Below, one piece after another: positions 1 to 20,848 of a DNA stretch of 20,848 bases. Made by a program: the position numbers and the translations under genes. Numbering within the stretch: the first letter of the stretch is position 1; each line of letters begins with the position of its first letter. The stretch covers positions 1 to 20,848 of IMG/VR virus record IMGVR_UViG_3300025086_000318. One strand, written 5' to 3'. Source of the DNA: a virus. The notes under the pieces were generated by a model. The model saw only the letters and a list, made by a program, of their open reading frames with translations, had not been told where the DNA came from and did not search any database.

Positions 1-99
1 AGTCGAAAGCTCAGTAATCGCGCCCGTCGTAGCGTTCTTGCTGATGGCTTTGAATCCATCTTCAGAGCGTACCGGACCAGAAAAAGTCGTATTAGCCAT
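1..99 (-). CDS. N-terminus of a small phage head-cluster protein (partial)
   Basis: The first 33 codons of a minus-strand gene that leaves the window at its left edge. It begins MANTTFSGPVRSEDGF and continues with a Ser/Thr/Ala-rich stretch. A very good Shine-Dalgarno (AAGGAGG, about 103-112 read on the minus strand) fixes the start. This opening resembles short conserved proteins I remember directly downstream of major capsid genes in marine phages, so a virion role is plausible, but no domain is recognisable in 33 residues. It follows the capsid gene after a gap of about 110 bp that contains a hairpin, so it may be separately or less strongly transcribed. The gene call is firm; the function is unknown. 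Confidence 0.75.
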   Translation of the reverse strand, partial: MANTTFSGPVRSEDGFKAISKNATTGAITELST

Positions 100-184
100 T
101 TGAGGGCCTCCTTACAAAGGTTTCGCTCTAGCGTCTTGTAAGCGTCTGCTGGGTCAGTCTCTAGAGCTATATGTCCCAGAGGGT

Positions 185-206
185 GGGGGAGAGTTGCCTC
201 TCCCCC
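185..206 (-). terminator. Hairpin after the major capsid gene
   Basis: A perfect 9-bp inverted repeat: GGGGGAGAG (185-193), loop TTGC, CTCTCCCCC (198-206). It lies 7 bp past the capsid stop codon. There is no U-tract on the minus strand, so it may be an mRNA-stabilising 3' hairpin or an attenuator rather than a full intrinsic terminator. Confidence 0.6.
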
Positions 207-212
207 GTACTC

Positions 213-1121
213 TTACGCGCCCTTCGATCCGTACACGCAACGAGGATCAGAGTAACCGTAGCTATAACGCTCACGGGCTTTGAACCGTACGTTGCCGGTG
301 TCGAAGTCACCTTCCATCTTCGTAGACATCGGCATACGCTCAAAGTGAACGAAGCCACGAGGTGCGTCCGTCTTAATGAAGAACGCATCCGTGTCCGTCA
401 GATAATGGTTAACGACATAACCCTGCGGAAGCATACCCATGTTCCGCATTGCGTTAACGTCATTATCCGCCGTGCCTGGACGGAGAGTGGACTCAAGCAG
501 ACGATCCGCAACGAACTGAAGGTTCGGCGGGATAATCAGCTTCTGGCCACGAACCGAAACTTTGAGGCCGCGCTCATCGACAAAAGCTGCAATGTCGATC
601 AGGGCATTCTCAAGGCTGGTTTCGTTGAGATCAGCATCGGTGCTGGGCTCGTTACGAAGCGTGCCGTTGTTGACGAGCGGATGGTCAGTAGCGCAAAGCT
701 CCTTACCGTCGCCGCCAGCAAAGTTGCTATCGAAAGCATTGTTCAGCGTAGCCGCAGCTTTCACCTGTTTGGTGTTAGCCATGCTACGTGCCAGAGCTTT
801 CGTATAGCGGGAGGCAAGGCGGTCATAGAGGTTATCCTCGATTGCTTCCTCCGTGATGGAGAAGGCAAGCGCGATAGTCTCATGCGTATACCGTGCCGTG
901 TACGCTTCCTGCGCGTCGTCAAAAGTAACGGCAGAACCTTCCTGCTTAACGGGCGCAGACCCAAAGCCGGAAAGCATTACCTCTTCTTCAAAAGCACGTT
1001 CTGAAGATTCAGTATCGTAAATCTCTGCCGATTCATCTTCGTACCGGGCATACTCAAGGCCGAAAAGGGCGTTGAGACCAGGCTCTAGCTCTTTCGCTAG
1101 TTGGGCTCTACTAATAGCCAT
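213..1121 (-). CDS. Major capsid protein
   Basis: A 302-residue protein, MAISRAQLAKELEPGL at the start, with a strong Shine-Dalgarno (AGGAGG) upstream. It forms the phage head shell. Features that recall the Mu gpT/HK97-fold major head subunit group are an acidic N-terminal region, a middle segment with many Ala/Thr residues, and a conserved stretch near residues 184-210 (RGLKVSVRGQKLIIPPNLQF) like the 'LIVPP' strand of that family. It also ends in a Tyr/Arg-rich segment (RERYSYGYSDPRCVYG). Position supports the call: it follows scaffold and head-associated genes in the late operon and is followed by a stable hairpin. There is no visible protease gene or cleavable delta domain. The identification rests on remembered motifs and synteny, not an alignment. 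Confidence 0.85.
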   Translation of the reverse strand: MAISRAQLAKELEPGLNALFGLEYARYEDESAEIYDTESSERAFEEEVMLSGFGSAPVKQEGSAVTFDDAQEAYTARYTHETIALAFSITEEAIEDNLYDRLASRYTKALARSMANTKQVKAAATLNNAFDSNFAGGDGKELCATDHPLVNNGTLRNEPSTDADLNETSLENALIDIAAFVDERGLKVSVRGQKLIIPPNLQFVADRLLESTLRPGTADNDVNAMRNMGMLPQGYVVNHYLTDTDAFFIKTDAPRGFVHFERMPMSTKMEGDFDTGNVRFKARERYSYGYSDPRCVYGSKGA

Positions 1122-1133
1122 CTTCTAATCCTC

Positions 1134-1778
1134 CTATACGCCAGTAGTTGACGGAGTACCGGCTACGATAGCACCGTTATTACTGTTGAAGTGGTTATTC
1201 AAGCGTACAACCATGCCAATGCCTGCTGCCGCAAAGTCAGCGTTCTCAGGGTCGTCTACCCAACCCATAATCCGCATATGAAGAGCGGCTGTCGTGGCAA
1301 TCGTGCTTACGGCCAAGCGGCCAAGCGAGACGCCAGTAGCATCCGTTCCAGTCGTTGCGGTTGAGAAATTAGCGTTGGCAAAAACTGCGGCACGCGCCGT
1401 AGCTTCGTTGGTCAAAGTTGCATCCGAAGCAATTACATAAAGCTGCATCGGATCGTCGTTGACATACGCTTTTACGGGGTGGTTGCTGTCCGCCCCAGAT
1501 CCCGGCCAGTAGTTACTGAACACGGGTTTTCCAGTGGTGCTAGAAACATACTCGCAACCCTGAAACACACCAACCAAACCAACAGTCCCACCAGCGGCGG
1601 CGCCCACAACGTCAATAAACCCTGTTGCGAGGGGAATGACGGGCGTTCCGTGGTAAATCTTGTTGGTGTTGCCATTGGCAATTTCATAGAAGGAGTAGTT
1701 GTTAGTACCAGTGGAGTTAGAGCCACTACCCTGCTTCATCAGAGGGCGTAGACCAAAGCTTCCATTGCTGTTAGCCAT
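1134..1778 (-). CDS. Head-associated protein, possible decoration protein
   Basis: A 214-residue protein, rich in Gly, Ala, Thr, Ser and Asn and poor in charged residues, starting MANSNGSFGLRPLMKQGSGS. A good Shine-Dalgarno (AGGAG) sits 7 bases before the start. It lies directly upstream of the capsid gene in the transcript, separated by only 12 bp, the usual place for capsid decoration or stabilising proteins. Composition suggests a beta-rich surface protein. Similar 'GLRPLMKQGSGSNSTG' openings are familiar beside capsid genes of marine phages, though I cannot name the family. A virion role is likely; the decoration function is inference from position. Confidence 0.75.
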   Translation of the reverse strand: MANSNGSFGLRPLMKQGSGSNSTGTNNYSFYEIANGNTNKIYHGTPVIPLATGFIDVVGAAAGGTVGLVGVFQGCEYVSSTTGKPVFSNYWPGSGADSNHPVKAYVNDDPMQLYVIASDATLTNEATARAAVFANANFSTATTGTDATGVSLGRLAVSTIATTAALHMRIMGWVDDPENADFAAAGIGMVVRLNNHFNSNNGAIVAGTPSTTGV

Positions 1779-1788
1779 TTTCTATCTC

Positions 1789-2274
1789 CTAGTCCTCGTT
1801 TTGAGGACCTCCAAAAGTTACACGAGATTGCCTATCAGGATTGTTGATAGGCATGGCCGGGTGTTGTTCACGAGCAAGCTCGTTATCAACAGCAGCCATT
1901 TGATTGCGGGTCATGTTTCGATAGTAATCGTTACGCTCATCCGCAACCTCTTCAGGAACTCTTGCAAGAAGAAGACCACCGACGCCAATAACTCCAGCAT
2001 GTTTACCGTCCTCAATGGTCGGCGCTTCAAAGTCTGGGTATTCGTCGCCACGCACCAGTTCATATCCCTCTCGAGACCGAGCTGCTACGTTTTTACGGTC
2101 GTCAAAACCCATAACTTCTGACCGAATCCACCGATGCTTGTAACCATCTGGTGCGGGTGGTGCGTCCAACATGGACGGGGGCTTCCAAGGTTCCCTGCGT
2201 GCTTGCCTAGCACGATTTTCATTGGCTCTCGGCGTTCTCGTAGACTTTTGGCGAGATGTGTTCTCAGTATTCAT
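1789..2274 (-). CDS. Conserved head-cluster protein of unknown function
   Basis: A hydrophilic protein of about 161 residues. An ATG two codons upstream (2280) is possible, but the GAGGG Shine-Dalgarno is about 7 bases from the inner ATG and almost touches the outer one, so 2274 is preferred. The N-terminal 40 residues are Arg-rich and probably disordered. A middle part contains GVIGVGGLLLARVPEEVADERNDYY in two adjacent blocks, followed by NQMAAVDNEL and a C-terminal PMPINNPDRQSRVTFGG-type ending. I recall this layout beside scaffold and capsid genes in other marine phages. It sits between scaffold (4-bp gap region) and the putative decoration protein, so a head-assembly or virion role is likely. 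No enzymatic motif is visible. Confidence 0.7.
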   Translation of the reverse strand: MNTENTSRQKSTRTPRANENRARQARREPWKPPSMLDAPPAPDGYKHRWIRSEVMGFDDRKNVAARSREGYELVRGDEYPDFEAPTIEDGKHAGVIGVGGLLLARVPEEVADERNDYYRNMTRNQMAAVDNELAREQHPAMPINNPDRQSRVTFGGPQNED

Positions 2275-2284
2275 GGTCATTCCC

Positions 2285-3154
2285 TCATTTCACGTATTTA
2301 GCATATTCCTCAAGCGGCACGTTCAGCCTCTTGGCTATAGCTACCTGAGATGGGGTTAACCGCACAGTTTTCCGTCCACTCTTTTTGCGGGATGCGGAAG
2401 ATTCAGCCGACGCAACTTTTCTTCCCCCGTTTGATTTAGCCTTAGAATCAAACTTGTTTGGGAACTCGTTTCTAAGCCTGTTATCAATTTCAGCATAATA
2501 TTCATCAGATGCCGGGTCAAACCCTTCATCTTCAACCATACGACGATGAATACCAAAAGCGGCGTATGTCATAACTTCGTCCTGACCAAACCACTCGTTT
2601 TCTTGTGCCCATTTTTCCGCTTTCGGATCAGGAGCGGCTTGCGGTTCCGCTTGAGGGGCCGCCTGCGGTGCCGGCGCTGCTTCTCGCTGGACCTCAACAG
2701 AAGACTCTTTAGAGGACTTTGCCGTGGTTTTCTGTAGAGTCAGCTCTGCCAAAGCCTCTTGGGCCTCAACGAGCTTGTCTATGTCTCCTGTTTCGTGAGC
2801 TTCCTTGAGAACGCGCTTTGCTGTTTCAAGTTCGCTTGAAACCCGGCTTTCAAACTGTTCGAGATAGTTCTTATCCAGAGCCTCCATGCGGCCTTTAAGA
2901 TCCGCGTTTTCTTTCTGGATGTTCTGTGCGTATTCAATCGCACTCTGCTTCTGCCGCTCTTCCTCACGGAATCGCTTGGTTAATTCGTTAATACGGGATT
3001 TAACACCGGAACTGTAGTCCTCCAGTTCTCCTTCGTCCGCCGTGTCCGCTTCAGGCGCAGCTCTTGCTTCTTCGGCACTGTCCTCAGAGGACAGGTTCAC
3101 ATCAACCGAATCCTCTTCGGTGTCTCCAACGTCAATATCAGCTTCAATAGGCAT
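2285..3154 (-). CDS. Scaffold-like protein
   Basis: A 289-residue protein. The first 50 residues are very acidic (Asp/Glu/Ser/Ala). A long predicted coiled coil follows at about residues 55-150 (heptad-like Leu/Ala spacing with many Glu/Lys/Arg), then an Ala/Pro/Glu/Gln-rich linker near 160-185. The C-terminus is strongly basic (KSNGGRKVASAESSASRKKS) and ends RLNVPLEEYAKYVK, similar to the C-terminal capsid-binding helix of scaffolds. Scaffolding proteins guide coat assembly into a procapsid and leave before or during DNA packaging. The place between portal-side genes and the capsid gene fits. The start has GGGGAT as a moderate Shine-Dalgarno. The role is inferred from architecture and order. 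Confidence 0.75.
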   Translation of the reverse strand: MPIEADIDVGDTEEDSVDVNLSSEDSAEEARAAPEADTADEGELEDYSSGVKSRINELTKRFREEERQKQSAIEYAQNIQKENADLKGRMEALDKNYLEQFESRVSSELETAKRVLKEAHETGDIDKLVEAQEALAELTLQKTTAKSSKESSVEVQREAAPAPQAAPQAEPQAAPDPKAEKWAQENEWFGQDEVMTYAAFGIHRRMVEDEGFDPASDEYYAEIDNRLRNEFPNKFDSKAKSNGGRKVASAESSASRKKSGRKTVRLTPSQVAIAKRLNVPLEEYAKYVK

Positions 3155-3183
3155 GGATAATCCCCATGGTCGCTTTCTGCTTT

Positions 3184-3651
3184 CTATACATGTTTGATGT
3201 CGTCAGGCTCTAGGATAGTGGCGATCACTTCATCGTCGTTGATGATGCGGACTTCGCCGCCATCAATCCTGAATCGTGACCCTGCGTATCTTCCGATACA
3301 CACCCAGTCGCCTTCGTTACACCAGTTGCGATCTTCAGCATCACCAAATTTAGACGGGTCCTGATACGCCAGAGGACCAACCTTCAAGACGTAAGCAACA
3401 ACCGTCGCCAACGCTTCACGATCTCTGACTGCATCGGGAATAAGAATACCCCCTTCAGTTGCTGCCTTGCCCATGTAGGGCATCACAAGCAAACGCCAGC
3501 CGGTGGGCTGGGGGAGTCGCTCTTTGAGATTTTTAGTAACAAGAGAAGGATCGAGAACCTTGTCACTTTTATCTATGTAGGCAGACGCTGCGGATTTCTT
3601 TGCTTTCTCGGACTCTACTACGTGGTCTGGAACGTATAAAGTTTTCGTCAT
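3184..3651 (-). CDS. GroES-like co-chaperonin
   Basis: A 155-residue protein whose residues about 50-148 look like the Cpn10/GroES domain. It has GWRLLVMPY at the first beta strand, then KAATEGGILIPDAVRD (62-77) matching the GroEL-binding mobile loop with its GGI-L core, then VVAYVLKVGP, NEGDWVCIGRYAG, and an ending VRIINDDEVIATILEPDDI like the GroES C-terminus. About 45 extra N-terminal residues rich in Lys/Ser are not part of the family. GroES-like proteins cap the host GroEL ring; phage versions (T4 gp31, and viral cpn10 genes in marine phages) help fold coat protein. Being two genes before scaffold and capsid supports that job. It overlaps the upstream 64-residue gene by ATGA, so the two are translationally coupled. 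Confidence 0.85.
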   Translation of the reverse strand: MTKTLYVPDHVVESEKAKKSAASAYIDKSDKVLDPSLVTKNLKERLPQPTGWRLLVMPYMGKAATEGGILIPDAVRDREALATVVAYVLKVGPLAYQDPSKFGDAEDRNWCNEGDWVCIGRYAGSRFRIDGGEVRIINDDEVIATILEPDDIKHV

Positions 3652-3842
3652 TCTTCCTCCGACGATTGCAGGAGATCTTTAATCTCCCGTTCTGCGAACT
3701 CCAATCCCTGTAATTCTCCCACGAGGTGCCGATAAGACTCCATGTCCTTTGGGCTCCCGTGCAGGATTGAGTCCTGGGTTAATTCTATGCGACTTTGTAT
3801 ACTCTTTAACAGCGAATATGCAAATGTCGTTGGGTCAGCCAT
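3648..3842 (-). CDS. Small helical protein coupled to the co-chaperonin gene
   Basis: A 64-residue protein, MADPTTFAYSLLKSIQSRIE at the start, with a predicted helical hairpin and an acidic C-terminus (LLQSSEEE). It overlaps the GroES-like gene through ATGA and follows the previous gene by 2 bp, so it is an integral part of the late operon. No family is recognised. Size and coiled-coil character would fit a small virion or assembly-accessory protein, but the sequence does not show a specific role. Confidence 0.65.
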   Translation of the reverse strand: MADPTTFAYSLLKSIQSRIELTQDSILHGSPKDMESYRHLVGELQGLEFAEREIKDLLQSSEEE

Positions 3843-3844
3843 CC

Positions 3845-4141
3845 TTAAAAGATGCCCGTAAAGTTTTTACCTTTGATTGCTCCGCCAACTGCGTATTTGA
3901 TTGGGCCGCGCTTCTCTTCGGTCATACCACCGCGCATGTAGCCCAGTTCATCGACCATAGCGCCGCCCATGCCGCGCTTGTTGTCTTTTTCAGCGTCACG
4001 AAGAGCTTTCTCATAAGCCTTTTTCAAAGCGTCACCGGACAACCCGGCGGCAGTATTCGCACCGATTCCTTGAATATCAACGATGAAACTGCGTTTTTCA
4101 TCATCGGACATTGTCGATTCAGTTGTGCCAGACTCCTCCAT
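3845..4141 (-). CDS. Small Gly/Met-rich hypothetical protein
   Basis: A 98-residue protein. Its acidic first 20 residues (MEESGTTESTMSDDEKRSF) lead into a helical, Lys-rich middle (GDALKKAYEKALRDAEKDNK) and a C-terminal half with repeated GG motifs (RGMGGAMVDELGYMRGGM, YAVGGAIKGK). Its start overlaps the preceding gene's stop as ATGA. GG-Met/Ala/Val repeats of this type recur in the 110- and 58-residue neighbours and are familiar from small marine phage proteins, but no function is known to me. It is a real gene by packing and coupling; the role is unknown, with virion-associated a reasonable guess. Confidence 0.65.
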   Translation of the reverse strand: MEESGTTESTMSDDEKRSFIVDIQGIGANTAAGLSGDALKKAYEKALRDAEKDNKRGMGGAMVDELGYMRGGMTEEKRGPIKYAVGGAIKGKNFTGIF

Positions 4142-4473
4142 CAGAAAGTCCCCTTTCCACCGTTATCGTTATAGGTCAGGCCTTTGACTTGAGCAGGCGG
4201 CGCGCCTTTGATACGGGCCATTCCGCCATCGGCCATATCCATGACCTCATCCACAGAAACGCCCTCCATTCGAGCAACGACCTCCGGATTTTTCTTACGC
4301 AGAGCCTTCTGGCCCTCACTAAGTCCGCCCACTTCCATACGCATTTCATAGCCGCCCATGCCCGGACGGTCCATGTCGTTCATCATTTTTGCTTCTCGCA
4401 TAAGACCACCGGCCTCCTTTTTAGAGATGTCCATCTGATCAGACATCTGGTTAACCATTCTACTTTTAGCCAT
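4141..4473 (-). CDS. Met/Gly-rich small hypothetical protein
   Basis: A 110-residue protein with unusually many Met residues (roughly one in eight). Its N-terminal part is helical (SRMVNQMSDQMDISKKEAGG), the middle has GMGGYEMRMEVGGLSEGQKA, and MADGGMARIKGAPPAQVKG lies near the C-terminus. Both ends overlap neighbours (TAATG upstream, ATGA downstream). It shares the GG-Met motif style with the 98- and 58-residue genes. No domain is recognised. The residues KALRKKNPEVVARM resemble a short helix-turn segment, but that is not enough to call DNA binding. Confidence 0.65.
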   Translation of the reverse strand: MAKSRMVNQMSDQMDISKKEAGGLMREAKMMNDMDRPGMGGYEMRMEVGGLSEGQKALRKKNPEVVARMEGVSVDEVMDMADGGMARIKGAPPAQVKGLTYNDNGGKGTF

Positions 4474-4778
4474 TAGAAGACCCTCACTTTCATCATACCA
4501 CCACGATTTGCACGTTTCACAGGCTTTACCCTACGAGGTGAGCCAGGAGGTTGGCCCAACTTTCTCTTCTGAGCTACCCTAGATTTTTTCTCAGACGCTG
4601 TTAGCTCTCCGGATGTCTTAGGCGTCTTCTTTGAAACACGCTTGCTGGGCCGGCAATAAGGCGTGCCTCTCTTCTCGCCTTTCTTCCTTCCGCAAGGTTT
4701 ACCTGTTCGCACATCGACCCACTCTTCTTTGAACCAACGTTTGAGCGCAGCGCCCTTCTTTGTCTTGCGGACAGCCAT
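4473..4778 (-). CDS. Basic small protein, DUF5872-like
   Basis: A 101-residue, strongly basic protein. The N-terminal region AALKRWFKEEWVDVRTGKPC, followed by GRKKGEKRGTPYCRPSKRVS, matches my memory of DUF5872, a short Trp/Cys-containing domain found in phages and giant viruses. Two Cys residues (in GKPCGRKK and TPYCRPSK) are spaced as in that family and could bind metal. The C-terminal half is a Lys/Arg/Pro tail. Junctions with neighbours are ATGA (upstream) and TAATG (downstream). The biochemical role of the domain is unknown; the basic charge and late-operon place are compatible with a DNA-associated virion protein. Confidence 0.7.
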   Translation of the reverse strand: MAVRKTKKGAALKRWFKEEWVDVRTGKPCGRKKGEKRGTPYCRPSKRVSKKTPKTSGELTASEKKSRVAQKRKLGQPPGSPRRVKPVKRANRGGMMKVRVF

Positions 4779-4990
4779 CAGTATATCTTAACCTTCCGGC
4801 CACCATGACGAGCCATAACTGCTCCGCAGCCATTAGTTTTAACCGTGCCGCCGACAGCCCTTTTGGTTTTGTTACCCCAGTTGCTAGCGCCAACCTTTCG
4901 GCATTTAGCTATCGCTCCTGAAGCATACGCAGACGGAAACACCTTATAACGTGCCTTAACCTTTCGATAACAAGCGTCTTTCGTAGCCAT
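4778..4990 (-). CDS. Small Cys-containing basic protein, cyanophage-type
   Basis: A 70-residue protein starting MATKDACYRKVKARYKVFPS. The start at 4990 is chosen because it forms a TAATG overlap with the upstream stop; four further upstream codons would lie inside the previous gene. Conserved-looking features are ACYRKVKARYKVFPSAYASG and AKCRKVGASNWGNK, with Cys and aromatic residues regularly spaced, then a Gly/Lys C-terminus. I remember near-identical openings in small marine phage and cyanophage proteins of unknown function. It belongs with its neighbours to a run of basic, Cys-containing proteins and may share their structural role. Confidence 0.65.
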   Translation of the reverse strand: MATKDACYRKVKARYKVFPSAYASGAIAKCRKVGASNWGNKTKRAVGGTVKTNGCGAVMARHGGRKVKIY

Positions 4991-5289
4991 TAGCACTTCC
5001 ACCTTCTACGAGCTTGCCTGATACGCGAATTGGGATTGTTACGCGTCTTGGCAGAACTACGTTTGAGTTGACCCAAAGAACGAGCGCAGTAACTCTTCCG
5101 ACGTTTTGCCGCTGCACTGCCCTTTTTAACCTTTCTGGTAACCGCTGTTTTAAGCTTGGAACCAGGGTTGGCCTTGCGATAGGCACGAACACCGCTCTTG
5201 GTCATACCCGCACCGCTCTTGGTGGGGCGGTAGTTTGCGCCCTTACCTTTAGTAGTGCGGCGTATGGCCTTGGCTCGTTTTCTAGCCAT
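4990..5289 (-). CDS. Lys/Arg-rich small protein, DUF6321-like
   Basis: A 99-residue, extremely basic protein. NYRPTKSGAGMTKSGVRAYR and NPGSKLKTAVTRKVKKGSAA are followed by the signature KRRKSYCARSLGQLK and a C-terminal RQARRRWKC. The CARS-x-GQ core and terminal RRRWKC agree with what I remember as DUF6321. Two Cys residues (in SYCARS and at the terminus) are the only ones. No Shine-Dalgarno is visible before the ATG; the 18 bp between it and the preceding stop are almost entirely the parS palindrome, so translation probably depends on coupling to the upstream gene. Function unknown; a nucleic-acid-binding or virion protein is plausible from charge. Confidence 0.7.
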   Translation of the reverse strand: MARKRAKAIRRTTKGKGANYRPTKSGAGMTKSGVRAYRKANPGSKLKTAVTRKVKKGSAAAKRRKSYCARSLGQLKRSSAKTRNNPNSRIRQARRRWKC

Positions 5290-5291
5290 TT

Positions 5292-5307
5292 TGTTTCACG
5301 TGAAACA
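5292..5307. promoter_or_regulatory. parS: Perfect consensus parS (ParB/Spo0J binding site)
   Basis: The 16-bp palindrome TGTTTCACGTGAAACA is an exact match to the widely conserved bacterial chromosomal parS consensus (TGTTNCACGTGNAACA). It fills the only gap in this stretch of the operon: the stop codon of the 224-residue gene ends at 5308 and the next ATG is at 5289. A chance perfect hit to this one 16-mer in about 20.8 kb has a probability near 5 in a million (20,848/4^16, equal base use). ParB-CTPase clamps load at such sites and spread. No ParA or ParB gene is in the window, so the host ParB would be the natural ligand. Confidence 0.85.
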
Positions 5308-5982
5308 TTACTGTTTCCCACTATACAAATTATCAAACGTCACAGACGGATCCATGTAACTTCCGTCAGACTCCGCATTATGTGTCCACTGACTTGGCTT
5401 AAAGTCAGGAGCTCCTTCACCTGTTTCCCACAAAGCGGGACTTGTTGCCCTAACCCGGTTATTGGGTAAAGCAATAATATTTCCGGTCCAATCTCCAGCG
5501 TCCGTAAGCTCAATTACATGGCTTTGCTTATGCTGGGCAGGATCGTCCGCGATAGATGATCCTGTGTAATCAACGGTAAACATATATTTACCTGTATAGA
5601 ACTCACCGTCAATCTTACAAATCCAAGGACTAGAACTTGTCCTATCGTACTGCATGACATCGTGATCTCGAGAGCTACAGTCCCAAGGCTGCGCGTGGTG
5701 AGTAACCATTCTTTCTGGCCACTTTTCCAGTGGCGTGTCGGCCACGAGGGCGGTAATGGGCATTCTGGCCCACATCGCGCCCCCGTGTATGTTTTCCTCG
5801 TCCGTATCATCGCTTTCGCAACCTGTGAAGACTAGCTGAAAGCTGAGACATCGATCTGGAATCGTTGTTACGGCTATTGCCATGGCATGAAGAAACTCTC
5901 CATGATATTGCTCATGATTATGAGTAAATTCTTTTCGCACCCAGCAGTGAAAATGTGGGATGTTGCTTTGAAGATATGGCAT
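5308..5982 (-). CDS. Conserved marine phage protein of unknown function
   Basis: A 224-residue protein beginning MPYLQSNIPHFHCWVRKEFT, His-, Trp- and Tyr-rich at the N-terminus (THNHEQYHGEFLHA). A middle part carries VTTIPDRCLSFQLVFTGCES and HGGAMWARMPITALV; the C-terminal half is rich in Trp, Tyr, Ser and Asp and probably beta-structured (FYTGKYMFTVDYTGS). The opening resembles a conserved, uncharacterised protein in cyanophages and other marine phages, usually near the portal. It couples to the upstream 58-residue gene by TAATG and is followed by the parS site. The clustered His residues could bind metal, but no catalytic motif is certain. A virion component is possible. Confidence 0.7.
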   Translation of the reverse strand: MPYLQSNIPHFHCWVRKEFTHNHEQYHGEFLHAMAIAVTTIPDRCLSFQLVFTGCESDDTDEENIHGGAMWARMPITALVADTPLEKWPERMVTHHAQPWDCSSRDHDVMQYDRTSSSPWICKIDGEFYTGKYMFTVDYTGSSIADDPAQHKQSHVIELTDAGDWTGNIIALPNNRVRATSPALWETGEGAPDFKPSQWTHNAESDGSYMDPSVTFDNLYSGKQ

Positions 5983-6158
5983 TACTTGCGTCGAACACCA
6001 CCACGGGCAAAACCTTTTTTCTTCTTAACACCACCACGGGCATAATTCTTTTTCTTCATGGCACCGCCACCCATACGTTTGGCCACACCACCTGTTTTAC
6101 TCTTTCGGGTGCCGCCCTTTTTCATCCGGGTGCCACCTTTTTTCTTCTTCATAGCCAT
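5982..6158 (-). CDS. Lys/Gly repeat mini-protein
   Basis: A 58-residue protein almost entirely Lys, Gly, Arg, Met and Ala, with internal repeats: KKGGTR twice near the N-terminus and (Y/F)ARGGV(K/R) twice near the C-terminus. The ATG at 6158 has a good Shine-Dalgarno (GGAAGGAG, 7 bases upstream). A GTG at 6212 in the same frame, overlapping the portal stop, is less likely because it has no ribosome-binding site and would add 18 unrelated residues. Such polycationic GG-repeat proteins follow portal genes in several marine phages in my memory. Binding to DNA or RNA by charge is the obvious possibility. Confidence 0.65.
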   Translation of the reverse strand: MAMKKKKGGTRMKKGGTRKSKTGGVAKRMGGGAMKKKNYARGGVKKKKGFARGGVRRK

Positions 6159-6211
6159 TTTCTTACTCCTTCCAGTAAGTTGTTTAGGGGTTTGTGATCT
6201 GGATATGGTCA

Positions 6212-8614
6212 CTAGTTACCTCTTCCAGGTGCGCCTTGATTAATACGTTCGCGATTAACCTCGGCTCTTAGCAGGGCGATATCCTCCTGTGAGTCTATCT
6301 TGTCTGCGGCCAACTCTTCCTTAGATTCTTCCTTCGCCATATCAAACATCAGGCGTTGGTCGAATTCAGCAGCCTTGCGCTGTAAGTCTGCCGCCTTGAT
6401 ATCGAGTTCCTTAGACCGGAGCTCAACTAAGGGGTCTACTTCGCCCTCTGGCGGGGGCATGAGAGCCGCCATAACTTCTTCGGTGTACTGAGCTATAAGT
6501 TCAGCGACCTTGGCCTCTACGTCCATCTGAGGAGGTTGCTGACCTGTCTGCATAGCCTGCTCCATCATGGCCCTCATTTCTGCATCAGCAACACCTCGAG
6601 CCTTAAACGCAATATGTTCGCAGAGATGCGCCTGCAACAAAGCAAACACTGGCGGAGACGCCGCCGGAACTGGCGTTTTCATAAATATGATGTGCGCCGT
6701 CATGTGTGCATCATGATCCTGCGTCGGGAACGCCTGCAAATTCTCTTGAATAATCGATTTTGCGTTTTCTATGGCCGGATCAGTGGGCTGCGGTGGCGTA
6801 GGTGTCGGTAGCAGCGCCTCAATGTTATGCACGCCTATCGCTTCATAGATTCTGCGATACGCTTCGTGGAGATTATGCATCTGCGGATTAGTCTGCGCCA
6901 GCTGAAGCTGCGTTTGTGCGAGTGCCAGCCTTTGTGACATGGAGTAGATATTTGGATCAGACACAGGTATAACATCGACACGCTCATCAAAATCTGCCTG
7001 TTTTACGGTTGCTTCGGCACCGTACACATTATACGGATACATGGGCGGGAGAGATTCAGCAAAAACACGAGCTAACATTTTGAACTCTTGTTTCTGTGCG
7101 TAGTGAAGCCGCTTGTGAATTGCGGACATGACCTTGGAACCACGCTCAAGAAGAGCCACTGTAGTTCCAACAGCTGCTTGCTGGTTACCGTCACCAACCT
7201 GAAGATCCGCAATCGCCGCAAAACGGCGACCTGCATCCACAATAAACCCAAGAAGACTCATCAGAGTCTGGCTAGGTTCCTTGTACGGGAGCGGCATAAT
7301 GCTTTCGCGCAGAGCGCCACCGGGAACATCAATATCACGAAACTCGCCAGGAGACAGAGGCTCATCAGAATCACGAATGCGAATACCACGAGCCTTAAAG
7401 CCAGCGGGAAGATTAGCAAGTGTACCAGCATCAATCAGCTGCCTCAGAATAGAGGTGGCAGAACGACCAAGGCCACCAATCATGTGCAAAAGGCCGAAAC
7501 CATAAAAACCCAAGCCGGGCAAGAATTTGTAATGAGAGAAGTACTGAATCTTCTTGTAGTACTCGTCACCTTCACGCCAGTTTCTGCGAATTGCCAGAAC
7601 TTTTCCGCTGCCCTCGTCAATCGTCACGATGTACGGAAGCTTAATTCCTGTTTGTTCTCCATCAATCGGACTCACGTGTTCAAAACCCGGCAGATCAAGA
7701 TCGGTGTGAACCTCTAAAAGTGTGCAGTCTTGTTCATCGCCGCCAGCATGTTCTACGCCCTGAAGCTCACGTTCTTTTGAGCGCACTTCATCGTCAGACG
7801 CGTAGGCCGTTATGTCCACTTCGCGATAGAACCCCGCCGCTTGGTTCTTCCTGACATCGTTTGTGTTCATCCGGATTACGTGCGTAACACGCGAAGCAGA
7901 TGAAAGGTCGGTTGCGTTGTACGGAACCAGAAGATCATCGGCAGGCACGAATTTTGAAACAGCGCGGTCTAGGATGTCGTCAAAGTAGACTTTCTTAAAC
8001 GCGCTACCAGCCAGCGGTAAATAGAACAGCAGACGATCCATCTCAGGGTCGTACTCGTCCATAACGTTCATGATCTGGAAGTTCATAAACTCCTGAACAC
8101 GCTGAGACTGCATCTCTACGTCTGGATTAGACGCGCCAACAACCTGGGTCCGCACGGGACCGGAACTGGGCAGCAATTCCTTGTAGGCCTGTGCCTGAAA
8201 CTGTGTGACTGCTTCCGCAATCAGGGGATGCGTAACACCGCTGGACCCACGAAAAGGCTCGTCTCGATGTTCGTACTTGATGCCTAGAAGATCCAGACCC
8301 TCTGTGTAAGCATCCTCCCAATCCTGTCTGCCACCTTTGTCGTCCTCATAGTAGCCAATAAGCTCCATGGCGACTTCCATAAGGACGCGCTCGTCAAGAA
8401 TTTCAGCTAGGTTTGCATCAGGCTCTGCCTGAAGCTCTTCTGCTATGGCGTCTTCGAAGTTGAAAAGAACAGACCCATCTTCCTCTTCGATAATTTCAAT
8501 CGGGTCCTCGTTCTCGCCCTCTTCAACCTCAATCTCATCGTCTTCAAAATCTTCAACGGGCATCCCTTGAGACGGCATAGACGTGTCGATAAGTGAAATC
8601 GGTTCTCTTGCCAT
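6212..8614 (-). CDS. Portal protein
   Basis: An 800-residue protein, in the size range of P22-like and large marine phage portals. It begins with an acidic 60-residue region. Motifs seen: RGSSGVTHPLIAEAVTQFQA (about 122-141), typical of portals ('P.i...v..~.a'), then FLPLAGSAFKKVYFD-like sequence near 198, PADDLLVPYNATDLSSA near 226, YFSHYKFLPGLGFYGFGLLH near 356, and a tunnel-region helix with GDGNQQAAVGTTVALLERGS near 474. The C-terminus is a long coiled coil (about 690-790). The portal forms the dodecameric DNA channel at one vertex and docks the terminase. It starts at TAATG overlapping the holin stop. Its place between TerL and scaffold/capsid genes is standard. Confidence 0.85.
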   Translation of the reverse strand: MAREPISLIDTSMPSQGMPVEDFEDDEIEVEEGENEDPIEIIEEEDGSVLFNFEDAIAEELQAEPDANLAEILDERVLMEVAMELIGYYEDDKGGRQDWEDAYTEGLDLLGIKYEHRDEPFRGSSGVTHPLIAEAVTQFQAQAYKELLPSSGPVRTQVVGASNPDVEMQSQRVQEFMNFQIMNVMDEYDPEMDRLLFYLPLAGSAFKKVYFDDILDRAVSKFVPADDLLVPYNATDLSSASRVTHVIRMNTNDVRKNQAAGFYREVDITAYASDDEVRSKERELQGVEHAGGDEQDCTLLEVHTDLDLPGFEHVSPIDGEQTGIKLPYIVTIDEGSGKVLAIRRNWREGDEYYKKIQYFSHYKFLPGLGFYGFGLLHMIGGLGRSATSILRQLIDAGTLANLPAGFKARGIRIRDSDEPLSPGEFRDIDVPGGALRESIMPLPYKEPSQTLMSLLGFIVDAGRRFAAIADLQVGDGNQQAAVGTTVALLERGSKVMSAIHKRLHYAQKQEFKMLARVFAESLPPMYPYNVYGAEATVKQADFDERVDVIPVSDPNIYSMSQRLALAQTQLQLAQTNPQMHNLHEAYRRIYEAIGVHNIEALLPTPTPPQPTDPAIENAKSIIQENLQAFPTQDHDAHMTAHIIFMKTPVPAASPPVFALLQAHLCEHIAFKARGVADAEMRAMMEQAMQTGQQPPQMDVEAKVAELIAQYTEEVMAALMPPPEGEVDPLVELRSKELDIKAADLQRKAAEFDQRLMFDMAKEESKEELAADKIDSQEDIALLRAEVNRERINQGAPGRGN

Positions 8615-9021
8615 TATTTACTCACCTTCTTAATTTTTTCCACGGTTCTGAGGCCCCCCAATCCTAACATGCCCATCAACACAGGCATCATCTGTTCCAT
8701 GTCCAATTTGGGTAGCTCAACCAAGTACCCGGTCTGGGCCATCACAAAAGAGGCCAGCGGAAAAATCAGAAAGTTGAAACACATCGCCAGCCCGCATGAC
8801 CAGCCGATGAAGGGCCGCCAGCCGGCCACAAAGACAGAACGGTGACTCGCCTCTGCCTTGTTGATGTCAAGTTGAGCAAGGTCAATTTTAGCGAGATGCG
8901 CGGTCAATTGTGCCTCGATCTCGCGCTCTGCTTTAGCTTTAGCTTCTTTGTCTTCCGGCAGAAACCGTCCGATGACATCCGTCACCGCAGGAAGAATACT
9001 CGGAAGAAGCGCCTGTATCAT
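8614..9021 (-). CDS. Three-TM holin, GTA type
   Basis: A 135-residue protein. A soluble N-terminal helix region (about 20-60, Lys/Glu/Ala-rich) leads into FVAGWRPFIGWSCGLAMCFN (64-83), the hallmark of the 'holin of 3TMs, for gene-transfer release' family known from alphaproteobacterial gene transfer agents and many phages. Hydrophobic spans lie at about 72-96 and 112-124, with an amphipathic N-terminal helix (1-18). Holins time lysis by forming membrane lesions. The start overlaps the stop of a 30-residue TM peptide gene (ATGA) and the stop overlaps the portal start. No endolysin accompanies it in this window. Confidence 0.85.
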   Translation of the reverse strand: MIQALLPSILPAVTDVIGRFLPEDKEAKAKAEREIEAQLTAHLAKIDLAQLDINKAEASHRSVFVAGWRPFIGWSCGLAMCFNFLIFPLASFVMAQTGYLVELPKLDMEQMMPVLMGMLGLGGLRTVEKIKKVSK

Positions 9022-9110
9022 TTTTTAACCGCCAAAAGTAGAAGAACGCCGAGCATGACCACAATCAACATCTCTCCAGATGAAAAAATAAAGCTTGAAA
9101 CGGGCATCAT
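9018..9110 (-). CDS. 30-residue single-TM peptide upstream of the holin
   Basis: A tiny reading frame: MMPVSSFIFSSGEM, a hydrophobic span of about 14 residues (LIVVMLGVLLLLAV) and a KK end. It has a Shine-Dalgarno-like GAGGTG about 7 bases before the ATG, begins just after the stop of the EF-hand gene and ends with ATGA on the holin start. It fills the otherwise unexplained 98-bp gap. 'GEMLIVVMLGVLLLL..KK' looks like the N-terminal helix of TatA-type proteins, where a polar Glu precedes a short hydrophobic helix, but the amphipathic helix of TatA is missing. It could be a holin partner, antiholin or pinholin-like peptide. The gene is likely; the function is inference. Confidence 0.6.
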   Translation of the reverse strand: MMPVSSFIFSSGEMLIVVMLGVLLLLAVKK

Positions 9111-9119
9111 TTCCACACC

Positions 9120-9431
9120 TCATTTTCCTTTAGCCATGTACGCGGTCATTCCCATGTACGCACCAATAACCCCCGCTTGGCCTATGTAAAAAAGCCCAAA
9201 CAAATCGGACAAAGCCTTAATCCTTGCGTCCGGAAAGATCGGCAAGAACACGGCGGCAGTGAAAAATAGCATAGAAATCATCGCTACCCAAGCCATTCTA
9301 CGCTGGGCATCTGCTTTCTCGTGTTTGTCAAGTGCTTCTGCGGCGGCTAACTCTGCATCCGACACGATTCCGTCTCCGTCAATATCAAGCGCGTTCTTGA
9401 CGCTGTCTTTCTGTAACTTTTTCTGAACCAT
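9120..9431 (-). CDS. EF-hand membrane protein
   Basis: A 103-residue protein. Residues 16-27 (DIDGDGIVSDAE) form a complete canonical EF-hand calcium loop with acidic or polar ligands at loop positions 1, 3, 5, 9 and 12 and Gly at 6. A charged linker (to about 45) precedes two predicted membrane spans (about 46-67 and 77-99) joined by a short loop. It is a small bitopic/hairpin membrane protein with a probably cytoplasmic or periplasmic calcium-binding N-terminus. It lies between a TM/coiled-coil protein and the holin pair, so a lysis or envelope function is plausible. The domain call is firm; the role is not known. Confidence 0.75.
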   Translation of the reverse strand: MVQKKLQKDSVKNALDIDGDGIVSDAELAAAEALDKHEKADAQRRMAWVAMISMLFFTAAVFLPIFPDARIKALSDLFGLFYIGQAGVIGAYMGMTAYMAKGK

Positions 9432-9432
9432 T

Positions 9433-9966
9433 TTACTTCCTCAACAAGGGATTATCTAAAGCTCTCTGTAATTTTTTGTCCTGACTCTTTTCAAACGTGT
9501 CTAATTTAGCGTCCACGCCATTAATTTTGTTATCAAAACGAGCTGATGCGGAAGATATTATACTTCTTATCACGGATTCCGCTTGACGCATTGCCTCTCT
9601 TGTTTCAGCATCAAGGGTTCGCGACCGTTTCTCTACGGCAGACATGCCTTCGTACAATTTTGTTGCGTCATCGCGCACATCTTGGCGCGTATCACGTACA
9701 ATCTCCTGTATTTCTTGGTTTCGTACCCTTAAAGCGTCCATGTCTTGGGTTAAAAGGCCCATTTTTTCATCTAAAACGGCTAGTTTCTTGTCAAAACCGC
9801 TTAAATCAGGCGCAGTATAGGACGAAATCCTCTCTTTCATGTCCATATAGTCTTTATAGACCTCAAAAGCGCCGTATAAACCACCAATTAGCGTCGATAA
9901 TGCCAAAAGAACGGCCACCATCTTGCCGCCTTTGAATTTTACGCCTGCAAATTCAACCTCTGCCAT
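9433..9966 (-). CDS. N-terminal TM plus long coiled-coil protein
   Basis: A 177-residue protein. One predicted membrane span lies at about residues 16-36 (MVAVLLALSTLIGGLYGAFE), followed by some 130 residues of charged, heptad-patterned helix (MDALRVRNQEIQEIVRDTRQ and onwards) with no Cys or catalytic motif. Type II membrane topology with a long extracytoplasmic coil resembles inner-membrane spanins, although those usually lie beside an outer-membrane lipoprotein gene, which is not evident here. It starts immediately after the stop of the Pro-rich exported protein gene and is followed by the EF-hand gene. A lysis-associated or envelope-spanning role is inference. Confidence 0.65.
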   Translation of the reverse strand: MAEVEFAGVKFKGGKMVAVLLALSTLIGGLYGAFEVYKDYMDMKERISSYTAPDLSGFDKKLAVLDEKMGLLTQDMDALRVRNQEIQEIVRDTRQDVRDDATKLYEGMSAVEKRSRTLDAETREAMRQAESVIRSIISSASARFDNKINGVDAKLDTFEKSQDKKLQRALDNPLLRK

Positions 9967-11235
9967 CTACCTGCTCCACTCAAGTCCAAGAAAGGCTTCA
10001 TGAGCCGCGTTGGAAGCACCAAACACTTGGTAATCCTGAAGCGGGTTAGACAAACTGCGGTTATCCGTCAGGAATTCTTTTGGAAAAAACCCTTGCGTGT
10101 CTTGCAAAGCGGTACCAGTAGCGATCTTAGCCCCAATCATGTTCATCACCACCAGTGTCGTAGTCTGAGACGCCGCGTTGTACCGCTGACTTGGTGCGAT
10201 TTTCTTTACAACCTTCTGGGCAGCGGCCTTTATCTTCTCTTGGCGCGTCTTTGGCTTTGGTGCGGGAGCCTCGGCTTGCGGACCACTGTCTGTTTCCGGC
10301 TGTTCCTGTTCCGATGACTCCGCCACGGGTTGTTCGTTCGGCTGTTCCTGACGTTGAGGCTCTTCAGAAGCACGTTCCTGCGGTTCAGGTCTGGGGGCCG
10401 CTTCCATTTCAGCCTCGATCTCGGCCTCTGCCTGCGCTTCTTCGCGACGTTGTTCGGGTTGCGGTGCGGCTACCGGCTGGATCGTCGGCGGCGGGGGCGC
10501 TTCGGGCGCCGGAGGAGGACCTATGTTTGCCTGCATGGGGGGCGGAGGCGCTTCGGGCCCTGGAGGAGGAGCCATGGGTTCAAGAGGCGGAGGCGCTGGA
10601 GGAGCCGCAACGGCCACCTGAACTTCATGGCGAGAAATCTGATCTAGGATCTGTTGCTCAACTACATTCTGATACGTAAACGTAAGTGAAGGCTCTGAGA
10701 ATTTTGGACCGAAAAATCCAGAATGAAACCCGGCATCCACGCCGAATAACTCAAACTCCCCCGTCAGTATGCTAAAGCTGTTTTCCGCAACCGTATCTTC
10801 AAAGGTAAAAGTGCGAAGCCCGAAAAAGTCCAGTTCAACCTCGCGCTCAAACTTTTCAACCACCGTGTTCGTGTCGTCAAACAACGCTATCGTCAGGTTG
10901 AAGATGTCACGGCAGTCACCACGCTGCGTGATCGTAGCGCACGTAGCAAGAGTCGCGTTAGATTGATGACTGTCCACGGTCACTGAACTGTCCAGCGTAA
11001 ACCCACGACGCACCTCATCTTCCGTCAAAGGCACATCAAAACTACTCGTATACGTCCCACCTCCGGCAGTAGCGTTGCCAGTGCAGAACTCTCCTGCCGT
11101 ACAGCCTGTCGTTGTCGAAGACGTTGTGCTTCCGCTCGTCGTGAACGCAGACATGCCCGGAAGAACATTGTCCGTGGTCACTGTTTCAGCCGCCGCCGTC
11201 GAACAAAACAGAAAAAATGCCACAAGCCAGCGCAT
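9967..11235 (-). CDS. Secreted Pro/Glu-rich protein
   Basis: A 422-residue protein. The ATG at 11235 overlaps the upstream stop (ATGA); a GTG one codon earlier is unlikely. A Sec signal peptide (MRWLVAFFLFCSTAAA, cleavage near AAA-E) leads into a beta-rich region (about 18-195) with several Cys residues. Next come about 60 residues of poly-Pro blocks (APPAPPPLEPMAPPPGPEAP and similar), about 80 residues of Glu/Gln/Ala/Pro, a basic segment (KPKTRQEKIKAAAQKVVKK) and a folded C-terminus (about 350-422). Architecture recalls TonB-like or spanin-like periplasm-spanning linkers. I know of similar exported proteins in marine phage late operons but no assigned function. Confidence 0.7.
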   Translation of the reverse strand: MRWLVAFFLFCSTAAAETVTTDNVLPGMSAFTTSGSTTSSTTTGCTAGEFCTGNATAGGGTYTSSFDVPLTEDEVRRGFTLDSSVTVDSHQSNATLATCATITQRGDCRDIFNLTIALFDDTNTVVEKFEREVELDFFGLRTFTFEDTVAENSFSILTGEFELFGVDAGFHSGFFGPKFSEPSLTFTYQNVVEQQILDQISRHEVQVAVAAPPAPPPLEPMAPPPGPEAPPPPMQANIGPPPAPEAPPPPTIQPVAAPQPEQRREEAQAEAEIEAEMEAAPRPEPQERASEEPQRQEQPNEQPVAESSEQEQPETDSGPQAEAPAPKPKTRQEKIKAAAQKVVKKIAPSQRYNAASQTTTLVVMNMIGAKIATGTALQDTQGFFPKEFLTDNRSLSNPLQDYQVFGASNAAHEAFLGLEWSR

Positions 11236-11741
11236 CACTCGTACTCGTTGTATTCAGGGAAAACAGGATTCGAGTCTGGCGTCTCCGCAACACGGATCAA
11301 GGCTCCTTGTGGAGCCCTGTCCGGGTTCTCCAGCCACTTCTCCTTAGCCTCATCACCGATCTTGCCCTCAAACGGACACGGCGTACCGGCCATCCACAAC
11401 GCGTCCCAGACACGAACTTCCTGGCACAGCAAACTAATGCCAGCGACCTTCAGGCCCATGCCGTAAACAGCTCGAGCCAGCTTGATCCGCTCACAATTCA
11501 AGTCACGCGTCGTCGTTCCGCCAGACACACCAAAAATGCCCGTCTGCACGGCACCACTAACGCCTGTTTGACAGACATCAGAGTTGTTGACGACTATCGA
11601 AGGGCTGGACGCCGTTGGCGGCGTCTTATCTACTACCGTGGAACTGCTGACCGTGGCAGATGTTACAGTGTCCACGGCTTTAGCCGTTGTTGCGATAGAA
11701 AGAACCGCCGCAAACGCAGCAAGCCCAATCCATCTTAACAT
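11235..11741 (-). CDS. Secreted Cys-containing protein
   Basis: A 168-residue protein with a clear signal peptide (MLRWIGLAAFAAVLSIATTA, cleavage near AKA-V). The mature part begins with a Thr/Ser/Val-rich stretch and has four Cys residues (SDVCQTG, NCERI, LLCQEVR, TPCPFEG) that could form two disulfides in the periplasm. The C-terminal part is polar (EAKEKWLENPDRAPQGALIR) and ends in acidic NEYE. The start lies 2 bp after the stop of the holin-like gene; the stop overlaps the next gene's ATG, another signal-peptide protein, suggesting a partnership. No family is recognised. Export is seen in the sequence; a lysis or superinfection-related function would be a guess. Confidence 0.7.
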   Translation of the reverse strand: MLRWIGLAAFAAVLSIATTAKAVDTVTSATVSSSTVVDKTPPTASSPSIVVNNSDVCQTGVSGAVQTGIFGVSGGTTTRDLNCERIKLARAVYGMGLKVAGISLLCQEVRVWDALWMAGTPCPFEGKIGDEAKEKWLENPDRAPQGALIRVAETPDSNPVFPEYNEYE

Positions 11742-11743
11742 CG

Positions 11744-11905
11744 CTAAATGACGCCTTTTTCCTTCAGAATGAATCCGGCAGCACCGCCCACGATGCCAAC
11801 AACGATAACGATAGGCTGACCTACCAAAACGCCAATGCCAACAACCGCTCCGCCAATCGCGGCGTAGCTCGAAGGCTCCTTCATTCGACTAACGATCCAA
11901 TTCAC
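11744..11905 (-). CDS. Short holin-like two-span protein (GTG start)
   Basis: A 53-residue protein: N-terminus MNWIVSRMKEPSSYAAIGGA, then a Gly/Val/Ile-rich hydrophobic stretch with a Gln-Pro break (VLVGQPIVIVVG), and an ending FILKEKGVI. The start is GTG at 11905, preceded by AGGAG at suitable distance; an internal ATG seven codons later lacks a ribosome-binding site. A short amphipathic leader with K-E-P-S, followed by two hydrophobic segments around 'GQP', is a layout I recall for small phage holin-like proteins. It fills the gap between TerL and the exported-protein genes. Gene and membrane nature are well supported; the holin activity is inferred. Confidence 0.65.
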   Translation of the reverse strand: MNWIVSRMKEPSSYAAIGGAVVGIGVLVGQPIVIVVGIVGGAAGFILKEKGVI

Positions 11906-11914
11906 CGGAATCTC

Positions 11915-13375
11915 CTAATAATACTGTCGGGGATGTACCAAGGGCGAAGGTTCGTCGTCTTCATCGTCACTGTCAAGGCGAACAAAGCCGCCTTTACGGT
12001 ATCTGATAAGCGCCATCGACATGCTGTCACAGTAGTCATCGTAGTCGCCATTCGGAAAAGCCGCGCACTCGTCAATCACTTCTTCCGCGAATCTCTTCTC
12101 CGGAGCCCACACCCTCCCAGACTCAAACATCGGCGCAACCGTATGCATCCGCGTATGCTTGTCATTGCCCCTAGACGGTGTGTAATTAATAACCGGAATA
12201 CCCATCGTCCGTAACTCGTCCGTGAGCGGTGTACCACTGGCCTTGGCCTCAATCAGCACCATGTCCGGATCCCAGTACTTGTACTCCTCCATCGCATTCG
12301 CCTTCAGTTCCGGAAAGTCCCAACGACCCTTCTTCGCATCCAGCAAAATGATGTTGTCCGGACCACCGTCCATGGGCTTGAACACACCCCACGTCGTAAT
12401 CGCAGAATAGTCCGCCGTCTCCTTCTTTGAGAACGCCGTATCATAAGACTGCATGATATAACTAATCTCTGGAACAGAATCCTTCTCCCACGTGTTCCAC
12501 CACTCCTTCTTGATAATCGCGCCTTCCTCGGCAACAGGATTCTGCTGCCACTGCGCGTTCCACTTGCCCAAGGACAACGAAGCCTTGACCCTTAACAACT
12601 CATCCTTCTTCCAGAACTCAGGCCACAGAAGATTGCCACTCGGCAGGATCGCCGGAAACTCCACAATGTCCCACTGGTCAGACATCGAATCCGACGCCTG
12701 CGCCTTGACCAACTTGCCGGTCAAATCCTTCAAGGACCACCGCGTCATAACCACAACTATCGAACCACCAGGCTGCAAACGCTGACGAGGACCAGACGTA
12801 TACCACTCATACGCACTCTCCATCGCCGTCTCAGACAACGCATCCTGCTCCGAATGCGGATCATCAATAATCAACAAGTCCGCACCACGGCCCGTGATCG
12901 CACCACCAACACCAGCCGCGTAATATTCACCGCCCTGACCGGTCTCCCAGCGACCAGCAGCCTTTGAATCCGCACGCAAATCAACCTCCGGAAAGATCTG
13001 CTTGTAAACATCCAACTCCATAAGGTTCCTGACCTTACGACCAAACCGTACCGCAAGCTCCGCCGTATGCGTCGTCTGAATAATCTTCAATTCCGGATTC
13101 TTGCCGATCAACCACGCCGGCAACAGATAACTCGCAAACTCACTCTTCGTGTGTCGCGGAGGCATATTGACAATGATCCGTGAACCGGGGTTCTGCGCCA
13201 GCTTCTCAAATTGCCGCGCAACTTGCTTATGATGACTCCCCTCAATGAAACCATCATAAACATGCTTCACAAACGCCATAAAGTCTTCACGGGCTCTTTC
13301 CCTTACAGAAAGCGTCCGTTTCGCTTGCTCTAAAGCAAGGACTTCGCGCAAAACCTCATCGGAAGCGTTCAACAT
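11915..13375 (-). CDS. terL: Terminase large subunit
   Basis: A 486-residue packaging ATPase/nuclease. The ATG at 13375 is preferred because residues from there (MLNASDEVLREVLALEQAKR) look native; a longer frame from 13450 adds 25 residues with no family character. ATPase motifs: Walker A variant MPPRHTKSE (71-79), Walker B LLIIDDPH (167-174), and coupling motif VVVMTRWSLKDLTG (207-220). RNase H-like nuclease motifs: YDTAF with Asp 312, VLIEAKASG with Glu 376, and DDYCDSM with Asp 447/450. It cuts concatemers and drives DNA through the portal. It is the first gene of the late operon; no clear Shine-Dalgarno precedes its ATG. TerS lies some 6 kb away on the same strand. Confidence 0.95.
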   Translation of the reverse strand: MLNASDEVLREVLALEQAKRTLSVRERAREDFMAFVKHVYDGFIEGSHHKQVARQFEKLAQNPGSRIIVNMPPRHTKSEFASYLLPAWLIGKNPELKIIQTTHTAELAVRFGRKVRNLMELDVYKQIFPEVDLRADSKAAGRWETGQGGEYYAAGVGGAITGRGADLLIIDDPHSEQDALSETAMESAYEWYTSGPRQRLQPGGSIVVVMTRWSLKDLTGKLVKAQASDSMSDQWDIVEFPAILPSGNLLWPEFWKKDELLRVKASLSLGKWNAQWQQNPVAEEGAIIKKEWWNTWEKDSVPEISYIMQSYDTAFSKKETADYSAITTWGVFKPMDGGPDNIILLDAKKGRWDFPELKANAMEEYKYWDPDMVLIEAKASGTPLTDELRTMGIPVINYTPSRGNDKHTRMHTVAPMFESGRVWAPEKRFAEEVIDECAAFPNGDYDDYCDSMSMALIRYRKGGFVRLDSDDEDDEPSPLVHPRQYY

Positions 13376-13419
13376 GTGTATTCTATATACTACGAATAAT
13401 GCAAAAGGAACCACGGACC

Positions 13420-13596
13420 ATGGACAACATAGTCGATCTCTTTGGATCAAATGAAGAACCAGAGCCGCTACAATGCAAGGGATGTGGAAGCTTTCGGTTC
13501 TTCCTGTATCCAGAAAACGTGGCCCAATGTGTCGAATGCGAAAAGTATCACGGCTTGGTCAGGCTAGGGCCGCTGTATATCCACGAACTCGAATGA
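13420..13596 (+). CDS. Small zinc-ribbon protein
   Basis: A 58-residue protein, MDNIVDLFGSNEEPEPLQCK at the start. Cys residues 19/22 and 37/40 form CxxC-x14-CxxC, a single zinc ribbon, with FRFFLYPENVAQ between the knuckles. The ATG at 13420 has AAGGAA 9 bases upstream; an in-frame ATG at 13399 has none. It is divergent from terL, sharing a 45-bp intergenic region that includes a TATACT-like -10 for this strand. Zinc-ribbon minis of this type sit beside terminase genes in several phages in my memory; the partner and role are unknown. Nucleic-acid or protein contact is the usual use of the fold. Confidence 0.7.
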   Translation: MDNIVDLFGSNEEPEPLQCKGCGSFRFFLYPENVAQCVECEKYHGLVRLGPLYIHELE

Positions 13597-13809
13597 AAAT
13601 ATATACGCGAAAAATTGTGGGCGTTTCGGTTTTCAAATGAAGGTGGGGGGCCTGGCTGGAGGAGCACGGTTCGGGGTTCAATGGAAATTAGGCCTGATTA
13701 TATTTCTAAAACAGTATTTCACCCCTCGCTCTGCTCGGGGTGCCCAGCGCCCGACGCGCACCCGCCTCGGTCGGTCGGGCGGAGGTCAATCGGCCTCCGC
13801 CCTAAGTAC
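13597..13809. other. GC-rich intergenic block between convergent genes
   Basis: No credible gene in about 210 bp. It holds a 6-bp hairpin (CACCCC 13720-13725 / GGGGTG 13737-13742) and a perfect 9-bp hairpin (GGGCGGAGG 13777-13785 / CCTCCGCCC 13794-13802, loop of 8). The 15-mer TGCCCAGCGCCCGAC at 13741-13755 recurs exactly at 14820-14834. The hairpins probably separate converging transcripts, though neither has a U-tract. The left part (13600-13720) is AT-richer and featureless. Confidence 0.55.
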
Positions 13810-13959
13810 CTAGTCGCCTGACTCATCAAGCTTGGCTGCCCAATCTATGATGAGATTGGCGTACTTTTCTTTATCCTCATCAGTCGTCGCTAGCCAATGT
13901 TTCGTATTGTAATACGTGATCTGGTCGCGAATGATGTTTCTGGCAGTGTAATGCATCAT
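13810..13959 (-). CDS. Small hypothetical protein
   Basis: A 49-residue protein too short for most gene finders: MMHYTARNIIRDQITYYNTK at the start, then HWLATTDEDKEKYANLIIDW and an acidic end. Its ATG overlaps the stop of the upstream 75-residue gene (ATGA) and GGAGAGG lies just before it, so translation is likely. Predicted mostly helical, with many Tyr and Trp. No family is recognised. It is the last gene of a short minus-strand unit that runs into the hairpin block at 13777-13802. Confidence 0.6.
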   Translation of the reverse strand: MMHYTARNIIRDQITYYNTKHWLATTDEDKEKYANLIIDWAAKLDESGD

Positions 13960-14183
13960 TCCTCTCCGAACTTGGCAGCCATTGCCGCGCTTATCTTCTG
14001 ACAGATATCGGAAGCTAGAATCTTTCCTTCGTCGGTTTCGTTAAGCTGCATCAGCGACAGGCCTGTCATGTTGAACTTGTCTTCCATAGCGTTCCAGTAC
14101 GCCATTTTGAAATCCACTGTTGGATCTTCTGCGCGGAGCTCATTAACTTGATCAATTAAATCTTGTTCAGCTTGTCTGCTCAT
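13956..14183 (-). CDS. Small helical hypothetical protein
   Basis: A 75-residue protein, MSRQAEQDLIDQVNELRAED at the start, mostly helical and acidic, containing VDFKMAYWNAMEDKFNMTGL and ending with KISAAMAAKFGEE. A purine-rich leader (AAAGAGAGAAAGACA) precedes the ATG as ribosome-binding region. It is coupled by ATGA to the downstream 49-residue gene. No known family. The strong hairpin at 14209-14233 lies just upstream, separating it from the preceding 101-residue gene. Confidence 0.6.
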   Translation of the reverse strand: MSRQAEQDLIDQVNELRAEDPTVDFKMAYWNAMEDKFNMTGLSLMQLNETDEGKILASDICQKISAAMAAKFGEE

Positions 14184-14208
14184 TGTCTTTCTCTCTTTCT
14201 TGGTTAGT

Positions 14209-14233
14209 GGGCGCGGCGACCATCGCCGCGCCC
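14209..14233 (-). terminator. Very stable 11-bp hairpin
   Basis: A perfect inverted repeat: GGGCGCGGCGA (14209-14219), loop CCA, TCGCCGCGCCC (14223-14233). It lies 6 bp past the stop of the 101-residue minus-strand gene. The minus strand lacks a U-tract after it, so it may weaken rather than end transcription and may protect the upstream mRNA end. Confidence 0.65.
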
Positions 14234-14239
14234 TAGTGG

Positions 14240-14545
14240 TTACTTGATCAATTCAACGCGTGGGGTTTGACCCTTGCGGGTGAGACCATCAATCTCTTCT
14301 TCTGTCGCGCCAAGCTGTATCAGAAGCTTAATCGCGCCCTTCTTATCGAAAGAGTTGGTTGGTTGCATACTTAACTTGATACCGTGGGCAAACCAATCAA
14401 AAGCACCATTCGTTTTTATAATGCTTTTGAGGGTGGATAAATCTTCTTTGATCTTGTCATTCTTGGCATGAATTTTAATAAACTCCGCAGCAGCTTGTTT
14501 CTCGCTTCGAATGATCGTTTTGTTGTTTAATGTAAAGTGTTTCAT
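14240..14545 (-). CDS. Hypothetical protein with C-terminal HTH-like segment
   Basis: A 101-residue protein starting MKHFTLNNKTIIRSEKQAAA. The ATG at 14545 follows GAAAGCGAGAAAGAC; a longer frame to 14620 would add 25 residues read from the promoter palindrome and is rejected. The protein is Lys-rich and helical, with KSIIKTNGAFDWFAHGIKLS in the middle and a C-terminal DKKGAIKLLIQLGATEEEID followed by GLTRKGQTPRVEL, which could be two helices with a turn. Not enough is seen to claim DNA binding. AT content is higher than in neighbouring intergenic DNA. Confidence 0.55.
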   Translation of the reverse strand: MKHFTLNNKTIIRSEKQAAAEFIKIHAKNDKIKEDLSTLKSIIKTNGAFDWFAHGIKLSMQPTNSFDKKGAIKLLIQLGATEEEIDGLTRKGQTPRVELIK

Positions 14546-14578
14546 GTCTTTCTCGCTTTCTGTTTTGTTATCGTTCGT

Positions 14579-14614
14579 TACAACAACATTGTTGTACCAC
14601 GCTATCCCATGATA
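14579..14614 (-). promoter_or_regulatory. Palindrome and promoter-like element for the 14240-14545 gene
   Basis: TACAACAA (14579-14586), a CA spacer and TTGTTGTA (14589-14596) form an inverted repeat. Just upstream on the minus strand lies TATCATGGGATA (14603-14614), a 12-mer found exactly in the divergent promoter at 15212-15223. On the minus strand the order is ATCATGG, a GATAGC -10 candidate, then the palindrome. This parallels the other promoters of the region, where ATCATGG precedes the -10 and a GTCAACAACC box follows. The -35 is not evident. Confidence 0.45.
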
Positions 14615-14708
14615 CCGCAACCCATAAAATGCATTTAACTGAAACTAATTTCAGGCCTAACGGCGCGGCAATAGGCGAGACCAGGCGAGAGCTCGAGCAG
14701 GATATTAT

Positions 14709-14767
14709 CCTGGTACTACTATACCAGACGCGGCGCCTGGTATAGTAGTACCAGGCGCCGCGTCTGG
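14709..14767. repeat. Two overlapping, mutually exclusive inverted repeats
   Basis: Hairpin 1: CCTGGTACTACTATACCAG (14709-14727) pairs perfectly with 14737-14755 (19 bp, loop 9). Hairpin 2: CCAGACGCGGCGCCTGG (14724-14740) pairs perfectly with CCAGGCGCCGCGTCTGG (14751-14767), 17 bp, loop 10. Their arms interleave in the order A-B-A'-B', so only one full hairpin can form at a time, or a pseudoknot using the non-shared parts. Arm A is itself partly palindromic (CTGGTA...TACCAG). Confidence 0.85.
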
Positions 14768-14771
14768 TGCC

Positions 14772-14844
14772 GGCGGACCGGCCTCGAGCCAAGCCCGACC
14801 CGACCCGACCCCGACCCGATGCCCAGCGCCCGACCCGACCGGGC
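14772..14844 (+). repeat. CTCGAG/GC block with (CCGAC)n array, copy 1
   Basis: GGCGGACCGG (14772-14781, exact again at 17462-17471) leads into CCTCGAGCC and then tandem CGACC pentamers with interruptions, ending CCCGACCCGACCGGGCA. The array has the same strand orientation as the blocks at about 15700, 17540 and 18850. Confidence 0.7.
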
Positions 14845-14846
14845 AC

Positions 14847-14872
14847 AAAAAAGGGCGACCCGAAGGTCGCCC
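14847..14872 (-). terminator. Intrinsic terminator with UUCG loop
   Basis: On the minus strand GGGCGACC-TTCG-GGTCGCCC is followed by six T residues (14847-14852). It is an 8-bp GC-rich stem with the extra-stable UUCG loop, placed 28 bp past the stop of the 92-residue CxxCxGxG gene. The same 20-bp hairpin recurs at 15737-15756. Confidence 0.85.
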
Positions 14873-14899
14873 AGTTGCGAGAAAGTTTGCCCGACTATT

Positions 14900-15178
14900 T
14901 CATGATTTGAACCCTAACGTCGGGCCGAGAATCTGGTCCGCGATCATCTGGCCACGTTCCACGGCCTTCGCGTGATTCCATTTCGATGGGTTGATAAAGC
15001 TTTCGGGATAGTCGGCTTTCGCATCCTCTTCGCTGTCGTAAACTTCGGTATGCATAACCAAGCCGGAACCGTCGCACTCGTGGCAATCGCTTTCCTTAAA
15101 TTCATCGACAGCGATCTGGTGTTCGTGGATTCCGTAGCCATCGCATTCGGGGCATTGGGTGTGAATTTCGTATTCCAT
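14900..15178 (-). CDS. DnaJ-type CxxCxGxG zinc-finger protein
   Basis: A 92-residue protein with two CxxCxGxG repeats: CPECDGYG (9-16) and CHECDGSG (32-39). This is the pattern of one zinc-binding unit of the DnaJ cysteine-rich domain. The rest is acidic and has a region VYDSEEDAKADYPESFINPS of unknown role. The ATG at 15178 has GGAG six bases upstream; the ATG at 15190 is part of that ribosome-binding site. There is no J domain, so a chaperone function cannot be claimed; isolated single-unit CxxCxGxG proteins are common in phage early regions. It is transcribed from the divergent promoter at 15192-15241 and ends at the UUCG-loop terminator. Confidence 0.75.
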   Translation of the reverse strand: MEYEIHTQCPECDGYGIHEHQIAVDEFKESDCHECDGSGLVMHTEVYDSEEDAKADYPESFINPSKWNHAKAVERGQMIADQILGPTLGFKS

Positions 15179-15191
15179 GTTTCGCTCCATC

Positions 15192-15241
15192 GGTTGTTGA
15201 CTTCTATTTTATATCATGGGATAACATGGGGGTCAACAACA
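15192..15241. promoter_or_regulatory. Divergent promoter cassette with paired GTTGTTGAC boxes
   Basis: GGTTGTTGAC (15192-15201) and GTCAACAACA (15232-15241) flank exactly 30 bp. Minus strand: TTGACC, 17 bp, TATAAA, a good sigma-70 promoter for the 92-residue gene. Plus strand: TTGACT, 17 bp, GATAAC preceded by TGG, for the 97-residue gene. Each box is thus -35 for one direction and transcript start region for the other. The central TATCATGGGATA is itself an imperfect operator-like palindrome. Confidence 0.75.
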
Positions 15242-15258
15242 CATAGGAGAAAATTGAC

Positions 15259-15552
15259 ATGGCAAATCCACTAGGCAAAGGCCGCAAAATCGAAAACCCA
15301 TATGCGACGTTTAAGGCGCACCATCCGGATCTCGGGCATTGGGAAATTCGGGTTTTGAAAACCCATAAGCTTCCCAAAAACGAAAACGAATATGACACGT
15401 GGTACACCGCCGGAAAATCGGACGCGACATATGGGTCGTGGGAATATGGCGATATGTACAAGTCAGAAATCACTCGCATGGGGTTAGTCTATGCCTCGCC
15501 GGAATTCACCGAGGCCTACCGCGACGACCCGGCAATTCCTGTGGCCGACTAG
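15259..15552 (+). CDS. Hypothetical protein, early region
   Basis: A 97-residue protein, MANPLGKGRKIENPYATFKA at the start, rich in Tyr, Trp and His (HHPDLGHWEIRVLKTHKLPK, YDTWYTAGKSDATYGSWEYG). AGGAG nine bases before the ATG fixes the start. It looks like a compact alpha/beta protein, and an aromatic stretch followed by 'GDMYKSEITR' could be a conserved core. I vaguely recall similar short proteins in alphaproteobacterial phages but cannot name a family. It stands alone: divergent promoter on the left, strong UUCG-loop terminator at 15574-15601 on the right. Confidence 0.7.
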   Translation: MANPLGKGRKIENPYATFKAHHPDLGHWEIRVLKTHKLPKNENEYDTWYTAGKSDATYGSWEYGDMYKSEITRMGLVYASPEFTEAYRDDPAIPVAD

Positions 15553-15572
15553 TCCATCATTTCCCAGGAGAT
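15552..15572 (-). repeat. 21-bp inverted copy of the element at 18834-18854
   Basis: On the minus strand this reads ATCTCCTGGGAAATGATGG plus AC, identical over 21 bp to 18834-18854 on the plus strand. The promoter at 17619-17665 contains a near-match (CATCCTGGGAAATCATGG, 17625-17643). It lies between the stop of the 97-residue gene and its terminator. Confidence 0.75.
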
Positions 15573-15573
15573 T

Positions 15574-15601
15574 GGGGAGGCCTTCGGGCCTCCCCTTTTT
15601 T
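15574..15601 (+). terminator. Intrinsic terminator with UUCG loop
   Basis: GGGGAGGCC (15574-15582), TTCG, GGCCTCCCC (15587-15595), then TTTTTT (15596-15601). A perfect 9-bp stem, 22 bp past the stop of the 97-residue plus-strand gene. Confidence 0.92.
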
Positions 15602-15727
15602 GTGCCCGGACCAGGCTCGAGCCTGGTCTGAACTTGGTTCGGGCCGAGCTATCGCCCGGCCCCAGCGCCGGGCTGCCGGGCTCGAGACCGGGTCAGCTCC
15701 CGACCCGACCCGACCCGACAACGGGGC
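15602..15727 (+). repeat. CTCGAG palindromes and (CCGAC)n array, copy 2
   Basis: GACCAGGCTCGAGCCTGGTC (15609-15628) is a perfect 20-bp palindrome. CCCGG/CCGGG (about 15660-15676) and an imperfect CCGGGCTCGAGACCGGG follow, then four to five tandem CCGAC units (about 15698-15720). No gene is credible here; it lies between two converging terminators. Confidence 0.7.
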
Positions 15728-15756
15728 AAAAGAAAAGGGCGACCCGAAGGTCGCCC
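15728..15756 (-). terminator. Intrinsic terminator, same hairpin as at 14853-14872
   Basis: GGGCGACCCGAAGGTCGCCC (15737-15756) is identical to the hairpin at 14853-14872. On the minus strand the UUCG-loop stem is followed by TTTTCTTTT (15728-15736). It lies 65 bp past the stop of the Api92-like gene. Between them, GCCCGATCCCCGA occurs twice (15753-15765 and 15794-15806). Confidence 0.8.
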
Positions 15757-15820
15757 GATCCCCGAACCTAGCAGCTGGCACAAAAGCGGCTAGGCCCGAT
15801 CCCCGACAAGGTTTCCCCTG

Positions 15821-16258
15821 TCACTCCCGATTATTGAACTCGTGAAACGAACCACAACCCTCATAACCTTCGTGGATATATCCGCCCTCAAAATCAAGGT
15901 CTGGCCACTTATCCCACAGCGCGGTGATCACCTCGCGGGGAGTGTCCCACGCGGTATCAAACCGATACGTCGCCTGCTTTATGTTCATGCCTTCGTAGTC
16001 TTCGATTTCTACCGGACCTTCATGATGGCAAGCGTTCCACTTGGTCCCCCAATTTTCGGATTGCCAATCGTACCAGTTCGGGATTCCCTCCGCTGCGCAC
16101 CGCTCCTTGTCTTCTTCTGACAAGTTATCGCGGAACATATTTTCGGGCGACGGTATCACCTTCTCAAAATCCATTTCGTCTCCCATGTGCGCGATGAACT
16201 TGTCAACGTCCTCCGGTTTGCCGACGACGTTTAAGATGTTGCTTGTCCAGTTGGGCAT
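15821..16258 (-). CDS. Api92/YubB-like (DUF1281) protein
   Basis: A 145-residue protein starting MPNWTSNILNVVGKPEDVDK, the characteristic opening of the Api92-like/YubB group found on plasmids and phages. Further matches are FEKVIPSPENM (31-41) and NWYDWQSENWGTKWNACHHE (61-80), the hallmark Trp/Gly block, then YRFDTAWDTPREVITALWDK, as in the ferredoxin-like C-terminal domain. The biochemical function of this family is unknown. The ATG at 16258 overlaps the previous stop (ATGA); a GTG one codon upstream is ignored. It forms a two-gene unit with the upstream 162-residue gene, read from the cassette at 16760-16809 and ended at 15728-15756. Confidence 0.8.
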   Translation of the reverse strand: MPNWTSNILNVVGKPEDVDKFIAHMGDEMDFEKVIPSPENMFRDNLSEEDKERCAAEGIPNWYDWQSENWGTKWNACHHEGPVEIEDYEGMNIKQATYRFDTAWDTPREVITALWDKWPDLDFEGGYIHEGYEGCGSFHEFNNRE

Positions 16259-16746
16259 CACGCTACCTCCCTATTTTTAGCGCGTTGCGTTGCGAGTAGA
16301 TCATCAAGCGGACCCTCCATCTCAATGCGGTGGGTTGTCGGAAAACCGTCTGCGGCCATAGGAAACGTATGGCCCCAATCAACGGACAGAACCGTGACGC
16401 GAACGTCTTCGCCTCCGGACGTAATCTTATACCAGTACTCGCAATCAGAAGCGTATTCCCACGGTTGCTGATCTCCAATTAAACGAACGCCTCCGCCGAC
16501 AGACTTGTTAGCTTTAACAAACGAGGCCGCGAATTCGTCGGCCTCGAACCGTGGCAAATCCCACGCAAACCCCTTCGCGTCTTTTATCCAGACGAGGCCT
16601 CCGCCTTCAAAGGTTTCTCCATTATGAAGGCCTCCGGTATAGGGATATCCATCATGGTGCTTGTAAACGTGAACTTCTGACCTGAGACGGTAGGTGTTAG
16701 CGAAGTCGTCAGAATCGTAAAAAGTGTAAATTGCTCTTGTGGACAT
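16258..16746 (-). CDS. Conserved phage/bacterial protein 'MSTRAIYTF' type
   Basis: A 162-residue protein starting MSTRAIYTFYDSDDFANTYR with an excellent Shine-Dalgarno (GGAGG). It contains VHVYKHHDGYPYTGGLHNGE (about 25-44), a block I remember in a family of uncharacterised bacterial and phage proteins that start MSTRA-Y-F and carry 'VYKHHDGYP'. The remainder includes GGGLVWIKDAKGFAWDLPRF and EYWYKITSGGEDVRVTVLSV, probably beta strands. A frame extending to 16785 crosses the promoter and is not used. It is coupled to the Api92-like gene. Function unknown; early expression is suggested by the promoter. Confidence 0.7.
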   Translation of the reverse strand: MSTRAIYTFYDSDDFANTYRLRSEVHVYKHHDGYPYTGGLHNGETFEGGGLVWIKDAKGFAWDLPRFEADEFAASFVKANKSVGGGVRLIGDQQPWEYASDCEYWYKITSGGEDVRVTVLSVDWGHTFPMAADGFPTTHRIEMEGPLDDLLATQRAKNREVA

Positions 16747-16759
16747 ATCGTCCTCCATT

Positions 16760-16809
16760 GGTTGTTGACAGTCAGAATGTCCCATATATAATGGATCACG
16801 TCAACAACC
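16760..16809. promoter_or_regulatory. Divergent promoter cassette, second copy
   Basis: GGTTGTTGAC (16760-16769) and GTCAACAACC (16800-16809) are perfect complements flanking exactly 30 bp, the same spacing as at 15192-15241. Plus strand: TTGACA, 16 bp, TATAAT (consensus at both boxes) for the DUF3085-like gene. Minus strand: TTGACG is present but the -10 is poor. The leader GTCAACAACCAACGGAG carries the Shine-Dalgarno; the minus leader is GTCAACAACCAATGGAGG. Confidence 0.8.
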
Positions 16810-16823
16810 AACGGAGCATGAAA

Positions 16824-17210
16824 ATGCACAAGCTTATTTTTAAAAACGACAAGGCCGGAACGCTGGCCAAAATGCTAGAGCATTCCAACGCGAACAAGCG
16901 TCGGATTCCGTACACACAAAACGAGACGGAGGATCAAGGCCTTTGGCTTGTTAAGGATGAAGGCATCTATTTGATGTCGCCAACGGCGGAGAACTTCATC
17001 ATGTCAAACGATGTCAACACCGTGGTCTATGCGCGGGGATACAAACCCACGAAGACAAACCGAGACACCTTATGGGACAAAACCCACGCGGTGAGCGGTG
17101 ACGACTTCGCGGAGTTCGTTCGCCTTACGCCCAACATGGTTCGCAATGTGCTTCGCGGAAGTGACATCACCATCGAATTGAGCGAGACGCAGATGGCGGT
17201 GACAGCATGA
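16824..17210 (+). CDS. DUF3085-like protein
   Basis: A 128-residue protein. The ATG at 16824 is chosen because GGAG lies 7 bases before it; the ATG two codons earlier is too close. Matches to what I remember of DUF3085: GLWLVKDEGIYLMSPTAENF (about 40-59), VVYARGYKPT (about 69-78) and SGDDFAEFV (about 92-100). This family is spread over plasmids, phages and proteobacterial genomes, without known function. It is first in a two-gene unit, with the zinc-ribbon gene coupled by ATGA, under the strongest promoter of the region. Confidence 0.65.
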   Translation: MHKLIFKNDKAGTLAKMLEHSNANKRRIPYTQNETEDQGLWLVKDEGIYLMSPTAENFIMSNDVNTVVYARGYKPTKTNRDTLWDKTHAVSGDDFAEFVRLTPNMVRNVLRGSDITIELSETQMAVTA

Positions 17211-17416
17211 GAAACCTTGATCCAAACTATGGCGACAATACGGCGTGCGATTGTTGCGGTCGCGTTTTCGACGTTCGCAATGAGCCGCACGAAGTGATCG
17301 GCGACAATTGGGTTTGCGGCAGTTGCGTTGAATACTACGACGAGGAGGAGCTGCGGGAGCGGCTCCTCTCCGCTAATTTTTGGGGCGCAGTGTGCCAGAA
17401 TCTGAGCGCCAATTGA
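17207..17416 (+). CDS. Small zinc-ribbon protein
   Basis: A 69-residue protein, MRNLDPNYGDNTACDCCGRV at the start. Cys 14/17 and 37/40 make CxxC-x19-CxxC, a zinc ribbon, with an extra Cys at 16 and one near the C-terminus. An acidic helix follows (EYYDEEELRERLLSANF). The ATG overlaps the DUF3085-like stop. No name; a small adaptor or nucleic-acid-contacting protein of the early region is plausible. The unit ends at hairpins 17423-17447 and 17506-17532. Confidence 0.7.
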   Translation: MRNLDPNYGDNTACDCCGRVFDVRNEPHEVIGDNWVCGSCVEYYDEEELRERLLSANFWGAVCQNLSAN

Positions 17417-17422
17417 CATCTG

Positions 17423-17447
17423 GGGGAGGCGGATCTACCGTCTCCCC
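17423..17447 (+). terminator. 10-bp hairpin after the zinc-ribbon gene
   Basis: GGGGAGGCGG (17423-17432), loop ATCTA, CCGTCTCCCC (17438-17447), with one G-U pair. It is followed only by TTA, so on its own a weak terminator; a stronger one follows at 17506. Confidence 0.6.
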
Positions 17448-17466
17448 TTACCTCCCTGACGGGCGG

Positions 17467-17484
17467 ACCGGGCTCGAGCCCGGT
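17467..17484. repeat. Perfect 18-bp palindrome centred on CTCGAG
   Basis: ACCGGGCTCGAGCCCGGT, preceded by GGCGG as in the 14772 block. It belongs to the CTCGAG palindrome family seen also at 15609-15628 and, imperfectly, near 14783 and 15681. Confidence 0.85.
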
Positions 17485-17505
17485 ATTCCCCCGCCCGACA
17501 CCTTG

Positions 17506-17532
17506 GCCCAGGCCCCGCGCCTGGGCTTTTTT
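17506..17532 (+). terminator. Intrinsic terminator
   Basis: GCCCAGGC (17506-17513), loop CCCGC, GCCTGGGC (17519-17526), then TTTTTT (17527-17532). A textbook plus-strand terminator for the DUF3085-like/zinc-ribbon unit. Confidence 0.9.
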
Positions 17533-17536
17533 ATTG

Positions 17537-17618
17537 GCCCGACCCGACCGACCCCGACCCGACCCGACCCGACCCGACCCGACCTGGCCGGCGCTCGAAA
17601 TAAACCCGACCCCGACCC
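17537..17618 (+). repeat. (CCGAC)n array, copy 3
   Basis: The longest uninterrupted array: CCCGACCCGACCGACCCCG, then about six further tandem CCGAC units to about 17584. A GGCCGGCGCTCG interruption and a second short array (about 17605-17618) follow. The array abuts the -35 box of the next promoter. It lies directly after the terminator, in the same strand orientation as the other arrays. Confidence 0.8.
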
Positions 17619-17665
17619 GTTGACACATCCTGGGAAATCATGGTATATTGACCCCGTCAACAACC
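17619..17665 (+). promoter_or_regulatory. Promoter cassette for the GP88-like gene (third copy)
   Basis: GTTGAC (17619-17624) and GTCAACAACC (17656-17665) are 31 bp apart. Plus strand: TTGACA, 18 bp, TATATT, with ATCATGG immediately before the -10, giving an extended -10 (TG-G-TATATT). Only the right box is complete at 10 bp; no gene leaves leftwards, and the left box is reduced to 6 bp, as expected if the full box matters only in divergent use. The GAGG Shine-Dalgarno follows the box. Confidence 0.75.
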
Positions 17666-17678
17666 AACGAGGTTTATC

Positions 17679-18416
17679 ATGCCTAAGTTTACCAAGTTCT
17701 TTTCCACTGATAGCGCGAAAGCGATCAAGGCCGACAAGTACGGTTGGCTAAACGCAATCAACTACATGGCCCCGCACGATACCGCAGGCGTTGGCAATCT
17801 TTGCCCGAACGCAAGCGAGGGTTGCAAGGCCTTGTGTCTCGGAATGTACAGCGGCCAAGCCGCAATGGTTACCGATCTCGAAAACGGGACGAACGCCGTT
17901 CGCGAAAGCCGAATTGCCAAGTCTCAATATTTCATGGACGAACGCCAAGCGTTCATGGCCGAGATGGCGGGTCACGTTCGCGCCATGATTCGGAAAGCGG
18001 GTCGCGAAAACAAAAAGCTGGCGGTTCGCCCCAACGGATCCACGGACATTGCTTTCGAGCGGATCCCAACGGACAACGGCCAGCCTTTGCCAATCCGGTT
18101 TCCGGAAATACAATTCGTGGATTACACCAAAAGCGTGCGCCGCGTGTTAGACGCTAATCGGCCAGCCAACTATCACCTGACGTTTAGCCTATCCGAAACT
18201 AACAAGGCGGAAGCCGAACAAGTACTCGCGGCTGGTTTCAACGTCGCGGTAGTATTTGGCGCAGGCCAGCCAGCCACGTTCATGGGTCACCGCGTGATCG
18301 ATGGCACGGAACATGACTTACGACACTTGGATCCGCAACCCGTTATTGTCGGGCTGGATCCGAAGGGCAAGAAAGCGAAAGCCGACACTAGCGGTTTTGT
18401 TGTGCGGGGGTATTAA
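17679..18416 (+). CDS. GP88-like protein (phage gene product 88 family)
   Basis: A 245-residue protein. Residues 40-60 (NLCPNASEGCKALCLGMYSG) have three Cys (42, 49, 53) in the CPNA-x3-C-x3-C pattern I associate with the 'gene product 88' family of mycobacteriophages and other phages. NAVRESRIAKSQYFMDERQA (72-91), LAVRPNGSTDIAFE (114-127) and PEIQFVDYTKSVRR (142-155) also agree with that family. 'RxNGxxD' and 'FxDYTK' are its conserved blocks. The Cys cluster could hold a metal or Fe-S centre; the fold with alternating strands recalls TIM-barrel-like enzymes, but no activity is known to me. GAGG six bases before the ATG fixes the start. The following 68-residue gene begins 1 bp after its stop. 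Confidence 0.75.
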   Translation: MPKFTKFFSTDSAKAIKADKYGWLNAINYMAPHDTAGVGNLCPNASEGCKALCLGMYSGQAAMVTDLENGTNAVRESRIAKSQYFMDERQAFMAEMAGHVRAMIRKAGRENKKLAVRPNGSTDIAFERIPTDNGQPLPIRFPEIQFVDYTKSVRRVLDANRPANYHLTFSLSETNKAEAEQVLAAGFNVAVVFGAGQPATFMGHRVIDGTEHDLRHLDPQPVIVGLDPKGKKAKADTSGFVVRGY

Positions 18417-18417
18417 A

Positions 18418-18624
18418 ATGGGGGAATTATGTTTTGATATCGATCTTCGTTTGTCCGATGATGAAAACGTTCGTTTAGAAGTTACCGAAAATTATGAGGG
18501 GGATAAATACCACGTTGTGGTATTTATCGACGGTGATCATTGGAACACCGTAGGCCTTAGTAGCGGGAATGAATTACTTAAATATATGTCAGCATTTAAT
18601 ACGGCGCCGGTTGTTGACACTTGA
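18418..18624 (+). CDS. Small acidic hypothetical protein
   Basis: A 68-residue acidic protein, MGELCFDIDLRLSDDENVRL at the start, with probable beta strands (YHVVVFIDGDHW) and a C-terminal helix (GNELLKYMSAFN). It starts 1 bp after the GP88-like stop, so it is translated from the same mRNA, although its ribosome-binding site (GGGGG) is poor. It is more AT-rich than its surroundings. Its last codons contain GGTTGTTGAC (18609-18618), identical to the promoter box, without a usable -10 downstream. Family unknown. Confidence 0.65.
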   Translation: MGELCFDIDLRLSDDENVRLEVTENYEGDKYHVVVFIDGDHWNTVGLSSGNELLKYMSAFNTAPVVDT

Positions 18625-18659
18625 TGGCGCCGCCGGTGGCTGGGTGCACCTGGCCGCCG

Positions 18660-18690
18660 AACCCCGGTCAGATTTATCTGGCCGGGGTTT
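18660..18690 (+). terminator. Terminator for the GP88-like unit
   Basis: AACCCCGGTCAGA (18660-18672), TTTA loop, TCTGGCCGGGGTT (18677-18689): 13 pairs with one G-U, followed by a short T run. It lies 36 bp past the stop of the 68-residue gene. Confidence 0.75.
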
Positions 18691-18960
18691 CCTATACCCC
18701 TGGCCCAGGCCGATGGTCTCGAGGACCAGGCTGGCCAATCCGGCGCCGGGTGTATCCGATCAGAAACTCTTGGAGCCCGAGCTGGTCCGACCCCGACCAG
18801 AGGCACGGCACCATGGTCCCTGGCCCCGACCCGATCTCCTGGGAAATGATGGACCCCGACCCGACCGACCCAGACCCCGACCCGACCGACCCCGGTCCAT
18901 GGTCCCCGACCCGACCCGACTTGAGCCCGTGTTCCGCTAGCTCCCGACCCCGACTCCCGT
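18691..18960 (+). repeat. GC-rich repeat block with (CCGAC)n arrays, copy 4
   Basis: The largest block. It holds GGCCCAGG and TCTCGAGGACC-type palindromic bits, the 21-bp element (18834-18854) that recurs inverted at 15552-15572, and a 20-bp direct repeat GACCCCGACCCGACCGACCC at 18852-18871 and 18873-18892 (period 21). CCATGGTCCC occurs twice (18812, 18898) and further CGACC units run to about 18960. On the minus strand it is read as the C-terminus of the nuclease gene. Confidence 0.75.
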
Positions 18961-19240
18961 CAAACAAATATAGGTTCGACTGTTCGAGGGCCTTAACAAG
19001 GAAGAAACTTACGCCCCCCGACTTGCAATAGGCGAAATTCCAAGCGACTTGATGGGCTGATACATTTACGCGGTTAGTTTTGGTCACTTTAAGTTCTAAC
19101 CAGAAAGGAAGGCCTTCCGCGCATATGTGAACGTCGGGTATCCCGCCGCCGAAGCGGTTTTCAATCCGTGTGGTGTGCCAGCTTTTGGGGAAGTTCGCTC
19201 GAAGATTGTTCCATAGAAGCGTCTCCGGTTTCTGTGTCAT
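18692..19240 (-). CDS. VRR-NUC-like nuclease with repeat-encoded tail
   Basis: A 182-residue frame. Residues 1-107 look like a PD-(D/E)xK nuclease of the VRR-NUC group: MTQKPETLLWNNLRANFPKS, then RFGGGIPDVH with Asp 36, FWLELKVTK with Glu 49 and Lys 51, SAHQ with Gln 64, and SFFLVKALEQSNLYLFDGSR. Such proteins in phages are thought to process recombination or replication junctions. From about residue 108 (18919 downwards) the sequence turns into Gly/Ser/Val repeats and Arg/Pro (GSVGSGSGSVGSGS), translated from the GC-rich repeat block. Typical relatives stop near 110-130 residues. The start overlaps TerS by 80 bp; no later Met precedes the catalytic motifs, so the overlap is probably real. 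Confidence 0.75.
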   Translation of the reverse strand: MTQKPETLLWNNLRANFPKSWHTTRIENRFGGGIPDVHICAEGLPFWLELKVTKTNRVNVSAHQVAWNFAYCKSGGVSFFLVKALEQSNLYLFDGSRGRELAEHGLKSGRVGDHGPGSVGSGSGSVGSGSIISQEIGSGPGTMVPCLWSGSDQLGLQEFLIGYTRRRIGQPGPRDHRPGPGV

Positions 19241-19748
19241 TTATCACCTCGTAATCAGCATCTACAAACACGCTTGGGTGCGCCTGCCTAAGTTCAGATA
19301 ATCGGGATTCGATCTCGTCGCGGCTCATGTTTTCGATAGCGTGGAAGTGATTCGTCTCGCGTCTGTCGGTCGTCAATCCGCCCAGCGCCGAACGCGTCTT
19401 CTCCGCGTTGATGGCAGCAGAGAACTGGCCGGCCTCTTCGGCGTTTTCCGAAAGTTCGCGCAATCGCTTCAACTGCCCCATCAGGGTGACGCCATACTTT
19501 CGTTCGCGCTCTTCTCGGAGTTCCACAACGTACTCCGCAACGTGCGGGAAATCTTTCGTGTTCAAAAGTTTGTGCGCTTGGATCTTCGCAATCCCGTTCT
19601 TGTCAGAGTACCCGGCCAGCCGGGCGCACTCGGCATTTGAATGCGTTCCATCCACGTAATGTCGGGCAAAAGTCTTTTGTCGATTCGTAAGTTTGCGTCC
19701 GTGCGCTTCCTCGATCTCTTCAGCTTTTGAGTCGATTCGACGTTTCAT
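19161..19748 (-). CDS. terS: Terminase small subunit
   Basis: A 195-residue protein. Residues 20-48 contain LTNRQKTFARHYVDGTHSNA and ECARLAGYS, the N-terminal helix-turn-helix signature of the Terminase_2 small-subunit family. A coiled middle region (about 75-130, EYVVELREERERKYGVTLMG onwards) would form the oligomerisation core, and the acidic C-terminus should contact TerL. TerS rings recognise the packaging site. GGAG eight bases before the ATG fixes the start. It is cotranscribed with the overlapping nuclease gene but lies almost 6 kb upstream of terL on the same strand, with genes of both orientations between. Confidence 0.85.
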   Translation of the reverse strand: MKRRIDSKAEEIEEAHGRKLTNRQKTFARHYVDGTHSNAECARLAGYSDKNGIAKIQAHKLLNTKDFPHVAEYVVELREERERKYGVTLMGQLKRLRELSENAEEAGQFSAAINAEKTRSALGGLTTDRRETNHFHAIENMSRDEIESRLSELRQAHPSVFVDADYEVINDTETGDASMEQSSSELPQKLAHHTD

Positions 19749-20074
19749 GTAAGTAACTCCTCTATACGGGCTTTCTCAAAACTAACCCCGTTTCCAACAA
19801 GGGTCAAACAGCTCTTTGGCTAGAAAAGTGTAACGGGAAGGTCTAAACTGTAACGAAGTGTAACGGGAAGTGTAACGACTACTTTTCAACCAGATCAACG
19901 GTTTAACCACTGTTTCCAGGTACTCGTCACACTTTTACACTTTTTTTCACCCATATTTTTATTTTCAAAACGCTTTTTTGAATTTGCCCGTATATATGTG
20001 ACGGGAAGCATTTGACCTTGGTCCATGTTTCATGCTACCTTTACGAACTACCACGTTTCTAGAAAGGAAGAAAG
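19749..20074. other. Intergenic region with iteron-like repeats (candidate origin or control region)
   Basis: About 325 bp between divergent terS and the methyltransferase. AAGTGTAACGGGAAG occurs at 19826-19840 and 19856-19870; the core (G/C)TGTAACG occurs four times on one strand (19828, 19848, 19858, 19870), and GTGACGGGAAG again at 19998-20008. Beyond lies a T-rich stretch (about 19930-19980). TTGACC at 20012-20017 with a weak TGCTACCTT -10 could serve the methyltransferase. Origin function is a hypothesis. Confidence 0.5.
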
Positions 20075-20848
20075 ATGAGAAACCACGTTATTTCCCTTTA
20101 CGATTATACGGGCGAGGCTTTGCGCCCTTGGGCCGAGGCTGGTTATCAGTGCTTCGCCTACGACATCCAGCATGACGGTGAGCGGACGGAAGGCAACATC
20201 ACCTACGTCCACGCCGACCTTTACAATACGGACACGCTTCTTGAGATCATCGGTCGCCACGGGACGGGGGCGTGTTTCATGTCCGCTTTCCCGCCTTGCA
20301 CAGATCTTGCTGCGTCAGGTGCGCGGTGGTGGTCCAAGAAGGCGGAGGCCGACCCGTTATTTCAAGACAAGGCCGCTGCCCATGTTCAGCGGTGTATGCT
20401 TGTTGGTCAGGCGTTGGGTTGCCCGTTCTACATTGAGAACCCCATTGGTGCGTTGCCGCGTTTGTGGCGCAAGCCGGATCACAAGTTTGATCCGTGCGAC
20501 TACGGCGGGTATCTTCCGGAGGACGACGTGCATCCGCGTTGGCCTGACGTTATTCCCCCGCGTGACGGTTATCGGAAGAAGACTTGTCTCTGGACAGGTG
20601 GCGGTTTCAATATGCCGCGCCAGAATGCGGTGGCGCACAAGACGCTGACGTATGACCGAGCTGATCCGAAGAAGGGACGCAACTTCTCGCCCGTTCATGG
20701 TTTGACGGGTGGCAAGTCTGCGAGGACGAAGAACATTCGCAGTGCTACCCCGCGTGGGTTTGCACGGGCGGTGTTCTTGGCGAATGCTGACTACTCGTGG
20801 AAGACGATAGGCTATGCGGGGCGTGGCGAAGTCGTTTTGGGTGGCGTT
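20075..20848 (+). CDS. DNA cytosine-C5-type methyltransferase (C-terminus cut off)
   Basis: 258 codons are present; the window ends before a stop. The N-terminal SAM-binding region SLYDYTGEALRPWAEAGYQC (7-26) is followed by Asp 30 (motif II region). MSAFPPCTDLAASGARWW (69-86) carries the PC of motif IV with candidate nucleophile Cys 75, FYIENPIGAL (118-127) is the ENP/ENV motif VI, and KKTCLWTGGGF (168-178) follows as in Dcm-like phage enzymes. It likely transfers methyl groups to cytosine in phage DNA, as restriction protection or regulation. No restriction enzyme gene is beside it. AGGAAG precedes the ATG. Whether the base product is C5-methyl or another modification cannot be read from the sequence. 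Confidence 0.8.
   Translation, partial: MRNHVISLYDYTGEALRPWAEAGYQCFAYDIQHDGERTEGNITYVHADLYNTDTLLEIIGRHGTGACFMSAFPPCTDLAASGARWWSKKAEADPLFQDKAAAHVQRCMLVGQALGCPFYIENPIGALPRLWRKPDHKFDPCDYGGYLPEDDVHPRWPDVIPPRDGYRKKTCLWTGGGFNMPRQNAVAHKTLTYDRADPKKGRNFSPVHGLTGGKSARTKNIRSATPRGFARAVFLANADYSWKTIGYAGRGEVVLGGV

Follow-up and report, generated by a model that had tools for sequence, protein, structure and literature searches.

The repeated 10-bp box found at the promoters of this phage is probably a 5′ leader tag shared by several mRNAs and, at the same time, the site to which the loop of an antisense RNA binds; their pairing in trans would limit the tagged mRNAs. The window (the whole stretch of DNA analysed, 20,848 nucleotides) is a complete virus record of 20.8 kb. 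Its terminase shows 65–69% DNA identity to those of the phages HTVC027P (a Pelagibacter phage), 023Pt_psg01 and DSL-LC04. The elements taken from the sequence are the promoter anatomy, the conservation of leader and hairpin, the complementarity between leader and loop, and their coupled variation.

Promoter cassettes and tagged genes

The first-pass annotation described complementary 10-bp boxes at a gap of 30 bp in two divergent intergenic regions. The left boxes, GGTTGTTGAC, are located at 15192-15201 and 16760-16769. In cassette 2 the description is accurate throughout, the right box (GTCAACAACC, 16800-16809) being complementary to the left one at 10/10 positions; in cassette 1 the right box (GTCAACAACA, 15232-15241) lies at the correct 30-bp gap, but only 9/10 positions are complementary. 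The third site is exactly as had been claimed, with GTTGAC at 17619-17624 and GTCAACAACC at 17656-17665, the hexamers being 31 bp apart. The pattern GTTGAC-N25-38-GTCAAC occurs 3 times in the window versus 0.02 expected, which is far above chance. The predicted promoter features are as follows.

15192..15241, both strands: cassette 1, overlapping divergent promoters
Cassette 1, + strand promoter: −35 TTGACT at 15197, −10 GATAAC, leader GTCAACAAC from +1 at 15232-15240
Cassette 1, − strand promoter: TTGACC, −10 TATAAA, leader GTCAACAACC from +1, running from 15201 down to 15192
16760..16809, both strands: cassette 2, overlapping divergent promoters
Cassette 2, + strand promoter: TTGACA-N16-TATAAT, leader GTCAACAACC from +1 at 16800-16809
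Cassette 2, − strand: leader GTCAACAACC, from 16769 down to 16760
17619..17665, + strand: cassette 3, unidirectional promoter of the GP88 gene, with TTGACA-N18-TATATT (extended −10) and leader GTCAACAACC at 17656-17665

The common layout consists of TTGAC(A), a spacer of 16 to 18, a TATAAT-like hexamer (often an extended −10), 6-7 nt, GTCAACAAC, a Shine-Dalgarno sequence and ATG. The match to the sigma70 consensus is 12/12 at 16765 and 11/12 at 17620, and each cassette is predicted to comprise one sigma70-like promoter or two overlapping ones. The right box is predicted to form nucleotides +1 to +10 of the mRNA, GUCAACAACC, and the left box is, by the same prediction, the leader of the divergent gene on the opposite strand, where a second promoter interlocks. 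The earlier proposal that TTGAC serves as −35 in one direction while the box marks the start in the other thus agrees with the −10 hexamers and their spacing, the starts being predicted ones. The mirror symmetry of the cassette is a by-product: read on the other strand, the leader gives GTTGAC, which also serves the promoter facing the other way as its −35. Because TTGAC (−35) is complementary to GTCAA (+1), the mirror-like appearance is confined to interlocked divergent promoters; the left side of cassette 3 is a −35 alone, without the GGTTG extension. Five transcripts of the window, from three promoter sites, have a predicted 5′ start GUCAACAAC(C/A), a few nucleotides ahead of the Shine-Dalgarno sequence. 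Their genes, and one neighbour, are listed here.

14900..15178, − strand: leader-bearing gene for a CxxCxGxG zinc-finger-like protein, ATG taken at 15178, after GGAG (Pfam DnaJ_CXXCXGXG 6e-6, under the curated cut-off)
15259..15552, + strand: leader-bearing gene, 97 aa, no assigned function
16258..16746, − strand: leader-bearing gene (MSTRAIYT...), no assigned function
15821-16261, − strand: DUF1281_C gene, next after the 16258..16746 gene on the same strand
16824..17210, + strand: leader-bearing gene, DUF3085 (Pfam PF11284, 3e-14)
17679..18416, + strand: leader-bearing gene of the GP88 family (PF17338; Pfam 3.8e-37, phrog_1617 5.7e-57)

The gap and the left box were also counted in relatives, which were chosen by their terminase or GP88 protein and never by the box. 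The hexamers are separated by 29-33 in 44/53 pairs; the remaining nine are scattered at gaps of at least 50, and all other gaps from 0 to 120 are empty. A spaced-box scan had been put forward as a check; the spacing in the window and the relatives is tight. In a promoter count for which a leader-like +1 was an entry condition, the left extension GTTG before TTGAC (at least 3/4 letters) is present in 31/32 divergent promoters versus 0/24 unidirectional ones. GTCAAC-type leaders are kept in both types alike, and a −35 TTGAC is found in 32/32 divergent and 16/24 unidirectional promoters. Extracted with no leader filter, the unidirectional GP88 promoter keeps the leader across relatives, with only the −35 letters on its left side. 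In phages in which the leader has turned into GCCAAC, the −35 is TTGCC, TTGCG or TTGCA, and not the complement of the leader.

These counts bear on a transcriptional interpretation, in which a DNA-binding protein of phage or host uses GGTTGTTGAC at −35 and +1 as its operator, paired or single. The tight spacing and the conservation of the box at the DNA level speak in its favour, as do TGGKA/TMCCA half-sites in the spacer of 50/56 promoters versus about 8% in shuffles; given these half-sites, a regulator could well occupy the spacer. However, the left box is missing from the unidirectional promoters. The regulator of the paired boxes that the first-pass annotation had envisaged does not survive this observation, and a paired-site operator (looping, or a dimer-of-dimers repressor) was rejected, as not every promoter keeps both boxes. 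Overall, an operator function of the box is improbable, also in view of the hairpin and pairing data below. The ends of an insertion element were rejected as well: the cassettes measure ~50 bp each, are fixed between start codons and lose their left arm at unidirectional promoters. Many further box matches, lacking a properly placed start codon and −10, were set aside as chance occurrences or sequence of other phages.

An antisense loop downstream of GP88

A weight-matrix scan for the leader also returned copies of the box within G+C-rich hairpins. The hairpins of the window are the following.

18602..18632, + strand: hairpin H1, with arms CGGCGCC (18602-18608) and GGCGCCG (18626-18632)
18609-18618, + strand: start of the H1 loop, GGTTGTTGAC, exact antisense of the leader
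18634..18659, + strand: hairpin H2, G+C-rich, 11 bp, in RNA folds
18660..18689, + strand: hairpin H3, 13 bp, followed by a T-rich tail; in most relatives it resembles a terminator

The H3 tail of the window (GGGGTTTCCTAT) is a weak T-tract, and minimum free energy folding places a 2-bp mini-stem within the H1 loop. In nearly all loci of the family, an H1 hairpin with a loop starting with GGTTGTTGAC lies downstream of GP88 on the same strand, followed by H2 and a terminator-like H3. The distance to GP88 is at most 1.5 kb, with the loop on the GP88 coding strand, for 69/84 H1 sites. The larger contigs (27 to 58 kb) hold a single H1 apiece and 1 to 5 leaders.

The H1 loop is nearly invariant in relatives, while the stems change with compensation. 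The stems are unlike each other and nevertheless self-complementary, as seen for CGGCGCC, GTCGGTC, GCGTGTC, CTCGCGC, CCCGTGC, GGCGCAT, CGGGGCC and others. Over 19 distinct hairpins, aligned by hand on their arms, with the variable loop portion omitted and the right arm chosen for pairing, 99.2% of the cells are paired, all 7 pairs have changed on both sides, and double changes number 55 versus 17.1 in shuffles. Since the right arm was chosen for pairing, sites were independently picked by complementarity to the leader only: the site most complementary to a contig's own GP88 leader is flanked by a stem of at least 7 bp in 14/19 cases, versus 2.2% of shuffled flanks. In an alignment of H1-H3 from 22 sequences, the invariant columns are the loop letters TTGTTG.C and one G in H3. 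RNAalifold on a plain MAFFT alignment missed H1, because the stems differ in sequence and the loops in length. Taken together, H1 behaves as an RNA-like structure. This also weighs against the operator interpretation, as a double-stranded operator gives no account of a third box copy that forms the loop of a covarying hairpin and has a fixed strand.

An Rfam scan of the window, with E-values up to 5, gave zero matches over 18600-18700 and only marginal ones elsewhere, and a known RNA family for H1-H3 was rejected on this basis. A separate RNA promoter was not identified upstream of H1, and H1 RNA may therefore act only as a 3′ UTR. The gene linked to H1 is usually GP88 (PF17338), but DUF7227 takes this place in some lineages. 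GP88 was thus rejected as an obligate partner, H1 also occurring after DUF7227-type genes (strongly in L064, weakly in L169); a profile comparison of GP88 and DUF7227, of low depth, showed no relation.

Hairpin and leader go together. Among contigs chosen by the hairpin pattern alone, 43/46 contain a leader promoter, with 122 leader matches versus 0 in the reversed sequence. In one of the three exceptions (L273) a leader promoter lies 39 nt from the contig end and was skipped by the filter, and the other two contigs start inside GP88. Conversely, no leader was found within the ~147 kb examined of related phages without the hairpin (HTVC027P, 023Pt_psg01, DSL-LC04, HTVC023P, HMO-2011, CRP-6, HTVC115P and Lo5R7ANS, most as partial regions). 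The cultured relatives HTVC027P and 023Pt were discarded as a source of expression data, both being without leader and hairpin, and for this reason the published HTVC027P transcriptome, PMC12753301, is uninformative on the element. In a search for the host, the hairpin pattern gave a single match in GTDB contigs, in a contig of an Arthrobacter MAG, which was taken as chance.

Predicted pairing of leader and loop

That the shared leader might be a post-transcriptional signal was the other possibility raised initially, and it is strongly supported by the syntenic hairpin loop that forms its exact antisense and varies together with it. In 30/30 loci, positions 1-8 of the GP88 leader match the contig's own loop through Watson-Crick or G-U pairs. 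Full pairing of positions 1-8 was reached in 0/5000 loop swaps, a test that ignores phylogeny, the switch to GCC leaders and GGC loops stemming from perhaps two lineages. All leader changes within positions 1-8 are compatible with pairing: A5G, C6T and A7G give G-U pairs, and T2C accompanies the change of the loop from GAC to GGC. That complementarity to the contig's own loop, counting G-U, survives these changes is a further point against an operator.

Contigs with a GAC loop contain 163 GTC leaders and 3 GCC leaders (the latter spurious on inspection), and contigs with a GGC loop contain 32 GTC and 15 GCC leaders (a few of the 15 look spurious), the lineages being related and the events not independent. 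A loop G tolerates both U and C and a loop A only U, in line with RNA wobble logic. In GGC-loop contigs having GCC leaders, GCC is found at unidirectional promoters and GTC at divergent ones, because GTC must there also serve as the opposite −35.

For the 10-bp duplex of leader and loop, the predicted energy is about −14 kcal/mol. In 4/5 leaders of the window, nucleotides 1 to 10 are mostly unpaired (0.82-0.98), the value for the 15232 leader being 0.56. For this leader, which ends in CAACA and may fold back on itself, cofolding with H1 predicted no pairing. The duplex ends ~4 nt ahead of the Shine-Dalgarno sequence. In one locus (L175) the complementarity extends across the Shine-Dalgarno sequence, with the loop CTCCGG-TTGTTGAC and the leader GTCAACAA-A-CCGGAG.

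These features suggest the following mechanism. An RNA of ~100 nt with three hairpins, the last of which is terminator-like, would be generated from the GP88 transcription unit at its 3′ end. The H1 loop would display GGUUGUUGAC and pair in trans with each tagged mRNA at its 5′ end, and also with the GP88 mRNA itself. The duplex, lying within the expected 30S footprint, would reduce translation or accelerate decay of all tagged mRNAs, and the whole tagged set would be placed under feedback, since the RNA is located at the 3′ end of the transcript of a tagged gene. Synthesis and release of the RNA, its pairing in vivo and the direction in which it acts are inferred. The likeliest outcome of pairing is that translation is reduced or decay accelerated, because the duplex falls in the expected 30S footprint and, in L175, possibly over the Shine-Dalgarno sequence.

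The main rival to this outcome is protection of the 5′ end: the H1 loop could cap the 5′ ends against 5′-end-dependent decay, or circularise the GP88 mRNA in cis. Such a positive effect is consistent with a duplex spanning the extreme 5′ end (+1 to +10) and with the position of H1 within the 3′ UTR of a tagged mRNA, but the same duplex reaches into the expected 30S footprint, stopping just short of the Shine-Dalgarno sequence or, as in L175, potentially covering it, and we consider a positive effect unlikely. Even less probable, and indeed very doubtful, is an explanation without any partner RNA, in which the leader is a CA-rich, unstructured enhancer of translation or mRNA stability, or an initial transcribed sequence favouring promoter escape. 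The leaders are CA-rich and mostly unpaired, and in all tagged genes they occupy +1 just ahead of the Shine-Dalgarno sequence, as such an enhancer would; however, this explanation leaves the antisense loop in a syntenic hairpin unaccounted for, and equally the paired GTC/GAC and GCC/GGC variants.

It is possible, at somewhat less than even chances, that a regulon of one RNA and many mRNAs exists, in which the genes of an accessory cluster all carry the ten-nucleotide tag at their transcript 5′ ends, a single hairpin RNA, derived from the 3′ end of one tagged operon, reads the tag in trans, and a gene that gains the tag joins the set. As protein partner of the RNA, the GP88 or DUF7227 protein encoded next to it may be considered. 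If correct, the mechanism would give relatives of the abundant marine pelagiphages a compact post-transcriptional regulon whose targets can be read from sequence, any message starting with GUCAACAAC being a member. The mirror-like look of the divergent cassette would be explained, and a concrete compensatory-mutation prediction follows (e.g., loop GTTGTTGAC changed to GTTGTTCAC, with the leader matched). A conserved +1 leader together with its antisense in a hairpin loop would also offer a general way to find such RNAs.

Comparison with known systems

In the literature searched, which included few subscription papers, no description was found of this leader and hairpin element, nor of a shared +1 tag with many targets. 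Partial likenesses to several known systems are nevertheless evident. The early promoters of T4 are strong, sigma70-like and share a common sequence, as do the promoters described here; unlike in T4, the conserved element lies downstream of +1 and matches an RNA loop. Cluster K mycobacteriophages carry start-associated sequences, a repeated conserved element just upstream of many start codons. The leader resembles these in its position directly ahead of many phage start codons, but has another sequence. In three loci (L016, L046 and L060) GGGATAGGAGCCC is present, which we take to be the start-associated sequence of cluster K mycobacteriophages, and a hairpin scan of these loci found no H1-like antisense hairpin.

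Trans-acting bacterial sRNAs derived from 3′ UTRs correspond to an mRNA 3′ end that contains a terminator-like hairpin and, for multiple mRNAs, a short seed. The putative H1 RNA is similar in its position at an mRNA 3′ end, in its terminator-like hairpin, with a T-rich H3 tail in most relatives and a weak one in the window, and in a short seed matching several mRNAs. It differs in that the seed is displayed in the loop of the first hairpin, and in that the upstream gene carries the target leader too, giving a self-including set. UTR-derived sRNAs are described as undergoing maturation (PMC8625941).

A parallel in mode of action is found among phage antisense RNAs of the c4-like kind. The CI RNA of satellite P4 belongs to this kind. 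Phages P1 and P7 encode the antisense RNA c4, whose loops are complementary to the ribosome-binding-site region (PMC12197685). As with c4 and P4 CI, a structured phage RNA would expose a complementary sequence in a loop and pair near the ribosome-binding site of phage mRNAs; exposure of that sequence in the loop of a structured RNA is indicated for H1 by the folds, the covariation and the pairing. A sequence relation to the c4/CI family was not detected in the Rfam scan of the window (E up to 5). Whereas c4 acts on a single transcript, ant, one H1 loop fits the 5′ termini of as many as five separate transcripts, through the +1 leader tag that they share. H1 RNA is thus predicted to work like the c4 and CI RNAs, although it is not assigned to their family.

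Half-sites within the promoter spacers

The stretches between the two boxes of the family promoters, here termed spacers, contain short half-sites, which in the window lie in the following spacers and are also found in those of relatives:

15202-15231, promoter spacer with half-sites
16770-16799, promoter spacer with half-sites
17625-17655, promoter spacer with half-sites

At least one TGGGA/TGGTA motif, or its complement TCCCA/TACCA, is present in 50 of the 56 family promoter spacers, and two such half-sites occur in 22 of the 56; the shuffled control gave 8% with one and 0.3% with two. In addition to the extended -10, the half-sites may represent a binding site for a transcription regulator.

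Leader-proximal starts and tandem promoters

In the window region 15141-15190, the zinc-finger-like ORF opening at 15190 probably does not start at its first ATG, which comes too early; the ATG at 15178 is the one normally spaced from the leader and GGAG that precede it. Locus L039, from another phage, carries four unidirectional promoters in tandem, with predicted transcripts beginning GTCAACAAC:

L039 4674, 5416, 6025 and 6791, + strand

The full paired box GTTGTTGAC-N30-GTCAACAAC is matched by two of these, and AGGAG immediately follows GTCAACAAC at three. No H1-like hairpin was found within the available L039 stretch.

Repeats in the gene cluster and in other phages

Intergenic regions of the leader-bearing gene cluster contain CCCGA/CCGACC tandem-repeat arrays:

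14794-14819
15699-15719
17538-17584
18852-18892

Many relatives have arrays of this type on either side of the GP88 promoter and after hairpin H3. In the relative L195, the antisense box has another near-copy:

L195 2075, + strand, GTTATTGAC, in the loop of the terminator-like H3

The high-G+C phages L016, L046, L057, L060, L077 and L099, in which the hairpin scan found no H1, have start-associated sequences GGGATAGGAGCCC of the kind that cluster K mycobacteriophages carry. They also contain a much longer inverted repeat, GTTGTTGACATGCATACAG...CTGTATGCATGTCAACAAC.
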